Positions 1 to 64,000 of a stretch of DNA of 64,000 bases are shown one piece after another. The stretch comes from an uncultured Chitinophagaceae bacterium (lineage in GTDB: Bacteria; Bacteroidota; Bacteroidia; Chitinophagales; Chitinophagaceae): the NCBI GenBank assembly GCA_903884185.1, contig CAISDV010000089.1, positions 92,128 through 156,127 of the forward strand, read 5' to 3'. The translations under genes and the position numbers were made by a program. Each line of letters begins with the position of its first letter. The first letter of the stretch is position 1. The notes below the pieces were generated by a model that worked only from the letters and a program-made list of their open reading frames with translations, had not been told where the DNA came from and made no database searches.

Positions 1-206
1 TACATCAACCCAAGGTATTGCACTTATACCGCGAACTGGTTGAGCGCTATAATGTATTCTTCAATCATGTGGAACAGATAAAAAAATTTGAACTGCTCCC
101 AAAAGAATGGAGCATTGAAACAGGCGAGATGACACCGAAGATGAGTTTAAAAAGAAAAGTGGTGATGGAGAAGTATAAGGATGCGGTGGAGAGAATTTAT
201 GCTTAA
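1..206 (+). CDS. Long-chain acyl-CoA synthetase (AMP-forming), C-terminal fragment
   Basis: This is the 3' end of a gene that begins outside the window, read in the frame starting at base 3 and ending in a stop at 204-206. About 67 residues remain. The tail carries the pattern F-x-LLPKEWSIETGEMTPKMSLKRK, typical of the C-terminal lobe of AMP-forming long-chain fatty-acid-CoA ligases (FadD/FAA type). In that family the lysine after the TGEMTPT/K stretch belongs to the adenylation site. The enzyme would activate fatty acids with ATP and CoA in the cytoplasm. The family call rests on this tail only; substrate range cannot be seen. Confidence 0.8.
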   Translation, partial: HQPKVLHLYRELVERYNVFFNHVEQIKKFELLPKEWSIETGEMTPKMSLKRKVVMEKYKDAVERIYA

Positions 207-212
207 ACAAAA

Positions 213-303
213 TTTCACGCAAAGACGCAAAGAAAAAATAAGGCGCCAAGGAAGCTTTAAAACTTTCTTGGCGCCTTTGCTTCCTTATTTGCTTTGCGTG
301 AAA
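213..303. repeat. 91-bp nested inverted repeat (TTTCACGCAAAG element)
   Basis: Outer arms TTTCACGCAAAG (213-224) and CTTTGCGTGAAA (292-303) are perfect reverse complements, and inner arms AAGGCGCCAAG (240-250) and CTTGGCGCCTT (267-277) also pair perfectly. The element lies between the convergent acyl-CoA ligase and M1 peptidase genes, so it could act as a bidirectional terminator or a REP-like element. A second copy of the same 91-bp length lies at 11717-11807. Confidence 0.85.
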
Positions 304-306
304 CTA

Positions 307-2919
307 CTATTTAAAATCACTGTCCGGAAGTCCACTATTTACCTTAATCGTTGTTATCTTAAATTCTATCGCTTGTCCGCCGCCGGCATCGATCTTTCTT
401 GCATAAGGGATCTTGACACCATTAAAAACATCGCGGTAATCGCCCAATATTTCAGGGGTGGCATTCTCATTACCCATTTCCAAATGCTGAACTTTTAAAG
501 AAGTTTTTTGATCATAATAATCCATGCTCTTTTTTCCTGATGGCGAAGTAACAGTTACTACATACACTAAAACGTCATTCACTACTTCCATGTTTGGATC
601 CAGTTTTAACGAATAACCGCCGGTGGCATAATTTAATTCAGGGAAGATGGCAACAGATTCTTTCAGGCCTGCTTTCATATCATCTTTTACAGGAACATCC
701 TGCCCCATTGCTTTCATCGAAATATTATCGCCGTTCTGCACCATTCGTGTAGGAACAATATTCATAGATGGAACATTGATCTCGTAATACATTTTATCAG
801 GCATTTTCTGTTTGCTGGTTAGTTGAACATCAATACCCTGTATACTTCCAGTAGCTGAAATGCTGATATCCGTAACGGTTTTTAATTTATCAGCGCCACC
901 AATCGCCTTCAGGTAATTATTTACTACGTCTGTTGCTGTAGTGCCTGCAGGTATTGCTTTTGAAGCACCAGCCCATGTATTGTTGGTGGGGTTGATATCA
1001 GGGAAGACATGATCAGGATCCAATACCACTTTTGTAACCTTGGCTGTGGATGCAAAACGGAATGTCCATGAAGTGCCACGCTGCCATATCTCAGCAGGTA
1101 ATTTTACTGTATCAACTTTTCCACCTTCCTGTGTAATGGCTGCAATAACAGGAAGCGCCATTTCTTCCAGGTTTTCTATTGTGATCAATGAACCCTTTGA
1201 AGGATCATTGTTCTGGTATTTTACATCTTTTACTGCCTGGTCAAGTTTCCAGTTGTTGATGAACCATCCGCGCCAGAACCAGCTCAGGTCTTCGCCCGAA
1301 GCATTGTCCATTGAACGGAAAAAATCCCATGGAGTTGGGTGTTTGAAGGCCCATCTCTTAATATAAGTACGGAAAGCATAATCAAACCTATCGATCCCCA
1401 GAATATTGTAACGCAAAATTTCCAATCCCATACCCGGTTTAAAATAAGAAGCAATACCCTGGAATTGAGGGTCTATTACATCGGGTGTATTCATGATAGC
1501 TTCAGAAGTAGCGCTGAACATAAACTTCGCTATTCTTTGTGCATCGGTCTTGGAATCAAACTCGCCTTTATTAAAAACTTTGGTATCTACACCATTGATG
1601 AAAGTATTAAATCCTTCATCCATCCATGCATATTTACGTTCATTGGAACCCACCACCATCGGGAACCAGTTGTGTCCAAATTCATGATCGGTCACATTCC
1701 ATAAACCGCCGCCTGTACTGTTTGATCCGCAGAACACAATGCCGGGATATTCCATTCCACCTACAATACCCGCCACATTGGTAGCAACCGGGTAAGTGTA
1801 TTCAAACCATTCCTGTGAGTATAATTCAATAGCACCTTTTACAAATTCTGTAGAACGCCCCCAGGCTTTTGGCCCTGCACTTTCAACAGGATAAACAGAT
1901 TGCGACAATGCTTTTTTTCCGCTTGGTAAATTAATTCTTGCAGCATCCCAGATAAATGCTTTTGAAGCGCCCCAGGCAACATCTCTTGTATTCTTGCATA
2001 AGAAATGCCATGTCAGGGTTGCTTTTGCAGGATACGCACTCTTGCTGTCAAGCTCACTTGAATCCCTGATAAATACTGTGCTTTCACTTGTTCTTGCTTT
2101 TGCCATTCTTGCCAAAGCTGTTGGTGTCATCACCTGTGCAGCGTTCAGCAATTCGCCTGAACCCACTACTACTAAATTAGCAGGTGCGGTAACACTATAA
2201 TCTATGTCGCCGTATTCCAAATAAAATTCCGATGAACCCAAATAAGGGATCGTGTTCCAGCCAGACACATCATCATACACTTCCATGCGCGGGTACCATT
2301 GTGCCACTTCATATATCCATCCATTTTTAGAATGCTCTCTTCCCATACGGTCTGTGCCATATTCGGGAATATCAAAAGCATAGTTGATCTTAATTGAAAT
2401 TTTACCACCGCCTGATGCAAGTGCGTCTTTTAAACGAAGTTGTAAACGAGTATCTGTAACGATATAATCTGTTTTTTCAGATTTGCCATCTTTGATGATC
2501 TCTACAGATTTTATTTCATCACCCTGTGTAAAAGTGCGGTTGGTGAAACGGCCGCCTGATATAAGAGCAGTAGCTTCAGCGCGTGAATCTTCGCGGTAAA
2601 TATTCTGGTCGAGCTGCATCCAGAGAAAAGGCAATTTATCGGGGCTGTTGTTTGTATAACTAAGCACAACAGAACCACTTACCCTGTGGGTAGCGGTATC
2701 GAGCGATACATCTATTTTATAATCAGCACGGTTCTGCCAGTATTTAGGGCCGGGCTCACCACTGGCGCTCCTGTATTCATTACCATTATCGGTATAGAAG
2801 TTTGCCATAAATACTTTATGCGGATCGTATTTAGAGGCAGGTGCCGTTTGTGCAGACACGTTTACGCTAACAATGATGGCCAGTAAAGGCAGTAGGGAAA
2901 GAATTTTTCTCAGGTTCAT
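307..2919 (-). CDS. M1 family metallopeptidase with extra C-terminal domain
   Basis: An 870-residue exported zinc aminopeptidase-like protein. The N-terminus is a Sec signal ending near SVNVSAQ. The M1 zinc site is complete: H412-E-F-G-H416 followed by the third ligand E435 (HEXXH-X18-E), with a GGMEYP segment upstream matching the family GxMEN substrate-binding loop. Family members cleave N-terminal residues from peptides; this one probably works in the periplasm or on the surface. From about residue 660 a further ~210-residue module follows that is not part of M1. It resembles the C-terminal module of the M16 protein at 54493-56574 (shared YLKAIGG, DVQ, YYD-K, DFK ends). The gene stands alone and is convergent with the upstream ligase. 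Confidence 0.9.
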
Positions 2920-3102
2920 ATAACTGTTTTAAATGAAAGATGATACAGGGGGGCTAAATTAGGCAGCATTCTACTGGCAAACAAAAAGCGGGGAACAATT
3001 TATTTGAAAGGTATAGGCACCCAAATTAATTCAATACAGCGCATTCCTGCAACTGCATGAATATGAGTTTACCCGGCGTTTTTTAGGCTGAAGGGGAAGG
3101 CG

Positions 3103-3309
3103 TTATTGCACAGTCTGAATGTTGCTCGCTTGCTTGCCTTTGGGGCCGGTAGTTATTTCAAAGGAAACTTTATCGCCTTCCTTTAATACTTTAAACCCGC
3201 CCATATTGATCGCGGAAAAATGTGCAAATAGGTCTTCTCCACCGTCATCGGGAGTAATAAAGCCGAAGCCTTTAGAACCATTGAACCATTTTACAGTTCC
3301 TGTTGCCAT
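3103..3309 (-). CDS. Cold-shock domain protein (CspA family)
   Basis: A 68-residue single cold-shock domain, a single-stranded nucleic-acid chaperone in the cytoplasm. Both RNA-binding motifs are visible: RNP1 as KGFGFI and RNP2 as DLFAHF, after the standard [10 protein letters not shown] opening. The ATG at 3309 is chosen because it starts exactly at the family N-terminus; reading on upstream adds 39 residues unlike any Csp. The stretch upstream of the ATG is AT-rich and lacks a clear Shine-Dalgarno sequence. Csp genes are often controlled by long 5' leaders, but no such structure was recognised here. Confidence 0.95.
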
Positions 3310-3906
3310 AGTAGTAATTATTATTATTTCCCGAAAATACTGATTTTTGGGGGTTTTGCAACCATTATCCTTTTTCACCGGGGAGGCGGGGAATGATACA
3401 TTTGAATGTAAACAGGGCTTATCCATTGGTGGCTACTTATGCAGATGCTTTTATTATTAGCCCGCTCGGCTGCGATGTTCAATTTACAAGGAACAAGCAA
3501 AATAAAGTGATGATGATGAAAATGAGTGTTACGAGAGCGAGGGGAGTGGAATTCATTAAAATTTATTAATGTACGATGTTAGATGTCGGATGTACAATGT
3601 GTCACTGCATCTAACATCGTACATCGCAAATCGTACATTGTTCCATCCCCCATCTCCCATCCCGCATCTCTTCCTGCAACAACCCCCTCTTTGTTGCATT
3701 CCCTCTCAACCCCCTATTAGTAAGAGTTCCGAATCTCAGGTCGCCTATCACAAATCTCCAATTCCACATCCACACCGCAACAAAAAAACATTGTTGCATA
3801 TTTTTCTTTGCTCTTTATTGTTCTTTTTTTAGTTTAAATTTATTCGTTCTAATTCTTGTCAACTTAATTGAACGCCTGTTCAGTTGTAAAAATCCAAAAC
3901 ATAGCG
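3310..3906. other. Intergenic region of about 600 bp between csp and GH3 genes
   Basis: This divergent intergenic stretch holds the csp leader and the GH3 upstream region. The only structure I can support is the perfect 17-bp inverted repeat at 3569-3624. The part from about 3640 to 3790 is rich in C and T with CATCCC-like words and looks non-coding. Open frames across it are low-complexity and have no recognisable product. Confidence 0.6.
3569..3624. repeat. Perfect 17-bp inverted repeat
   Basis: Left arm 3569-3585 (ATGTACGATGTTAGATG) and right arm 3608-3624 are exact reverse complements separated by 22 bases. Further partial copies of the GTACGAT/TGTACAATG words lie inside the loop and just after the right arm, as in a degenerate nested palindrome. 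There is no T-run, so a Rho-independent terminator is unlikely; a dispersed repeat is the better guess. Confidence 0.85.
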
Positions 3907-6588
3907 ATGCTGAAAAATTTTTTTTATTCCGGGAAATTTATACTTCGAACACTGGCAATTGTAATGATTGCTTCTGTTATTAATTCATGCCACCAGCAGC
4001 AATTTCGTTTTCGCGATACAAGCCTGAGTATCGAAGAACGCGTGAACGATCTTGTAAGCAGGATGACCATTGATGAAAAAATAGGGCAGATGATGAATGC
4101 TGCCCCGGCTATTGAACGCCTGGGCGTTCCCGAATATAATTGGTGGAACGAATGTTTGCATGGCGTGGCAAGGGCCGGACTGGCAACAGTGTTTCCGCAA
4201 GCCATAGGACTGGGCGCTACCTGGGATGAGGATATGATGTTCCGTGTATCGGATGCGATCTCGGATGAAGCAAGGGCGAAGTATTCAGACTTTCAATCAA
4301 AAGGGAAAAGGATCATTTACCAGGGACTTACGTTCTGGTCGCCGAACATAAATATTTTCCGCGACCCGCGATGGGGACGTGGACAAGAAACTTATGGTGA
4401 AGACCCATACCTGACAGGAAAACTGGCAGTACAATTTATTAAAGGGTTACAGGGTGATGATACTACTTACTATAAGACCATTGCCACAGTGAAACATTTT
4501 GCCGTGCACAGCGGGCCTGAATTGTTACGCCATTCATTTGATGTGAAAGAAGATGAAAGAGATTTTCGCGAAACATATCTCCCTCAATTTGAAATGGGCG
4601 TGAAAGAAGGGAAAGCATATTCTGTGATGTGTGCCTACAATAGATATGGCGGCGAAGCTTGTTGCGGAAGCAGCAGGTTGCTGACAACTATCCTTCGCAA
4701 TGAATGGGGTTTTAAAGGATATGTGGTTTCCGACTGCGGCGCCATCGGCGATATTTATCAAAATCATAAAATTGTTTCCACTCCAGAAGAAGCGGCTGTA
4801 CTGGCTGTAAGATCGGGCTGCGACCTGGAATGCGCTACCACTTATGAATCTTTGAAAGAAGCATTCAAAAAGAAAATGATCACGGAAGCAGAAATAGATA
4901 TTTCGCTGAAAAGATTATTTGTGGCACGTTTTAAATTGGGAATGTTTGATCCACCTGAAAATGTAAAGTATAATAAGATACCGTACAGCGTGGTGGACAG
5001 CAAAGAAAATCATGCACTGGCACTGGAAGCTGCACATAAATCAATTGTGCTGTTAAAGAACGACCACCTGCCAGGGCAGACAGGCAACATCCTCCCCCTA
5101 AAAAAAGATATTAAAACAATTGCTGTGATTGGGCCTAATGCAGATGAGTGGCGTATGTTACTGGGCAATTATAATGGTATCCCTTCTAATGCGATCACGC
5201 CATTCAAAGGCATCAAAGAAAAATTACCGAATGCAAATGTGTTATACGCACAGGGATGCGAAGTGGCAGAAGGCATTCTTTCATTCAGCGTAGTGCCGGC
5301 AAAATTTCTATCAACCGGGAACAAGCCGGGGCTGAATGTTGAATACTATAATAATAAAGAAAGAACGGGCAATGTATTATTTACCGCCATTGATTCAAAC
5401 CTGGATGCGAACTGGTATGATAAAGCACCAAGAAAGGATATGGACGATGATAATTTTGGCGTGCGCTGGACAGGCGAGATCGTTCCGGATAAATCGGGTG
5501 TTTATCAATTAGGAATTATCACTACCTGCAAAACCAATCTCTATCTAAACGATAGCGCGATCGCAAATACTAGTTATCATTTCAGGGATGAGTTTGGTGA
5601 TCCGCGATTGAGAAGATCGGGCAATGTTCAACTGGAAGCCGGTAAGAAATATAAGATCAGAGTGGAAGCAGGTGAATCGTATGGTGATGCGCAGGTGCAA
5701 TTGGTTTGGTCTGTTCCCAAAGCTGATCCAAAAACAGAATTAAAAAAGCAGGCAATAGAGATTGCGAAACAATCTGATGTTGTGATCATGTGTATGGGAT
5801 TAACAGCAAGACTGGAAGGCGAAGAAATGGATATCAAGATAGATGGTTTTAGCGGCGGTGACCGAACCAGCCTGAACCTTCCTAAAATACAGGAAGACCT
5901 GATACAGGAAATACGTGCATTGGGCAAGCCTGTAATATTGGTTTTACTGAATGGCAGCGCGCTTTCTATCAATGAAGAAAATAAAAATCTCCCCGCCATT
6001 ATTGAAGCGTGGTATCCTGGTCAGGCAGCAGGGCAGGCGATCGCAGATGTATTGTTTGGTGATTATAACCCGGGTGGGAAATTGCCGGTAACATTTTATA
6101 GATCTGTTTCTGATCTTCCCGGATTTGAAGATTATGGTATGAAGGGAAGAACTTATCGCTATTTTAAAGGCGAGGCATTGTATCCTTTTGGTTATGGATT
6201 GAGTTATACAAATTTTGCTTACGATAATTTAAAAACAGTAGCCGAATCTAAAGTGGGAGACAGTGTGAGTGTGTCTGTGAATGTAAAAAATACGGGAGCC
6301 ATCGCGGGCGATGAAGTGGTGCAATTGTATTTATCAAATCTTACTGCTACCGTTCCTGTTCCTATCCGCACACTAAAAGGATTTAAGAGAGTGCATTTGA
6401 ATGCGGGTGAAACAAAGACAGTGAATTTTGTTGTTCCTGCTTCTGCCTTTTCTGTGATAGATGATCAGAATAAACGTGTAATTGTTCCGGGAAAATTTGA
6501 AATGACTGTAGGTGGCGGGCAACCGGGTAAAACAGATCAGCTTGGTAAAATTTTAAAAACAACGATCAATCTTATTGCTAAATCTTAA
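3907..6588 (+). CDS. GH3 family glycosidase lipoprotein with PA14 domain (beta-glucosidase/beta-xylosidase type)
   Basis: An 893-residue lipoprotein with lipobox VINSC near residue 28, so probably anchored in the outer membrane or facing the periplasm. The GH3 N-terminal barrel is followed by the nucleophile motif VVSDCGA (D276). An inserted PA14-like domain follows at about residues 470-600 (LNVEYYNN ... YQLGIITTCKTNLYLN), then the second GH3 lobe and a C-terminal fibronectin-like domain. GH3 enzymes remove terminal beta-linked glucose, xylose or arabinose; PA14-bearing members often act on xylo- or gluco-oligosaccharides, but the specificity cannot be read here. ATG 3907 is preferred over TTG 3868 because it places the signal peptide correctly. 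The next gene starts 5 bp downstream, indicating an operon. Confidence 0.9.
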   Translation: MLKNFFYSGKFILRTLAIVMIASVINSCHQQQFRFRDTSLSIEERVNDLVSRMTIDEKIGQMMNAAPAIERLGVPEYNWWNECLHGVARAGLATVFPQAIGLGATWDEDMMFRVSDAISDEARAKYSDFQSKGKRIIYQGLTFWSPNINIFRDPRWGRGQETYGEDPYLTGKLAVQFIKGLQGDDTTYYKTIATVKHFAVHSGPELLRHSFDVKEDERDFRETYLPQFEMGVKEGKAYSVMCAYNRYGGEACCGSSRLLTTILRNEWGFKGYVVSDCGAIGDIYQNHKIVSTPEEAAVLAVRSGCDLECATTYESLKEAFKKKMITEAEIDISLKRLFVARFKLGMFDPPENVKYNKIPYSVVDSKENHALALEAAHKSIVLLKNDHLPGQTGNILPLKKDIKTIAVIGPNADEWRMLLGNYNGIPSNAITPFKGIKEKLPNANVLYAQGCEVAEGILSFSVVPAKFLSTGNKPGLNVEYYNNKERTGNVLFTAIDSNLDANWYDKAPRKDMDDDNFGVRWTGEIVPDKSGVYQLGIITTCKTNLYLNDSAIANTSYHFRDEFGDPRLRRSGNVQLEAGKKYKIRVEAGESYGDAQVQLVWSVPKADPKTELKKQAIEIAKQSDVVIMCMGLTARLEGEEMDIKIDGFSGGDRTSLNLPKIQEDLIQEIRALGKPVILVLLNGSALSINEENKNLPAIIEAWYPGQAAGQAIADVLFGDYNPGGKLPVTFYRSVSDLPGFEDYGMKGRTYRYFKGEALYPFGYGLSYTNFAYDNLKTVAESKVGDSVSVSVNVKNTGAIAGDEVVQLYLSNLTATVPVPIRTLKGFKRVHLNAGETKTVNFVVPASAFSVIDDQNKRVIVPGKFEMTVGGGQPGKTDQLGKILKTTINLIAKS

Positions 6589-6593
6589 TATCT

Positions 6594-7868
6594 ATGAAAA
6601 GAATTTATTTAATGTTGTTCTGTTTGTGTGTGTTTGCAATGAGCCGTGCGCAGAAGATAGCCAGTTTTGAAGTAAATCCCACACATGTATCTAATGGAAT
6701 ACAGATGCCCGTTAGCGTTGACCTGGATGCTGTGACCTTTCTGCCCGATTCGGTACTGCAATTGGTAGAAGTGCAGGGTAGCAAACGCATACCTGTTCCT
6801 TACCAGGTACAAAGTACAGGTAAGCGGGTTCTGTACTGGCAGGTAGATCAAACCGGCGACAAGGCACAAAAACATGTATATGAATTGATCAAAGGCGAGG
6901 CCCGTCCGAACGGCGTAGCCGGGCAGGCAAAAAATAGTTTCCCTGTGATCAGTGCAAAAAAAGATACGGGTGCTCTCACCATTGGCACGGGCAACAGAAG
7001 TTTTCTGAGTTATTATTATCTCACACGTTATCCACCCAAAGGAGTGGATACAGCATACAGGCGTAGTGGATTCATACACCCTTTATTTTCTCCACATGGC
7101 CAGGTACTCACGCGCATACAGGCGCCGGATCATTATCATCACTATGGACTATGGAATCCATGGACGCATGTATTGTATCAAAAAGACACGATCGATTTCT
7201 GGAACCTGAACAGCAAACAGGGAACAGTGCGGTTTGCAAAATTTTTATCAATGAATGATGGCCCTGTATTCAGTGAATATAAAGTGCTGCATGAACATGT
7301 TGTGTTGAAGAAAGGCCCGGCTAGCGGAAAAGTAGCTATGAATGAAGTGCAGACTGTGCGTATCTATCAGCCCAATAATCCTGATTACTATATTATGGAC
7401 ATCACAAGTGAACTAAACTGTGCCGATACCAGCGAAGTATTATTATTGGAGTATCGTTATGGTGGGTTGGGATGGCGCACCACCGAAGAATGGGATAATA
7501 AGAACAGCGAAGTGCTTACTTCTGAAGGAAAGACTAGAAAAGATGCAGATGGCACAACAGCAAGATGGTGCATTGTACAAGGCAAGCTGAGCAATGATTA
7601 TGGCGGATTGGAGATGATGTCGTATCCCGGCAATTACAATCACCCCGAGCCTTTGCGTGTGTGGCCGGAGAACCAGTTTGTGCGTGGTGATATGTATGCC
7701 AATTTTGATCCCACCAAGAACATGAACTGGTTATTGAAACCGGGCCATACCTATACATTGCATTACAGGTTCCTGGTGTTTAATGGTCATTTTACAAAAG
7801 AGAAAGCAGAGAGTGCCTGGCAGAATTACAGCACACCTCCGGCAGTACAGGTAAAGATTGAAAAATAA
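6594..7868 (+). CDS. Secreted PmoA-family protein (DUF6807)
   Basis: A 424-residue protein with a Sec signal peptide (cleavage near AMSRAQ). The histidine-rich segment HYHHYGLWNPW and the preceding FIHPLFSPHG are typical of the DUF6807/PmoA family, found in sugar-degradation clusters of Bacteroidota and Planctomycetes. Despite the name there is no link to particulate methane monooxygenase activity, and the biochemical role is unknown. It starts 5 bp after the GH3 gene and 27 bp before an exported oxidoreductase gene, so it probably acts on the same sugar in the periplasm. Bases 6901-6927 inside the gene match, on the opposite strand, a repeat inside the gene at 59265; it encodes the odd peptide EARPNGVAGQ. 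Confidence 0.8.
   Translation: MKRIYLMLFCLCVFAMSRAQKIASFEVNPTHVSNGIQMPVSVDLDAVTFLPDSVLQLVEVQGSKRIPVPYQVQSTGKRVLYWQVDQTGDKAQKHVYELIKGEARPNGVAGQAKNSFPVISAKKDTGALTIGTGNRSFLSYYYLTRYPPKGVDTAYRRSGFIHPLFSPHGQVLTRIQAPDHYHHYGLWNPWTHVLYQKDTIDFWNLNSKQGTVRFAKFLSMNDGPVFSEYKVLHEHVVLKKGPASGKVAMNEVQTVRIYQPNNPDYYIMDITSELNCADTSEVLLLEYRYGGLGWRTTEEWDNKNSEVLTSEGKTRKDADGTTARWCIVQGKLSNDYGGLEMMSYPGNYNHPEPLRVWPENQFVRGDMYANFDPTKNMNWLLKPGHTYTLHYRFLVFNGHFTKEKAESAWQNYSTPPAVQVKIEK
6901..6927 (-). repeat. 27-bp dispersed repeat lying in frame inside a CDS (copy 1)
   Basis: The reverse complement of this GC-rich stretch matches 59317-59343 at 25 of 27 positions; the core is CCCGGCTAYGCCGTTCGGAC. The two copies lie in unrelated genes and both keep the frame open. 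The GC content is visibly higher than in the flanking coding sequence. Confidence 0.85.
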
Positions 7869-7895
7869 ATTCCTCACTATAAAAAATATCTGATC

Positions 7896-9296
7896 ATGGA
7901 AAACGAAAAGAAAAAAGAGATCTCAAGAAGAGATTTCCTCAGCAACTCCACCAAAGCTGCAATAGCTACATCACTTGCGCTGAGTGGATTCCCTTCTATT
8001 GTTCCTGCCAGTGTATTTGGAAAGAATGCACCAAGCAACCGTATTAATATTGGAGCGATCGGTAATGGGCGAATATCGCGTGTGCATGATATGCCGGGAA
8101 CATTAAAATATGAGCAGGCGCAGATCATGGCTGTTTGTGATCTTGACCTGGATCGCGCGAATGATGCAAAGAAATTCGTGAATGATTTTTATACAAAGAA
8201 AAACGGAAAGCCCTATGATGGTGTAGCGGTGTATCAAAACTATCACGAGCTGCTTGCTAATAAAGATGTGGATGCGGTATTGATCAGTACACCTGATCAC
8301 TGGCATACATTGATCGGTATTGATGCGATCAAAGCCGGTAAAGATGTGTATATGCAAAAACCTGCTTCACTCACTATTGCAGATGGAAGGGCTTTGTGCA
8401 AGGCGGTAAAACCATCGGGACGCATTTTCCAGATAGGCAGCCAGCAACGTTCCATGCCTCAGTTTCGTTATGCTGCTGAGTTGGTGCGTAATGGAAGGAT
8501 CGGCCAATTAAAAACAGTGTATGTTGGATTGCCAGGTGACCCTTCAGGTAATGTAGAACTTGAAATGCCGGTACCACCGAATTTTAATTATGATATGTGG
8601 CTGGGTTCTACACCTAATGTTTATTACACTGAAAAACGTGTACACCCGCAGAAAGGATACGACCGCCCGGGATGGTTGCGCTGCGAGCAATTTGGCGCGG
8701 GCATGATCACAGGCTGGGGCGCGCATCATGTTGACTCTGCACATTGGGGAATGAATACAGAACTCACCGGCCCAATTGAAGTTTGGGGCCATGCTGATTT
8801 CCCAACCAGCGGATTATGGGATGTGCATGGAATCTTCCGCACAGAAGCGATGTATGCAAACGGCGTGAAAATGGTGATCAGTAATGAGATACCCAATGGT
8901 GTTAAATTTGAAGGAACAGAAGGATGGATATTTGTTACGCGCGGAGATTACCAGGCAACGGGAAGTGATCCTGTTCCGGGAAGAGATGGCGTAAAATCAT
9001 TGGAAGCAAGTGATCCAAAGATCATTCGTTCAGTGATCGGCCCTAATGAAATTCATTTGTATGAAAGTGCAGACCAGCATGGCAACTGGCTGGATTGTAT
9101 CAAGTCGCGCAAAGAAACCATTGCACCGGTAGAAGTGGCGCACAGGGCATGTTCTACTTGCCTCGTACATCATATTGTGATGAAGCTGAAAAGAAAAGTA
9201 CAATGGGATCCAGCGAAAGAAAGGTTCATCAATGACGACCAGGCCAATAGTATGCTGGCACGTACGCAGCGTTCACCGTATATTATCAAAGCATAA
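7896..9296 (+). CDS. Tat-exported Gfo/Idh/MocA family oxidoreductase
   Basis: A 466-residue NAD(P)-dependent sugar oxidoreductase of the Gfo/Idh/MocA family. The N-terminus has a twin-arginine signal (SRRDFL followed by a hydrophobic stretch to about residue 45), so the folded protein with bound cofactor is expected in the periplasm. The Rossmann segment is GAIGNGRIS, and MQKPASLT replaces the usual EKP motif of the catalytic loop. Family members oxidise or reduce sugar hydroxyls. Some periplasmic relatives in gut Bacteroides make 3-keto-glycosides, which is one possible role here, but the substrate is unknown. Its place between the DUF6807 gene and a second oxidoreductase points to one shared pathway. 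Confidence 0.88.
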   Translation: MENEKKKEISRRDFLSNSTKAAIATSLALSGFPSIVPASVFGKNAPSNRINIGAIGNGRISRVHDMPGTLKYEQAQIMAVCDLDLDRANDAKKFVNDFYTKKNGKPYDGVAVYQNYHELLANKDVDAVLISTPDHWHTLIGIDAIKAGKDVYMQKPASLTIADGRALCKAVKPSGRIFQIGSQQRSMPQFRYAAELVRNGRIGQLKTVYVGLPGDPSGNVELEMPVPPNFNYDMWLGSTPNVYYTEKRVHPQKGYDRPGWLRCEQFGAGMITGWGAHHVDSAHWGMNTELTGPIEVWGHADFPTSGLWDVHGIFRTEAMYANGVKMVISNEIPNGVKFEGTEGWIFVTRGDYQATGSDPVPGRDGVKSLEASDPKIIRSVIGPNEIHLYESADQHGNWLDCIKSRKETIAPVEVAHRACSTCLVHHIVMKLKRKVQWDPAKERFINDDQANSMLARTQRSPYIIKA

Positions 9297-9304
9297 CGGA
9301 TATA

Positions 9305-9400
9305 CTTTGCGAACATTGCGATTCCTTGCGCTCTTTGCGATACAGCTTTAATTTTTTTGTATCGCAAGGCTCGCAAAGTTTCCGCAAAGGACGCAAAGAG
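9305..9400. repeat. Imperfect inverted repeat rich in TTTGCG/CGCAAAG
   Basis: CTTTGCGATAC (9333-9343) pairs with GTATCGCAAGG (9359-9369) with one mismatch, and further TTTGCG words on the left face CGCAAAG words on the right. It appears to be a diverged relative of the 91-bp element at 213-303. It fills most of the gap between the two oxidoreductase genes. Confidence 0.7.
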
Positions 9401-9427
9401 TTTTAGCTATCATGTTAACCAGATTAT

Positions 9428-10792
9428 ATGAAGAAATTGTCTTTACTGTTAGCCCTGTTATATATGTCATGCAATACTCCAACAACTGACAAAAGCAGTT
9501 ACCCTGTTCAATTGATCACAGTTGATCCCGGTCATTTTCATGCGGCGCTGGTGCAAAAGATCATGTACCCCGAAGTGGATTCGGTGGTGCATGTGTATGC
9601 TCCGGCTGGCCCTGACCTGCAATTGCATCTCGACAGGGTGAAAGGATATAATGCAAGAACGGCTGATCCTACACACTGGAAAGAAGAAGTGTATACAGGT
9701 GATGATTTCTTTCAGAAGATGCTGGCAGATAAAGCAGGCAATGTGGTGGTATTGGCAGGTAACAATCAAAAGAAAACAGAATACATATCAAAATCGCTCA
9801 GCGCAGGGTTGAATGTTTTAGCCGATAAACCCATGGCCATCAACAGTGAAGAATTTGCATTGCTGAAAAATGCATTTGATACAGCAAAGAAGAAAAATTT
9901 ATTGTTGTATGATATCATGACAGAACGTTTTGAGATCACAACTATTCTTCAGCGTGAATTATCTATGAAGCCTGATGTATTCGGTACCCTGCAAAAAGGA
10001 ACCCTTACCGATCCTGCAGTAATAGAAGAAAGCCTGCACTGTTTTTATAAATATGTTTCAGGAAATGTATTAACTCGCCCGCCATGGTTCATGGATGTAG
10101 TGCAGGAAGGCGATGGCATTGTAGATGTTACAACGCATTTGGTTGACCTGGTGCAATGGGGTTGTTTTCCTAACCAAAGTATTGATTATACAAAAGACAT
10201 CAATGTACTGGCTGCAAAACGCTGGCCAACGAATATGAGCCTAACGGAATTTAAGACGATCACAAAACTGGATGGCTTTCCCGATTACCTGAAAAAAGAT
10301 CTCGTAAAGGATACGATGCTGCCGGTGTATTGCAATGGCAATATCAATTACACGATACGTGGTGTGCATGCAAAAGTTTCTGTTGTATGGAATTATAAGC
10401 CACCGGGTGGAACGGGTGATACACATTATTCTATCATGAAAGGAACAAAAGCTAACCTTGTCATACGACAGGAGGCGGAACAAAAATACCAGGCCACATT
10501 ATATATTGAACCGGTTGGCAATGATGCTGCTTATGAAAAAACATTACAGGAACAGGTAAAACAACTGGCAGTAAAATATCCGGGAATAGAATTAAAAAAA
10601 TCAGGCAAAGGCTGGGAACTGATGATTCCTGAAAAATATAAAGAGGGGCATGAATCGCATTTTGCGCGAGTAACAAATAATTACTTGGAGTATTTTAAAA
10701 ATCATAACATGCCGGAATGGGAAGTGCCGGGGATGATAGCGAAATATTATACGACGACGAAGGCACTAGAGATCGCAAAGTCTGGACTATGA
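9428..10792 (+). CDS. Lipoprotein of the Gfo/Idh/MocA superfamily (putative oxidoreductase with C-terminal domain)
   Basis: A 454-residue protein with a lipoprotein-like signal (YMSC near residue 15). It opens with the VDPGHFHAALVQ segment and carries NVLADKPMAI, the equivalent of the family EKP loop. This pattern is typical of Bacteroidota putative oxidoreductases with a dedicated C-terminal domain. Like its neighbour it should work outside the cytoplasm on a sugar or sugar acid; the substrate is unknown. The last codons (Ser-Gly-Leu-stop) and the sequence after the stop come from a dispersed repeat that also ends the gene at 35458-35859. The true ancestral C-terminus may therefore have been altered by that repeat. 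Confidence 0.8.
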   Translation: MKKLSLLLALLYMSCNTPTTDKSSYPVQLITVDPGHFHAALVQKIMYPEVDSVVHVYAPAGPDLQLHLDRVKGYNARTADPTHWKEEVYTGDDFFQKMLADKAGNVVVLAGNNQKKTEYISKSLSAGLNVLADKPMAINSEEFALLKNAFDTAKKKNLLLYDIMTERFEITTILQRELSMKPDVFGTLQKGTLTDPAVIEESLHCFYKYVSGNVLTRPPWFMDVVQEGDGIVDVTTHLVDLVQWGCFPNQSIDYTKDINVLAAKRWPTNMSLTEFKTITKLDGFPDYLKKDLVKDTMLPVYCNGNINYTIRGVHAKVSVVWNYKPPGGTGDTHYSIMKGTKANLVIRQEAEQKYQATLYIEPVGNDAAYEKTLQEQVKQLAVKYPGIELKKSGKGWELMIPEKYKEGHESHFARVTNNYLEYFKNHNMPEWEVPGMIAKYYTTTKALEIAKSGL

Positions 10793-10820
10793 TTTATGTG
10801 ATTAAATGATTCACCTGATT
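10780..10820 (+). repeat. Dispersed GTCTGGACTATGATT repeat overlapping a stop codon
   Basis: GTCTGGACTATGATT occupies 10780-10794 and continues as TTATGTGATT and similar TGATT words. It supplies the codons Ser-Gly-Leu and the TGA stop of the upstream gene. Related copies are at 35361, 35847, 35891 and, inverted, 35943-35982. Confidence 0.8.
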
Positions 10821-10828
10821 AGACCCTG

Positions 10829-10868
10829 AGGTATTCTTGGCGCTTTCTTGGCGGAACTTTGCGGTTAA
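10829..10868 (+). repeat. Degenerate CTTGGCG/TTTGCGG repeat
   Basis: The words TTCTTGGCGC, TTCTTGGCGG and CTTTGCGG, followed by TTAAAT, match half of the inverted repeat family seen at 213-303 and 11717-11807. No matching left arm is seen, so it looks like a decayed copy. Confidence 0.5.
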
Positions 10869-10937
10869 ATTGTCTGTATTAGGATTCGTGGGATTTGATG
10901 ATTGAAGGATTCTGATAAATTAAAAAATGGTTCACCA

Positions 10938-11714
10938 ATGAAAAAATTACTCCTCTCCATTCTTATCCTCAGCTCAACAACAATATTCTCGCAAAAAAAA
11001 GACACCTTGAAATCGGGCGTCTATAGCTGGAGTGCAGCAACAGTAACAAAAGAAGAAACACGTGAAAGGAGAGAAATGATGGAAGGCAGTACACTGGACC
11101 TCGGCTATTTTGAAATACATACTTCTACCATTGATCCCGGCAAAGCGCCACACCCGCCGCATACACATGGTGATACAGAAGAAATTATTATTGTAAGAAC
11201 AGGTCAATTGAAAGTAACTATTGCAGGCCATTCAAAAATACTGGGCCCGGGAAGTGTTGCATTGGCTGTACCCGGTGATGAACATGGTGTTGAGAATGCA
11301 GGAACTACGCAATCAACTTACTATATATTAAAAATGAAATCTAAAACTCCGATGAATATGGACCGTGCAAAAAAAGCAGGCGGCTCCATCATGGTGAATT
11401 GGGATGATATGGTAGTTGATAAAACAGGGAAAGGTGTTCATCGTTCTATCTTCGACAGGGCATCTTCACAATTTGGGAAACTGGAAATGCATGAGACCAC
11501 TTTAAATAAAGGCGAAGTGAGCCACGACCCGCATACCCATCGTGCAGAAGAATTGATCATTTTGAAAAAAGGAGAAGTACAGATGCTGATCGGTGGTAAA
11601 TTTTACAGGGGGGTTACGGGCGACCTGTTCCTGCTGAACTCAAATGTGCAACACGGACTCATAAATACCGGCGGCGAACCCTGCGAATATTTTGCGTTTC
11701 AGTGGCAGAATTGA
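10938..11714 (+). CDS. Secreted double-cupin protein
   Basis: A 258-residue protein with a Sec signal (MKKLLLSILILSSTTIFSQ). It contains two cupin folds. The first has PHPPHTHGDTEE, the metal-binding HxHx(3-4)E pattern, at about residues 70-85; the second has HDPHTHRAEE near residue 195. Each is followed by the second cupin motif (PGDEHGVENAG and LNSNVQHGLINTG). Cupins bind a metal and may be isomerases, oxygenases or sugar-binding proteins, so the reaction is open. ATG 10938 is preferred over TTG 10902 because it gives a clean signal peptide. It follows the two exported oxidoreductases and may belong to the same sugar-processing set, although a repeat-filled gap separates them. Confidence 0.8.
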   Translation: MKKLLLSILILSSTTIFSQKKDTLKSGVYSWSAATVTKEETRERREMMEGSTLDLGYFEIHTSTIDPGKAPHPPHTHGDTEEIIIVRTGQLKVTIAGHSKILGPGSVALAVPGDEHGVENAGTTQSTYYILKMKSKTPMNMDRAKKAGGSIMVNWDDMVVDKTGKGVHRSIFDRASSQFGKLEMHETTLNKGEVSHDPHTHRAEELIILKKGEVQMLIGGKFYRGVTGDLFLLNSNVQHGLINTGGEPCEYFAFQWQN

Positions 11715-11716
11715 GG

Positions 11717-11807
11717 TTTCACGCAAAGAAAACAAAGGAGCAAAGGCGCCAAGGATTCCCCCTAAATAAACTTTGCGCCTTAATTCACTTTGCGTCTTTG
11801 CGTGAAA
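11717..11807. repeat. 91-bp nested inverted repeat (second TTTCACGCAAAG element)
   Basis: Outer arms TTTCACGCAAAG (11717-11728) and CTTTGCGTGAAA (11796-11807) are perfect complements, and the inner part carries AAGGCGCCAAGG facing CTTTGCGCCTT. The overall length equals that of the copy at 213-303. It begins two bases after the cupin stop codon and may end that transcript. Confidence 0.85.
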
Positions 11808-11828
11808 TAAAATCCCCCCTTTTCTACT

Positions 11829-11856
11829 AATGTGTATCTTGGACACATTATATTTG
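11829..11856 (+). promoter_or_regulatory. Candidate promoter -7 element with overlapping palindromic operator for the amylase gene
   Basis: TATATTTG at 11849-11856 fits the Bacteroidota -7 consensus TAnnTTTG and lies 30 bp before the amylase ATG. Directly upstream and touching it is a perfect 7-bp inverted repeat, AATGTGT (11829-11835) and ACACATT (11843-11849), with a 7-base spacer. A repressor bound there would block the promoter. No good -33 TTG was found at the standard spacing. Confidence 0.45.
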
Positions 11857-11886
11857 TGAGGCACAATCACCCTTCATTTGCCATAG

Positions 11887-14802
11887 ATGAAATTTGTTAC
11901 TCTTATATTATGTGTATTGCTTACCAGCTTTTGCCATGCGCAATTGCTTAGCTGGTCGCCAAATTTTATCCAGGACAACTCTTCATCCGTTACCATCACC
12001 TGCGATGCCACAAAAGGCAACCAGGGATTATTGAATTATACGCCAACAACCGATGTGTACGTTCATCTAGGCGCAATTACCACAGCAAGTACCAGCCCTT
12101 CTGACTGGAAATATGCCCCATACACCTGGGCAACCACCAATGCCCTGGCGCAATGCACTTACCTCGGCAATAATAAATGGTCGTATACGATCAATGGTGG
12201 ATTGCGCACTTATTTTGGTATGACTAATGCTTCTGAAAAAATTCTTCGCATTGCTATCTTATTCAGGAGCGGTAATGGTAACAAAGCTTTACGCAACTCA
12301 GATGGTGGCGATATGTATGTGCCGGTTTATGATAATGGTTTATATGCAAGAATAGATACTCCTTTGCGCCAGCCATTTTATACCCCAACACTTGAAACGA
12401 TCACAAAAAATGTAGGCGACAATATTTCCATTTTTGCAAAAGCCAGCCAGTCGTCCACGATGAAAATATTCTTTAACGGAACCGCGATCGCAACTGCTTC
12501 TGCTGCTACACAGGTATCTGCTGCACCATCTATTACAGCAACAGGAACACAAACAATCATTGCCGAAGCAAATAATGGCACCAGCACGGCGCGTGATACT
12601 ATTTCATTTTTAGTTTCGGGAGGAACTACGTTTGCGCCACTGCCATCAGGAGTAGTGGATGGCATTAATTATGAAAGTGGCGATACCTCTGTAACACTTG
12701 TTCTGTTTGCGCCTAAGAAAACTAAAATATTTGTAACGGGCGATTTCAATAACTGGACACCTACTACTGCCTACCAGATGAATGAGACCCTTGACAGCAA
12801 CCGTTTCTGGATAAGGCTGAAAGGATTAACACCCGGAACAGAATACGCCTATCAATATGTAATAGATGCATCATTGACCGTAGCAGATTATAATGCAGAA
12901 AAAATATTAGACCCTGCGAACGACCAATATATTCCTTCGGCAACTTACCCGAGTTTAAAAGCATATCCTACCGGCAAAACAACAGGTATCGTGAGTGTGT
13001 TGCAAACTGCGAAGCCTGCATACAACTGGCAGGTGACAACTTTTACAAAACCGAGTAAAAATAATTTAGTGATCTATGAATTACTGATCAGGGATTTTGT
13101 TGCTGCAGCTAACTGGCAAACACTAAAAGATACACTCACTTATTTAAAAAGACTGGGAGTGAACGCCATTGAAGTGATGCCGTTTAATGAATTTGAAGGC
13201 AACCTGAGCTGGGGTTATAATCCTAATTTTTATTTTGCCCCTGATAAATATTATGGCACTGAAAATTCGATCCGCCAATTTATTGACCAATGCCATTTAC
13301 AGGGTATTGCGGTCATCATGGATATGGTAATGAACCATTCCATGGGTTCATCGCCGATGGCGCAGATGTATTGGGATGCAACAAATAATATTCCTGCCGC
13401 CAACAATCCATGGTTTAATCAATACCCCACACATCCGTTTAATGTGGGGAATGATTTTAATCACTCCAGCCAGGCAACGAAAGATTTTGTTGACAGGGTT
13501 GTTACGCACTGGCTCACGAAATATAAGATTGATGGTTTCAGGTGGGATCTCTCAAAAGGGTTTACGCAAACAAATAGTTGTACCAATCCACCAGCTTGTA
13601 ATGGCACCAATGATGTTGCCAACATGGGGCACCTTGATGCAAGCCGTATTGCTATATGGGAAAGGATCTATGATAAGATGCAGGCTGTAGTGCCTTCTTC
13701 TTATTGCATTCTTGAACACTTTGCAGATAACAGCGAGCAAACGATCCTCGCCAATTATGGTATGTTATTATGGGGGAATGAAAACTATAATTTCAACCAG
13801 GCAACGATGGGTTATTCTACAGGCTGGGATTTTAGCGGAGGAATTTTTACAACATTGGGATGGAACAATCCCAATTTAGTGATGTACCAGGAAAGCCACG
13901 ATGAAGAAAGGCTGATGAATAAGAATGAGCTCTATGGTAATACCAGCGGGTCATATAATATAAAAGATACTGCCACAGGATTGAAGCGTAATGAAATGGC
14001 CGCAGCATTCTGGGCAATGATACCCGGCCCTAAATCGATGTGGCAATTTGGAGAACTGGGGTATGATTATTCCATCAACGCCTGTCAAAACGGAACAGTG
14101 GATGCCACCGGCGGATGCAGAACGGATAATAAAGCGATACGCTGGGATTATTATGCAAATGCAAACAGGAGATCGTTGTACAATGTATATAGTAAACTCA
14201 TACAACTGAAATTGATCCCTAATTATCTCACCACTTTTACTACGCACAATGTTACTTACAGCACTTCCAGCGGATTTAAATGGATGGTATTAAATGATGA
14301 TTCATTGAAAGTAGTGGTGATGGGTAATTTTGATGTAACTGCACAAAGTGGTTCTGTTACTTTCCCATCTTCGGGTACATGGTATAGTTATTTAACCGGC
14401 GCCACACGCACAGCAACAGGTTCTGCGGAGTCGATCACGCTGCAGCCCGGCGAATATTATGTGTACACGAGTAAAAATGTGAATGCTACTGTAGTAACAG
14501 CAGTTGCGCCTGTAAATAATGATCTGAGTGATATGGAAGTGAATATCATTCCCAATCCTGCAAACACAGCAACAACAGTCTGGTATAATTTACCCAAAAG
14601 CGGAACGGTAAATATTAGTGTGATGGATATGGCCGGAAGAAAATTAACCAACTTGTTCAACGGTTTCAAAGCAAAAGGCCAGCAAAGCATTTCATTAAAC
14701 AGCAACGGGTTCAATACGGCACAACTTGAAACAGGGATATACCTGTTGCAGATACAGGAAAATGGACAGCGTCGTACAGAGAAATTTGTAGTGGTAAACT
14801 AA
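11887..14802 (+). CDS. Secreted multidomain GH13 alpha-amylase with T9SS type A sorting domain
   Basis: A 971-residue extracellular alpha-glucan hydrolase. Order of parts: Sec signal (to about 19), an N-terminal immunoglobulin-like carbohydrate-binding module, a CBM48-like domain (about 258-360), and the GH13 barrel (about 390-800). The barrel has all four conserved regions: DMVMNH, GFRWDLS (nucleophile D554), ILEHF (acid/base E610) and ESHDEE (D672). A C-terminal Por sorting domain (about 885-971) opens with PNPAN and ends EKFVVVN. The tail implies export by the type IX system and attachment to the cell surface. It would cut starch or glycogen outside the cell, with products passing to the SusA-like enzyme encoded next. 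Confidence 0.92.
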   Translation: MKFVTLILCVLLTSFCHAQLLSWSPNFIQDNSSSVTITCDATKGNQGLLNYTPTTDVYVHLGAITTASTSPSDWKYAPYTWATTNALAQCTYLGNNKWSYTINGGLRTYFGMTNASEKILRIAILFRSGNGNKALRNSDGGDMYVPVYDNGLYARIDTPLRQPFYTPTLETITKNVGDNISIFAKASQSSTMKIFFNGTAIATASAATQVSAAPSITATGTQTIIAEANNGTSTARDTISFLVSGGTTFAPLPSGVVDGINYESGDTSVTLVLFAPKKTKIFVTGDFNNWTPTTAYQMNETLDSNRFWIRLKGLTPGTEYAYQYVIDASLTVADYNAEKILDPANDQYIPSATYPSLKAYPTGKTTGIVSVLQTAKPAYNWQVTTFTKPSKNNLVIYELLIRDFVAAANWQTLKDTLTYLKRLGVNAIEVMPFNEFEGNLSWGYNPNFYFAPDKYYGTENSIRQFIDQCHLQGIAVIMDMVMNHSMGSSPMAQMYWDATNNIPAANNPWFNQYPTHPFNVGNDFNHSSQATKDFVDRVVTHWLTKYKIDGFRWDLSKGFTQTNSCTNPPACNGTNDVANMGHLDASRIAIWERIYDKMQAVVPSSYCILEHFADNSEQTILANYGMLLWGNENYNFNQATMGYSTGWDFSGGIFTTLGWNNPNLVMYQESHDEERLMNKNELYGNTSGSYNIKDTATGLKRNEMAAAFWAMIPGPKSMWQFGELGYDYSINACQNGTVDATGGCRTDNKAIRWDYYANANRRSLYNVYSKLIQLKLIPNYLTTFTTHNVTYSTSSGFKWMVLNDDSLKVVVMGNFDVTAQSGSVTFPSSGTWYSYLTGATRTATGSAESITLQPGEYYVYTSKNVNATVVTAVAPVNNDLSDMEVNIIPNPANTATTVWYNLPKSGTVNISVMDMAGRKLTNLFNGFKAKGQQSISLNSNGFNTAQLETGIYLLQIQENGQRRTEKFVVVN

Positions 14803-14928
14803 CTGTTGATCTCCCGAATATATTCAGCAAGAATTTTTATAGGTGGAAGTAAAAGTGAAAACAGTTACTTTTAAAAATGACTTGAGTACTATTATAGTCA
14901 GCTATTGATCGCATTTAAAATTGCCGGT

Positions 14929-16776
14929 ATGAAAAAATTACTATTTATTTTATCTTCTTTCTGCTTATGTGCAGGAGTTCTCGCACAGTTGCCCGATCTG
15001 GACCGAGTTCAGCCAGGTAACTGGTGGGTGGGTATGAAGAACCCCAAACTGCAAATAATGGTTCATGGCAATAAAATTGCAGAACGTAATGTGAGCCTGG
15101 CATACGCAGGAGTGAAACTTGTGAAAGTGAATAAAGTAGAAAACCCTAATTATCTTTTTTTGGATATTGAAATTACTGCCACTGCAAAACCCGGAACATT
15201 TCCCATTGAATTTACTTCAGCAGGAAAAAAATCAGTATCGTATAATTATGAATTGAGTTCGAAGAACAGATCTGCTGGTCGCGTGCAGGGAGTAACCAGC
15301 AAGGACCTGATCTACCTTATCATGCCCGATCGTTTTTCCAATGGCGATGTAAGCAATGATAAAGTAAATGGAATGAGGGAGATGACTCTGAACAGGGATT
15401 CTATGTACGACAGGCACGGCGGAGATATACAGGGCATCATCGATCACCTTGATTATTTAAAAGACCTGGGTATTACTACTGTATGGTGTACACCCGAGAT
15501 AGAAAATGATATGCCACATGCATCCTATCATGGGTATGCGGTAACAGATCATTACAAGATAGATCCGCGTTACGGAACAAATGAATTGTTTAAAACTTAT
15601 GTAGAGAAATGCCATGCGATGGGTTTGAAAGTGATCAAAGATGCGGTGCATAATCATATCGGGAGTTATCATTGGACGATGCTTGACCCGCCAATGAAAG
15701 ACTGGGTACACCAATGGTCAAAATTTACGCAGACAACTTATAAAGAACAGACGGTGATGGATCCGTATGCATCAGCGGCCGATAAAAAATTAATGCTCGA
15801 TGGATGGTTTGTGCGTTCTATGCCCGACATGAATGAAAGCAATCCTTATGTACAAAATTTTTTAACACAGAATCTTATTTGGTGGGTGGAATATGCAGGA
15901 GTGGATGGATTGAGGCTGGACACTTATCCATACAATGATCCCGCATACATGGCACAGTGGGCAAAGGATATGAAAACAGAATTCCCGCACCTGAGCATTT
16001 TTGGTGAGACCCTGGTGGGCAGCGTGATCAACCAGGCATTTTTTACAGAAGGGAATACAGTCAGCAGGGGATTTGATACGCATTTACCCGGCATTACAGA
16101 TACACAGGTAAAGGATGGCATCTATGAAGCATTGAATGGAAAGAAGGGATGGGCGAGTGGAGTGAACAGGTTATATAATACTCTTGCCAATGATTTTGTT
16201 TATAAAGACCCAAGCCGGAATGTGATCTTCATGGATAATCATGATATGAGCCGTTACTATTCATTGGTGGATGAGGATATCAATAAATTCAAATCAGGGT
16301 TGATCATGCTTTTTACAACGCGTGGAATACCGCAGATATATTATGGAACAGAGATATTGATGAAAAACCTGTCAAACCCCGATGGCCTTGTCCGACTTGA
16401 TTTCCAGGGTGGATGGAAAGGCGATAAGAGTAATAAATTTACTGCAGAAGGAAGAACGGACAGTGAAAATGTTGCTTTCAATTTTGTAAAAAAATTGGCC
16501 AATTACAGGAAGAACAATGCAGTATTGCAAACGGGTAAGCTGATGCAATACGTTCCGCAGGATGGTGTGTATGTTTACTTCCGTTATAATGAAAAGAAAA
16601 CAGTAATGGTGGTGGTGAACAGTAATGAGAAGGAAGAAAAGATCGATGCAAAAAGATTTTCAGAAAGAATGAATGGATTTGCAACAGCTATTGATGTTAT
16701 AAGCGGAGTAACAACAAATATCAGCGGGCTTGCCATCGCTCCAAAAACAACTGAAGTGTTTGAATTGAAAAAATAA
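14929..16776 (+). CDS. SusA-like GH13 neopullulanase/cyclomaltodextrinase
   Basis: A 615-residue exported protein (signal ends near CAGVLAQ) with an N-terminal cyclomaltodextrinase-type beta domain (NWWVGMKNPKLQIMVHG), a GH13 barrel and a C-terminal beta domain. Catalytic residues are all present: D331 in GLRLDTYPYND, E360 in FGETLVG and D439 in MDNHDMSRY. Bacteroidota relatives such as SusA split malto-oligosaccharides, pullulan or cyclodextrins in the periplasm. ATG 14929 is preferred over TTG 14905 because it starts the signal peptide. It lies between the surface amylase and a maltose-type permease, so the three form a surface-to-cytoplasm route for alpha-glucans. Confidence 0.92.
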   Translation: MKKLLFILSSFCLCAGVLAQLPDLDRVQPGNWWVGMKNPKLQIMVHGNKIAERNVSLAYAGVKLVKVNKVENPNYLFLDIEITATAKPGTFPIEFTSAGKKSVSYNYELSSKNRSAGRVQGVTSKDLIYLIMPDRFSNGDVSNDKVNGMREMTLNRDSMYDRHGGDIQGIIDHLDYLKDLGITTVWCTPEIENDMPHASYHGYAVTDHYKIDPRYGTNELFKTYVEKCHAMGLKVIKDAVHNHIGSYHWTMLDPPMKDWVHQWSKFTQTTYKEQTVMDPYASAADKKLMLDGWFVRSMPDMNESNPYVQNFLTQNLIWWVEYAGVDGLRLDTYPYNDPAYMAQWAKDMKTEFPHLSIFGETLVGSVINQAFFTEGNTVSRGFDTHLPGITDTQVKDGIYEALNGKKGWASGVNRLYNTLANDFVYKDPSRNVIFMDNHDMSRYYSLVDEDINKFKSGLIMLFTTRGIPQIYYGTEILMKNLSNPDGLVRLDFQGGWKGDKSNKFTAEGRTDSENVAFNFVKKLANYRKNNAVLQTGKLMQYVPQDGVYVYFRYNEKKTVMVVVNSNEKEEKIDAKRFSERMNGFATAIDVISGVTTNISGLAIAPKTTEVFELKK

Positions 16777-16814
16777 AGATTACGAGACTCATTCATCATC
16801 TTAATTAATTGTCC

Positions 16815-18155
16815 ATGGCCGCGATCATCACAAAACCGAAACTTTCTTTCTGGCAGATCTGGAATATGAGCTTTGGATTTCTTGGAATACAGTTCGGGTT
16901 TGCATTACAGAACAGTAATGTCTCCAGGATATTACAAACTTTTGGAGCTGATGTTGAGAACCTTTCATTCTTCTGGCTGGCAGCACCTATTACGGGAATG
17001 ATCGTGCAGCCTATCATTGGGCATTACAGCGACAGGACATGGAACAGGCTTGGAAGGCGTAAACCGTATTTTTTAGCGGGAGCATTACTTGCATCAGCAG
17101 CATTATTATGTATGCCTAATGCAGGAGCGCTGGCATATTATATATCACCAATCATGATCGGTGCGGGTATGCTCATGATCATGGATGCATCTTTTAATGT
17201 GGCGATGGAACCATTCCGTGCTTTGATCGGTGATAATCTTCCGGATAGTCAGCGGACCCTTGGATTTTCTGTGCAAACATTTTTAATAGGAATAGGAGCG
17301 GTGCTGGGTTCGTGGTTGCCGTATATTTTTTCTGAGTATTTACATATTGCAAAGACTGCAGCACCCGGGCATGTACCACCCAATGTGATCTACTCTTTTT
17401 ATACCGGCGCATTTGTTTTAACAGTGAGTATACTTTGGACAGTATTCAGAACAAAAGAATATTCGCCTAAAGAGTATGCGGCATTTTATCCTGCAGAAGA
17501 AAAAGAAGAATCCAAAGGGCTGCTCACGATCGCGAAAGATTTTTATCATATGCCCAAAACCATGCTACAACTGGGTTTGGTGCAATTCTTTTCATGGTTT
17601 GCATTATTTACGATGTGGGTTTTTACAACACCTGCTATTGCGCAGCATGTATATAAAGTAACACCTGGCGATACTTCTTCTGCAAAGTTTGCCGATGCGG
17701 GAAACTGGGTAGGAATTCTATTTGGTATATATAATGGTGTGTCGGCTATATATGCTTTGATCTTACCTTCTATTGCAAAGGCCTGGGGCCGTAAGAAAGC
17801 ACATTCTTTTTCATTGGCTTGTGGAGGCATTGGACTGGTTTCCATTTATTTTATCAGCAACCCTAATATGCTGATCTTCTCTATGATCGGGATCGGTTTT
17901 GCCTGGGGAAGTATTTTATCGATGCCTTATGCAATACTGGCCGGCTCTATTCCTGCAAAAAAGATGGGAGTGTACATGGGCATTTTTAATTTCTTTATTA
18001 CGTTCCCGCAGATCGTCAATGGTTTTTTTGGTGGAATGATGGTAAAGAAATTTTTTAATGGAGAACCTATTTATGCAATAGTGCTGGCAGGTGTTTGTAT
18101 GTTTTGCGGAGCTGTTTCTATCCTATATGTAAAGGATCAAAAATCACTGAATTAG
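16815..18155 (+). CDS. MFS sugar transporter, maltose/SLC45-like
   Basis: A 446-residue inner-membrane permease with about 12 hydrophobic segments. The loop GHYSDRTWNRLGRRKPY after helix 2 is the signature of the maltose/sucrose proton symporters of the GPH/SLC45-like MFS branch found in Bacteroidota alpha-glucan loci. The ATG at 16815 is two codons inside a TTG-initiated frame. It follows the SusA-like gene by 38 bp and probably imports maltose or maltotriose made by the two GH13 enzymes. Downstream begins the regulated susC promoter region. Confidence 0.85.
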   Translation: MAAIITKPKLSFWQIWNMSFGFLGIQFGFALQNSNVSRILQTFGADVENLSFFWLAAPITGMIVQPIIGHYSDRTWNRLGRRKPYFLAGALLASAALLCMPNAGALAYYISPIMIGAGMLMIMDASFNVAMEPFRALIGDNLPDSQRTLGFSVQTFLIGIGAVLGSWLPYIFSEYLHIAKTAAPGHVPPNVIYSFYTGAFVLTVSILWTVFRTKEYSPKEYAAFYPAEEKEESKGLLTIAKDFYHMPKTMLQLGLVQFFSWFALFTMWVFTTPAIAQHVYKVTPGDTSSAKFADAGNWVGILFGIYNGVSAIYALILPSIAKAWGRKKAHSFSLACGGIGLVSIYFISNPNMLIFSMIGIGFAWGSILSMPYAILAGSIPAKKMGVYMGIFNFFITFPQIVNGFFGGMMVKKFFNGEPIYAIVLAGVCMFCGAVSILYVKDQKSLN

Positions 18156-18214
18156 GACCGGTAAAGCTGTTAGCCAAAAAAAATTTGGCGAATTAAAAAA
18201 AAGTTTTAGGTTTG

Positions 18215-18228
18215 TGTAAACGATTGCA
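18215..18228 (+). promoter_or_regulatory. LacI-type operator, copy 1 (TGTAAACGATTGCA)
   Basis: The 14-mer TGTAAACGATTGCA has the central CG and overall shape of LacI/CcpA-type operators. It lies 153 bp before the susC ATG, and identical 14-mers occur at 18260-18273 and 25520-25533. The LacI-family gene at 24440 is the obvious candidate binder (inference). Confidence 0.75.
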
Positions 18229-18255
18229 TTGTGGAGTTTAGAGTAAATCTTATTT

Positions 18256-18277
18256 ATTGTGTAAACGATTGCACAAT
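18256..18277 (+). promoter_or_regulatory. LacI-type operator, copy 2, extended palindrome
   Basis: The same 14-mer at 18260-18273 is extended here by ATTG before and CAAT after, giving a 22-bp imperfect palindrome with 9 of 11 pairs complementary. It is 103 bp before the susC ATG. The 45-bp spacing from copy 1 is close to four helical turns, which would suit cooperative binding. Confidence 0.78.
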
Positions 18278-18325
18278 ATTTTTTGAGGAAAAATGTTAAA
18301 ATATTCAAGACAATTAATTAACATC

Positions 18326-18340
18326 GTGTAAATTTTACAC
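18326..18340 (+). promoter_or_regulatory. Perfect short palindrome in the susC leader (GTGTAAATTTTACAC)
   Basis: This 15-mer is a perfect 7+1+7 inverted repeat located 40 bp before the susC ATG. It shares GTGTAAA with the two upstream operators but lacks the CG centre. It could be a further regulator site or overlap the promoter; the function is not established. Confidence 0.45.
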
Positions 18341-18380
18341 TAAGTATATCTTGGTTTTAAAACTCTAACAACTGATTGCC

Positions 18381-21300
18381 ATGAAAAAATGCCTGCCAGA
18401 CAAACTGTCTTTTGCTGCCTTACATCGTTATGCTAAGGTTACTGCTCAAAGCAAATTCTTTTTTCTTCTTGTGATAAACCTGGTTGTGTTTAACCTCTGT
18501 GTTCTTGCACAACAGAAAGCTGTTTCAGGAAAAGTGACCAGCTCAAAAGGCGGTGCTCCGGTTGATGGAGCCTCGATCACAGTGAAAGGATTTAAAACCG
18601 GTACTACCACAAAAGCAGATGGAACATTCAGTTTAAATGTTCCTTCAGCGGCTACTACGCTGGTGATCTCTTCCGTTAATTTCGGAACAAGAGAAATGGC
18701 TATCGGAAGCGGAAAAGGTATTTCTATCAGCCTTGACCCGGTTAGTGAAGCATTGAGCGAAGTAGTAGTGATAGGTTACGGTACTGTAAAGAAAAAAGAC
18801 CTGACCGGTGCTATTGCAACAGTTACTTCCAAAGATTTTCAAAAGGGAGTGATCACTACACCCGAGCAAATGCTTGCAGGAAAAGTTCCGGGTGTTTCTA
18901 TTATTTCCAATAACGGCCAACCTGGTTCAGGAAGTACGATCCGTATTCGCGGTGGCGCTTCTTTGAATGCGAGCAATGATCCATTGATCGTGGTAGATGG
19001 AGTTCCTTTGGATAATGGTGGTATTTCAGGCTCAAGCAACGCATTAAGTTTTATCAATGCAAATGATATTGAATCTTTCTCTGTATTAAAAGATGCATCT
19101 GCTGCAGCTATTTATGGAACAAGGGCTTCTAATGGTGTGATCATCATCACCACCAAAAAAGGAACCGGCGGTAAATTAAAAGTAGACTTCAGTTCTGTGA
19201 ATTCTCTTTCAACTACTACCAAAGAAGTATCTGTATTAAGTGCTGCACAGTTTCGTACGATTGTAAACGCAAACGGAACTCCTGCACAGCAGGCAATGCT
19301 TGGATCTGCTAACACCGATTGGCAGAGCCTTATTTATCAAAATGCTTTGGCAACAAATAATAATATCAGTTTTAGCGGAGGTGTCAAAGGCCTTCCTTAC
19401 AGAATATCCCTCGGTTACCTGAACCAGAACGGAATATTAAGAACAGATAATCTCCAAAAAACTTCTTTGGCAGTAGTGCTGAATCCAACTTTTTTTAATA
19501 ATCACCTGAAAGTGGATATTAATTTAAAAGGAAGCATGGAGAATACAAGGTTTGGTAACCAGGGTGCAATTGGCGGTGCTACCAGCTTTGACCCAACACA
19601 ACCTGTTTACTCAAACAGCAAAAGATATGGCGGATATTTTGAGTGGGTAGATGCTTCAGGCAACCTCACCAATCTTGCCGGAAAAAATCCACTGGGCCAG
19701 TTATACCAACGTATGGACCAGAGCACGCCACAAAGAAGCATTGGTAATATACAGGTGGATTATAAATTTCATTTCTTCCCTGACCTGCATATCAATGCCA
19801 ATTTTGGTTATGATGTAGCTACCGGAAAGGGAACAGTATTTGTTTCAGACAGCGCTGCTGCAGAATATACAAGAGCAGGTGAAAGCAATCATTACCTGAC
19901 AAACAGAACGAATACAGTATTTGAATCTTACCTGAGCTATGCAAAAGATATCAAATCCATTAAAAGCCATGTAGATGTTTTAGCAGGGTATTCATATAAT
20001 GATTACCTGACAACGAATTATAGTTATGCTGATTATAATGCACACGGAGTTAAGATACCTAACTCAGACCCTTCGTTCCCATTCAATCAACCAGAACATA
20101 CTTTAATCTCTTATTTCAGTCGTGCGAATTTTTCGTATGATGGACGCTACCTGGTAACAGCTACACTTCGCCGTGATGGTTCTTCACGTTTTGCACCGGT
20201 TAACAGGTGGGCATTGTTTCCATCGGTTGCATTTGCATGGAAGGCCAGCGACGAATCTTTCCTGAAGGGCAGTAAAGTATTATCAGACCTGAAGATCCGT
20301 TTGGGTTATGGTGTTACCGGCCAGCAGGATGGAATAGGTAACTATGATTATCTCTCTTATTATGCTTTGAGTTCTGCCAACGCCTCTTACCAGTTTGGAA
20401 ACACTTTCTACCAGGGCTTCAGGCCGGGTGGATTTTATGCCAACAGGAAATGGGAGCAGACAACTACTTATAATATTGCCGCTGATTTCGGTTTCTTAAA
20501 TAACAGGATCACCGGTAGTGTTGATTTCTACCTCAAACAAACAACAGACCTCTTAAACCAGATACCTCAGCCTGCAGGAACAAACTTCTCTGCATACGTT
20601 GTAGCCAATGTGGGCAGCATGGAAAACAAAGGAGTAGAACTGAATGTTAACATGCAGATGATCAGGCACAAGAACTTTACCTGGGACCTGAGCGTGAATG
20701 GTACCTATAACAAAAACACGATCACGAACCTGACCGTAATACCTAACGACCCTAACTACCTTGGTTTCCAGAGCGGTTCTATCGCGGGTGGTATTGGCGG
20801 GCAGTTTGCTTACCTGAATGCAGTGGGATCCAGCAAGAACACCTTTAACTTGTACAGGCAGGTTTATGATAAATCATCAAACCCTGCAGAGGGAGTTTTC
20901 GTAGATAAGAACGGTGATGGCATCATTAACCAGAATGACCAGTTTAAAGGAAAACATTCTGACCCTGACTTTTATTTTGGGCTTAGCACCAACGTTGGAT
21001 ATAAGAAATGGAGCGCCGGATTTGTAATGCGTGCCAGCGTAGGCAACTATGCTTATAATAATACGTATAGTCAAACAGGCACATTGAACCAGCTATTAGG
21101 TAACTCTGTTTTATATAACGCATCAAGCAACTACCTGGCAACATTGTTCAAGGGTGGTAATGGGCAGGAGTTGCTGAGTGATTATTATATTCAGAATGCT
21201 ACTTTCTTAAGAATGGATAATTTCAATATCGGGTATAATGTGGGCAGGGTATATCATGACAAGGCAAACCTCAGGTTAAGTGCAAACATTCAGAATGTAT

Positions 21301-21410
21301 TTGTCATAACGCAATATACCGGCCTGGATCCTGAATTGAGTGGAGGTATTGATAACAACCTTTATCCAAGGCCAAGGGTATTCTCTTTAGGATTAAATCT
21401 TGATTTTTGA
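18381..21410 (+). CDS. susC: SusC/RagA TonB-linked outer-membrane transporter
   Basis: A 1009-residue outer-membrane protein that imports oligosaccharides using TonB energy. After a signal with a long n-region (hydrophobic core about residues 28-43) comes a carboxypeptidase-like regulatory domain (VSGKVTS ... GTTTKADGTFSLNVP). Next is the classic SusC segment SEVVVIGYGTVKKKDLTGA, a plug domain with IRIRGGASLN and DPLIVVDGVP, and a beta-barrel ending in aromatic GLNLDF. susD follows 29 bp after the stop. Two identical LacI-type operators precede the gene and match one before the GH53 galactanase gene, so galactan-derived oligosaccharides are the preferred substrate guess. The adjoining amylase block makes alpha-glucans an alternative. 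Confidence 0.95.
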   Translation: MKKCLPDKLSFAALHRYAKVTAQSKFFFLLVINLVVFNLCVLAQQKAVSGKVTSSKGGAPVDGASITVKGFKTGTTTKADGTFSLNVPSAATTLVISSVNFGTREMAIGSGKGISISLDPVSEALSEVVVIGYGTVKKKDLTGAIATVTSKDFQKGVITTPEQMLAGKVPGVSIISNNGQPGSGSTIRIRGGASLNASNDPLIVVDGVPLDNGGISGSSNALSFINANDIESFSVLKDASAAAIYGTRASNGVIIITTKKGTGGKLKVDFSSVNSLSTTTKEVSVLSAAQFRTIVNANGTPAQQAMLGSANTDWQSLIYQNALATNNNISFSGGVKGLPYRISLGYLNQNGILRTDNLQKTSLAVVLNPTFFNNHLKVDINLKGSMENTRFGNQGAIGGATSFDPTQPVYSNSKRYGGYFEWVDASGNLTNLAGKNPLGQLYQRMDQSTPQRSIGNIQVDYKFHFFPDLHINANFGYDVATGKGTVFVSDSAAAEYTRAGESNHYLTNRTNTVFESYLSYAKDIKSIKSHVDVLAGYSYNDYLTTNYSYADYNAHGVKIPNSDPSFPFNQPEHTLISYFSRANFSYDGRYLVTATLRRDGSSRFAPVNRWALFPSVAFAWKASDESFLKGSKVLSDLKIRLGYGVTGQQDGIGNYDYLSYYALSSANASYQFGNTFYQGFRPGGFYANRKWEQTTTYNIAADFGFLNNRITGSVDFYLKQTTDLLNQIPQPAGTNFSAYVVANVGSMENKGVELNVNMQMIRHKNFTWDLSVNGTYNKNTITNLTVIPNDPNYLGFQSGSIAGGIGGQFAYLNAVGSSKNTFNLYRQVYDKSSNPAEGVFVDKNGDGIINQNDQFKGKHSDPDFYFGLSTNVGYKKWSAGFVMRASVGNYAYNNTYSQTGTLNQLLGNSVLYNASSNYLATLFKGGNGQELLSDYYIQNATFLRMDNFNIGYNVGRVYHDKANLRLSANIQNVFVITQYTGLDPELSGGIDNNLYPRPRVFSLGLNLDF

Positions 21411-21439
21411 TCAGTTCTAACAATTGTAAAAAAGCATAT

Positions 21440-23050
21440 ATGAAAACAAGAAATCGTTTTGAAACCATTCTTACCGTTGTTATTCTGATAGCAACCTTAG
21501 GAGCATGTACCAAAAAACTGGACCTGACGCCAACGAATGATATCACTTCCCAGACAGTGTACAGCACTTCTGCCGGGTATAAGATGGCATTGGCGAAAGT
21601 ATATGACGCTTTTGCGCTAACAGGTAACCAGGGTGGAACGGGTAACCCCGATATCCCAACGCAAATCATCTCGGATGAAGGTAACTCCGACTTTTTCAGG
21701 TTGTACTTTAATGTGCAGGAGCTTACTACCGACGAAGCTGCATGGACATGGCAGAATGATGGTGGCATACAAGGCTTGCATGAAATGAGCTGGTCTGCTA
21801 TCAACCCGATCATTGATGGTTTATACTATCGCTCTTTTTTCCAGATAACATTGGCCAACGATTTTATCAGGCAATCTTCAGATGCGAATTTGAGCTCAAG
21901 AGGAATTACAGGTGCCAGTGCAGACAGCATACGCCACTACAGGGCTGAAGCAAGATTTTTAAGAGCTTACCAGTATTTTGTGCAGATGGACCTGTTTGCA
22001 AACCCTCCGTTTGTTACTGAGAATGATGCCATTGGTAGTGTGATACCTAAACAAATAAAACGTGCAGATCTGTTTACTTATATCGAATCTGAATTAAAAG
22101 CGATTGATGGAAGCCTTGTTGCACCAAAAACAAATGAATATGGCCGTGCAGACCAGGCTGCTGCATGGGCACTCTTGTCACGTATGTATTTGAATGCAGG
22201 GGTTTATACCGGTACAGCGAGATATACAGATGCGATCACTTATTGCAACAAACTTACCAGCGTTTACACATTGCATCCTGATTACACTCAATTGATGCTG
22301 GCTGATAATAATCTGAATACCGACGAATTCATCTTCACTATTAACTATGATGGTACTTATACCCAAAACTGGGGAGGTACAACTTATATGGTTCATGGGC
22401 CTGCAGATGTTCCGGCCGGAGTTTCTGGTACCAGCGGTGACTGGGGTGGATTACGCTGCACACAAAATTTTGTGACATTGTTCTCTGATTACAGTGGAGC
22501 TACTGATAAACGCGCACAGTTCTACCAGACAGGACAAAACCTGGCGATGAATGATCTCTACACAAAGACCGATGGTTTCTCAACATTTAAATACAGGAAC
22601 GTAACAAGAACAGGAGCTAAGGCTGCTCATGCGGATCCTGCAGGAAACTGGGCTGATGTGGATTTCCCTTTATTCAGGCTTGGAGAAACATATCTTATTT
22701 ATGCTGAAGCAGTATTGCGTGGCGGAACAGGTGGTGATGCGGCTACAGCTTTAAGCTATATCAATAAAATACGCACCCGTGCATATAATGGAAGCACAGC
22801 AGGAAACATTACATCGGGCCAGTTAACTACTGATTTTATCCTGGATGAAAGAGCAAGAGAAATGTATTATGAAGCTACCAGGCGTACAGATCTGATACGT
22901 TACGGTAAATTCACTACCAGCGCTTATTTATGGGCATGGAAGGGTGGAGTTAAAGCAGGGACATCAGTATCGGATAAGTATAATATCTTTCCTATCCCAA
23001 CTACCGATCTGTCTGCGAACCCGAACCTTGTTCAAAACACAGGATATTAA
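21440..23050 (+). CDS. susD: SusD/RagB surface glycan-binding lipoprotein
   Basis: A 536-residue lipoprotein (lipobox LGAC, cysteine near residue 23) that caps the SusC transporter and binds glycan at the cell surface. The C-terminal segment DERAREMYYEATRRTDLIRYGKF is the hallmark of the SusD family, and the helical repeat region (HYRAEARFLRAYQYF) matches its TPR-like core. ATG 21440 is preferred over TTG 21407 because it starts the lipoprotein signal. It lies 29 bp after susC and 42 bp before a SusE-like gene, giving the usual susCDE order. Confidence 0.95.
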   Translation: MKTRNRFETILTVVILIATLGACTKKLDLTPTNDITSQTVYSTSAGYKMALAKVYDAFALTGNQGGTGNPDIPTQIISDEGNSDFFRLYFNVQELTTDEAAWTWQNDGGIQGLHEMSWSAINPIIDGLYYRSFFQITLANDFIRQSSDANLSSRGITGASADSIRHYRAEARFLRAYQYFVQMDLFANPPFVTENDAIGSVIPKQIKRADLFTYIESELKAIDGSLVAPKTNEYGRADQAAAWALLSRMYLNAGVYTGTARYTDAITYCNKLTSVYTLHPDYTQLMLADNNLNTDEFIFTINYDGTYTQNWGGTTYMVHGPADVPAGVSGTSGDWGGLRCTQNFVTLFSDYSGATDKRAQFYQTGQNLAMNDLYTKTDGFSTFKYRNVTRTGAKAAHADPAGNWADVDFPLFRLGETYLIYAEAVLRGGTGGDAATALSYINKIRTRAYNGSTAGNITSGQLTTDFILDERAREMYYEATRRTDLIRYGKFTTSAYLWAWKGGVKAGTSVSDKYNIFPIPTTDLSANPNLVQNTGY

Positions 23051-23092
23051 AATTGAAGAATCTATCTAATGAATCATTATAAAAACAACCGT

Positions 23093-24253
23093 ATGAAAAA
23101 TTTATTTAACAAGCTCTGCCTGGTAAGCACGATCGCTTTCCTCTTCTTTGCCTGCAAAAAAGATGATCCAGGACTGCTACTGAAAAACGGAACCTTCTTT
23201 ACATCAGGTTCTGTGGGGCTGTCAGCAACCCCATCTACTCCATTGGTATTAGACAGTACCAGCGGAGGCTCCAAAACTGCTGTTACATTGAACTGGCCTG
23301 CAGTGGATTTTGGTGCGTCGGTTGCGGTAACGTATACACTACAGATAGATTCTATCAATGATAATTTTGTGAAGCCCACCACCTATTCCATGGCGAGCGG
23401 TCTTACAAAAACTTTTACGATGGGCGACTTCAATACACTGGCGCAGAACCTGGGCTTAACACCTGGTACAGCCGGCCAAATCAAAGCGCGCGTAAAAGCA
23501 GATGTTAACCAGAGTAATGGAGTAGCTACTTCGGTACCAACTGTATATTCTAATACACTGACAATAACAGTAACACCTTACTCAACAATACCTAAACCAA
23601 TTTACCCGGTTCCTGCCGGTTTATATCTCGTTGGAGATGCAACAGCAGGCGGATGGAATAATCCTGTTCCTGTTCCAACACAGGTGTTCACGCAGATAGA
23701 CGCGAATACATTCGGTATCGTTGCACAGTTAACAGGTGGTGGCCAATTCTTAGTATTACCTGTTAATGGCGACTGGAGCCATAAATATGCTATCACAGGC
23801 GCAGGAAATCCTGCCGGCGGTGCATTTGTACCAGATGCTAATAATAACATGGTAGGGCCAACTACTACAGGTTTATATAAGATCGTTATGGATTTTGTAA
23901 AAGGAACTTATACGATCACTCCTGCAGTTGCGGGTGCAATACCAACAGCTCTCTTCCTGGTAGGAGATGCTACAGCAGGTGGATGGAACAACCCTGTGCC
24001 TGTACCATCACAACAATTTACACGCATCAGCTCGGGAGAATATAAGATCACAATTGCATTGAGCAGTGCCGGATCTTATTTATGGCTGCCAGTGAATGGC
24101 GACTGGACACATAAATATGGTGGTAGCAGCAAAACAGGTGGTGCGGTCTTGTTTGATAGCGCTGTTCCGGGATCTAATACACCAGCTCCTTCAGCAAACG
24201 GAACTTATACCATTGACGTGAACTTCTTTAGTAACCTGTACACTGTAAAATAA
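23093..24253 (+). CDS. SusE/SusF-like surface glycan-binding lipoprotein with two tandem modules
   Basis: A 386-residue lipoprotein (lipobox FFAC) with an N-terminal SusE-type immunoglobulin domain and two similar modules in the second half. Each module opens with LFLVGDATAGGWNNPVPVP or a near copy and ends with LPVNGDW-HKY, the pattern of SusE/SusF carbohydrate-binding repeats. Such proteins hold glycan near the SusCD complex on the cell surface. ATG 23093 is favoured over ATG 23069 because it begins the signal directly. It is the last gene of the susCDE operon, with a hairpin terminator at 24278-24310. Confidence 0.88.
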   Translation: MKNLFNKLCLVSTIAFLFFACKKDDPGLLLKNGTFFTSGSVGLSATPSTPLVLDSTSGGSKTAVTLNWPAVDFGASVAVTYTLQIDSINDNFVKPTTYSMASGLTKTFTMGDFNTLAQNLGLTPGTAGQIKARVKADVNQSNGVATSVPTVYSNTLTITVTPYSTIPKPIYPVPAGLYLVGDATAGGWNNPVPVPTQVFTQIDANTFGIVAQLTGGGQFLVLPVNGDWSHKYAITGAGNPAGGAFVPDANNNMVGPTTTGLYKIVMDFVKGTYTITPAVAGAIPTALFLVGDATAGGWNNPVPVPSQQFTRISSGEYKITIALSSAGSYLWLPVNGDWTHKYGGSSKTGGAVLFDSAVPGSNTPAPSANGTYTIDVNFFSNLYTVK

Positions 24254-24277
24254 TTTTTATTCGAAACGGAATAAGGT

Positions 24278-24310
24278 AAAAGGGTGGTCAATATGGCCAT
24301 CCTTTTCTTT
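24278..24310 (+). terminator. Rho-independent terminator after susCDE
   Basis: AAAAGGGTGG (24278-24287) pairs with CCATCCTTTT (24297-24306) through one G-U pair and is followed by a CTTTT tract. It lies 24 bp after the susE-like stop and separates that operon from the LacI gene. Confidence 0.75.
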
Positions 24311-24439
24311 TAAAGAGAGATCCGGGATTAGAAGGAGATTAGTTCTTGAAAAAAGATAAAGGAAGACATATTTATCCGGTGTGATCTTTACTTTTTACGG
24401 ATGCATTTTAGTAAATTCGTAGTACCCTAATTGTCAATA

Positions 24440-25477
24440 ATGAGTTACAAAGCAACGATAACAGATATCGCCAAGGAGTTGAACACTACTGCGGCAACTG
24501 TTTCGAGGGCACTGAGTGACCACCCGGGAATCAGTGAACATAGAAAGAGGTCTGTGCAACTGGTTGCGCAACGTTTAAATTATAAGAGAAATAAGATTGC
24601 GTCCTCTCTTCGTTCGGGCCGCACACACATGATCGGCGTGATCGTTCCAAGCGCCGAGATCAACTTCTTCGGATCAGTAGTACATGGTATTGAAAGTATT
24701 GCCAACTCCAACGGCTATAATGTACTCATCTACCAATCGAACGAATCTTATGAACAGGAAGTAAAAGGAATCGAAACTTTCTTAACGGCAAGAGTGGATG
24801 GTATATTAGTATCCATCGCAAAAAATACAGTTGATTTTTCTCATTTCACTGAAGTAAAAAAAAGAGGGATCCCTATTGCGTTTTTTGATAGAGCGAATGA
24901 TACCCTTGGGATACCTTCAGTGGTGATCAATGACTATAGTGGCGCTTATCATGCAACAGAACATCTCATCAAACAAGGATATAAAAGGATCGCGCATGTT
25001 GCCGGGCCTAGCCATATCAAAATATTTAACGACAGGTTGAAAGGCTATGAAGATGCCCTGGCTGCCAATCATATTAAAAAAGATCCCAGCCTGGTGTACC
25101 GTGGTAATGTATCGATTGAATCAGGAAAGGAAGCAGCTGCTTATTTTCTTGGGCTTGCTTCTCCGCCAGATGCAGTTTTTGCAGTAGAAGATTTTACCGC
25201 ACTTGGATTAATGAAAGAAATAAAAGAAAGAAAACTTCGCATACCTGAAGACTTTGGTATTGTTGGTTTTGCGAATGAATTATTTGGTGAACATGTAACG
25301 CCAGCGATGTCAACCGTTGACCAGCAAACAGTGGCCATGGGAAAAGAAGCAGTTACTATGATCATGAAACTGATAGACGCTACAGGCAAGGAGAAAAGCA
25401 TGCAGGAAGAAAAGATCGTTCTCGATGCCATTCCCGTTTACAGGGAATCATCTATTAAAAAACACAAAAAGAAATAA
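24440..25477 (+). CDS. LacI family transcriptional regulator
   Basis: A 345-residue cytoplasmic DNA-binding protein. The N-terminal helix-turn-helix reads TITDIAKELNTTAATVSRALSDHPGIS with the family hinge RLNYKRNKIASSLRSGRT. The periplasmic-binding-like effector domain follows (MIGVIVPSAEINFFGSVVHGIE to the end). It probably represses the locus until a sugar ligand binds. The ATG at 24440 is used in place of TTG 24431. The operator-like 14-mer before susC (two copies) and before the adjacent GH53 gene makes local control likely; the effector (galactose, galacto-oligosaccharide or a maltose-type sugar) is not known. Confidence 0.92.
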   Translation: MSYKATITDIAKELNTTAATVSRALSDHPGISEHRKRSVQLVAQRLNYKRNKIASSLRSGRTHMIGVIVPSAEINFFGSVVHGIESIANSNGYNVLIYQSNESYEQEVKGIETFLTARVDGILVSIAKNTVDFSHFTEVKKRGIPIAFFDRANDTLGIPSVVINDYSGAYHATEHLIKQGYKRIAHVAGPSHIKIFNDRLKGYEDALAANHIKKDPSLVYRGNVSIESGKEAAAYFLGLASPPDAVFAVEDFTALGLMKEIKERKLRIPEDFGIVGFANELFGEHVTPAMSTVDQQTVAMGKEAVTMIMKLIDATGKEKSMQEEKIVLDAIPVYRESSIKKHKKK

Positions 25478-25519
25478 GCAGTAAGCCAGGATCATCTAAT
25501 ACAATTTTATCAGCAAGAA

Positions 25520-25533
25520 TGTAAACGATTGCA
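25520..25533 (+). promoter_or_regulatory. LacI-type operator, copy 3, before the GH53 gene
   Basis: This TGTAAACGATTGCA is identical to the two operators before susC and is followed by CAAT as in copy 2. It ends 14 bp before the GH53 ATG, in the 70-bp gap after the LacI gene. A bound repressor there would block transcription or early elongation. Confidence 0.78.
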
Positions 25534-25547
25534 CAATCAACCGAAAA

Positions 25548-26630
25548 ATGAAAAAAATAACGCTAACGCTCGGGCTTGCCATCGCCATTTTATTAACTGG
25601 CTGCAGTAAAAATGATCCGGCTGCATCCTCTTCTGGTGGCGGAACAGTAACTCCTCCTTCATCGGGTGGTAGTGGTGGTGGAGGTACCTCTACTTCATCT
25701 GCCATTTTTGCAAAAGGTGCAGATATCAGCTGGCTCACACAAATGGAAGCGTCGTCATATAAATTTTATAATGCTTCAGGCACACAAATGGAATGTATGC
25801 AACTGATGCAAAGCCTGGGGATGAATTCGGTGCGGCTGCGTGTATGGGTAAACCCAACAGGTGGCTGGTGCAATAACGCAGACCTTGTAGCCAAAGCTGT
25901 TCGTGCAAAGAATTTAGGATTGAGGATCTTACTCGATTTTCACTACAGCGATACATGGGCCGATCCCGGGCACCAGGCAAAACCTGCCGCATGGGCCTCT
26001 TATGATTTTGCAACACTCACCAATGCTGTTAGCACCTATACACATAAAGTGATGGATACTTTACTCGCAAATGGTGTGATCCCAAGCTGGGTACAAATAG
26101 GTAATGAAACTAATGATGGAATGCTATGGCAGGATGGGAGAGCTTCTGTGAATATGGCAAACTTTGCGGCATTGGTGAAAGCCGGTTATACTGCGGTAAA
26201 AACTTACGGCGATTCTATTAAAGTTGTGGTGCATGTTTCTAATGGATATGATAACAGTTTATTCCGCTGGATGTTTGATGGATTAAAAACAAATGGTGCA
26301 AGCTGGGATGTGATAGGAATGTCGTTGTACCCATCCACCAGCAACTGGCAATCTTATGATAGTTTATGCCTTGTGAATATGAATGACATGATCTCACGAT
26401 ACGGAAAACAGGTAATGGTAGTTGAAGTGGGAATGAGTGTAACTGCAGCATCTACCTGCCAATCGTTCCTAACAGACCTGATCACTAAAACAAGATCTAT
26501 TGCAAGCAATAATGGATTGGGTGTATTTTACTGGGAACCGGAATGTTATAATAACTGGCAGGGATACGGATTAGGTGCGTTTGACAATACCGGAAAACCA
26601 ACCGTCGCGATGAATGCATTTGCGAACTGA
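25548..26630 (+). CDS. GH53 endo-beta-1,4-galactanase lipoprotein
   Basis: A 360-residue lipoprotein (lipobox LTGC at about residue 19) with a Gly/Ser-rich linker, then a complete GH53 barrel. Signatures are GADISWLTQME, RLRVWVNP, LDFHYSDTWADPG and the two catalytic glutamates: E187 in QIGNETNDG (acid/base) and E293 in VVEVGM (nucleophile). GH53 enzymes cut internal beta-1,4 bonds of galactan in type I arabinogalactan and pectin side chains. The lipid anchor suggests surface or periplasmic action. A LacI-type operator lies just upstream, and enzymes that would finish the galactan (a clan GH-A enzyme and a GH2-GH53 fusion) follow. Confidence 0.95.
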   Translation: MKKITLTLGLAIAILLTGCSKNDPAASSSGGGTVTPPSSGGSGGGGTSTSSAIFAKGADISWLTQMEASSYKFYNASGTQMECMQLMQSLGMNSVRLRVWVNPTGGWCNNADLVAKAVRAKNLGLRILLDFHYSDTWADPGHQAKPAAWASYDFATLTNAVSTYTHKVMDTLLANGVIPSWVQIGNETNDGMLWQDGRASVNMANFAALVKAGYTAVKTYGDSIKVVVHVSNGYDNSLFRWMFDGLKTNGASWDVIGMSLYPSTSNWQSYDSLCLVNMNDMISRYGKQVMVVEVGMSVTAASTCQSFLTDLITKTRSIASNNGLGVFYWEPECYNNWQGYGLGAFDNTGKPTVAMNAFAN

Positions 26631-26684
26631 TCCCGCGCAGGGGATCTTTTGCATGATTGATATATAAATGATTATCCGAAAACC

Positions 26685-29270
26685 ATGAGAAATAACAGGC
26701 TCTGTATCGCTGCTATATCAGCAATGGTGTGCTTCTCATCTATTGCGCAGAAATCACCTTCAGCAAATGATGGGCCATTGGTGTATGTAGACAAGCAAGG
26801 CATATTAAAATGGACGGCAACAAATAAAGAAGCTGCTTTTTTCGGAGTGAATTATACAGTACCCTTTGCTTACGGATACCGTTCTGTAAAATCATTGGGT
26901 ATTGATCTTGAAAAAGAAATTGATGCTGATGTATATCATTTATCACGTATTGGCGTAGATGCTTTTCGTGTGCATGTTTGGGATATTGAAATAACAGACT
27001 CGCTTGGTAATTTATTTGAAAATGATCACCTGCGTTTGTACGATTATCTTTTGTACAAACTTGAGCAGCGTGGCATCAAGATCATTCTTACCCCAATAGC
27101 CTTCTGGGGAAATGGTTATCCCGAGCGGGATGAAAAAACACCGGGATTTTCAAGTGTATATGGTAAAGACAAATCATTAGTGAATGAACTGGCTATCAAA
27201 GCCCAGGAAAATTATCTTCAGCAATTATTAAAACACGTCAACCCATATACAAAGCGTACATATACGCAGGATCAACAAGTGATTGCAGTGGAAGTAAACA
27301 ATGAACCACATCCATCTGGCCCGAAAGAAAAAGCAACGGAATATATCAACCGCATGGTGAGCGCTATTAAAAGTACCGGATGGAATAAACCTGTTTTTTA
27401 TAATATCAGCGAATCACCTTTTTATTCTGATGCAGTAGCGAAATCAAATATTGATGGTTGCAGTTTTCAATGGTACCCCAGCGGACTGGTAGCCAATCAC
27501 ACACAGAAAGGAAATTTTCTTCCCAATGTTGACCGTTATATATTTCCTTTTGATTCAATCCCCCAATTTGCCAACAAAGCAAGGATGGTATATGAGTTTG
27601 ATGCTGCAGATATATTGCAATCCTGCATGTACCCTGCCATTGCCAGAAGTTTCAGGGGAGCCGGATTTCAATGGGCCACACAGTTTGCATATGATCCGAT
27701 GGCAACGGCTTATGCGAACACAGAATACCAGACGCATTATCTGAACCTTGCTTATACTCCATCAAAGGCCATCAGTTTATTAATTGCTTCAAAAGCATTT
27801 CATCAATTGCCGCGTTTAAAAAGTTATGGCATCTATCCAGCTGATTCCAGCTTTGATGTATTCCGCGTCAGCTATCGCGAACAATTAAGTGAGATGAATT
27901 CGGATGAAGAGTTTTATTATTCCAATTCAACTTCCACTCAACCAAAAAATACTTCAACGTTAAAACATATAGCAGGTGTAGGAAGCTCGCCGGTTGTCAT
28001 GTACAAGGGATCAGGCGCTTATTTTATCGATAAACTGGAAAATGGTGTATGGCGATTGGAATTGATGCCGGATGCGATCCATATACGTGACCCGTTTGAA
28101 AGAGCATCATTGCAAAAAGAAGTAACGCGCATTCAGTGGCAGTCGCAATCCATGCAAATTTTATTAACTGATCTTGGTGATGATTTTACACTGAAGGCTT
28201 TAAATGATGGAAATAGTTATACTGCGACAGCGAGTGGTTCTAATTTTCAAATACAACCCGGGGCCTATTTATTAATTCGCAAAGGGAAGGAGTCTTCAAA
28301 CTGGAAAGCTACCAGCGAATCCGTTTATATCCATTTAAATGAATTTGTTGCGCCAAAACCTTTCAGCAATGAACCTTATGTAGTGCACGAACCAAACTTT
28401 GAACATAGCAGTGGAAAAGCATTTACTATACAAACAAAGATCACAGATGTAGAAGCTGCAGATAAGGTAACACTCGCGATCAATAAACTCAATGGCCCAT
28501 CACGCAGTATTGTAATGGAAAGGGTTTCAACATTTGACTATTATGCACAAGTGCCTGCCGAATTAGCTGCTCCCGGGGTACTGAGTTACAGGATTATTAT
28601 TCAAAAAAATAATGGCGACTATTATAGTTTTCCGGGAAATCATAAGGGTAACCCGTTTGCCTGGGATTACTATTACAATGATACATGGCAGACATTCGTA
28701 GCAAATGATAAAAGCAATCTTGAAATACTGAATGCTTCAAAGGACAGGAACCTCTTGCTATACCCGGCATTCAGAAGAAATACTGAAACGCAATACATAG
28801 GGGGGGAGTCATCCGGGCAACTGGCATTGCATATGGGCGTTACCACAGAGTTGCAGGGCGATCATACCATTGGCTTCCAATATTATTTTGGCGATAAATT
28901 AAAAGGGCGCGTTTCCGAACTTTCTTCTTTCAGCAAAGTAGTGGTAAGAGTGCGGACAACATCCCCTCAACCCATAAAAGCAAAATTATCATTGATCACA
29001 AGTGACGCCTCTCCGTATGCTAGCTATTTTACATTGGATAATAATTACCGAGATATAGAAATTCCGCTGAGCAAGCTGCAACCCGATTCCTCATTGTTAT
29101 TGCCAAGGCCATACCCGGGATTTCTACCATTGTGGTTTAAAACAGGCAAGACAAATTTTTCTGTAACAGATATTGAGAAAATGGAATTCACTATTGGATC
29201 AGATATCCTGCCATCAGAACTAGCGAAAGCATATAATTTTGAAATTGAATGGATAAGATTATCCAAGTAG
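26685..29270 (+). CDS. Exported clan GH-A glycoside hydrolase, GH5-like, possibly GH147 beta-galactosidase
   Basis: An 861-residue protein with a Sec signal (cleavage near SSIAQ). The first ~450 residues form a clan GH-A barrel: FFGVNYTVP, RVHVWD, the acid/base motif AVEVNNEPH (E207) and a strand-7 glutamate in MVYEFDAAD (E304). The remaining ~400 residues look like beta-sandwich modules without a name I can give. From memory of galactan loci in Bacteroides, GH147 beta-galactosidases have this general character, but I cannot confirm the family from sequence alone; a GH5 member is the alternative. Placement between GH53 and GH2-GH53 genes favours a role in trimming galacto-oligosaccharides in the periplasm. 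Confidence 0.7.
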   Translation: MRNNRLCIAAISAMVCFSSIAQKSPSANDGPLVYVDKQGILKWTATNKEAAFFGVNYTVPFAYGYRSVKSLGIDLEKEIDADVYHLSRIGVDAFRVHVWDIEITDSLGNLFENDHLRLYDYLLYKLEQRGIKIILTPIAFWGNGYPERDEKTPGFSSVYGKDKSLVNELAIKAQENYLQQLLKHVNPYTKRTYTQDQQVIAVEVNNEPHPSGPKEKATEYINRMVSAIKSTGWNKPVFYNISESPFYSDAVAKSNIDGCSFQWYPSGLVANHTQKGNFLPNVDRYIFPFDSIPQFANKARMVYEFDAADILQSCMYPAIARSFRGAGFQWATQFAYDPMATAYANTEYQTHYLNLAYTPSKAISLLIASKAFHQLPRLKSYGIYPADSSFDVFRVSYREQLSEMNSDEEFYYSNSTSTQPKNTSTLKHIAGVGSSPVVMYKGSGAYFIDKLENGVWRLELMPDAIHIRDPFERASLQKEVTRIQWQSQSMQILLTDLGDDFTLKALNDGNSYTATASGSNFQIQPGAYLLIRKGKESSNWKATSESVYIHLNEFVAPKPFSNEPYVVHEPNFEHSSGKAFTIQTKITDVEAADKVTLAINKLNGPSRSIVMERVSTFDYYAQVPAELAAPGVLSYRIIIQKNNGDYYSFPGNHKGNPFAWDYYYNDTWQTFVANDKSNLEILNASKDRNLLLYPAFRRNTETQYIGGESSGQLALHMGVTTELQGDHTIGFQYYFGDKLKGRVSELSSFSKVVVRVRTTSPQPIKAKLSLITSDASPYASYFTLDNNYRDIEIPLSKLQPDSSLLLPRPYPGFLPLWFKTGKTNFSVTDIEKMEFTIGSDILPSELAKAYNFEIEWIRLSK

Positions 29271-29378
29271 GATTAAGATTCGTAGGAGTAGAAGATTAAA
29301 GGATGATAAGAGATTGCATGTTCGTTAATTGTATTAAATTTTATGTGTAAAAAATATTGTCAACCGTAAACTAGCCTT

Positions 29379-32300
29379 ATGAAACAGATGAGCTTGTGCT
29401 TGTTAATGACCTTCTTATTTCAAAGCATGATTCCCGCAGGATCGTATGCGCAATTTTCTTCCCAGCGCAAACAGATCAACTTTGATGAAGATTGGAAATT
29501 TCATTTTGGTGATGCAGCCGATCCATCTAAAGATTTCAACTTCGGTGTAGCTACTATTTTTTCCAAATCAGGCAAAAGTGAAAGAACTGCGATAGACCCA
29601 AGGTTTAAGGACAATGACTGGCGTACGCTGCAACTTCCACACGACTGGGCGGTAGAGCTTCCTTTTGAAAATTCGAAAAGCTTTGATGTGCTTTCACATG
29701 GATATAAACCAGTAGGTGGTTTGTATCCTCATACAAGTGTAGGTTGGTACCGTAAACATTTCTCTACAGCAAGAGCCGATTCTGGCCAGCGTTTTGTGAT
29801 CCAGTTTGATGGAATTTTCCGCGACAGCAAAATATGGATCAATGGTTTTTATGTTGGGAATAATATGAGCGGCTATGTAGGAGCTTCTTTTGACGTCACT
29901 GATTACCTGAATTTTGATAAAGAAAATGTGATCGTTGTGCGCGTAGATGCTTCGCAGTATGAAGGATGGTTCTATGAAGGTGCTGGTATCTATCGACATG
30001 TATGGCTGAATCAATACAATAATCTCCACATCGGTAATGATGGCGTTTTTGTTCATACTTCAGTTCAGAATAAAATAGCAACAGTAAACATTGAAACGCC
30101 TGTTACCAACCAGGACAGTCACTTGTCTAATTGTACCGTTGCAGTAACTGTTACAGACAGAAATGGAAAGGTCATTGCACAATCTCCGGAACAGCCGTTA
30201 TCACTTCGCATTAACGAAACAAAAACTGTTCAGCAAAAAGTTGCTATCAATCAACCCATTTTATGGTCGGTAGATGATCCATATTTATACAGGGCGGTAT
30301 CAGTGATCAGATCAGGCAATAAAATTATCGACAGTAAGAAAATAAGATTCGGCATCCGCACCATTAAAATTGATTCAAGCGGTTTGTATGTAAATGGAAA
30401 ATATACAAAAGTAAAAGGTGTGAATAACCACCAGGATCATGCGGGAGTGGGGAGCGCTTTACCTGATTACCTGCAATACTATCGCATTCGTTTGCTGAAA
30501 GAAATGGGCGTGAATTCCTATCGCACCAGCCATAATGCACCAACACCTGAATTATTAGACGCCTGTGATAGCCTGGGTATGCTGGTATTGGATGAAAACC
30601 GTTTACTAAACAGCAGCCCTGAATACCTGGGACAGTTTGAAAGATTGGTCCTTCGCGATCGCAGCCATGCATCTGTTTTTATGTGGTCAATCGGAAATGA
30701 AGAAGGCTATCTGCATACCACTACCGTAGGTAAACGGGTTGCATTAACCTTACTCGCTAAGCAAAAAGAATTAGACCCTACGCGCGTGAGCACTTATGCT
30801 GCAGATGTGGCGAATGTTTACAGGGGAGTGAATGAAGTGATACCTGTGCGTGGTTTTAATTATCGCATCCTTGGCGTGGATCCTTATCACAAAGACCATC
30901 CCAGCCAACCGATCATTGGAACAGAAATGGGAAGCACGGTTACTACCCGCGGTATTTATACAAAAGACAGTATCCGTGCTTATGTGCCGGATGAAGATAT
31001 CACTGCACCATGGTGGGCTAACACGGCAGAACAATGGTGGACACTTGCAGCAGACCGTCCCTGGTGGATGGGCGGATTTGTATGGACTGGTTTTGATTAT
31101 CGTGGCGAGCCTACTCCTTATGAATGGCCAAACATCAGTTCGCATTTTGGAATCATGGATGTATGCGGCTTTCCTAAAAATATTTACTACTATTATAAAT
31201 CATGGTGGACAGATGAAGATGTATTGCATATCTCTCCTCACTGGAACTGGAAAGGAAAAGAAGGGCAACCGATCAATGTATGGGTGAATACAAATGCAGA
31301 TAATGTTGAATTGTTTTTGAATGGCAAGAGCCTTGGAAAAAAAGATATGCCACGCAACAAACACCTTGAATGGAATGTGCCTTATGAAGCAGGAACACTG
31401 GAAGCCGTTGCATTTAAGAATGGAAGAAAGATCACCAGTAAAGTAGAAACAACCGGCGCTGCCAGTGAAGTTGTTGTAACGCCTTATAAAACCACGATGC
31501 TGGCAGATGGTACCGATGCATCAGTCATTAATATTAGTGTTGTTGATAGGCAGGGGCGTGAAGTACCTGATGCCAATAACCTGATAAAATTTATGATCAA
31601 GGGTGATATGAAAATTATTGGTGTAGGAAATGGAGATCCAAGTGATCATGACCCGGATAAATGCACAGATAGCGCATGGCAACGTCATTTATTCAATGGT
31701 AAATGCCAGCTGATCGTACAATCCGGCAGACACAAGGATATGATACGCTTTGAAGCAAAAGCTGATGGATTGCAAACAGGTAACACAGATATCATTACTA
31801 TTCAACCCGGCGAACCACATGCAGTGGCTTCTGTGAAGAATGGTTTTGTGGCGCATCCACCTGCACATGCCAAGCCCGTTGATAAAATGATCGGCGCAGA
31901 TATTTCTTTTTTACCACAACTGGAAGACAGGGGAATGAAATTTTCTGATAAAGGAGTTCAGAAAGATGCGGTGCAAATATTAAAAGACCATGGCCTGAAT
32001 TATATACGGCTTCGCATTTTTAATGATCCTGCACGCGATAGTGGTGGCTATTCTCCTAAAAGAAGTTTTTGTGATTTGGAACATACAAAGCAAATGGCAA
32101 AAAGGATCAAAGCAGCAGGCATGAAATTTTTACTTGACTTTCATTACAGTGATACATGGGCCGATCCGGGTAAACAATATAAACCAGCAGCATGGCGCAA
32201 TGAAGATTTCATGCAGTTGAAACAATCATTGTATGAATGGACAAAAAAAGTAATGGACGAATTGAAAGCGCAAGGCACTTCACCTGATATGGTTCAAGTT

Positions 32301-32804
32301 GGTAATGAGATCAATCATGGAATGGTATGGCCCGAAGGAAATATAGGTAACCTGGATAGCCTGGCGCAATTGGTGTATGCAGGTATCTGTGGTGTACAGG
32401 CGGTGGAACCATCTACTACCATCATGCTGCATATTGCGCTGGGTGGACAAAATGATGAGTCGCATTTATTCCTGAATAGTATGATAGAAAGGAGTGTGCC
32501 GTTTGATGTGATCGGCTTATCCTATTATCCAAAATGGCATGGTACATTAACCGACCTGAAATATAATGTAAATGAACTGGCTAAAAGATATGGTAAGGAT
32601 GTGATCGTAGTAGAATATTCACAACTGAAACGCGAAGTGAATGATATTGCATTTAACGTTGCGGATGGGAGGGGGAAAGGCACTTGTATATGGGAACCAT
32701 TGAGTACCTGGGAAGGATTTTTTGACAGGGCAACAGGCAAATCGAATGATTTTCTGCTGGTCTATGATGAACTGAATAAGAAATTCATTGCCGGCAAGCC
32801 TTAA
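29379..32804 (+). CDS. GH2 beta-galactosidase fused to GH53 endo-galactanase
   Basis: An 1141-residue exported protein (signal ends near SYAQ) holding two complete glycosidases. Residues about 28-820 are GH2: jelly-roll domain with WYRKHF and GIYRHVWL, barrel with acid/base E441 in SIGNEEGY and nucleophile E516 in IGTEMG, then the usual beta domains. Residues about 835-1135 are GH53: GADISFLPQLEDRG, RLRIFNDP, LDFHYSDTWADPG, acid/base E977 in VGNEINHG and nucleophile E1079 in VVEYSQ. One chain could thus cut galactan inside and release galactose from the ends. The frame is open throughout and both sets of catalytic residues are intact, so this is not a broken gene. Galactokinase follows 86 bp later. 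Confidence 0.93.
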   Translation: MKQMSLCLLMTFLFQSMIPAGSYAQFSSQRKQINFDEDWKFHFGDAADPSKDFNFGVATIFSKSGKSERTAIDPRFKDNDWRTLQLPHDWAVELPFENSKSFDVLSHGYKPVGGLYPHTSVGWYRKHFSTARADSGQRFVIQFDGIFRDSKIWINGFYVGNNMSGYVGASFDVTDYLNFDKENVIVVRVDASQYEGWFYEGAGIYRHVWLNQYNNLHIGNDGVFVHTSVQNKIATVNIETPVTNQDSHLSNCTVAVTVTDRNGKVIAQSPEQPLSLRINETKTVQQKVAINQPILWSVDDPYLYRAVSVIRSGNKIIDSKKIRFGIRTIKIDSSGLYVNGKYTKVKGVNNHQDHAGVGSALPDYLQYYRIRLLKEMGVNSYRTSHNAPTPELLDACDSLGMLVLDENRLLNSSPEYLGQFERLVLRDRSHASVFMWSIGNEEGYLHTTTVGKRVALTLLAKQKELDPTRVSTYAADVANVYRGVNEVIPVRGFNYRILGVDPYHKDHPSQPIIGTEMGSTVTTRGIYTKDSIRAYVPDEDITAPWWANTAEQWWTLAADRPWWMGGFVWTGFDYRGEPTPYEWPNISSHFGIMDVCGFPKNIYYYYKSWWTDEDVLHISPHWNWKGKEGQPINVWVNTNADNVELFLNGKSLGKKDMPRNKHLEWNVPYEAGTLEAVAFKNGRKITSKVETTGAASEVVVTPYKTTMLADGTDASVINISVVDRQGREVPDANNLIKFMIKGDMKIIGVGNGDPSDHDPDKCTDSAWQRHLFNGKCQLIVQSGRHKDMIRFEAKADGLQTGNTDIITIQPGEPHAVASVKNGFVAHPPAHAKPVDKMIGADISFLPQLEDRGMKFSDKGVQKDAVQILKDHGLNYIRLRIFNDPARDSGGYSPKRSFCDLEHTKQMAKRIKAAGMKFLLDFHYSDTWADPGKQYKPAAWRNEDFMQLKQSLYEWTKKVMDELKAQGTSPDMVQVGNEINHGMVWPEGNIGNLDSLAQLVYAGICGVQAVEPSTTIMLHIALGGQNDESHLFLNSMIERSVPFDVIGLSYYPKWHGTLTDLKYNVNELAKRYGKDVIVVEYSQLKREVNDIAFNVADGRGKGTCIWEPLSTWEGFFDRATGKSNDFLLVYDELNKKFIAGKP

Positions 32805-32890
32805 ATGACGATTATTTAACGAATGGAAAAATAAGTTGCAGTATTTTTTTATTTACTTTAAATTTAGAAGCCTGTAAAGGCAATGCGCAT

Positions 32891-34069
32891 ATGAATAAAG
32901 AGGGCCTTCTCAAATATTTTGATTCCATCTTCGGCCAGGAACCCGTTATTGTCCGTTCGCCGGGAAGGGTGAACCTGATGGGCGAACACACGGATTATAA
33001 CAAGGGTTTTGTATTGCCAGCGGCTATTGATAAGGCCATTTATATGGCTGCTTCAAAACGTGAGGATGATGAACTGCATTTTGTATCAAGCGACCTGAAG
33101 GAAACCTATCGCGGTAGCCTGCATGACCTGAAACCTTCTTCCATGCATTGGCCCGACTATATCCTGGGCGTTATCCAGCAATTAAAGAATAATGGTCATA
33201 CCATCGGAGGAATGAATTGTGTCTTTGGCGGAGATATTCCCATTGGTGCAGGGATGTCTTCATCAGCTGCATTGGAATGTGCTACACTGTTTGCATTGAA
33301 TGAAATTTATGGATTGGGGTTAGACAGGTTAAGCATTGCAAAAATGGCGCAGAAAGCAGAGAATGATTTTGTAGGAGTGCAGTGTGGGATCATGGACCAA
33401 TTCGCAAATATGTTTGGCAGGGCCGAGCATTTGATAAGATTGGATTGCCGCTCACTTTCTTACGAATACATTCCTTTTGATTTTAAAAATACCACCATCC
33501 TTTTGCTTGATACAGGAGTGAAACATTCACTTGCTTCATCTGAATATAATACCAGGCGTAAGCAATGCGAAGCAGGTGTTCAATTAGTGAAACGCCATCA
33601 TCCCGAAGTACAGAGCCTGCGTGATGTTACAATGGAAATGCTGGATGAACATGTATTGGCCTCTGATAAGATCATCTACCAGCGTTGTAAATATATTGTA
33701 GAAGAGAACAGGCGTTTACTGAACGCATGTAAAGACCTGCAATCGGGAAATGTTCATGCATTTGGTAAAAAAATGTTTGAGACGCATGAAGGGCTCAGTA
33801 AATTATATGAAGTGAGTTGTGAAGAGCTTGATTTTCTTGTTACACAAGTGAAAAAACATCCTGGTGTTTTAGGTTCAAGAATGATGGGTGGCGGATTTGG
33901 TGGTTGCACGATCAACCTTGTTAAAGACAATGCAGTTGACGCACTGGTAAAAGAAGTTGGAACTGCTTATCAACGTTCCATGAATAAAGAATTGAAAGCC
34001 TATCTCACCAAAATAGAAAATGGTACAGCGCTCACCAGCTTAGGTGTGGAAGCGATGACGTTGAAATAA
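32891..34069 (+). CDS. galK: Galactokinase
   Basis: A 392-residue cytoplasmic GHMP kinase that phosphorylates galactose at C1 with ATP, the entry step of the Leloir pathway. Motif 1 is RSPGRVNLMGEHTDYNKG, motif 2 the ATP loop PIGAGMSSSAALE, and motif 3 MMGGGFGGCTINL; all match galactokinases. Length fits the family (about 380-390). It lies right after the galactan-degrading enzymes, so it probably consumes the galactose they release. galT and galE are not in this window. Confidence 0.97.
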   Translation: MNKEGLLKYFDSIFGQEPVIVRSPGRVNLMGEHTDYNKGFVLPAAIDKAIYMAASKREDDELHFVSSDLKETYRGSLHDLKPSSMHWPDYILGVIQQLKNNGHTIGGMNCVFGGDIPIGAGMSSSAALECATLFALNEIYGLGLDRLSIAKMAQKAENDFVGVQCGIMDQFANMFGRAEHLIRLDCRSLSYEYIPFDFKNTTILLLDTGVKHSLASSEYNTRRKQCEAGVQLVKRHHPEVQSLRDVTMEMLDEHVLASDKIIYQRCKYIVEENRRLLNACKDLQSGNVHAFGKKMFETHEGLSKLYEVSCEELDFLVTQVKKHPGVLGSRMMGGGFGGCTINLVKDNAVDALVKEVGTAYQRSMNKELKAYLTKIENGTALTSLGVEAMTLK

Positions 34070-34100
34070 GATTATAAAAGTAATTAGTCGCATGAAGGGG

Positions 34101-34406
34101 TTAATGAACGCCATCTATACGAATAAGTACAAACAAAGACCCAATGAATAACAATAAACAAAGAATTAAAGTACTGCCGATAATTGCAATTAGGTTATAG
34201 ATAAAACTGCTTTCTTTTCTTTTTATGTCCTTAACGCCACGAATTGCACCTCTTAATGCGAACAAAAAGGACAATAACAATCCAATAAAAAAAATGTAAT
34301 TATTAGTTGCCTCATTAAAATGAGGGGAAATAAAATCCACCCCCCAAAAAGCTATAATAAGAAGGGAAAGCGCGATCAAAAAATCAGCTATGGGTTTTTT
34401 AGGCAT
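34101..34406 (-). CDS. Small membrane protein of unknown function
   Basis: A 101-residue protein with three strongly hydrophobic segments (about residues 9-26, 37-55 and 72-96), so an inner-membrane protein. A basic stretch (RGVKDIKRKES) lies between the second and third segments. I do not recognise the family. It is on the minus strand, convergent with galK and 16 bp downstream of the esterase gene, with which it may be co-transcribed. Confidence 0.6.
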   Translation of the reverse strand: MPKKPIADFLIALSLLIIAFWGVDFISPHFNEATNNYIFFIGLLLSFLFALRGAIRGVKDIKRKESSFIYNLIAIIGSTLILCLLLFIGSLFVLIRIDGVH

Positions 34407-34422
34407 ATTTAATCTCAGTTAT

Positions 34423-35298
34423 TTAATTACTTTTTTTAAGAAACCCTAATCCCGATAACCAATCCCTGAATTGTTCTGTCCAATGTGATACTGCGCCGCG
34501 ATTAGTTGCCCTCAAACCAAAACCATGTCCCACATCAGAATAAATATGAAGTTCTGCAGGCACACCCACTTCTTTATATTTTAAATAGATCTTCGCTATG
34601 CCTTCAGAGATATCATTCCTGTCTTTATAGCCACCAGCCAAAAATACAGGCGGCGAATTCTTTGCTACTTCCAGGCGCCCGCTGTTGCCGGGATAGATCA
34701 ATGCCTGGAAATCAGGATAACAACTTTCGCGTTCGATCTTATCATTGCTTTGTGCGTTTCCATTATCAAAACGCATAGCAGATAAACCAGCCAATTCTCC
34801 CCCTGCAGAAAACCCCATCACGCCAATATGAGCAGTATCAATACCCCATTCTTTTGCACGGCTGCGTACAGTACGAATGGCACGCTGAATATCTGCCAGT
34901 GATTCTTTATCAACTGTGTAAGTAGAATTGGGTTCTTTTGCTAACCGGTATTTTAAGACGAATGCTGCAATACCATGTTCGCGAAACCAGTTGGCAGGAT
35001 TATACCCTTCATGTTCTATCCATAATTCTGAATGTCCGCCACCGGGCGCAATAATTACTGCTGCACCTGTTGCGTTAGATGCGTCTGGGAAATAAGGAGT
35101 GATAGAGGGACGATGAATACTTGATATCACATGATCGCCGCCATCGGCAACACGCATTTTTTCGGGAGCGGTCTTGCCTTCAGAACCAGGTGCACCACTG
35201 GCCCATAAAAATATTTCTTTAGGTTGATCGGGTGTAGCCATTGCAGAGCATAAAAGCCATATCAATAAGGCACGGCTTAGATGGTGTATGTTTTTCAT
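34423..35298 (-). CDS. Secreted alpha/beta-hydrolase, acetylxylan-esterase-like
   Basis: A 291-residue exported serine hydrolase (signal to about residue 21). The opening LWASGAPGSEG, the oxyanion segment APGGGH, the nucleophile elbow GFSAGGELA and the late HGFGLR histidine motif form a complete triad pattern. This matches the BD-FAE/Axe-type esterases common in Bacteroidota glycan loci, which remove acetyl or similar ester groups from plant polysaccharides. The exact substrate is unknown. It is transcribed opposite to the galactan genes. Confidence 0.8.
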   Translation of the reverse strand: MKNIHHLSRALLIWLLCSAMATPDQPKEIFLWASGAPGSEGKTAPEKMRVADGGDHVISSIHRPSITPYFPDASNATGAAVIIAPGGGHSELWIEHEGYNPANWFREHGIAAFVLKYRLAKEPNSTYTVDKESLADIQRAIRTVRSRAKEWGIDTAHIGVMGFSAGGELAGLSAMRFDNGNAQSNDKIERESCYPDFQALIYPGNSGRLEVAKNSPPVFLAGGYKDRNDISEGIAKIYLKYKEVGVPAELHIYSDVGHGFGLRATNRGAVSHWTEQFRDWLSGLGFLKKSN

Positions 35299-35360
35299 GA
35301 GAGATGATTGAGTGATAGAGCCTTTTAAAAATACGAAATTTTGACCGTAAATTTGAAACT

Positions 35361-35420
35361 GTCCGGACTATGATTCTTGTGATTTGTATGATTGCCGTGA
35401 GTTTGATTTGCATGATCCTC
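35361..35420 (+). repeat. Dispersed GTCYGGACTATGATT repeat, copy upstream of the GxxExxY gene
   Basis: GTCCGGACTATGATT starts at 35361 and is followed by the TTGTGATTTGTATGATTGCC pattern, nearly the same as the copy at 35847. The TGTATGATT/TTGATT words repeat with a period near ten bases. Confidence 0.85.
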
Positions 35421-35457
35421 TTAATGAGTGTGAAATCATGTAATCAAAAAGATCGGT

Positions 35458-35859
35458 ATGATAAAAGAGCAATACAAGTATTCTGAACTTACCTCTAGAA
35501 TTATTGGCTGCGCCATGACGGTGCACAAAGAATTAGGCAATGGCTTTCAAGAAGTGATCTACCAAAGAGCTTTGGCCATTGAAATGCATCAAGCCGGAAT
35601 AAAATTCAGTAGAGAATTCGAAATGCCCGTTTTTTACAAGGCCAGGCAAATAGGGACACGCCGGGTTGATTTTTTGGTAGAGGAAGTTATCTCCACCGAA
35701 TTGAAAGCGGTTAGTAATTTAGAAAACGCACATTTTGCACAAGCAATAAATTACCTGGAAGTATATAATCTTGAGATCGGGCTGCTCATCAATTTTGGTG
35801 AAGCCAGTCTGAATTTCAAAAGGCTTACAAATAAAAAATTCAAACAGTCTGGACTATGA
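35458..35859 (+). CDS. GxxExxY family protein
   Basis: A 133-residue protein with the motif that names the family, G-F-Q-E-V-I-Y, at about residues 28-34, and the segment RRVDFLVEEVISTELKAV, which resembles the D-x(n)-ExK core of PD-(D/E)XK nuclease folds. The function of the family is not established. The last codons, Ser-Gly-Leu-stop, are supplied by the dispersed repeat at 35847, exactly as for the gene ending at 10792. Copies of that repeat lie on both sides of this gene, so gene and repeats may move or be maintained together (inference). Confidence 0.85.
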   Translation: MIKEQYKYSELTSRIIGCAMTVHKELGNGFQEVIYQRALAIEMHQAGIKFSREFEMPVFYKARQIGTRRVDFLVEEVISTELKAVSNLENAHFAQAINYLEVYNLEIGLLINFGEASLNFKRLTNKKFKQSGL

Positions 35860-35890
35860 TTTTTGTGATTTGTATGATTACCATGAAATT
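35847..35890 (+). repeat. Dispersed GTCTGGACTATGATT repeat forming the end of the GxxExxY gene
   Basis: GTCTGGACTATGATT (35847-35861) is identical over 15 bases to the copy at 10780-10794 and again encodes Ser-Gly-Leu-stop. The continuation TTTGTGATTTGTATGATTA matches the copy at 35361. Confidence 0.88.
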
Positions 35891-35985
35891 GTCTGTACAG
35901 TGATTCTTATGATTAGTATGATTGCCATGAATAGGAAGCAATCATATCAATCACAAAAATCAGACAAATCATAGTCTGGACTATA
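35891..35985. repeat. Inverted pair of the same dispersed repeat, forming a hairpin
   Basis: A variant copy begins at 35891 (GTCTGTACAGTGATT) on the plus strand, and another runs on the minus strand from about 35982 back to 35943. GATTAGTATGATTGC (35911-35925) pairs with 35938-35952 at 13 of 15 positions with a 12-base loop. The minus copy overlaps the stop codon of the oxidoreductase gene on its right, so this may serve as a shared 3' end structure for the two convergent genes. Confidence 0.75.
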
Positions 35986-37123
35986 TGGTTACCTTTTTCC
36001 CTGTTCTCATCGCTTCATAAATAGCTTGCAAAATTTTTACATCCCTTCTTCCCATTTCACCCGGAACAATAGATGGTGTTTTGCTCTTAACAGATTGTGC
36101 AAACGCATCCATCTGCCTTTCCTGCTGATTGACCCGCGGGAAATCCATTTTGGCATTGGAAGTAAACCCTTTCTGGCCACTATAATTAAAAGCGGGATTT
36201 AATTCAAACCATCCTTTCTCGGCTTCTGCCCGAAACCTATTCATCCCTTCTGAATAACTTGCTTTTCCATCGGCAATAACTCCACCGGGCATTTCCAGTT
36301 GCCAGGTCAATGATTCTTCCACATCCTTGAACTTTACCGGATCAGTTTTGGGGCCTTCCTTTGCTGTTACGGCAATTGGATCTGCACCAGCAGTATAACA
36401 GGAAGCCTGTATGCAATAAATGCCTACATCCATCAATGGACCGCCGCCGGCAAGTTCTTTATTTAATCTCCAGATACCGGCTTCAGCAGGAAAGCCAAAT
36501 TTTCCATCCATCTTTTTTACAGCGCCAAACACTTTTTCTGTACCCAGTCTTGCCATCTCCAAATTATATGGCTCAAAGTGAAGGCGATAACCAACAGAAA
36601 GCATCTTCCCTGCTTTTTTACAAGCAGCGATCATCTTGTCGCAATCAGAAACAGTAATGGCCATCGGTTTTTCGCAGATAACATGTTTGCCTGCGTGCGC
36701 GGCGCGGATCACATATTCGGCATGCATGGAATTGGGAAGCACCACATAAATAATATCGATATCAGGATTGTTTTTTATGTTATCAAAACTCTTGTAGTCA
36801 TAAATATTTGCAGCAGGAATGCCATACTGTGCTTTCCATTTTTCTGCTTTGTCGGGAGTGCCGGTAACAATACCTGCGAGGTAACAATGCGCGGTAGATT
36901 GTAGTGCTGGCGCCAGTTGCCCGCCCGCATAAGAACCCAGTCCTACGAGTGCGATACCCAGTTTACCCGCAGCTTTTTCTTTGCTGATACGCATGCGGCT
37001 GCTATCCTCATCAAACTTACTGCTCTTCACAAATGAAGAGAGTACAGGGATGCTGATGGCAGTAAGGCCAACGTTGTAAATAAATTTTCTCCTGGAAGAA
37101 TCGAAAGAATAATCGTTGCTCAT
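35981..37123 (-). CDS. Tat-exported Gfo/Idh/MocA sugar oxidoreductase (glucose-fructose oxidoreductase-like)
   Basis: A 380-residue protein with a twin-arginine signal (SSRRKFIYNVGLTAISIPVL), a Rossmann segment (GIALVGLGSYAGGQLAP), the EKPMAIT catalytic loop and the GGPLMDVGIY segment of the family. Glucose-fructose oxidoreductase of Zymomonas is a known exported member with tightly held NADP that makes gluconolactone in the periplasm, and the layout here is similar. The next genes in the same direction encode an exported lactonase, a GntP permease, an IlvD-type dehydratase and a FAH-family protein, so it may start an oxidative sugar pathway. Its gap to the lactonase gene is 129 bp and contains palindromes. 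The substrate is unknown. Confidence 0.85.
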   Translation of the reverse strand: MSNDYSFDSSRRKFIYNVGLTAISIPVLSSFVKSSKFDEDSSRMRISKEKAAGKLGIALVGLGSYAGGQLAPALQSTAHCYLAGIVTGTPDKAEKWKAQYGIPAANIYDYKSFDNIKNNPDIDIIYVVLPNSMHAEYVIRAAHAGKHVICEKPMAITVSDCDKMIAACKKAGKMLSVGYRLHFEPYNLEMARLGTEKVFGAVKKMDGKFGFPAEAGIWRLNKELAGGGPLMDVGIYCIQASCYTAGADPIAVTAKEGPKTDPVKFKDVEESLTWQLEMPGGVIADGKASYSEGMNRFRAEAEKGWFELNPAFNYSGQKGFTSNAKMDFPRVNQQERQMDAFAQSVKSKTPSIVPGEMGRRDVKILQAIYEAMRTGKKVTI

Positions 37124-37150
37124 AAAGGTTGTTTTAATTGTTATTTAAAT

Positions 37151-37239
37151 AAACCCCGGGGATTTTTCAGTCATACACACAGTTATAGCTAATTTATTAA
37201 ATCCCCGGGGTTTGTACTAATACAAAATCCTCGGGGTTT
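37151..37239. repeat. Three AAATCCCCGGGGTTT-type palindromic copies
   Basis: AAACCCCGGGGATTT (37151-37165) and AAATCCCCGGGGTTT (37199-37213) are exact reverse complements of each other; a third copy with one change (CCTCGGGG) is at 37225-37239. They can form a long hairpin between the lactonase and oxidoreductase genes. No T-run follows, so this is more likely a repeat element than a simple terminator, although it may reduce read-through. Confidence 0.85.
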
Positions 37240-37252
37240 AGTATCAAAAATT

Positions 37253-38176
37253 TTATTCAACTCCCTTCACATTCATCGCAATAGTAAAAACAGATTCCGA
37301 TGCAGTTATGAATAATATATTACGATCTTTCCCACCAAAACAAACATTGGCCGTCCACTTGGCGGGTACAGGTATCACCAGTAATTTTTTTCCTTCTTTA
37401 TTATAAACGGTTACACCCACTGTGCTGGTGAGATATAGATTTCCTTTTTCATCCAGCGTCATACCATCTGATCCCTGTTGTATAATGAGTTGCTTGTTTT
37501 GTAAACTGCCATCTTTTGAAATGGTGTATTGATAAGTTTTATTGCCTTTGATATCTGCTACATATAAATATTTACCATCGGTTGTTCCTACAATACCATT
37601 TGGTTGTAGCAGGTCTTCTGCAACAGGAACAGGTTCCTTCGATCCTTTCGCTAAATAAAACACTTTCTCTCCTTTAATGTCGGGCACCTTCCTGTCCCAG
37701 TAAGGACGCTGATAATAAGGATCGGTAAAATAGATGCCGCCATCGGGGCGCTGCCAAACATCATTAGGCCCGTTGAGCCTGTGTCCCTGGTAACCAGTTA
37801 CTAAAACAGTCACTTTTCCTTTGGGGTCAATGGACCATAATTCATTCTTTTCATCGGCACAGGTAAGCAGGTTTCCTTTGTGATCGAAGTAGGTTCCGTT
37901 TGAACGCCCAGTCTTGTCTAAGAATACAGAAAGTTTTCCATCGGTATCATACTTCCATATTTTATCATTGGGCTGATCGGTAAAAAAAATATTTCCTTTT
38001 TTATCTACCGAAGGCCCTTCGGTAAAACTGAATTGTTTGGAAACAAGTTGCAGTGTGGCGCCTTTTTGAATTAAGCTGTCTTCGGAGTTATGCATAGAAA
38101 AATTTGCATGGGTGTAATTACAAACAAATAGGAAAAGAACAGGCAGGCATTTTATTGTTTGATAAATGGTTTTCAT
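37253..38176 (-). CDS. Exported SMP-30/gluconolactonase family protein
   Basis: A 307-residue six-bladed beta-propeller with a Sec signal (MKTIYQTIKCLPVLFLFVCNYTHA). Family features include FTEGPSVDKKGNIFFTDQPNDKIWKY, the GPNDVWQRPDGGIYFTDPYY metal-site segment and QPNGIVGT. Such enzymes open aldonolactones to aldonic acids. ATG 38176 is chosen because it gives a signal peptide and lies 10 bp after the GntP stop; an upstream in-frame start would overlap GntP by 56 bp. Together with the exported oxidoreductase and the permease it suggests that lactone is made and opened in the periplasm before uptake. Confidence 0.88.
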   Translation of the reverse strand: MKTIYQTIKCLPVLFLFVCNYTHANFSMHNSEDSLIQKGATLQLVSKQFSFTEGPSVDKKGNIFFTDQPNDKIWKYDTDGKLSVFLDKTGRSNGTYFDHKGNLLTCADEKNELWSIDPKGKVTVLVTGYQGHRLNGPNDVWQRPDGGIYFTDPYYQRPYWDRKVPDIKGEKVFYLAKGSKEPVPVAEDLLQPNGIVGTTDGKYLYVADIKGNKTYQYTISKDGSLQNKQLIIQQGSDGMTLDEKGNLYLTSTVGVTVYNKEGKKLLVIPVPAKWTANVCFGGKDRNILFITASESVFTIAMNVKGVE

Positions 38177-38186
38177 TTTAATCATT

Positions 38187-39503
38187 TTAAAATAATATTT
38201 GATTAAGGAGTAATACGCCCACAAGCCCCACCAATGATACAATGGTTTCCATCAGCGACCAGGAACGAAAAGTATCTTTCATTGATAAACCAAAATATTC
38301 TTTGTACAACCAGAAAGCGGAATCATTTACATGAGAACAGAAAATACTTCCCGCGCCCACAGAAAGCACCATGAGGTTGGGATCAACATGCGTTTGTAGT
38401 GTGAGCGGGTACACAACCCCAACAGCGGTCAACCCCGCAATGGTAGCCGATCCCAGGCAGATGCGCAGGATCGCAGTAATGATCCAGGCAAGAAGCAAGG
38501 GAGGTAATTTCCATGCGCCCAACGCAGTGGCTATTTCTGTGCCTACACCACTATCAATAAAGATCTGTTTCAATATTCCAGCGCTCCCGATGATGAGCAG
38601 GATCATTGCAATATCTTTTACGGCTTCCACATACAGGTTCATGATATCTGTGAGCTTCGTGCCCCTAGCAATTCCCAAAGTATAAGTAGCGATAATGATT
38701 GTGAGCAACATCACAAGTGTTGGATCGCCCAAAAAATCTGCAATATTTTTTACCTGCGTATTGGTACTGAATATTTTCGCAAGTGCAGCTGTAGCAGCAA
38801 TCAGTAATACAGGAAGCAGGGAAGAAAAAATACTATTGCCAATACCCGGAAGTTTTTCATCGGGCATATCCTGTGACGGAAATACTTTTAAAGAATTCGA
38901 TTTTATATTTTTTATTGTTCGGGAAAAAAGCGGCCCTGCAATAATGATTGCAGGGATAGCGATCATCAATCCATAAAAAAAAGTAGTGGCCATATCAGCA
39001 TGAAACTGTGTCACCAATGCCATAGGCGAAGGATGTGGAGGTAAAAAGCCATGCATCACCGAAAGCGATGCCAGCATGGGCAATCCCACATACACGAGCG
39101 GCAGTTTATAACTATAGGAGACAGAAAAAATGATGGGGATCATCAGTACAAAACCTACATTATAATACAATGGTATGCCTACGATAAAACCTGTGAGCGA
39201 CATAGCCCATACCAAATATTTTTCGCCAAAGATCTTTCTCATTTCATTGGTGATCTTTTGAGCAGCACCACTTTCGGCAACAAGTTTGCCCAGCATGGCA
39301 CCCAATACGATCACGATGACAAGAGAACCCAGTGTATCACCAATGCCTTTGTTCACCGACTTTGCAATATTGCTCATGGGCATTCCCAGCAGCAAACCTG
39401 CAATGATAGAAATAATAAGAAAAGCTAGAAATGGATTTAGCTTCACCCAGGTAATGAGCAGCACTAAGCATGTGATACAGATGATAAGAATCAGAAAATC
39501 CAT
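38187..39503 (-). CDS. GntP family gluconate/sugar-acid permease
   Basis: A 438-residue inner-membrane protein with about 12 or more hydrophobic segments. The opening (VKLNPFLAFLIISIIAGLLLGMP), the VIVLGAMLGKLVAESGAA segment and MHGFLPPHPSP are typical of GntP/GntT proton symporters for gluconate and related sugar acids. Start and stop fit the family length (about 440). It sits 10 bp before the lactonase gene and 41 bp after the IlvD-type dehydratase gene on the same strand, so the three are almost surely one transcript. Confidence 0.92.
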   Translation of the reverse strand: MDFLILIICITCLVLLITWVKLNPFLAFLIISIIAGLLLGMPMSNIAKSVNKGIGDTLGSLVIVIVLGAMLGKLVAESGAAQKITNEMRKIFGEKYLVWAMSLTGFIVGIPLYYNVGFVLMIPIIFSVSYSYKLPLVYVGLPMLASLSVMHGFLPPHPSPMALVTQFHADMATTFFYGLMIAIPAIIIAGPLFSRTIKNIKSNSLKVFPSQDMPDEKLPGIGNSIFSSLLPVLLIAATAALAKIFSTNTQVKNIADFLGDPTLVMLLTIIIATYTLGIARGTKLTDIMNLYVEAVKDIAMILLIIGSAGILKQIFIDSGVGTEIATALGAWKLPPLLLAWIITAILRICLGSATIAGLTAVGVVYPLTLQTHVDPNLMVLSVGAGSIFCSHVNDSAFWLYKEYFGLSMKDTFRSWSLMETIVSLVGLVGVLLLNQILF

Positions 39504-39544
39504 ATAGCGAGCGGGTTATATTATTTTTTGTGAGGCAGGCAGCA

Positions 39545-41260
39545 TCAATGCGAATCCCTGCTCACCTTCGATCCCGACCTTCCTACAAGAAAATCAAGGT
39601 CGGCCCCTTTGTCTGCCTGCTGCACATGTTTTACATACAGGTTCACATAACCTCTGTCCGTAACAGGCTCGGGTTGTTTCCATTCCTTTCTTCTTTTTGC
39701 CAATTCCTCTTCTGTTACTTCCAGGTGTATGCTTCGTTTATGAACATCCAGTTCTATGATATCTCCATTCTTTACCAGCGCAAGATTTCCGCCGATCGCA
39801 GATTCGGGAGACACATGCAATACAACTGTGCCATAAGCTGTACCACTCATTCTTCCATCGGATATGCGCACCATATCGGTAACTCCTTTATCTAATAATT
39901 TTTTAGGCAGCACCATATTACCTACTTCGGGCATGCCGGGATAACCAACAGGCCCTGCATTTTTCAATACCATCACGCAAGTCTCATCAATATCTAAATT
40001 GGGATCATCCACTCTTGCATGATAATCTTCGATCGTATCAAATACTACCGCTCTTCCACGATGCTGCATCAAACTTGCTGAAGCTGCGGAAGGCTTGATC
40101 ACAGCGCCATTCATGGCAAGATTGCCTTTTAATACAGCAATGCCTGCTTCTTTTATTAAAGGATTTTCGAAATCAGCGATCACTTCTTTATTATAACAGG
40201 TGCAGGAATCTTCAATGTTTTGAGAATGTGTTTTACCACTAACTGTCATAGTATTCATGTGTAACACTGAACGCAGCTCATTGATCACAACAGGTAATCC
40301 ACCTGCATAATAAAAGTCTTCCATTAAGAATTTACCTGAAGGCATCAGGTTCAGGAGCAACGGTATTGTACTACCAAGATCATCAAAGTCCTGCAGGTTC
40401 AGTTCAACACCCATTCTTCCAGCGATGGCGGTAAGATGAATAATAAAATTAGACGAGCCGCCTACTGCTGCATTTATTTTTATTGCATTCTCAAATGCTT
40501 CGCGCGTCAATATTTTAGTGATGGTCAGATCTTCTTTCACCATCTGTACAATTCTTCTTCCTGATAGTTGCGCCAATACTTTTTTCCTTGAATCAACTGC
40601 AGGGATTGCAGCTCCACCTGATAAACACATACCTAATGATTCAACCATACATGCCATGGTTGATGCTGTTCCCATTGTCATGCAATGGCCGGGGCTGCGC
40701 GACATACAACTTTCGGCATATGTATAATCTTTGTAAGTTATTTTTCCTGTGATAAGGTCATCGGTCAATTTCCATACACTGGTACCTGAACCAATATCAC
40801 GGCCCTGGTATTTTCCATTCAGCATTGGCCCGCCGGGAACAACAATAGTTGGTAAGCCCACACTGGCTGCACCCATTAAAGTGGAGGGTGTTGTTTTATC
40901 GCAGCCGGTTAATAATACCACGCCGTCAATTGGATTTCCGCGAATAGATTCTTCCGCATCCATGCTTGCGAGATTGCGGAAAAGCATGGCGGTTGGTTTT
41001 AATAATGTTTCGCCAAGCGACATGATCGGAAACTCTAATGGAAAACCACCTGCTTCAAACACACCACGTTTTACCATCTCGGCAATATCTCTTAAATGTG
41101 CATTGCAGGGAGTGAGTTCAGACCATGTATTGCAAATGCCGATCACTGGGCGGCCATCAAACAGGTCTTCGGGAAAGCCCTGGTTCTTCATCCAACTGCG
41201 ATAAATAAAACCCATTTTATCTTTCTTGCCGAACCATTCGGCACTACGGTATTTGGCCAT
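39545..41260 (-). CDS. IlvD/Edd family sugar-acid dehydratase
   Basis: A 571-residue cytoplasmic iron-sulfur dehydratase. The three cluster cysteines are in NTWSELTPC, LLTGCDKTTPS and SPGHCMTMGT, and the C-terminal lobe has the SDGRMSGTAYG signature. Within the family the segments MGFIYRSWMKNQG and VPGGPMLNGKYQGRDIGSG fit pentonate (arabonate or xylonate) dehydratases better than the branched-chain amino-acid enzyme. The genes around it encode a sugar-acid permease and a FAH-family protein, and no ilv genes are present. The likely reaction is aldonate to 2-keto-3-deoxyaldonate. Confidence 0.88.
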   Translation of the reverse strand: MAKYRSAEWFGKKDKMGFIYRSWMKNQGFPEDLFDGRPVIGICNTWSELTPCNAHLRDIAEMVKRGVFEAGGFPLEFPIMSLGETLLKPTAMLFRNLASMDAEESIRGNPIDGVVLLTGCDKTTPSTLMGAASVGLPTIVVPGGPMLNGKYQGRDIGSGTSVWKLTDDLITGKITYKDYTYAESCMSRSPGHCMTMGTASTMACMVESLGMCLSGGAAIPAVDSRKKVLAQLSGRRIVQMVKEDLTITKILTREAFENAIKINAAVGGSSNFIIHLTAIAGRMGVELNLQDFDDLGSTIPLLLNLMPSGKFLMEDFYYAGGLPVVINELRSVLHMNTMTVSGKTHSQNIEDSCTCYNKEVIADFENPLIKEAGIAVLKGNLAMNGAVIKPSAASASLMQHRGRAVVFDTIEDYHARVDDPNLDIDETCVMVLKNAGPVGYPGMPEVGNMVLPKKLLDKGVTDMVRISDGRMSGTAYGTVVLHVSPESAIGGNLALVKNGDIIELDVHKRSIHLEVTEEELAKRRKEWKQPEPVTDRGYVNLYVKHVQQADKGADLDFLVGRSGSKVSRDSH

Positions 41261-41390
41261 TGTGTGCTTGCTTTTTTACGAGAGATAAATATAATGAAAA
41301 ATGCATCTGTTGCCATGAAAAGAAAACGCAAAAGAGAGTGCCGATAGCTATTGGGGAAAAAGGGTTGCAACAAAAGAATTAGTTGCAATT

Positions 41391-42233
41391 TTATTGCATA
41401 ACTGAATTCACGAGTGTACCGATGTTTTCAATAGATATGGTGATCTCATCTCCTGGAGCCAAAGTAAAATGATCAGGTGGAACTACACCGGTGCCTGTCA
41501 TTAAATACACACCATGCGGGAAAGATGTTTCCCTGAATAAATACTCAACAAGTTCAGTATGTTTTCTTTTCATTCGGTTGATAGAGATCTCTCCGGAGAA
41601 AACAGTTTGTGTATTCCTGTTGATAGAAATTTGTATCATCGAATCGGGATGAATAGGCCCGGAAGGAACATACAAACATGGGCCGATAGCAGCAGACGCG
41701 TCATAAGATTTTGCCTGTGGTAAATACAATGGATTTTCACCTTCAATATCGCGTGACGACATATCATTTCCAATGGTATAACCTTCAATCGTTCCCTTGC
41801 TGCATGCAAATAAAGTAAGTTCAGGTTCGGGTACATTCCATTTGGAGTCTTTGCGGATACGCACGGCAGCGCCCGTTCCTACGGCACGATAGGAAGGAGA
41901 TTTAAAAAAAAGTTCAGGGCGTTCGGCCTCATACACGCGTGCATAAAAATCACCACCGCCCGCATCTTTGGATTCTTCCATTCTAGCTTCACGGCTGCGG
42001 AGGTAGGTAACACCCGATGCCCATATTTCCTGGTTGTTGATGGGCGCCAGTAGATTTGTGAAGGTGATATGTGCTGATAAACTATTATCAGGTTTCAGTT
42101 CATTTATTTCAAGAACCATCTTTTCAAAAAGGCCTTGCCGGTTTACCAGTTGATCCCAATTATTTTCTTTGGAGAGGAAAAATTTTTCTTCATGCTCAAT
42201 GATGATGCCTTTAGCGGCCTGGTAAATTTTCAT
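41391..42233 (-). CDS. FAH-family protein, likely 2-keto-3-deoxypentonate dehydratase
   Basis: A 280-residue cytoplasmic protein of the fumarylacetoacetate hydrolase superfamily. Metal-binding residues are seen in [10 protein letters not shown] and in [18 protein letters not shown], followed by [13 protein letters not shown] and the late [10 protein letters not shown] segment. The [16 protein letters not shown] pattern resembles archaeal and bacterial 2-keto-3-deoxy-arabinonate/xylonate dehydratases, which give alpha-ketoglutarate semialdehyde. Its place directly upstream of an IlvD-type dehydratase supports that role over aromatic catabolism. The ketoglutarate semialdehyde dehydrogenase that would finish the pathway is not in this window. 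Confidence 0.82.
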
Positions 42234-42385
42234 AATAATAGTTTCAATAATGGATGCAGGACGAATTTCAGCAAATTATATCGTATTTACAAAGGCGGTG
42301 TAAGATTGATTGCAACAAGAATAAGAATTCAATTTTACCAACTGTTCCTGTATATTGGATGCGATTTAAATACTGCCGGCTATTT

Positions 42386-43387
42386 ATGAGCAAAAAAATC
42401 ATTTTCTTTCTTGCTTTTGTTTTTTACTTCTGCTATTTGCCCGCCACAGGGCAGGTGAAAAAAGATATAGATAACAAAGCCATCCAACAACAGGAAATGC
42501 TGCTGGGCAAAAGACAGCAGGAAGAATTGCTGAGGCAGCAGCAACAAAAAATATTACTCGAAAAACAGAAAGAACAACTTGCTGAAAAAGAAAAGGCATT
42601 GCTGCGGTTGCAATATGAGAAAAAGGAAATCGAACTGGATAATGAAAAAAAGCAACAATCAGCTTTGTTGCAAAAAAACCAGTTGCAGGCACAATACGAG
42701 GAAGCGGTAAGGGATAAACAAATCACTTCACAAAAAGCAGAATTGGCTTATAATAGAAGGTGGCTGCTTTTCCTGGGTATGCTCGCGATACTTGTCATTA
42801 TTATTTCATCGATCATCTATATCAACCAACGAAAAACAAAACGCCTTAACAAGCTGATCTTTATTCAGAACAATGAATTAGAGAAAATAAGTATGGTGAA
42901 AGACCGTGTATTAAGTGTAGTAGGGCATGATATGCGCACTCCATTGAATATATTGCTTTCGTTCACACAATTATTAAAAGGGGCACATATAGGCAATAAC
43001 TCTTGCGGTGGTAATGGAACAGACAGGTTGGGTAGCTGTGACCAGGCGCCATGCAATACAGCGATGACCAGCTCAATCGTATCAACAAGCACGGGCAAGC
43101 TGAGTAAGGAAGGGCCGGATGCAGTAGAAGATCCATCAGATGCACTGACAGTAACAGTAGCACCAAACCCATCCACCACAGACTTTGGCCTGATCGTTAA
43201 GAGCAAGAGCCAGGCTGCGGTAACGGTGAGAGTGCTGGATGTGAATGGAAGAGTGGTAGATGCCTTGTACCAGGTAGGTATTGGCTCAACGATACATGTG
43301 GGCGGCAAACTAGCAAGTGGAATGTACTTTGCACATGTGGTGCAGGGTAACAAACAAGTTGTTGCCAAACTGGTGAAAGTGAAGTAA
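42386..43387 (+). CDS. Chimeric ORF: truncated histidine kinase joined to a T9SS sorting domain
   Basis: A 333-residue frame made of two parts that do not belong together. Residues 1-~198 have a signal peptide, a long Glu/Gln/Lys-rich coiled coil, one transmembrane segment (WLLFLGMLAILVIIISSIIYI) and the start of a histidine kinase dimerisation domain with the phospho-acceptor H181 in GHDMRTPLNILL. At about base 42980 the reading changes to a Cys/Ser/Gly-rich linker and then, from about residue 255, a Por secretion tail (VAPNPSTTDFGL ... LASGMYFAHVV). The kinase ATP-binding domain is missing. A sorting tail behind a cytoplasmic domain makes no topological sense. It could be a deletion fusion (pseudogene) or an assembly join. 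ATG 42386 is chosen for the signal peptide. Confidence 0.7.
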   Translation: MSKKIIFFLAFVFYFCYLPATGQVKKDIDNKAIQQQEMLLGKRQQEELLRQQQQKILLEKQKEQLAEKEKALLRLQYEKKEIELDNEKKQQSALLQKNQLQAQYEEAVRDKQITSQKAELAYNRRWLLFLGMLAILVIIISSIIYINQRKTKRLNKLIFIQNNELEKISMVKDRVLSVVGHDMRTPLNILLSFTQLLKGAHIGNNSCGGNGTDRLGSCDQAPCNTAMTSSIVSTSTGKLSKEGPDAVEDPSDALTVTVAPNPSTTDFGLIVKSKSQAAVTVRVLDVNGRVVDALYQVGIGSTIHVGGKLASGMYFAHVVQGNKQVVAKLVKVK

Positions 43388-43410
43388 AGAAGGAACCACA
43401 TAATTAATAA

Positions 43411-43448
43411 ACACGGGCATCTTGCAAAAGGTGCCCGTGTTGTTTTTT
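43411..43448 (+). terminator. Rho-independent terminator after the chimeric ORF
   Basis: ACACGGGCATC (43411-43421) pairs with 43430-43440 through 11 pairs including one G-U, with an 8-base loop and a following TGTTTTTT tract. It lies 23 bp after the stop codon. Confidence 0.9.
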
Positions 43449-43607
43449 ACATGAAAGATATTTTGTAGATATTTTTTCCTGGTATCCCTGGATATGAAAT
43501 CGTATATGGGCGCATCCCATATCCTGTATCACCTATCCCGCATCCCCGCAGAGCAGCCTTTTTGATTTGAAAATATGATGGCAATTATCTCCATCAGGCA
43601 GTTCTAT

Positions 43608-43615
43608 TATCTTTG
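43608..43615 (+). promoter_or_regulatory. Candidate -7 element close to the DUF5686 gene start
   Basis: TATCTTTG fits TAnnTTTG exactly and ends 5 bp before the ATG at 43621, which would give a leaderless or nearly leaderless transcript. A clear TTG at the -33 position is not seen. Confidence 0.4.
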
Positions 43616-43620
43616 CCGCG

Positions 43621-46170
43621 ATGACTATGAATTTTTTTATCCGGCTCAGAAATATCCTGCTTACCTGCTTCAGCCTGATCTTATTTCAGGCAGCCTTTTC
43701 GCAAACAGTTGAGATCAGGGGTAATGTGCATGATTCCATATCGGGGCGGCCGCTTTCAAATGTGTCTATACTCGCAGGGAGAAAAACCCTGCAGCCAAAA
43801 GCGATCTCAGATTCAGCCGGCAATTTTCATTTTCGTGCAGACCAATCAAACCTTATTCTTCAATTTTCTTTATCGGGATTTAATACTGTTACACTCAGCC
43901 TCCAGGGAAAGAGTATCCATGGGCTTAATATATTAATGGCGCCCGGGTATGAAAATCTAGCGGCGGTAAGTGTAACAGGTTCTACAAAAAGATACACCAA
44001 TAAAAACAATCCTGCTGTTGAACTTATCCGCGAAGTGATCGCGCACAAAGACCGAAATGACCTTGGCGCTTATGCAGGTGCATCATTTCAGCAGTACCAG
44101 AAAATGGTGATGTACCTCGACAAATTTCCTGACTGGATCAGCCACTCACGGTTCCTGAAAAAATACAGTTTTGTATTTGATAATAAAGACTCATCAAAAG
44201 TTGATGGTAAAACACTGACACCTTTTTATGTAGAAGAAACTGTCAGTAATAATTACCTGCGTAACGACCCGCATGAAATAAATTCTGTTCCTTTCGCGCA
44301 GAAAAAAGTGGATTATGGCGAGTTCGTGGATACAAAAGGAATTGGCGCGATCTTTAATCGCATATATGCCAATATAGATATCTATCAAAGCAAGATCAAT
44401 TTATTTTCGCGCGATTTTATCAGCCCCATCGCAGACATTGGCCCCACCCTCTATAAATATTTTATTCGCGATACGGTAATAGAAGATGGCAATCCTTATA
44501 CAGCACTTGCTTTTGAGCCGCGTAATCCATACGATCTCCTATTTAATGGCATACTATATATAAGTGCAGATACTAACTATAGCGTTAAGCGCGTAACAAT
44601 GGATCTCAATAGCCATATCAACCTTGGATTAGTGCGTAACCTGGATATAGATCAGAAATTTGAAAGAGATGCGCAGTCGCGTTATCATTTGGCAGTCTCA
44701 CAGGTGATCGCGGATTTTGGGTTTACAGATAATGGAATTGGATTATTGGGAGAGAAGACATTAGTGGTGCAACATTTTACACCGGATAGTACCATCAATC
44801 CTGTTTTTTTTGAAGGGAAAAAATATCATACACTGGAAGAGATCCCAGCGATGCCCGATAGCTTTTGGGTAGCGCACAGGCCGCAGGCGCTAAGCAAATT
44901 CGAAATCAATGCTTACAAGAATATCGACACGCTTCATAATATGAAGTCGTACAAGAACCTCGCAAATTTTACCACCATGCTTGCTGCGGGGTACTATTCA
45001 ATTGGGAATATTGAAATAGGCCCGGTGCAGGGTTTTCTTACGTACAACCCGGTGGAAGGATTCAAGCCAAGATTTGGCGGCCGCACCAGTACTCATTTCA
45101 GCAGCCGTTATTATTTGGAAGGATATACTGCGTATGGCCTTACTGATCACCAGTGGAAATATTATGGAAGGATAACTTATGCATTGAATAACAAATCAGT
45201 TTATACATATCCGTTACATTTTCTGCAGGCCAGTTATCGTTTTGATACCAGTATTCCCGGGCTTGGCGATGAATATGTAGAAGAAAATATTCTTTACTCA
45301 ATTCGCAAAGGAGCTAATGACAAATATTTATATAACCGCATCTTCCGCCTGGATTATTTGCATGAAATGGGAAACCATCTTTCTTTATCACTGGGATTCA
45401 AAGTGAAGACACAATCACCTGCAGGCTCATTAAATTTTATCAAACAGGAATCTGTCACCACAGATACAGTGCCTTCTATTACAACAGGAGAAATTGGTTT
45501 TAGATTGAGGTGGGCGCCGCACGAAGAATTTTATCAGACCAAAATAAACAGGAGCCTGATCATTAATAAATACCCTGTTTTTAATTTAACATATATCCAG
45601 GGTATCAAAGGATTGTTTGGCGGGCAATACAATTACCAATACGTAAATTTTAGTGCGTTCAAACGCATCTATATACCACCATTGGGCTTTAGCCAGGTAA
45701 CATTTGATGCGGGTTATCTTTTTGGACAGGTACCATGGCCATTGCTGGTGATACATTCAGGTAACCAGAGCTTTGTTGCTGCTCGAAGTGGATTTAATAT
45801 GATGAACTATCTTGAATTTGTGAGCGACCATTATACCAGCCTTGCATGGGATCATTATTTTAAAGGATTCTTTTTTAACCGCATTCCTTTATTAAAAAAA
45901 TTGAAACTACAGGAAGTGATCGGCGGAAGAATTTTATATGGAGGCGTGAGAGCAGAAAATCTTCCTGGCACGGGACAATATAAATTCCCAACAACCAGTG
46001 GCATCAATACCACATTCACTTTGAATGGAGATCCTTATATAGAAGTAAGTGCAGGTGTAGCGCATATATTTAAAGTATTGCGCGTTGATATTGTAAAACG
46101 CCTCACCTATTTGCAAGATCCTGGTATCAGTAAGCTTTCTTTCAGGGTTGGATTTAATGTTAGTTTTTAG
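43621..46170 (+). CDS. DUF5686 family outer-membrane protein with carboxypeptidase-like regulatory domain
   Basis: An 849-residue exported protein (signal ends near AAFSQ). Residues about 28-115 form a carboxypeptidase-D regulatory-like beta domain (VEIRGNVHDSISGRPLSNVSI). The rest matches the DUF5686 pattern: NPAVELIREVIAHKDRN, then a long strand-rich region ending in an aromatic-terminated barrel strand (LSFRVGFNVSF). Such proteins are common in the Bacteroidota outer membrane and their function is not established. The gene stands alone, between a terminator and a repeat array. Confidence 0.85.
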   Translation: MTMNFFIRLRNILLTCFSLILFQAAFSQTVEIRGNVHDSISGRPLSNVSILAGRKTLQPKAISDSAGNFHFRADQSNLILQFSLSGFNTVTLSLQGKSIHGLNILMAPGYENLAAVSVTGSTKRYTNKNNPAVELIREVIAHKDRNDLGAYAGASFQQYQKMVMYLDKFPDWISHSRFLKKYSFVFDNKDSSKVDGKTLTPFYVEETVSNNYLRNDPHEINSVPFAQKKVDYGEFVDTKGIGAIFNRIYANIDIYQSKINLFSRDFISPIADIGPTLYKYFIRDTVIEDGNPYTALAFEPRNPYDLLFNGILYISADTNYSVKRVTMDLNSHINLGLVRNLDIDQKFERDAQSRYHLAVSQVIADFGFTDNGIGLLGEKTLVVQHFTPDSTINPVFFEGKKYHTLEEIPAMPDSFWVAHRPQALSKFEINAYKNIDTLHNMKSYKNLANFTTMLAAGYYSIGNIEIGPVQGFLTYNPVEGFKPRFGGRTSTHFSSRYYLEGYTAYGLTDHQWKYYGRITYALNNKSVYTYPLHFLQASYRFDTSIPGLGDEYVEENILYSIRKGANDKYLYNRIFRLDYLHEMGNHLSLSLGFKVKTQSPAGSLNFIKQESVTTDTVPSITTGEIGFRLRWAPHEEFYQTKINRSLIINKYPVFNLTYIQGIKGLFGGQYNYQYVNFSAFKRIYIPPLGFSQVTFDAGYLFGQVPWPLLVIHSGNQSFVAARSGFNMMNYLEFVSDHYTSLAWDHYFKGFFFNRIPLLKKLKLQEVIGGRILYGGVRAENLPGTGQYKFPTTSGINTTFTLNGDPYIEVSAGVAHIFKVLRVDIVKRLTYLQDPGISKLSFRVGFNVSF

Positions 46171-46184
46171 GAATTGTTTTCTTT

Positions 46185-46769
46185 GCTCCAGAGGAGCACC
46201 CTATCTCTAGATAATCAGGATGGATGCATTACGGCTCCATAGGAGCCGCCTAAAATACGCTAATTGTTTTCCTAAATAGGAGGCTCCTATGGAGCCCGGT
46301 CAACCCCTAATCTATTTTTCTATAGACAGGCGGCTCTTACAGAGCCATTGAAATGTTTTCTATTAAGATTTATCCCCTACGGGGAAATTCCTCGCTCCAA
46401 AGGAGCACCCTGTCTCTAGATAATTAGGATGGATGCATTAAGGCTCCATCGGAGCCGCCTAAAATTTACTGATTTGTTTTGTTAGACAGGAGGCTCCTAT
46501 GGAGCCCGGTTATCCGCTGATCTGTTTTGCTAGAGACAGGAGGCTCTTACAGAGCCGGTGAAATATTTTCTATTAAAATTTGCTCTCTACGGGAAATTTC
46601 TTTACTTCAAAGGGGCACCCTGTCTATAGATAATTATGGAGATATGAATTAAGGCTCCATAGGAGCCTCCTAAAATACGCTAATCGTTTTCCTAAATAGG
46701 AGGCTCCTATGGAGCCCGCGAGAACCTTCGAATCATTTTGCTAGAGACAGGTGGCTCTTACAGAGCCAA
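46185..46769. repeat. Three tandem ~210-bp units made of GGCTCC/GGAGCC palindromes
   Basis: The same set of short palindromes recurs three times at offsets of 209-211 bp. These are GCTCCxxAGGAGCACC (46185, 46394, ~46604), GGCTCCATMGGAGCC (46233, 46442, 46653), AGGCTCCTATGGAGCC (46281, 46491, 46701) and GGCTCTTACAGAGCC (46332, 46542, 46753). The words TCTCTAGATAATTAGGATGG and TTTTCTATTAA between them are also kept. No ORF is kept across the array. It fills nearly all of the 650 bp between the convergent DUF5686 and xylanase genes. Confidence 0.93.
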
Positions 46770-46787
46770 GGAAAAATCTCTGTGTTT

Positions 46788-46811
46788 CCGTTCCCGAAAT
46801 TTCGGGAACGG
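46788..46811. repeat. Perfect 24-bp palindrome with CCCGAAATTTCGGG core
   Basis: Bases 46788-46811 read the same on both strands; the core is CCCGAAATTTCGGG. It lies 10 bp after the xylanase stop codon on the minus strand. A related core CCCGAAGTTTCGGG is at 52961-52974. It may be a dispersed repeat that also helps end transcription. Confidence 0.85.
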
Positions 46812-46821
46812 TGGCAAATGT

Positions 46822-47955
46822 TTAAAATTTCACCACTTCCCAATACGCTTTCTTAGGTTGACGATCCTGGTCGAATAATAATGGAAAATTCTTTCTTCCT
46901 CTTGTATCCAGCCAACTCGATCTGTCAGAAATATTCCAAAAAGTAACGCCGGTAATATTTTTCTTATACTCACGAAAAGTATTAAACGCCATTTTATATT
47001 GTTCTAATTGTTTCTGTTCCATCTCAGGAGTAAATACCGCAGGCGGCGGAGGAGTGGGCGCTGTTCCCGCAGCTGCCGGCGCAGGCCTTGGCAATCCGCT
47101 TGGATAAACAGAAATATCCAATTCTGTTATCTGTACTTTTAAACCCAGAGAAGAAAATTTCTCAATGGATTCACGGAGTTGTTCTCCGGTAGGATCATTC
47201 ACATTCCAGTGCGCCTGCAACCCAACAGCATTGATGGGCACTTTGGCATCTATCAATTGTTTGAGTAGTCGGTAGACCTTGTCTCTTTTTGATGCGCGTT
47301 CGGTATTATAATCATTATAAAAAAGAACAGCTTTTGGGTCGGCAGCATGTGCATACTCAAATGCTTTGGGAATAAAATCATCTCCGCATATCTGGTACCA
47401 TAAACTATTCCGCATGAACCGGCTGCTGGTATCATCATTGATGGCTTCGTTCACCACATCCCATGCATAGATCTTTCCTTTGTAACGGTTCACAACAGTT
47501 GTGATATGATCTTTCAAGCGTTGTAATAATACTTTTTTGGTAACCTGTTTGCCGGTGGCGCTGTCTGTAAACAACCATCTTGGCGCCTGGTTATGCCAGA
47601 GTAAATTATGCCCGCGCACACGCATATGGTGTGCCTGTGCAAAATCAACTATGGCATCAGCATCTTTCCAGTAATATTCATTTTCTTTTGGATGGATAGG
47701 GCCCATCTTCATGGCATTCTCCGCTGTAAGGCTATTGAATTCGCGCACGATAAGAGCAGAATCGGCGCCCTTTAAAGATTCGGGCCGAACTGCTACACCA
47801 ATAGGAAAAAAATCTTTATAATAATCCTTCAGCCCTTTTTGTGAGAGGGTGGTGTTATTAGATGCCTGCATAGAATTTCCTGGCTTGCATTGAATATATA
47901 CTGCCATCGCAAAAATTGCCAGTATTATTAGCGACAGCAAACGTTTGATAGACAT
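46822..47955 (-). CDS. GH10 endo-1,4-beta-xylanase lipoprotein
   Basis: A 377-residue lipoprotein-like protein (signal MSIKRLLSLIILAIFAMAVYIQC, cysteine 23). The GH10 barrel is complete: ENAMKMG, RGHNLLWHNQAP, acid/base E170 in WDVVNEAIND and nucleophile E278 in QITELDIS. It would cut internal bonds of xylan on the cell surface or in the periplasm. An Ala/Pro-rich insertion (about residues 286-306) follows the nucleophile strand, unusual for the family and probably a flexible loop. It is encoded alone on the minus strand, away from the other glycan genes. The lipobox is weak, so a simple membrane anchor is possible. Confidence 0.92.
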   Translation of the reverse strand: MSIKRLLSLIILAIFAMAVYIQCKPGNSMQASNNTTLSQKGLKDYYKDFFPIGVAVRPESLKGADSALIVREFNSLTAENAMKMGPIHPKENEYYWKDADAIVDFAQAHHMRVRGHNLLWHNQAPRWLFTDSATGKQVTKKVLLQRLKDHITTVVNRYKGKIYAWDVVNEAINDDTSSRFMRNSLWYQICGDDFIPKAFEYAHAADPKAVLFYNDYNTERASKRDKVYRLLKQLIDAKVPINAVGLQAHWNVNDPTGEQLRESIEKFSSLGLKVQITELDISVYPSGLPRPAPAAAGTAPTPPPPAVFTPEMEQKQLEQYKMAFNTFREYKKNITGVTFWNISDRSSWLDTRGRKNFPLLFDQDRQPKKAYWEVVKF

Positions 47956-48152
47956 ATAAGCAGTTTAAATGATAAGAAATTGAGGTTGCTGCCTAAATAT
48001 ATTCACTTTTTACAAGAAAAAAAGCGAATGGTTGTTAGCATAATGGGTTTGTATAAATGTGGCTTAATTTATGCATTTAACACCTTTTTCACTACCTTTT
48101 AGGTAACATTGTGAGGATAATTGTGCTCTTAGAATAATAAAGCCGAAAATTG

Positions 48153-48590
48153 ATGAAACCCCTGATTTGCCTACTTCTGTCTGCTTTCATGCTCGCATCC
48201 CCCGAATGGCATAACAGCCTCGATGAAGCCAAACAGATCGCCAAAAAAGAACATAAGTACATACTTCTGAGTTTTTCCGGATCCGACTGGTGTGGCCCCT
48301 GCATCCGCATGCACAAAGAAATATTCGGAAGCGATGCTTTTAGCAGCCTGGCATCATCGAACCTGGTACTGGTGAATGCTGATTTCCCAAGGCTGAAAAA
48401 AAATCAACTAAGTAAAAAACAACAAGACATCAATAATGCGATGGCTGATCAATACAATTCCCAGGGAGCATTTCCTTATACGGTATTGCTTGATGCGGAA
48501 GGCAAAATTTTGAAAAGCTGGGATGGACTGCCTACCAGCAAACCCGAGGAATTTTGCAGCGAAGTAAAAGAAGCGATCGGGGTACATTAA
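48153..48590 (+). CDS. Exported thioredoxin-like protein
   Basis: A 145-residue protein with a short signal (MKPLICLLLSAFMLASP) and a thioredoxin fold of the DUF255/TlpA-like kind. The active site is W46-C47-G-P-C50 in SGSDWCGPCIRMHKEIF, with the cis-proline segment GAFPYTVLLD later. It probably reduces disulfides or assists cofactor insertion outside the cytoplasm. ATG 48153 is preferred to the overlapping TTG 48150. It is the first gene of a tight operon: apbE begins 8 bp after its stop, followed by DUF4266 and DUF3570 genes, suggesting that it serves the same redox module. Confidence 0.88.
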   Translation: MKPLICLLLSAFMLASPEWHNSLDEAKQIAKKEHKYILLSFSGSDWCGPCIRMHKEIFGSDAFSSLASSNLVLVNADFPRLKKNQLSKKQQDINNAMADQYNSQGAFPYTVLLDAEGKILKSWDGLPTSKPEEFCSEVKEAIGVH

Positions 48591-48598
48591 ATACTGAT

Positions 48599-49531
48599 AT
48601 GAGTGCAACAGTAGTATTTAAAAAGGGAACCAAACTGATGGGCAACCACTTCGAGATAAGTGTTGTTGCAGAGGATGAAGCATGGGCAACCGAACGTATT
48701 AATGGGGGTATTGCAGAAATACAAAGAATAGAAAAATTGTTGACTACGTTCAACGATGAAAGTGAGACCAGCCTTATCAACCGCAATGCAGGGATAGCGC
48801 CGGTTAAAGTTTCTGCGGAAACATTTTCATTGATCGAAAGGGCTATCCAGATATCCCGGCTTACACAAGGAGCTTTTGATCTTAGTTATGGTTCAGTAGA
48901 TAAACGTTTATGGAATTTTGATACGGAAATGAAAGCATTGCCGGATAAGGAAACAGCCAAACGGATGGTGAGGCTGATCAATTACAGGAACATTGTCCTT
49001 GATAGTGAGAATAGTACGGTATTTTTGAGAGAAGCCGGAATGCGTATTGGTTTTGGAGGTATTGGTAAAGGATATGCTGCGGAAAAAGCGAGGCAGGTTA
49101 TGAAAGCAATGGGAGTAGAAAGTGGTATCGTGAATGCTTCCGGTGATCTTACAACATGGGGCTTTCAGCCGGATGGCAAACCATGGACGATCGGGATCGC
49201 CAACCCCAATGCTTCTCATCAGTTGTTCTCTTATCTCAATGTTACGGATATGGCGGTGGCCACTTCAGGTAACTATGAAAAATTTGTAATGATCAATGGG
49301 AAAAGATACTCGCACACCATCGACCCGAGAACGGGTTTGCCGGTTGGCGGTATCAAAAGTGTTACGATCATTACACCCAATGCAGTGGTAGCTGATGCAA
49401 TGGCTACCCCGGTGATGATCATGGGTATCAAAGCAGGACTGGATATGATCAACCAGATGAAAGATATTGAAGCAATTGTAATAGACGACAACAATAAAGT
49501 TTATCCTTCGGCTAATATAAGATTCACCTAA
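48599..49531 (+). CDS. apbE: FAD:protein FMN transferase (ApbE)
   Basis: A 310-residue enzyme that attaches FMN from FAD to serine or threonine of a target protein. Family motifs are NHFEISV, the FGGIGKGYAAEKA cofactor segment, NASGDLTTWG, VATSGNYEKF and the conserved SHTIDPRTGLPV. Most ApbE proteins are exported lipoproteins; this one, starting at ATG 48599, shows no signal peptide, and an upstream TTG start (48554) does not give one either. It may thus work before export of its substrate, or the true start is missed. It lies 8 bp after the thioredoxin-like gene and 11 bp before the DUF4266 gene, a likely substrate. Confidence 0.92.
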   Translation: MSATVVFKKGTKLMGNHFEISVVAEDEAWATERINGGIAEIQRIEKLLTTFNDESETSLINRNAGIAPVKVSAETFSLIERAIQISRLTQGAFDLSYGSVDKRLWNFDTEMKALPDKETAKRMVRLINYRNIVLDSENSTVFLREAGMRIGFGGIGKGYAAEKARQVMKAMGVESGIVNASGDLTTWGFQPDGKPWTIGIANPNASHQLFSYLNVTDMAVATSGNYEKFVMINGKRYSHTIDPRTGLPVGGIKSVTIITPNAVVADAMATPVMIMGIKAGLDMINQMKDIEAIVIDDNNKVYPSANIRFT

Positions 49532-49542
49532 AAACTTCCAAC

Positions 49543-49767
49543 ATGAGAAAGCAAACATTTAGAAAGATCGGTTTGGTAGCAGTTGCAGGAATGGCTATGG
49601 CCTCCTGTGCACATGTAAAACAATACCAAAAAAGCAAGATCAATGATTCTGAAATGGCATTGAGTAACCGCAAAGTGGAAAAGAATGAACTCAATTTCCA
49701 GTCGTACCGCGAAGGTGCTTCCGGCGCTAATGGCGGAAAGACCGGCGGGGGTTGCGGATGTAATTAA
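49543..49767 (+). CDS. DUF4266 small lipoprotein with Cys-rich tail
   Basis: A 74-residue lipoprotein: signal to A-S-C22, a charged middle part, then a glycine-rich tail ending GGGCGCN. Residues 57-63 read EGASGAN, close to the D/S-G-A-S/T-x-x-S/T pattern that ApbE modifies in Nqr/Rnf subunits, with S60 in the acceptor place. The last position of the pattern is Asn, so the match is imperfect. The family function is not established. It lies between apbE and the DUF3570 gene (11 and 27 bp gaps). I infer that it may carry FMN or a metal at the periplasmic face of the outer membrane. Confidence 0.85.
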   Translation: MRKQTFRKIGLVAVAGMAMASCAHVKQYQKSKINDSEMALSNRKVEKNELNFQSYREGASGANGGKTGGGCGCN

Positions 49768-49794
49768 TTCATTGTTCTCATTTCAATCTAAGAC

Positions 49795-51060
49795 ATGAAA
49801 AAAATTTGTTTAACACTCGTAGGTATCTATATACTACTGCTGCATGCTTTTTCGCAGGTAAGCCAGAAAGATACTTCTGCTTATAAGATACGGCCATTGA
49901 AACTGGATGAAGTGAATCTTGTATCCAGTTATTATACCCAGGACGGGCATCATTCGGCTGTTACCGGCGGTATTGGCACAGAAAAAGTGACCGACCTTTC
50001 TAATGGCCTTGATGTAAAATGGATCGGTTGGGATGCCGGTCAGCACAAACATACATTAACAGCCAGTGTAGGTTTTGATAATCATACTTCGGCCTCTGCT
50101 GCATTTGTGAATAAATCAGGCGCTTCTAAAACAGGCGGAACAAGAATCTATCCCGCCATTAACTGGATCACCGAGAATGAAAAAAAAGGAAGCAGCTTTG
50201 GGCTCGGCGTTTATTATTCGGGAGAATATAATTACCAGTCATTCGGCGCTGATATACAAGTTTCTCAAAAGACAAAAAATAACGGCGAGTTTAGCCTGAA
50301 GCTCACAGGATATTTCGATAAAGTAAAACTGATCTATCCTTCTGAACTAATACCTATGGATACAGTAGTTACTTCTGGGGGCACCGTTGTAATTACTACA
50401 GCCAGTGGTAAGCAGACCACTTTAAGTTCTGGTGGTGGATCAAGTTCACATGAAAGCAACGGTATTCCTTCAAGTCCAAGAAATACCATTACCAGTTCAT
50501 TCGGATTTTCACAGGTGATCAATGAGAGGTTGCAGGGATCAATTGATGTAGATCTTGTTTACCAGGATGGTTATTTAGGTTTGCCATTTCATCGTGTTTA
50601 TTGGAATGATGCAACTGTACACGTTGAAAACCTTCCTTCGCAAAGGGCTAAATTGCCCATTGGATTAAGATTAAATTATTTTCTGGGAGATAATATCATC
50701 CTCCGATCGTATTACCGTTATTATACAGATAACTGGGGGCTGCAATCGCATACAGCAGGATTGGAAGTGCCGGTGAAGATCACACCTTTCTTTTCCGTGT
50801 CGCCATTCTACAGGTACTACACGCAAACGGCGGTAAAATATTTCCGGCCTTATGAAGTAGCCACTAACAAGGACCAATATTATACCAGCAATTATGCACT
50901 TGCTGCATTCAATAGTAGTTTTTATGGTTTGGGTTTTCGTATTGCACCACCAAAGGGTGTGTTAGGTGCATTTAATACACTGGAAATTCGCTATGGGCAC
51001 TATTCGCAAACAACAGACCTGTCGTCTGATGTAATTTCGGTGAATATGAAATTTAAATAG
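49795..51060 (+). CDS. DUF3570 family outer-membrane protein
   Basis: A 421-residue exported protein (signal ends near HAFSQ) rich in alternating beta strands and ending in an aromatic barrel strand (VISVNMKFK), so likely an outer-membrane beta-barrel. The segments SSYYTQDGHHSAVTGGIGTEK, NKSGASKTGGTRIYP and VYQDGYLGLPFHRVYW are typical of DUF3570. No function is established. It is the last gene of the thioredoxin-apbE-DUF4266 operon and is followed by a strong terminator. The short SGASKTG segment also resembles an ApbE target but is less convincing. It may hold or export the partner lipoprotein. Confidence 0.88.
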   Translation: MKKICLTLVGIYILLLHAFSQVSQKDTSAYKIRPLKLDEVNLVSSYYTQDGHHSAVTGGIGTEKVTDLSNGLDVKWIGWDAGQHKHTLTASVGFDNHTSASAAFVNKSGASKTGGTRIYPAINWITENEKKGSSFGLGVYYSGEYNYQSFGADIQVSQKTKNNGEFSLKLTGYFDKVKLIYPSELIPMDTVVTSGGTVVITTASGKQTTLSSGGGSSSHESNGIPSSPRNTITSSFGFSQVINERLQGSIDVDLVYQDGYLGLPFHRVYWNDATVHVENLPSQRAKLPIGLRLNYFLGDNIILRSYYRYYTDNWGLQSHTAGLEVPVKITPFFSVSPFYRYYTQTAVKYFRPYEVATNKDQYYTSNYALAAFNSSFYGLGFRIAPPKGVLGAFNTLEIRYGHYSQTTDLSSDVISVNMKFK

Positions 51061-51104
51061 CTGCCGAGGGATGATATCCAATGCATTGCAAGAGCGATAA
51101 TATT

Positions 51105-51136
51105 ATGACCGGGACCTATCCCGGTCATTTTTTTAG
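51105..51136 (+). terminator. Rho-independent terminator of the apbE-DUF3570 operon
   Basis: ATGACCGGGA (51105-51114) and TCCCGGTCAT (51119-51128) form a perfect 10-bp stem with a 4-base loop, followed by a run of seven T. It lies 44 bp after the DUF3570 stop codon. Confidence 0.95.
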
Positions 51137-51176
51137 TATTATTGACATAGTAAATTTAGTATCCCCGTACCTTGAT

Positions 51177-52862
51177 ATGATGAGCATAAAAAAAATACCA
51201 TTTTTGTTGTATGTACCAATATGGGTTTTCTTTCTGCTCATTCAACAGGATGCTGCTGCGCAATGCCCCGACAATATTGGGTTTGAGACAGGCTATTTTG
51301 CTCCCTGGGAATGTTATGCAGGAAATATTACATCATCAGGGCAGATAAACGTTCTTCTTACAGGCCCTCAGCCAAACAGGCATGTCATGATAAAAAATTA
51401 CGGCGTGAATACGATGGATTTCTATGGGCAGTTCCCGGTTAATTGCCCAAATGGAAGTGGCTATTCTATCAGGTTGGGAAATGAAGAGAAAGGGGCGCAA
51501 GCCGAAAGAGTGAGCTATACTTTTACCATCCCTTCTAATGTAGATAACTACAGCATCATCTATAATTATGCAGTGGTATTTCAAAACCCCAATCATTCGG
51601 CTTACCAGCAACCAAGGTTTACGGCTAAAGTTTTTGATGTAGATAACCAAATCTATATTGATTGTGCTTCTTTTGATTATGCAGCTTCTTCCTCTTTACC
51701 GGGTTTTAAAGTATCGGCTACACAATCAGATGTTTATTATAAACCCTGGTCGCCGGTAACGATCAAGCTCGCAGGCTTTGCGGGCAGAACACTTCGCCTG
51801 GAATTTACTACCAACGATTGTACTTTGGGCGGCCATTTTGGGTATGCTTATATTGATGTAAATGAAAATTGTTCTTCACCAGTTGGCGGAAATGTGTATT
51901 GCATTGGTGCAAGTTCAGTTACATTAACTGCGCCTTATGGGTATCAATCTTATAGCTGGTCCCCACCCGATTTTTCACAAGTACTGGGAACCGCAAGAAC
52001 ACTTACAATCAAACCCCCGCCTGTACCCAATACTGTTTTTGCATTGATCATCACTCCTTTTCCCGGATCGGGATGCCTGGATACATTGTATGCAACAATG
52101 AAATTTCTGCCCGATAATTTTAATTTGAATGTGCTGTCGCCTATTGAAGTATGTACGCCTAATATTGTTGACCTCACTTCTTCCATTGTAACAGCGGGAA
52201 GCACTCCCGGTATGGTGTTTACTTATTTTCTTGACTCCACACTCGATAATTATGTGCCTGCGCCTAAGTTTATCGCTGGAGATGGATTGTTTTATATTAA
52301 TGCATCTAACAGTGACGGATGCAGCGAAACAAAACCCGTGATCGTTACTATTGCCGATCCGCCCGATCTTCATATTATCGATCCACCCATAGCCTACTAT
52401 CCCAATAAAGTAAACCTTACGGATACTTCTATTGTTAAAGGAAATATTCCCGGGTTTACATTGAGTTACTGGAAAGATTCTTTGGCCACGATCAGTTTGC
52501 CTAATCCAACTGCAGTAGATACTGCCGGAATTTATTATATCAAATCTGCCAACCTTATCGGTTGTAAAGCAATAGACCCTGTGAAAGTAGTGATCGATAT
52601 TGCCCGTCCGCCCAATGCATTTTCACCCAATGGCGATGGGATCAATGATCTTTGGATGATACCGGGCATACAATTGTACCAGCAATGCCGCGTGGATATT
52701 TATAACCGTTATGGGCAACTTGTTTTTCACTCAATAGGTTATACAAAACCCTGGGATGGAACTTTTAATAATCAGCCTTTGCCCATTGCTACTTATTATT
52801 ATGTGATCAAGTTGGATAATGCACATGCTCCTATTGGAGGAAGTATTACGATATTCAAATAA
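51177..52862 (+). CDS. Secreted protein with T9SS type B (gliding-motility) sorting domain
   Basis: A 561-residue extracellular protein. The signal peptide runs to about residue 28 (LIQQDAAAQ). An N-terminal beta-sandwich with FETGYFAPWECYAG and GYSIRLGNE follows, then immunoglobulin-like segments with SGCLDT and SDGCSE pairs. The C-terminal ~85 residues open with NAFSPNGDGINDLW and contain VDIYNRYGQLVFHS and PWDGTFNNQPLPIATYYYVI, the type B sorting tail linked to gliding-motility proteins. It would be secreted by the type IX system; the function is unknown. Start ATG 51177 or 51180 gives the best signal; upstream starts at 51081 or 51105 would run through the terminator. Confidence 0.88.
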   Translation: MMSIKKIPFLLYVPIWVFFLLIQQDAAAQCPDNIGFETGYFAPWECYAGNITSSGQINVLLTGPQPNRHVMIKNYGVNTMDFYGQFPVNCPNGSGYSIRLGNEEKGAQAERVSYTFTIPSNVDNYSIIYNYAVVFQNPNHSAYQQPRFTAKVFDVDNQIYIDCASFDYAASSSLPGFKVSATQSDVYYKPWSPVTIKLAGFAGRTLRLEFTTNDCTLGGHFGYAYIDVNENCSSPVGGNVYCIGASSVTLTAPYGYQSYSWSPPDFSQVLGTARTLTIKPPPVPNTVFALIITPFPGSGCLDTLYATMKFLPDNFNLNVLSPIEVCTPNIVDLTSSIVTAGSTPGMVFTYFLDSTLDNYVPAPKFIAGDGLFYINASNSDGCSETKPVIVTIADPPDLHIIDPPIAYYPNKVNLTDTSIVKGNIPGFTLSYWKDSLATISLPNPTAVDTAGIYYIKSANLIGCKAIDPVKVVIDIARPPNAFSPNGDGINDLWMIPGIQLYQQCRVDIYNRYGQLVFHSIGYTKPWDGTFNNQPLPIATYYYVIKLDNAHAPIGGSITIFK

Positions 52863-52924
52863 ATATTCTACTCTTTAACAGGTGATTGAATTAATTCAAT
52901 GGGCCGGATTAGTAATAGGGAATC

Positions 52925-52992
52925 ACTCTCAAAACCTCTGCGAAACTCCCCGCCTCTGCGCCCGAAGTTTCGGGCTCTGCGGTGAAAAGAAG
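52925..52992. repeat. CTCTGCG-type repeat with an inserted CCCGAAGTTTCGGG palindrome
   Basis: The words CCTCTGCGAAACTC and CCTCTGCG ... CTCTGCGGTGAAA belong to the same style of TGCG/CGCA intergenic element seen elsewhere in the window. The 14-bp palindrome CCCGAAGTTTCGGG at 52961-52974 is flanked on both sides by CTCTGCG (52954-52960 and 52975-52981). This may mean insertion with a 7-bp duplication, or simply an internal repeat of the host element. Confidence 0.65.
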
Positions 52993-53040
52993 CAAATAAA
53001 CAACAAGCGATAAAGAATTGTGTTAAACGGATTCTCCGTC

Positions 53041-53056
53041 TGTGTTTCCAAACACA
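53041..53056 (+). promoter_or_regulatory. Perfect palindrome TGTGTTTCCAAACACA before the M16 genes
   Basis: The 7+2+7 inverted repeat lies 48 bp before the first M16 ATG, and TACTTTAG (53065-53072), a near match to the -7 element, follows it. It could be a regulator site; there is no second copy in the window to support this. Confidence 0.4.
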
Positions 53057-53103
53057 AAAACAATTACTTTAGCCGAAATTTTTCTTCCTTAAATAAAACT
53101 AAT

Positions 53104-54429
53104 ATGTTGATCCAGAAAAAGCTTCTATGTATAGCGGCGGTATTATTCTCGTCGTACATACAGGCACAGAAAGTTGAATTTACGCAGTATGATCTTCCCA
53201 ATGGACTGCATGTAGTACTTCACCAGGACCACTCGGCACCGGTAGTTGCAGTTTCTGTTATGTACCATGTAGGGTCTAAAAATGAAGTAGTAGGACGCAC
53301 AGGCTTTGCGCATTTTTTTGAACACCTTTTATTCGAAGGTTCTGAAAATATCAAAAAAGGAGAATTCTTCAAACTTGTTTCGAGTAATGGCGGACAGAAC
53401 AATGCGAATACTACGCAGGACCGTACTTTTTATTATGAAGAATTTCCATCTAACCAGTTAAAACTTGGATTGTGGCTGGAGAGCGAAAGAATGATGCACC
53501 CTGTCATCAATCAAGTAGGCGTAACCACACAAAACGAAGTGGTGAAAGAAGAAAAACGCCAGAGCTTTGATAACCGCCCTTATGGTAATGTAGTGGCAAA
53601 GATCGTTGCAAGGTTATTTACCAAACATCCTTATCGTTGGGACCCGATTGGTTCTATGGCCGACCTGGATGCAGCAAAGCTGGAAGAGTTCCGGGATTTC
53701 TTCAAAAAATATTATGTTCCTAATAATGCGGTGCTTTCTATAGCGGGTGATATTGATGTTGAACAAACGAAGGCTTTGATAGCGGATTATTTTGGCCCTG
53801 TGCCCAAAGGCGCGCCGATCAATTATGTAAAAACAGAAGAAGCGCCGATCACAAAAATGATCGTGGATACAGCGTATGATGCCAATATACAATTACCCGC
53901 TATTGTTGCAGCATATCGTGTTCCGGGACTGAATAATAAAGATGCCAAGACAATGCAGATGATCTCTACCATACTTTCTGGTGGAGCCAGCTCAGTATTG
54001 TATAAGAAAATGGTGGATGATAAAAAGAACTCTTTGCAGGTAGGCGCTTTTAATTATGCATTAGAAGATTATGGCGCTTATATTATTTATGCACTGCCAA
54101 ATAATAACACGCCGCTGAACAGTTTATTAAAAGATGTGGACGAAGAGATCGTGAAACTACAATCGTCACTGGTGAGCGAAGAAGTGTACAGGAAGATACA
54201 GAACCAGTTCGAAAATAATTATGTAACTGCCAACTCAAGAGTATTGGGTGTTGCGGAAAACCTGGCGAATGGATATACGTTTTACAACAAGAATACAAAT
54301 AACATTAACGAGGAGCTGGATAAAATAAGAAGTATTACAAGAGAAGACATCCTGGCGGCAGCAAAAAAATACCTGCAGCCATCATCCAGGCTGGTGCTTT
54401 ATTATTTACCCGGAAAAACAGCACAATAA
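53104..54429 (+). CDS. M16 family zinc metallopeptidase, catalytic subunit
   Basis: A 441-residue exported protease (signal ends near SSYIQAQ). The inverted zinc motif HxxEH is intact as H70-F-F-E-H74 inside GRTGFAHFFEHLLFEGS, with the downstream QNEVVKEEKRQ helix giving the third ligand. The C-terminal inactive-like half follows (YFGPVPKGAP ... ILSGGASSVLYKKMV). M16B peptidases degrade peptides in a clam-shell chamber and often work as pairs. The next gene, 63 bp away, encodes an M16 protein lacking the zinc motif. ATG 53104 is chosen because the 28 residues upstream do not form a signal. Confidence 0.93.
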   Translation: MLIQKKLLCIAAVLFSSYIQAQKVEFTQYDLPNGLHVVLHQDHSAPVVAVSVMYHVGSKNEVVGRTGFAHFFEHLLFEGSENIKKGEFFKLVSSNGGQNNANTTQDRTFYYEEFPSNQLKLGLWLESERMMHPVINQVGVTTQNEVVKEEKRQSFDNRPYGNVVAKIVARLFTKHPYRWDPIGSMADLDAAKLEEFRDFFKKYYVPNNAVLSIAGDIDVEQTKALIADYFGPVPKGAPINYVKTEEAPITKMIVDTAYDANIQLPAIVAAYRVPGLNNKDAKTMQMISTILSGGASSVLYKKMVDDKKNSLQVGAFNYALEDYGAYIIYALPNNNTPLNSLLKDVDEEIVKLQSSLVSEEVYRKIQNQFENNYVTANSRVLGVAENLANGYTFYNKNTNNINEELDKIRSITREDILAAAKKYLQPSSRLVLYYLPGKTAQ

Positions 54430-54492
54430 TTTTATTAAAAAATGGTGGTGAAGGTTACACGAACATTTGACCCGAACCCAAAACAATACAAC

Positions 54493-56574
54493 ATGAAGAA
54501 AATTGTAATGATACTAGCCGCGGCGTTTTTGATCACCCATGCCGGTGCACAGGTTGACCGCACGAAAAAGCCCGCAGCAGGCCCCGCTCCTGTGATCACA
54601 TTTAAAGACCCGGTTACTTTCCAGCTGCCCAATGGTATTACTGTCTTGATAGCCGAAGACCATAAACTGCCAAAGGTTTCGGCCAGTTTTTATATTGATG
54701 CAGGACCAGTTACCGAAGGAAAAAAAGCGGGTGTACAGGAACTGATGGGTTCTATGCTGAATGAAGGTACCAAGGATATGCCCAAAGCAGTGTTTGATGA
54801 AGAAGTGGATAAAATGGGCGCCAATGTAGGATTAAGTGCATCAGGTGGAAATGCTTCTGCACTTACCCGTTATTTTAAACGTGCTTTTGAATTGATGGGA
54901 AAAGGATTAATGAATCCTGCCTTTACGCAAGAGTCTTTTGATAAATTAAAATCGCAAGTACTGACCGGAATAAAATCGAATGAGAAAAATGTAAAAGCTG
55001 TTTCAGGAAGAGTGGTGGATGCATTGTTTTATGGAAAGACGCATCCAAACGGAGAGTTTGAAACCGAACAAAGTGTGACTGCGTTAACACTGGCCGATGT
55101 AGTGGAAGCCTATCATAAATACATTACTCCTTCCCGTTCTTATTTAACGATCGCAGGGGATATTTCTCCCGAAGCGGCAAAGAAACTGGCAGAAGATGTG
55201 TTTGGAAAAATGCAGGGGCCTTCATTAAAATTTCCTGTATTGCCAACAGTTGCCAACCCTTCTAATGTAGAAATTGATGTGGTGGGAATGTCGAATGCAG
55301 TACAATCGGAAATTACTGTTGGCAACCTGGTTGACCTGAGATTAAATAACCCAGATTATTTTGCAGTACTGTTGGCCAATCAGGTATTGGGTGGTGGTGC
55401 CGAAAGCCGCTTATTCAATAACCTTCGTGAAAAGCACGGGTTTACTTATGGCGCCTATTCAGGTATCAGTGCCGGCAGGTACCAGACCATGTTTTCTGCT
55501 TCTGCTTCTGTACGTACGCCAAAGACCGACAGTGCTGTAACGGAATTCCTGAATGAAATAGAAAAACTCCGCAATGAAAAAGTTTCTGACGAAGAGTTGA
55601 ATAGTGCCAAGGCATTATACAATGGCTCGTTTGCATTGGGTATGGAAAACAGGGAACGTACAGCAGGTTATGCAAGGAATATCCTCATCAATGAATTGCC
55701 TAAAGATTTTTATCGCACTTACCTGCAGAAGATCAATGCAGTTACTGCAGATGATATACAAAGGGTAGTTAGAAAATATTTTAACCGTGAGAATGTACGC
55801 ATCGTCGTTGTAGGAAATGCATCGGCCATGCTGGAAGGATTGAAGAAACTGAATTTTACTGTAAAGCAATTTGATACATACGCAGATCCTCTGGTTGTGT
55901 CAGCTGCGCCCGCTGCCTCTGCCAGTGTGAAGGCCTCTGATATTTTTTCTGATTACCTGAAAGCAATAGGTGGAACGGATGAACTTGGAAAAGTAAGATC
56001 CATTTATGCTACGATGGGGTTAAGTATGCAGGGAATGAATATTGATGTGCAGATGAAGGAGATGGTTCCCAATATGAAATCCATGACCATGGCGATGGCT
56101 GGTAATACGTTGATGAAAACCAGGTTTAATGGAACAGCAGGCTACCAGGAGCAGCAGGGCAATAAAGTGGAGATGACGGCCGATGAAATAAAAGAAGAAG
56201 CTGCAGTTAATAATTTATTTGAACAGATAGATTACTTGAAGAACCCTGCATTTAAAGCAGTAGTGAATGGAACCGAAAAATTGAATGGCTCAGATGTATA
56301 CAAGGTAACGCTTACTTACCCCACAGGCAAGGCAAAGACAGAATATTATGATATGAAGAGCAAGTTTCTTTTAAAAACAGAAGAAACAAAATCTGCCAAT
56401 GGCACTGAGGTTGTGACTACTGTAGAATTTGCTAATTATAAGAAAGCCGGGAATATCATGTTTCCATATTCTCAGACGATCACCAACGCAGCCAATGGGC
56501 AATCACAATCATTTGAATTAAAAGCAACTGATGTAAAGATCAATGAAGGTGTGACGGCAGATGATTTTAAATAA
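54493..56574 (+). CDS. M16 family partner subunit without zinc site, with extra C-terminal domain
   Basis: A 693-residue exported protein (signal ends near THAGAQ). Residues about 35-470 form an M16 fold, but the place of HxxEH is filled by AGVQELMGSML, so it cannot bind zinc in the usual way. The substrate-binding segment NNLREKHGFTYGAYSG is kept. It is probably the non-catalytic half of a heteromeric M16 protease with the protein encoded 63 bp upstream. Residues about 480-693 form a separate module (DYLKAIGGTDELGKV ... EGVTADDFK) that resembles the tail of the M1 protein at 307-2919 and recalls LolA/LppX-type lipoprotein-carrier folds. That fold assignment is only a guess. Confidence 0.9.
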   Translation: MKKIVMILAAAFLITHAGAQVDRTKKPAAGPAPVITFKDPVTFQLPNGITVLIAEDHKLPKVSASFYIDAGPVTEGKKAGVQELMGSMLNEGTKDMPKAVFDEEVDKMGANVGLSASGGNASALTRYFKRAFELMGKGLMNPAFTQESFDKLKSQVLTGIKSNEKNVKAVSGRVVDALFYGKTHPNGEFETEQSVTALTLADVVEAYHKYITPSRSYLTIAGDISPEAAKKLAEDVFGKMQGPSLKFPVLPTVANPSNVEIDVVGMSNAVQSEITVGNLVDLRLNNPDYFAVLLANQVLGGGAESRLFNNLREKHGFTYGAYSGISAGRYQTMFSASASVRTPKTDSAVTEFLNEIEKLRNEKVSDEELNSAKALYNGSFALGMENRERTAGYARNILINELPKDFYRTYLQKINAVTADDIQRVVRKYFNRENVRIVVVGNASAMLEGLKKLNFTVKQFDTYADPLVVSAAPAASASVKASDIFSDYLKAIGGTDELGKVRSIYATMGLSMQGMNIDVQMKEMVPNMKSMTMAMAGNTLMKTRFNGTAGYQEQQGNKVEMTADEIKEEAAVNNLFEQIDYLKNPAFKAVVNGTEKLNGSDVYKVTLTYPTGKAKTEYYDMKSKFLLKTEETKSANGTEVVTTVEFANYKKAGNIMFPYSQTITNAANGQSQSFELKATDVKINEGVTADDFK

Positions 56575-56593
56575 TATTATTTTTTCTTTTGAT

Positions 56594-56628
56594 AAAGGCA
56601 ATGGGTTTTACCTGTTGCCTTTTTTTAT
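56594..56628 (+). terminator. Rho-independent terminator after the M16 pair
   Basis: AAAGGCAA (56594-56601) pairs with TTGCCTTT (56615-56622), with GG/CC extra pairing inside the loop, and a T-run continues to 56626. It lies 20 bp after the stop codon. Confidence 0.88.
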
Positions 56629-56657
56629 AGGGCAGAAGGATAGAGGCACAATTTTTA

Positions 56658-57611
56658 TCATCCCCTCGCCTTCAAAATACAATATGCATTAATAATAAGG
56701 TATGCTCCCAGCAACACCTGTGCCGCAATAAAATCGAAACGGTTGGCTTGTTTGAGCTTATTCTGTTTCACCAGTCTCAATGACCAGGCTGAAGCAACGA
56801 TCACCAGGCAAATACAAGAGAGTGTTAGTCCGTGTAATGTATCAACCAATGTAAATGAAGTAGAATCCGGGAGGGAAGCATCGATGATATATTTATTACC
56901 AATGGCTGCAAATACAGCGCCTACACTCAGCCCAAACCTGGAATCAATATTATCAGCATGAATATAAAAACAGATATAGGCTATCAGGAAGGAAACATAC
57001 ATGCCGAGGAATATCTTCCAGAATAATTCGCCGGTGTCCCGGCTAATCACCACTTTCACTTTGTAATCGCTGTATGTTTCATGCGGATCGGTCTCTTCCG
57101 GGTCGCCGAAAGTAGACTCATAAGATTTTGTGCCAGGGAAAACGCGGAGGCTGTCTATATTCCATCCTTTTAATACTACTTTCGGATCATATCTTTTTCC
57201 CAGTGTATCTATTGCAAAGACAAGGTCTTTTGTATCGAACTGTGAATTTTCTATCGACAATCGCAGGTTCTGCTTGTCGAAAGGAAAATTATGGATCTTC
57301 CAGGAATCCTTCATCTGGCATTGCAATTTCATCAGTACATAATATTTCCCGGTGGATGAATCAATGGATGAAAATGATTTGGTAAAAGTTTTTGCTTCTG
57401 GTATTTCCAGGTTCTGCATAAAATCAAATTCCCGGTTTTTATAAGTAAGCCATAACCAGAAATTGATGCTGTATTCATTTTGTTTGAAATCAATATCATG
57501 GATGCTGGTGATATAGATGCCAGTCTTAACCGTATCAGGCACTTTATTCTGCGCAAAGGATTGGGCAGTCAATAGTATCAAACAGGCTGAGAAGAACAGT
57601 ATTTTTTTCAT
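56658..57611 (-). CDS. Pentameric ligand-gated ion channel homologue
   Basis: A 317-residue membrane protein with a Sec signal (FSACLILLTAQSFAQ). An extracellular ligand-binding-type beta domain (about 22-195) includes VKTGIYITSIHDIDFKQNEY, FWLWLTY and HNFPFDKQNLRLSIEN, the last matching the loop around the conserved Pro of Cys-loop and GLIC/ELIC channels. Four hydrophobic segments follow at about 203-225 (M1), 235-255 (M2), 262-285 (M3) and 295-315 (M4). This is the full layout of a prokaryotic pentameric channel, although M2 looks atypical (FGLSVGAVFAAIGNKYII). The ligand and ion are unknown. ATG 57611 is preferred for the signal; longer starts are possible. Confidence 0.78.
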   Translation of the reverse strand: MKKILFFSACLILLTAQSFAQNKVPDTVKTGIYITSIHDIDFKQNEYSINFWLWLTYKNREFDFMQNLEIPEAKTFTKSFSSIDSSTGKYYVLMKLQCQMKDSWKIHNFPFDKQNLRLSIENSQFDTKDLVFAIDTLGKRYDPKVVLKGWNIDSLRVFPGTKSYESTFGDPEETDPHETYSDYKVKVVISRDTGELFWKIFLGMYVSFLIAYICFYIHADNIDSRFGLSVGAVFAAIGNKYIIDASLPDSTSFTLVDTLHGLTLSCICLVIVASAWSLRLVKQNKLKQANRFDFIAAQVLLGAYLIINAYCILKARG

Positions 57612-57704
57612 TCGTGGCGTCATTTGTGCAAGAAAGATAAAACATTGTATTGAAAAGTGCAATGTGTTTTGCAACTCAGTAAGTGAGCCATTCTTTATAT
57701 TTTA

Positions 57705-58970
57705 TCAGGCAGTTGGCTCAGAAGCTTTCAACTGCTTTAATGCTTTGGTTATTTTTTTCCATTCCCTGGCGCCTTTTCTTGTGGCTATTTTTGAACGGGA
57801 GGTTGAGTAAAATTCTATAATATTCAATTTAAGTGCGGCGCTTAGATGATCGAATTTTTTTTTATCAAGCTTTAATAAGAGGGAACCATAATTTTGATCC
57901 GCAAGTTTATATTCTCCGGGTGCAGTTCTCTTCCCTGTATCAAAATCAATATTTTTGAGGTCTAAATTCTCTGTGCTCAATACTTTCATAGAGGCAGAAC
58001 AATTCACTAAAACAGTATCAAAGCTTTGAATGAATAATTTTTCTGCTTCGAGGCTGGGCTCTTTTAATTTCAATACACTGAGAGGCCCAATTTTAGGAAG
58101 AATACGGATCAACCCCGACAACGCATAAGCCAGGAATCCCGGGCTCCGGTTCTTTTTTCCGAATGCTTCGTAGTAATTGGCTTTGGTCATTTTGTACCTG
58201 AAATTTTTGCTGGTGGCAGTAGGTTGCATTTTCAGGATATCATTTTTCCTGATGACCCATGCAGTCTGTGTAAGAACTGGCAACAAACTCATGACAGACC
58301 AACGGAACAGGTCGACCGCAACAGAAAGGTTTTTGCAAACATCCGTCAGTTCCATACCATAGGTTTTACTGAAAGCCCTTTCTAATACAGGAATGGATAC
58401 TTTAAAACCTATAAAATCGTGGTATGACTGTGAGGCATAATTGCCTTTGGCTGTTTGCAGAACATCAAAAGCAAATTCAACCCTTCTGTGTGAAATGTTA
58501 TTCTCATCATAAGTAACATTGCCTCCAAATTTTTCCTTCATCCTGGGATACATGAGCGGTACGCTTTGATTGGTGCCTAACGAATGCCCATATTTATCAG
58601 CCATATAATGACACATAAAGCCGAGCGCAAAAGCATATTCATTTACATCTTGTGCTTCTGCAAGTATTGCATTCACCATATCGCCGCTGCGTACATAGTG
58701 TACCAGGTTGGTAAACAAATGGCTGCCAAAAGGGAAGTAACCCATATCGGGTGCAATGGCGCCGCCATAAGCATAGGCATGCGCTTCCTTTAATTGATCT
58801 TCCGTTAAACCAGGATATTTTTGTTTTAGTAAAGGTTGAATTGATTTTTCCCAGAGTGCATCAATGATGGCTTCATGTGTCAATACCGAATAGGCCACTG
58901 ATGTCAAAGGGCTGGAAAGAATACAGATGGCAAGAACCAGTAAACATTTATTGTAAAAGCCTGATTTCAT
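57705..58970 (-). CDS. Zinc-dependent phospholipase C family protein
   Basis: A 421-residue exported protein (signal to about residue 26). The conserved pattern of the zinc phospholipase C/S1-P1 type helical fold is visible. THEAIIDALW comes near residue 31, then GGAIAPDMGYFPFGSHLFTNLVHYVRSGD, then FALGFMCHYMADKYGHSLG; together these hold the His/Asp zinc ligands. Members may hydrolyse phospholipids, but many bacterial relatives are uncharacterised. The C-terminal ~200 residues have no feature I recognise. It is 93 bp upstream of the channel homologue on the same strand, and the two may be co-transcribed. Confidence 0.85.
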   Translation of the reverse strand: MKSGFYNKCLLVLAICILSSPLTSVAYSVLTHEAIIDALWEKSIQPLLKQKYPGLTEDQLKEAHAYAYGGAIAPDMGYFPFGSHLFTNLVHYVRSGDMVNAILAEAQDVNEYAFALGFMCHYMADKYGHSLGTNQSVPLMYPRMKEKFGGNVTYDENNISHRRVEFAFDVLQTAKGNYASQSYHDFIGFKVSIPVLERAFSKTYGMELTDVCKNLSVAVDLFRWSVMSLLPVLTQTAWVIRKNDILKMQPTATSKNFRYKMTKANYYEAFGKKNRSPGFLAYALSGLIRILPKIGPLSVLKLKEPSLEAEKLFIQSFDTVLVNCSASMKVLSTENLDLKNIDFDTGKRTAPGEYKLADQNYGSLLLKLDKKKFDHLSAALKLNIIEFYSTSRSKIATRKGAREWKKITKALKQLKASEPTA

Positions 58971-59166
58971 GATGTTTGATCATGCATCCGTGAATGATAA
59001 GCAATTGGCCAGGGATGTATGCAGTGTAGGTAAGCAAGTATTGAGCCACCTTTGGAATAACTTGCTTCAAAACTCGAAACAGGAATAGTAAGGGAACATA
59101 GAATAAATCATTTATTTTTAATATACAGCCAACTGCAGGTAAGCGCTGGCTTATCAATACTCATCA

Positions 59167-59268
59167 ATGAATCATCAAACAAGATCAAGGATCATTAAAA
59201 TAATCATCTACATCCTTATTGGATTTGGGCTCGGATTCTTATGGCATAAAATCAAAGACAGGCGATGA
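59167..59268 (+). CDS. Small single-span membrane protein, 33 residues
   Basis: A short frame encoding a basic N-terminus (MNHQTRSR), one hydrophobic span (IIKIIIYILIGFGLGFLW) and a basic tail (HKIKDRR). Its stop overlaps the ATG of the next gene in an ATGA junction (59265-59268), typical of translational coupling, which argues that it is really translated. The family is unknown. It may be an accessory of the membrane protein encoded next. Confidence 0.55.
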   Translation: MNHQTRSRIIKIIIYILIGFGLGFLWHKIKDRR

Positions 59269-60212
59269 GTGAAGAACAAAGCCAGAAAGAAGAAAAGTTA
59301 CCGGTTGCCAATTGCCCCCGCCCGGCTATGCCGTTCGGACGGGAGTTGCCGGATGGCGAACCAGAAACCAGTAACCTCGATCCAAACGATGAAGTTGGGC
59401 GAAGAGAACAGGAAACAGAATCTTTAAACTTGCAACCTGAAACCGAGACTATGGAAGTACATCATCACCCGCAATTAAACCATCAGCCCAAACCCTGGAA
59501 AGAATATTTACTGGAAGGCTTAATGATATTTATTGCAGTGACGATGGGTTTTTTTGCAGAAGGTATCAGGGAAAATATGACGGATCATTCAAAAGAACAC
59601 GAATATATCCTGTCAATGATCGAAGATGCAAAAACGGATACAATGAATTTTCGTATAGCTATCGAGCTAAACAGGGTGAAAGTACGCTACATGGATTCAC
59701 TTGCCAGCTATTGTTTTTATTATGACGGTACCACCAATAGTGATTCAGCCTTATACCGGCTATGTAGAAGAACTTTTAGCCATCCTGATTTTGCAAACCC
59801 GACAGAAAGAACGCTTGTGCAATTAAAAAACGCAGGCGGTATGAGATTGCTAAGAAAAAAAGTAGCGGTAGATAGTATCCTGTTCTATGATGCTTATGGC
59901 AGGAAGTTGGTCGCTCAACAGTCGAATTGCGACCTGTTTCAATCTGCAATAGCAGACCTTAGTATTCATCTTTTCAATTTTAAATATTACGGATCTCCTG
60001 ATCTTCGATCACATTCCAAAAACTTACCTGTTGTATCATCATCCGAAAAACTGCTCAGCGTTGATACAGTGAAGTTGATTGAATTTGGCAACAGGGTATC
60101 TATGTACCGCGGCATTGTTTTTTTCTACACAGTAAGGTTACAGGAAATGCATGACCATGCCGTTAACCTGATCAGGACCTTACAAAAAGAATATCATTTG
60201 GAAAATGAGTGA
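59265..60212 (+). CDS. Single-span membrane protein of unnamed Bacteroidota family with repeat-derived N-terminus
   Basis: A 315-residue protein. Residues about 60-105 (VHHHPQLNHQPKPWKEYLLEGLMIFIAVTMGFFAEGIREN) contain the only transmembrane span and match a pattern I recall from many unannotated Bacteroidota proteins. The rest is helical and charged and probably lies outside the cytoplasm. The first ~60 residues are low complexity (KLPVANCPRP, DGEPETSNLDPND, QETESLNLQPETET) and include a 27-bp dispersed repeat (59317-59343) read in frame as PRPAMPFGRE. The function is unknown. The start overlaps the stop of a 33-residue gene. Confidence 0.7.
   Translation: MSEEQSQKEEKLPVANCPRPAMPFGRELPDGEPETSNLDPNDEVGRREQETESLNLQPETETMEVHHHPQLNHQPKPWKEYLLEGLMIFIAVTMGFFAEGIRENMTDHSKEHEYILSMIEDAKTDTMNFRIAIELNRVKVRYMDSLASYCFYYDGTTNSDSALYRLCRRTFSHPDFANPTERTLVQLKNAGGMRLLRKKVAVDSILFYDAYGRKLVAQQSNCDLFQSAIADLSIHLFNFKYYGSPDLRSHSKNLPVVSSSEKLLSVDTVKLIEFGNRVSMYRGIVFFYTVRLQEMHDHAVNLIRTLQKEYHLENE
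59317..59343 (+). repeat. 27-bp dispersed repeat lying in frame inside a CDS (copy 2)
   Basis: This matches the reverse complement of 6901-6927 with two differences in 27 positions. Here it encodes part of the N-terminal low-complexity region of a membrane protein. Confidence 0.85.
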
Positions 60213-60264
60213 AGAACAGAAAAAAGAGTTGCCGGTTACTGGTTGCCCGTTCCTTAGAAAATAA
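60205..60264 (+). pseudogene. 19-codon remnant repeating the start of the preceding gene
   Basis: The frame MSEEQKKELPVTGCPFLRK-stop begins inside the end of the preceding gene (overlap 60205-60212). It resembles that gene's own first residues (MSEEQSQKEEKLPVANCPRP), both in protein and DNA. It may be a leftover of a tandem gene duplication, or a tiny coupled leader for the permease gene that starts 6 bp later. Confidence 0.45.
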
Positions 60265-60270
60265 ATTAGC

Positions 60271-61485
60271 ATGCCCGAAAAAATATTCACCAAACCCTTT
60301 TATATTTTTTTCCTGGTCATACCCCAGGGGCTAAGCCAGGGCTTTGTTTCAGTAGCATTGCCTTATCTATTAACCCATCGCGGTTTTTCTGTTGCTACAA
60401 CTGCGAATATCGTTGCCATAGGTCTTTCAGCCAATATCTGGCGTTTTTTGTGGGGGCCTGTTGTTGACCTGTCATTGAGTTTAAAGAAATGGTTTTGGAT
60501 AGGCCTGATCATATGCATGGGTACAATTCTCATGCTTTGTATTACCCCCTTCACTGTAAAAGGAGAAACATTACTCATTATTATTGTCTTTCTATCGCAG
60601 GTAGCAGGCACGTTTACATTATTGCCGGTAAATGGTTTTATGGCGAACCGGATCGTGGAAGAGGATAAAGGAAAAGCATCCGGCTGGTACCAGGCAGGCA
60701 GCCTTACAGGAGTTGGATTGGGTGGCGGTGCAGGACTATGGCTGGCAGAACATTACAGCATATTGATAGCAGGTATTGTTTTATGTGCAGCATCCATTTT
60801 ATCCTCTTTGGTTATTGTGTTGATCAAAGACATTCATTATCAAAAAGAAAAATCAATACTGAAAGAAGTAGCAGGGATGGGGAAAGACATATTTGCCCTT
60901 CTGAAAATACCCGTAGCGCTTTTTGCCATGATCCTGATCGTATTGCCCATTGGTAGTGGCGGGGCAGCGAATATATGGTCGGCGATTGCGCAGGACTGGA
61001 AAACAGATGCAGATACGGTTGCACTGGTAACAGGAATACTAAGTGGATTGGTGAGTGCGATAGGATGTATAGTGGGTGGTTATATAGCCGATAAAAAAGG
61101 CGTTTGGTTTGCCTATTTTAACGCCGGTATTATTTGCGGGGTGGTTACCATTATTATGGCGGTACTGCCTTATCAACCCTGGGTCTATATCAGTGGCGTG
61201 CTTGCTTACATCTTTGCAATAGGATTGGTGAACGCGGCGTTTACTGCGGTGATCTTATTTGCGATCGGCAAAAAAAATGTGGCCACCAAGTTTTCATTGC
61301 TCTCTTCCATTGGAAATGTACCGGTTATTTACATGACTGTTTTTGACGGATGGGCACATGATAGATTCAACAGCAAATACATGCTGCTCGCAGAAGCTGC
61401 TGTAGGAATATTGGCTGTGCTGATCATGGCGATGGCTTTGCAAAGAATGAAAGTGAAGAAGATTGGGATGGAGAGGGTGGAGTGA
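60271..61485 (+). CDS. MFS transporter, AmpG/PAT-like
   Basis: A 404-residue inner-membrane permease with about 12 hydrophobic helices. The first loop region PQGLSQGFVSVALPYLLTHRGFSVA and WRFLWGPVVDLSLSLKKW resemble the AmpG/acetyl-CoA (PAT) branch of the major facilitator superfamily, which moves muropeptides or related compounds. The substrate cannot be read from sequence. It is the last gene of the overlapping run starting at 59167 and converges on the M13 peptidase gene. Confidence 0.78.
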   Translation: MPEKIFTKPFYIFFLVIPQGLSQGFVSVALPYLLTHRGFSVATTANIVAIGLSANIWRFLWGPVVDLSLSLKKWFWIGLIICMGTILMLCITPFTVKGETLLIIIVFLSQVAGTFTLLPVNGFMANRIVEEDKGKASGWYQAGSLTGVGLGGGAGLWLAEHYSILIAGIVLCAASILSSLVIVLIKDIHYQKEKSILKEVAGMGKDIFALLKIPVALFAMILIVLPIGSGGAANIWSAIAQDWKTDADTVALVTGILSGLVSAIGCIVGGYIADKKGVWFAYFNAGIICGVVTIIMAVLPYQPWVYISGVLAYIFAIGLVNAAFTAVILFAIGKKNVATKFSLLSSIGNVPVIYMTVFDGWAHDRFNSKYMLLAEAAVGILAVLIMAMALQRMKVKKIGMERVE

Positions 61486-61493
61486 TGAGTCAA

Positions 61494-61522
61494 TAAAAAA
61501 GCCACCTAATAAACAGGTGGCT
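61494..61522 (-). terminator. Rho-independent terminator of the M13 peptidase gene
   Basis: AGCCACCT (61500-61507) and AGGTGGCT (61515-61522) form a perfect 8-bp stem with a 7-base loop. On the minus strand the stem is followed by a run of six T, so it ends transcripts of the peptidase gene 62 bp beyond its stop. On the plus strand the T-run is lacking. Confidence 0.88.
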
Positions 61523-61584
61523 GTAGTTCCGGAGGAAATAATGTCAAAACACTTTTTGGCTAATTTGAATTAATATCTCTACTG

Positions 61585-63603
61585 CTACCAAATCTTTATT
61601 CTTTGGTTTTCAGCTTTATAATTCTTATCGCCAGGCTGCACATTAAATGCTTTATAAAAAGGTGCAAAGCTCATCAATGGACCATTTACACGCCAGGTGG
61701 CTGGTGAATGCGGATTGGTGTTAACATAGGTAAGCATAAATGCATCCCTTGTTTTCACCCTCCAGATCCTGGCAATGGATAAAAAGAAACGCTGATCTGG
61801 TGTAAAGCCATCAATCTTTTCAGAACTCTGTCCCTGCTTTGTCATTTTAAATGCATCATAGGCTATTGCAATACCACCATTGTCAGCAGTGTTTTCACCC
61901 AGGGTCAGGGCGCCCTTAACATGCACATTATCTAAAACAGTGAACGAACTATACAGGTCCACTACCATTTGTGTTTTCGCTTTGAATTTATCATAATCCT
62001 CTTTTGTCCACCAGTTCTTTACGTTCCCGTATTTATCGTATTGTGCACCCTGGTCATCAAAAGCATGTGTCATCTCATGGCCGATCACCATACCAATGCC
62101 GCCATAATTAATAGCATCATCTGCCGAAAAATCAAAATATGGAAATTGTAAGATCCCGGCGGGGAAAACGATCTCGTTAAATGATGGATTATAATACGCA
62201 GTAACGGTAGATGGTGTGGTGCCCCATTCTGATCTGTCAACCGGCTTGTTCAGTCTTGCCAGTTGAAACTGGTATTGATTCCTGCCAAGCGCGAGTAGGT
62301 TTTCGAAATATTTGGTTCTATCTATTTGTACCTTATCATAATTCCGCCATTTATCGGGGTAACCTATTTTTTTTGTAATGGCATATAATTTTTCTTTTGC
62401 TTTTTGTTTGGTGCTGTCGCTCATCCAATCAAGATGGTTGATCCTGTTTTCAAATGATCTTTGCAGGTTGTTCACCAATGCAAGCACACGTTTTTTTGCA
62501 TCCTCATTAAAATATCTTTTTACATACAATTGCCCTAAAGCCTGCCCCAGGATAGCATCAACGTTTTGAGTCATGGTCTGCCTGCGCGATTTTTGTACAG
62601 CTTGACCAGAAAGTACTTTGGCAAATTCAAAAGACGCATCGGTGAATGGTTTGCTAAGTGCTTCAACATAGGTTCTCAAAGTACTTGCTTTCAAATAGAT
62701 CTTCCAGTCATGAATGGGAATGGATACCAACAACTCATTTAGTTTTACGTAATAGGCGGGTTGCCCCATGTCGATAGAGTCGGTCTTTGCATCCAGGTTT
62801 ACAAGCAGTGCTGGCCAACCCAGGTTAGGTTGGGTTTGATTGAGTGATGCTATTGCTGTTTTATTGTAGTTGGCTTTGACATCTCTCAGCTCAATATTTG
62901 TTTTATGTGATGCGGCAATTTGTTTTTCGATATCGTAAACAATAGTGGTATTTTTTTGGGCTGTTGCAGGATCGCTGGCTGTTAATTGAAACAGGTTGCC
63001 GAGATATTTTTTATAAACCTGTTGAATGCGAAGGGTAGCCGAATCTGTTTTAAAATAATAATCCCGGTTTGGCAAGCCAAGCCCTGTTTGAGAAGCATGG
63101 GCAATATTAATATTGCTGTTTTTATCGTCGGGTGAGATGCCGAAACTAATAATGGAGCGGTTCCCTGTCTTCAGTTCAACAGCTACGAATTTGAGCAATG
63201 ATGCCAAATCGCTGATAGCATCTATACGTTTTAATATTGGCTGGATAGGTTCGTAACCGCGCCGGTTAATGGTTACTGTGTCCATACCTGAAGCGTAGAA
63301 ATCACCCACTTTCTGGTCGATACTTCCTAGGGTATGATTGGTTTTTGAAACACTATCCAGTATGTGTTGCAGCAGTTCTTTTTGTGGAATATTCATGAAC
63401 GAATAAGAACCCACACCTGTTTGATCGTCGGCGATCTTTGCAGTATCATACCAGCGCCCATTCACATACCGGAAAAAATTATCACCGGGTTTTATGGAGG
63501 GATCAATGCCTGGTATATCTACGAAGCCCTTTTTGGGGGAATCAAGGTTTTCCCATGCGCCGCAGAGGGCCAGAACCAAAATCAGGTAAAGAGATTTTTT
63601 CAT
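61585..63603 (-). CDS. pepO: M13 family metallopeptidase (neprilysin/PepO-like)
   Basis: A 672-residue exported zinc endopeptidase. The N-terminus has a hydrophobic signal (KKSLYLILVLALCG) whose cysteine is not in a good lipobox. The M13 zinc site is intact: H509-E-M-T-H513 in GMVIGHEMTHAFDDQGAQYDKYG, with the third ligand in GENTADNGG, and the late segment KTRDAFMLTYVNTNPHSP contributes substrate binding. Family members cut short peptides. Length fits the family (about 670-700). ATG 63603 is chosen because the 18 residues upstream interrupt the signal. Confidence 0.93.
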   Translation of the reverse strand: MKKSLYLILVLALCGAWENLDSPKKGFVDIPGIDPSIKPGDNFFRYVNGRWYDTAKIADDQTGVGSYSFMNIPQKELLQHILDSVSKTNHTLGSIDQKVGDFYASGMDTVTINRRGYEPIQPILKRIDAISDLASLLKFVAVELKTGNRSIISFGISPDDKNSNINIAHASQTGLGLPNRDYYFKTDSATLRIQQVYKKYLGNLFQLTASDPATAQKNTTIVYDIEKQIAASHKTNIELRDVKANYNKTAIASLNQTQPNLGWPALLVNLDAKTDSIDMGQPAYYVKLNELLVSIPIHDWKIYLKASTLRTYVEALSKPFTDASFEFAKVLSGQAVQKSRRQTMTQNVDAILGQALGQLYVKRYFNEDAKKRVLALVNNLQRSFENRINHLDWMSDSTKQKAKEKLYAITKKIGYPDKWRNYDKVQIDRTKYFENLLALGRNQYQFQLARLNKPVDRSEWGTTPSTVTAYYNPSFNEIVFPAGILQFPYFDFSADDAINYGGIGMVIGHEMTHAFDDQGAQYDKYGNVKNWWTKEDYDKFKAKTQMVVDLYSSFTVLDNVHVKGALTLGENTADNGGIAIAYDAFKMTKQGQSSEKIDGFTPDQRFFLSIARIWRVKTRDAFMLTYVNTNPHSPATWRVNGPLMSFAPFYKAFNVQPGDKNYKAENQRIKIW

Positions 63604-63684
63604 AAACAGGAGTTTGACTAAAGATAATAGATATTCGTTGTTGTCAGCCGCGAACATAACAAAAGTGATTAATGAGATTGATAA

Positions 63685-64000
63685 TCAAAACCACTTTCTT
63701 TTCAATATTCCTTTTAAAAGATTCCCGGTTTGCCAATCACGGGCTATAATAATCTGATTTTTCATCAATACCGCTGTAAGTGGTTGCGCTCCAGTTTTGC
63801 AGACGTATTTAATCTTAAGATCTTTATTTAAGGCTATAACATCGCTACTATAAGGTCGGGCAACAATGAGAAGATTGTTTTCTTTATTAAAACTAAAATC
63901 TCCAATAAATTGTGCCACAGTTCCAGCGGCGTTTTGCAATCTTTTCCGGCTCTTTATTTTCCAGTTTTTCAGGTTAACAAATGTGTCATAATCTGCTACC
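63685..64000 (-). CDS. C-terminal fragment of a protein of unknown function
   Basis: An open frame without a stop runs from the window edge to the stop at 63685, giving about 104 residues. The segments NNLLIVARPYSSDVIALNKDLKI and MKNQIIIARDWQTGNL have the look of beta-propeller or YncE-like strands that report a value along a chain, but this is a weak impression. It is on the same strand as the M13 gene, 81 bp upstream of that gene's ATG. Confidence 0.5.
   Translation of the reverse strand, partial: VADYDTFVNLKNWKIKSRKRLQNAAGTVAQFIGDFSFNKENNLLIVARPYSSDVIALNKDLKIKYVCKTGAQPLTAVLMKNQIIIARDWQTGNLLKGILKRKWF

Follow-up and report, generated by a model that had tools for sequence, protein, structure and literature searches.

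ApbE attaches FMN to the C-terminal Ser/Thr of the motif DxxS/TGAS/T (PMC12052999). The system closest to the one treated here was reported by Meheust et al. 2021 (eLife, PMC8238504). Its main text counts 316 ApbE-DUF3570-thioredoxin-DUF4266 clusters without DsbD, describes the CXC tail of DUF4266, and demonstrates by co-expression that ApbE flavinylates the DUF3570 protein of Chlorobium luteolum, a modification abolished only when both motifs were changed. A barrel, a loop or a Rieske protein is not mentioned in that main text. Among the matches listed for the open-access main texts searched, there was no other account of an ApbE-DUF3570-thioredoxin-DUF4266 system.

The window, a stretch of 64,000 nucleotides from an uncultured Chitinophagaceae bacterium, carries such a locus (Table 1). 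As the preliminary description had stated, four co-directional genes are separated by gaps of 8, 11 and 27 bp and closed by a perfect terminator. All four products score above their Pfam cut-offs (Thioredoxin_7, 42.8 bits; ApbE, 285.2; DUF4266, 67.9; DUF3570, 105.8), and the locus shares with the DsbD-less cluster of 2021 the four families, their close linkage, the CXC tail and, probably, the DUF3570 substrate, so that it is a member of that group. The proposal that it represents an undescribed system must be given up, since the cluster, the DUF4266 tail and the flavinylation of DUF3570 already stand in the main text of PMC8238504.

Table 1. Features of the four-gene operon (positions in the window)
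Feature	Position	Strand	Remarks
Thioredoxin-like gene (PF13899, DsbH-like)	48153..48590	+	Signal-like N-terminus; active site WCGPC (Cys47, Cys50; codons within 48291-48302)
apbE, flavin transferase, 310 aa	48599..49531	+	PF02424; no signal peptide seen
DUF4266 lipoprotein gene, 74 aa	49543..49767	+	PF14086; lipobox-like MASC (Cys22); Gly-rich tail ending GGGCGCN
EGASGAN, DUF4266 residues 57-63	49711..49731	+	Flavinylation-like; acceptor place is Asn63
CGC redox-type motif, Cys71-Gly72-Cys73 of DUF4266	49753..49761	+	CGCN in best 120/120, own included
DUF3570 gene	49795..51060	+	Signal-like N-terminus and predicted 16-strand outer-membrane barrel; likely flavin carrier
Predicted flavin site 1 of DUF3570, D95-N-H-T98-S99-A100-S101, acceptor S101	50077..50097	+	Ser in place of motif Gly; conserved in homologues
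Predicted flavin site 2 of DUF3570, S108-G109-A110-S111, acceptor S111	50116..50127	+	Exact SGAS
Intrinsic terminator	51105..51128	+	Perfect stem of 10 pairs, loop of 4 bases, run of six T behind it

Five terminator-like sites were found in the scan, against 4.9 expected by chance, and the one behind the operon was the only site on the + strand with a 10-pair stem. No match to a Bacteroidota-type −7 box pattern was seen on the + strand between 47960 and 48160. Overlapping frames and an in-frame fusion in locus L147 hinted at a programmed frameshift between thioredoxin and ApbE, a reading rejected because the frame relation varies between loci (25, 17 and 3 of 45 in three classes).

The tight linkage expected of an ApbE-centred redox module was borne out in other genomes. 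Among Bacteroidota loci fetched for their DUF4266, all four genes were present in 49 of 56, and the stretch fetched included apbE in 52 of the 56; the gene order of the window was kept in 45 of the 49, and one more has thioredoxin and ApbE fused. Across the phylum (296 genomes), the 83 genomes with DUF4266 were all among the 86 with DUF3570, although these 83 are not independent, because 46 of them come from one family (f36, matched through its contigs to Chlorobiaceae). The complete set was seen in 15/34 Chlorobi and 39/48 Beta loci, several contigs ending inside the cluster. Many Chlorobi and Beta loci have the order Trx-DUF4266-DUF3570-ApbE, often with DsbD, whereas the window has Trx-ApbE-DUF4266-DUF3570. 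Long thioredoxin-profile ORFs adjoin the cluster in 27 Beta and 13 Chlorobi cases, and all three tested were DsbD. A Rieske lipoprotein gene lies upstream of the operon in 9 of 58 loci and VIT1-type iron-transporter genes lie near 10 of the 58 (both of the two tested were VIT1). No gene for DsbD, Rieske protein or VIT1 is linked to the window operon. DsbD_TM has a single match in the genome, which lies on a different contig, and for lack of a DsbD in the cluster the operon was not assigned to the DsbD-linked form. VIT1 is absent from the whole genome as well, which weakens a ferric-iron reading for this organism, and VIT1-based iron uptake was rejected as the function here.

The preliminary description had overlooked the SGAS at residues 108-111 of DUF3570, and also that within the motif FMN goes to the final Ser/Thr and not to the first one. 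Chlorobium-type DUF3570 proteins have two [S/T]GA[S/T] sites, while the window protein has one exact site (SGAS) and one with Ser for Gly (TSAS). It aligns across the site region with Chlorobiaceae relatives, which stood in for the C. luteolum protein in this comparison. The alignment columns of D95, A100 and S101 are conserved in at least 90% of 84 DUF3570 proteins. In a set of 176 rows (after merging of identical proteins, with a minimum length of 330 aa and without the duplicate row L085; many of the Chlorobi rows are closely related), the acceptor of site 1 was Ser/Thr in 174 and its Ala was kept in 174; the Gly was replaced by Ser, Ala or Val in 60/60 Bacteroidota rows, the window's own apart, and was Gly in 115/115 Chlorobi and Beta rows. 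Homologue sets were biased by selection, being the best 120 of 4704 (the window's own protein included), the best 120 of 4929 and, for a further set, the best 80 of 560. Dxx[ST][SA]AS was found in all of the best 120 DUF3570 homologues and the site 1 Gly in none, and 117 of them had [ST]GA[ST] within residues 95-140. Among other Bacteroidota DUF3570 proteins, the site region held no exact motif in 18/25 and 22/35 rows. ApbE likely links FMN to DUF3570 and not to DUF4266, which corrects the substrate assignment suggested by the sequence-only reading.

The uniform replacement of the site 1 Gly in the Bacteroidota rows and the best homologues may also be read as a partial or complete loss of the flavin in Bacteroidota, by which the window protein and its closest kin would be modified only at site 2 and the SSAS forms at neither, the barrel then working with the dithiol arm alone. 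In another protein, a change of the motif Gly to Ala brought flavinylation down to about 50% (PMC12052999). However, flavin loss should release the constraint on the acceptor, on the Ala and on apbE, and 58 of the 60 Bacteroidota rows retain the acceptor Ser as well as the Ala, with apbE present in the great majority of loci as given above; we therefore count such a loss as unlikely. A phylum-wide relaxation of the ApbE motif was not supported, since the Gly is retained by 6 of 7 DUF2271 domains read in the class (the 7 best of 9 matches), and only the domain encoded in this genome departs from it (TSAT). This DUF2271, fused to the genome's only other ApbE, was the one other candidate substrate found when ApbE substrate families were searched in the genome; FMN_bind and NqrB/RnfD gave no match.

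The suggestion that DUF3570 is an outer-membrane barrel agrees with structure prediction, which gave an even number of strands (16) and outer-membrane barrels as the listed Foldseek and VIA matches, the Foldseek TM-scores of the listed barrels being low (0.27-0.42 by query length). No solved structure showed sequence similarity to DUF3570 at E 1 or below. The gaps between the predicted strands are 14, 17, 2, 47, 23, 4, 27 and 4 on the side of the site loop, and 4, 4, 4, 4, 4, 8 and 11 on the opposite side. The loop carrying both sites, modelled with low confidence (pLDDT 53, residues 101-110), is predicted on the side away from both termini, and the DUF3570 of a Chlorobiaceae relative likewise has both sites in the same predicted loop. 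Nine strand residues are invariant in 84 DUF3570 proteins, and all nine face the lumen in the outer half, a class to which 52 of the 208 strand residues belong (P 2e-6, hypergeometric); lumen and lipid faces were assigned by mapping residue patterns onto the secondary structure of the model, with little contrast in strands 33-50 and 226-241. The conserved Tyr47, Tyr307 and Gln240 were assigned to the lipid side, a point against the model favoured below. On the model, both flavin sites would thus lie in one extracellular loop, beside a vestibule of the lumen.

The ApbE of the window belongs to PF02424 and matches 7esa (FAD:protein FMN transferase) with E 8e-46. Its N-terminus is not hydrophobic and lacks the signal peptide and lipobox of the periplasmic lipoprotein type. 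No signal-like N-terminus was seen in 17/18 ApbEs of the same taxonomic order or, by eye, in 20 Chlorobi ApbEs or in Beta ApbEs with readable starts. In other Bacteroidota clusters 16/33 ApbEs had one, as did one Trx-ApbE fusion (L147 and L024 denote this one gene). These calls rest on a crude hydrophobicity score and inspection by eye, not on SignalP. In one flagged ApbE each from Chlorobi and Beta the scored stretch lay inside the enzyme, L106 was unclear, and the starts of some long ORFs are uncertain. A tree of 73 ApbEs, whose root is unsure owing to a very long outgroup branch, shows four changes of the signal trait, or three with L106 counted as exported. The frequent absence of a signal peptide from the ApbE of the cluster suggests flavin loading before export, and the signal-like N-termini in other Bacteroidota suggest that ApbE is able to act outside too. 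It might accordingly be argued, from these exported forms and the repeated changes on the tree, that flavinylation follows export, ApbE reaching the periplasm by an unrecognised route and modifying the barrel or its periplasmic intermediate there. The lack of a signal-like start in the window enzyme and in nearly all ApbEs of its taxonomic order, as well as in the Chlorobi and readable Beta enzymes, makes this rather improbable.

The two remaining proteins would supply electrons. For the thioredoxin-like protein the nearest solved sequence is 2ju5 (chlamydial DsbH; E 3.6e-17), though its NF043050 (NCBIfam) score for DsbH is too low (87.3 bits against 190 required). The tail cysteines of DUF4266, whose invariance the preliminary description had proposed as a check, are conserved: the window protein ends CGCN like the rest of the best 120, and a CXC tail was found in 98 of 102 ORFs of a wider set; the four ORFs without it were read out of frame next to a genuine DUF4266 and were dropped. 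On balance we favour a system in which thioredoxin, ApbE, the CGC lipoprotein and the predicted barrel act together, with FMN on the loop serines (Ser111 and probably Ser101) fed by thioredoxin and tail; its most likely function is that of a putative thiol-fed, flavin-based electron outlet of the outer membrane. In the cytoplasm, ApbE would modify the precursor of DUF3570, which Sec would then export. Once inserted in the outer membrane, the barrel would carry its flavins on the second extracellular loop, above the polar, conserved vestibule of the outer lumen half. The exported thioredoxin, presumably kept reduced by the DsbD encoded elsewhere in the genome, would reduce the CGC disulfide of DUF4266, whose Gly-rich tail may serve as a mobile dithiol arm that reduces the barrel FMN. 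The flavin might finally hand electrons to an acceptor at the cell surface, conceivably ferric iron.

Alternatively, the chain may be reversed or may not serve electron export, in that an externally oxidised barrel flavin oxidises the CGC arm, which in turn oxidises or isomerises envelope thiols; or, as CXC motifs are able to bind metals, the tail may be a metal ligand. The potential of the CGC tripeptide is PDI-like (−167 mV, quoted in PMC3173608), which would suit the oxidising version, although the same value was also counted in favour of the outward chain. Nevertheless, the DsbD linked to the cluster in Chlorobi and Beta points to a reducing branch, and the thioredoxin resembles chlamydial DsbH, described as reducing (PMC5193440); we consider this direction quite unlikely.

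The model of the preliminary description, in which DUF4266 is a flavoprotein with FMN on Ser60, thioredoxin keeps its tail reduced and the barrel is only an anchor, draws on the likeness of EGASGAN to the ApbE pattern and on Ser/Thr at position 60 in 119 of the best 120 proteins (own included), yet it is highly improbable, because the acceptor place is Asn63, Asn in all of these 120, and because DUF3570 is the proven substrate in a relative (PMC8238504). EGASGAN and GGGCGCN do occupy the residues given for them, 57-63 and 68-74. In 146 tails, pre-filtered for a CXC end and hence uninformative on its conservation, position 60 was Ser/Thr in 116, and the acceptor place was Asn in 48, Ala in 41, Ser/Thr in 34, Tyr in 15, Gly in 7 and Leu in 1. 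These counts give the outcome that the preliminary description had itself named as refuting its model. Flavin on DUF4266 was thus rejected by the position of the acceptor residue, and DUF4266 is a putative electron shuttle, not a flavoprotein.

The function of DUF3570 systems was left open by the 2021 paper, and a flavin on a predicted outer loop gives a specific hypothesis, in which a thiol arm donates to a flavin outlet exposed on the outside. Two questions follow from it: by what means an outer-membrane protein with covalent flavin would be carried across the inner membrane in the case of a cytoplasmic ApbE, and how much change (Gly to Ser) the ApbE motif tolerates while acceptor and Ala remain constant. 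A bolder and doubtful extension is a haem-free outer-membrane conduit, the barrel being flavinylated in the cytoplasm and exported with its FMN, so that one or two surface flavins over the vestibule are recharged through the lumen by a swinging CGC arm, Bacteroidota having a Gly-less site and, in some lineages, cytochrome b561 and a Rieske lipoprotein taking the place of DsbD as electron source.

Compared with the cluster of 2021, the window operon differs in the missing Gly of site 1; new here are the 16-strand barrel prediction, the placing of both sites in one predicted extracellular loop by the vestibule, the Gly swap at the retained site 1 of Bacteroidota, the frequent lack of a signal peptide in the ApbE of the cluster and the Rieske gene in 9/58 loci. 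Chlamydial DsbH is a thioredoxin-fold relative by sequence, with WCMWC in 2ju5 against WCGPC in the window protein, which falls below the DsbH family cut-off. Electron transfer by way of an outer-membrane barrel would be a trait shared with porin-cytochrome conduits such as MtrAB; in contrast to these, the window system is without haem and has a putative covalent flavin on the barrel together with a dithiol lipoprotein.

The four genes, separated by 8, 11 and 27 bp and closed by a terminator, were confirmed as given in the preliminary description, and Pfam bears out the four families. It had also proposed Ser60 of the DUF4266 lipoprotein, within EGASGAN (residues 57-63), as a possible flavin site. 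FMN is carried by the final residue of the ApbE motif, D-x-x-[S/T]-G-A-[S/T] (extract of PMC12052999), and in EGASGAN the acceptor place falls on Asn63. This place is Asn in all of the closest DUF4266 proteins (best 120 of 4704, own included). Across Bacteroidota, Chlorobi and Betaproteobacteria, 34 of 146 tails have Ser/Thr there, and 116 have Ser/Thr at the position of Ser60. Therefore, judged by the motif, DUF4266 is no ApbE substrate, and Ser60 is abandoned as the flavin site.

The window DUF3570 has SGAS at 108-111 (site 2) and D-N-H-T-S-A-S at 95-101 (site 1). Site 1 aligns with D-x-x-[S/T]-G-A-[S/T] of 67/67 Chlorobi and 47/48 Betaproteobacterial sequences; its acceptor is Ser/Thr, and the preceding residue Ala, in 174 of 176 aligned sequences each. 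Gly was found in 115/115 Chlorobi and Betaproteobacterial sequences, whereas none of the 61 from Bacteroidota (own included) has it, the replacement being Ser (54), Ala (5) or Val (2). Among the closest DUF3570 homologues (best 120 of 4929), site 1 reads Dxx[ST][SA]AS in 120 and an exact [ST]GA[ST] lies at residues 95-140 in 117; SSAS occupies site 2 in many other Bacteroidota. Family searches of the source genome (2.95 Mb, 188 contigs) found neither FMN_bind nor NqrB/RnfD, and its single DUF2271 is fused to the sole other ApbE, beside a PepSY protein. Thus, among the families searched, DUF3570 is the only nameable target of the operon ApbE. The DUF2271 motif of this fusion, TSAT, has Ser for Gly, as at site 1; Gly is retained in six other DUF2271 of the class whose motif was read. 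The window DUF3570 likely carries flavin.

Features of the operon, its genome and related loci (L numbers, fetched loci with homologous clusters; L126 and L127, other stretches of the window's own genome, G000)
Feature	Location	Remark
Thioredoxin (PF13899)	48153-48590, +	
ApbE	48599-49531, +	
DUF4266 lipoprotein	49543-49767, +	
DUF3570	49795-51060, +	
CHU_C (type IX secretion) protein	51081-52862	two peptidase-like genes behind, up to 56574; first M16 by Pfam, second a putative peptidase
ApbE-DUF2271 fusion	G000 contig C89:46775-48286 (L126:6776-8287)	outside window; then PepSY_TM_like_2 gene
Thioredoxin-ApbE fusion, one ORF	L147:4500-5930 (same gene as L024:57-1430)	signal-like N-terminus, same gene position
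DsbD_TM protein	L127:7472-8896	own C-terminal CXC (ends CSC); DsbD_N and thioredoxin are separate adjoining genes
Rieske-type lipoprotein gene	L090, L092, L095-L098, L101, L102, L106	directly upstream of thioredoxin gene

The window ApbE starts eight bases past the thioredoxin stop. No signal peptide was seen in it or in 17/18 ApbEs of its order, nor by eye in 20 Chlorobi ApbEs and the Betaproteobacterial ones with readable starts; a signal-like N-terminus occurs in 16/33 ApbEs from the remaining Bacteroidota. A tree of 73 ApbEs implies four switches of this trait; counting L106, whose label is probably wrong, as exported brings the number to three. Cytoplasmic ApbEs are already known (extract of PMC12052999). 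The simplest reading is that flavin would be loaded before export, ApbE having switched compartment in some lineages. The opposite course is conceivable.

Named homologues ranking high among the matches listed come from Hanamia, Ginsengibacter and Chitinophaga, which makes the genome Chitinophagaceae-like. A GH10 protein upstream (opposite strand) and the CHU_C-tailed protein downstream, both by Pfam, lie outside the conserved set. DUF4266 occurs in 83/296 genomes of the phylum (46 of them from one family), all among the 86/296 with DUF3570, which directly follows 203/207 DUF4266 ORFs (loci fetched twice counted twice). Of the 56 loci from Bacteroidota (the window's own, 20 from its order and 35 from other Bacteroidota), apbE is present in 52 and all four genes in 49; the order Trx-ApbE-DUF4266-DUF3570 is kept in 45 of the latter, the rest being one thioredoxin-ApbE fusion and three deviating loci (L108, L120, L121). 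Many Chlorobi and Betaproteobacterial loci read Trx-DUF4266-DUF3570-ApbE, often followed by DsbD. In L118 and L119 the DUF4266-DUF3570 pair stands without apbE or thioredoxin within the stretch, DUF3570 still having VTGAT; a protein of about 800 aa near this pair recurs in L115. L128 and L136 have tandem DUF3570 genes behind a single DUF4266, and several Chlorobi have many DUF3570 matches per genome. In L106, L107 and L112, ASAS and STPS/SSPS replace both flavin sites, and apbE is kept.

Besides a lipobox-like site, DUF4266 carries a Gly-rich tail that may act as a mobile dithiol arm. C-terminal arms work in like manner in mercuric reductase and thioredoxin reductase. A dithiol arm with an electron outlet would be plausible, and iron is a tentative candidate acceptor. 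For the CGC tripeptide, -167 mV is quoted (extract of PMC3173608). The nearest PDB sequence to the operon thioredoxin is chlamydial DsbH, described as reducing (extract of PMC5193440). DsbD is linked to the cluster in Betaproteobacteria (27) and Chlorobi (13), counted as thioredoxin-profile ORFs of at least 550 aa, three of them checked by Pfam; Bacteroidota loci gave no such ORF in this search, which a split DsbD would escape. In the window's genome a different contig encodes DsbD_N, DsbD_TM and a thioredoxin side by side, unlinked to the operon. Among 58 loci, including two from Chlorobi and near relatives, nine have the Rieske-type gene (RK.F twin-arginine-like start in 8/9; one ligand Cys lost in L106), five cytochrome b561 and ten VIT1 nearby. 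Pfam bears out every case checked (4, 2 and 2, respectively); the neighbourhood of the window operon has none of the three.

The literature search found DUF4266 or DUF3570 named in one paper, Meheust et al. 2021 (PMC8238504). Its extracts report clusters that combine DsbD with ApbE, DUF3570, PF13899 thioredoxin and DUF4266, besides 316 in which these four occur without DsbD; the proposal of an undescribed system therefore falls. They also highlight the CXC of DUF4266, and show that the C. luteolum ApbE flavinylates its partner DUF3570 on two [S/T]GA[S/T] motifs. The window operon is a Bacteroidota variant of this known system, for which the mechanistic hypothesis is now sharper.
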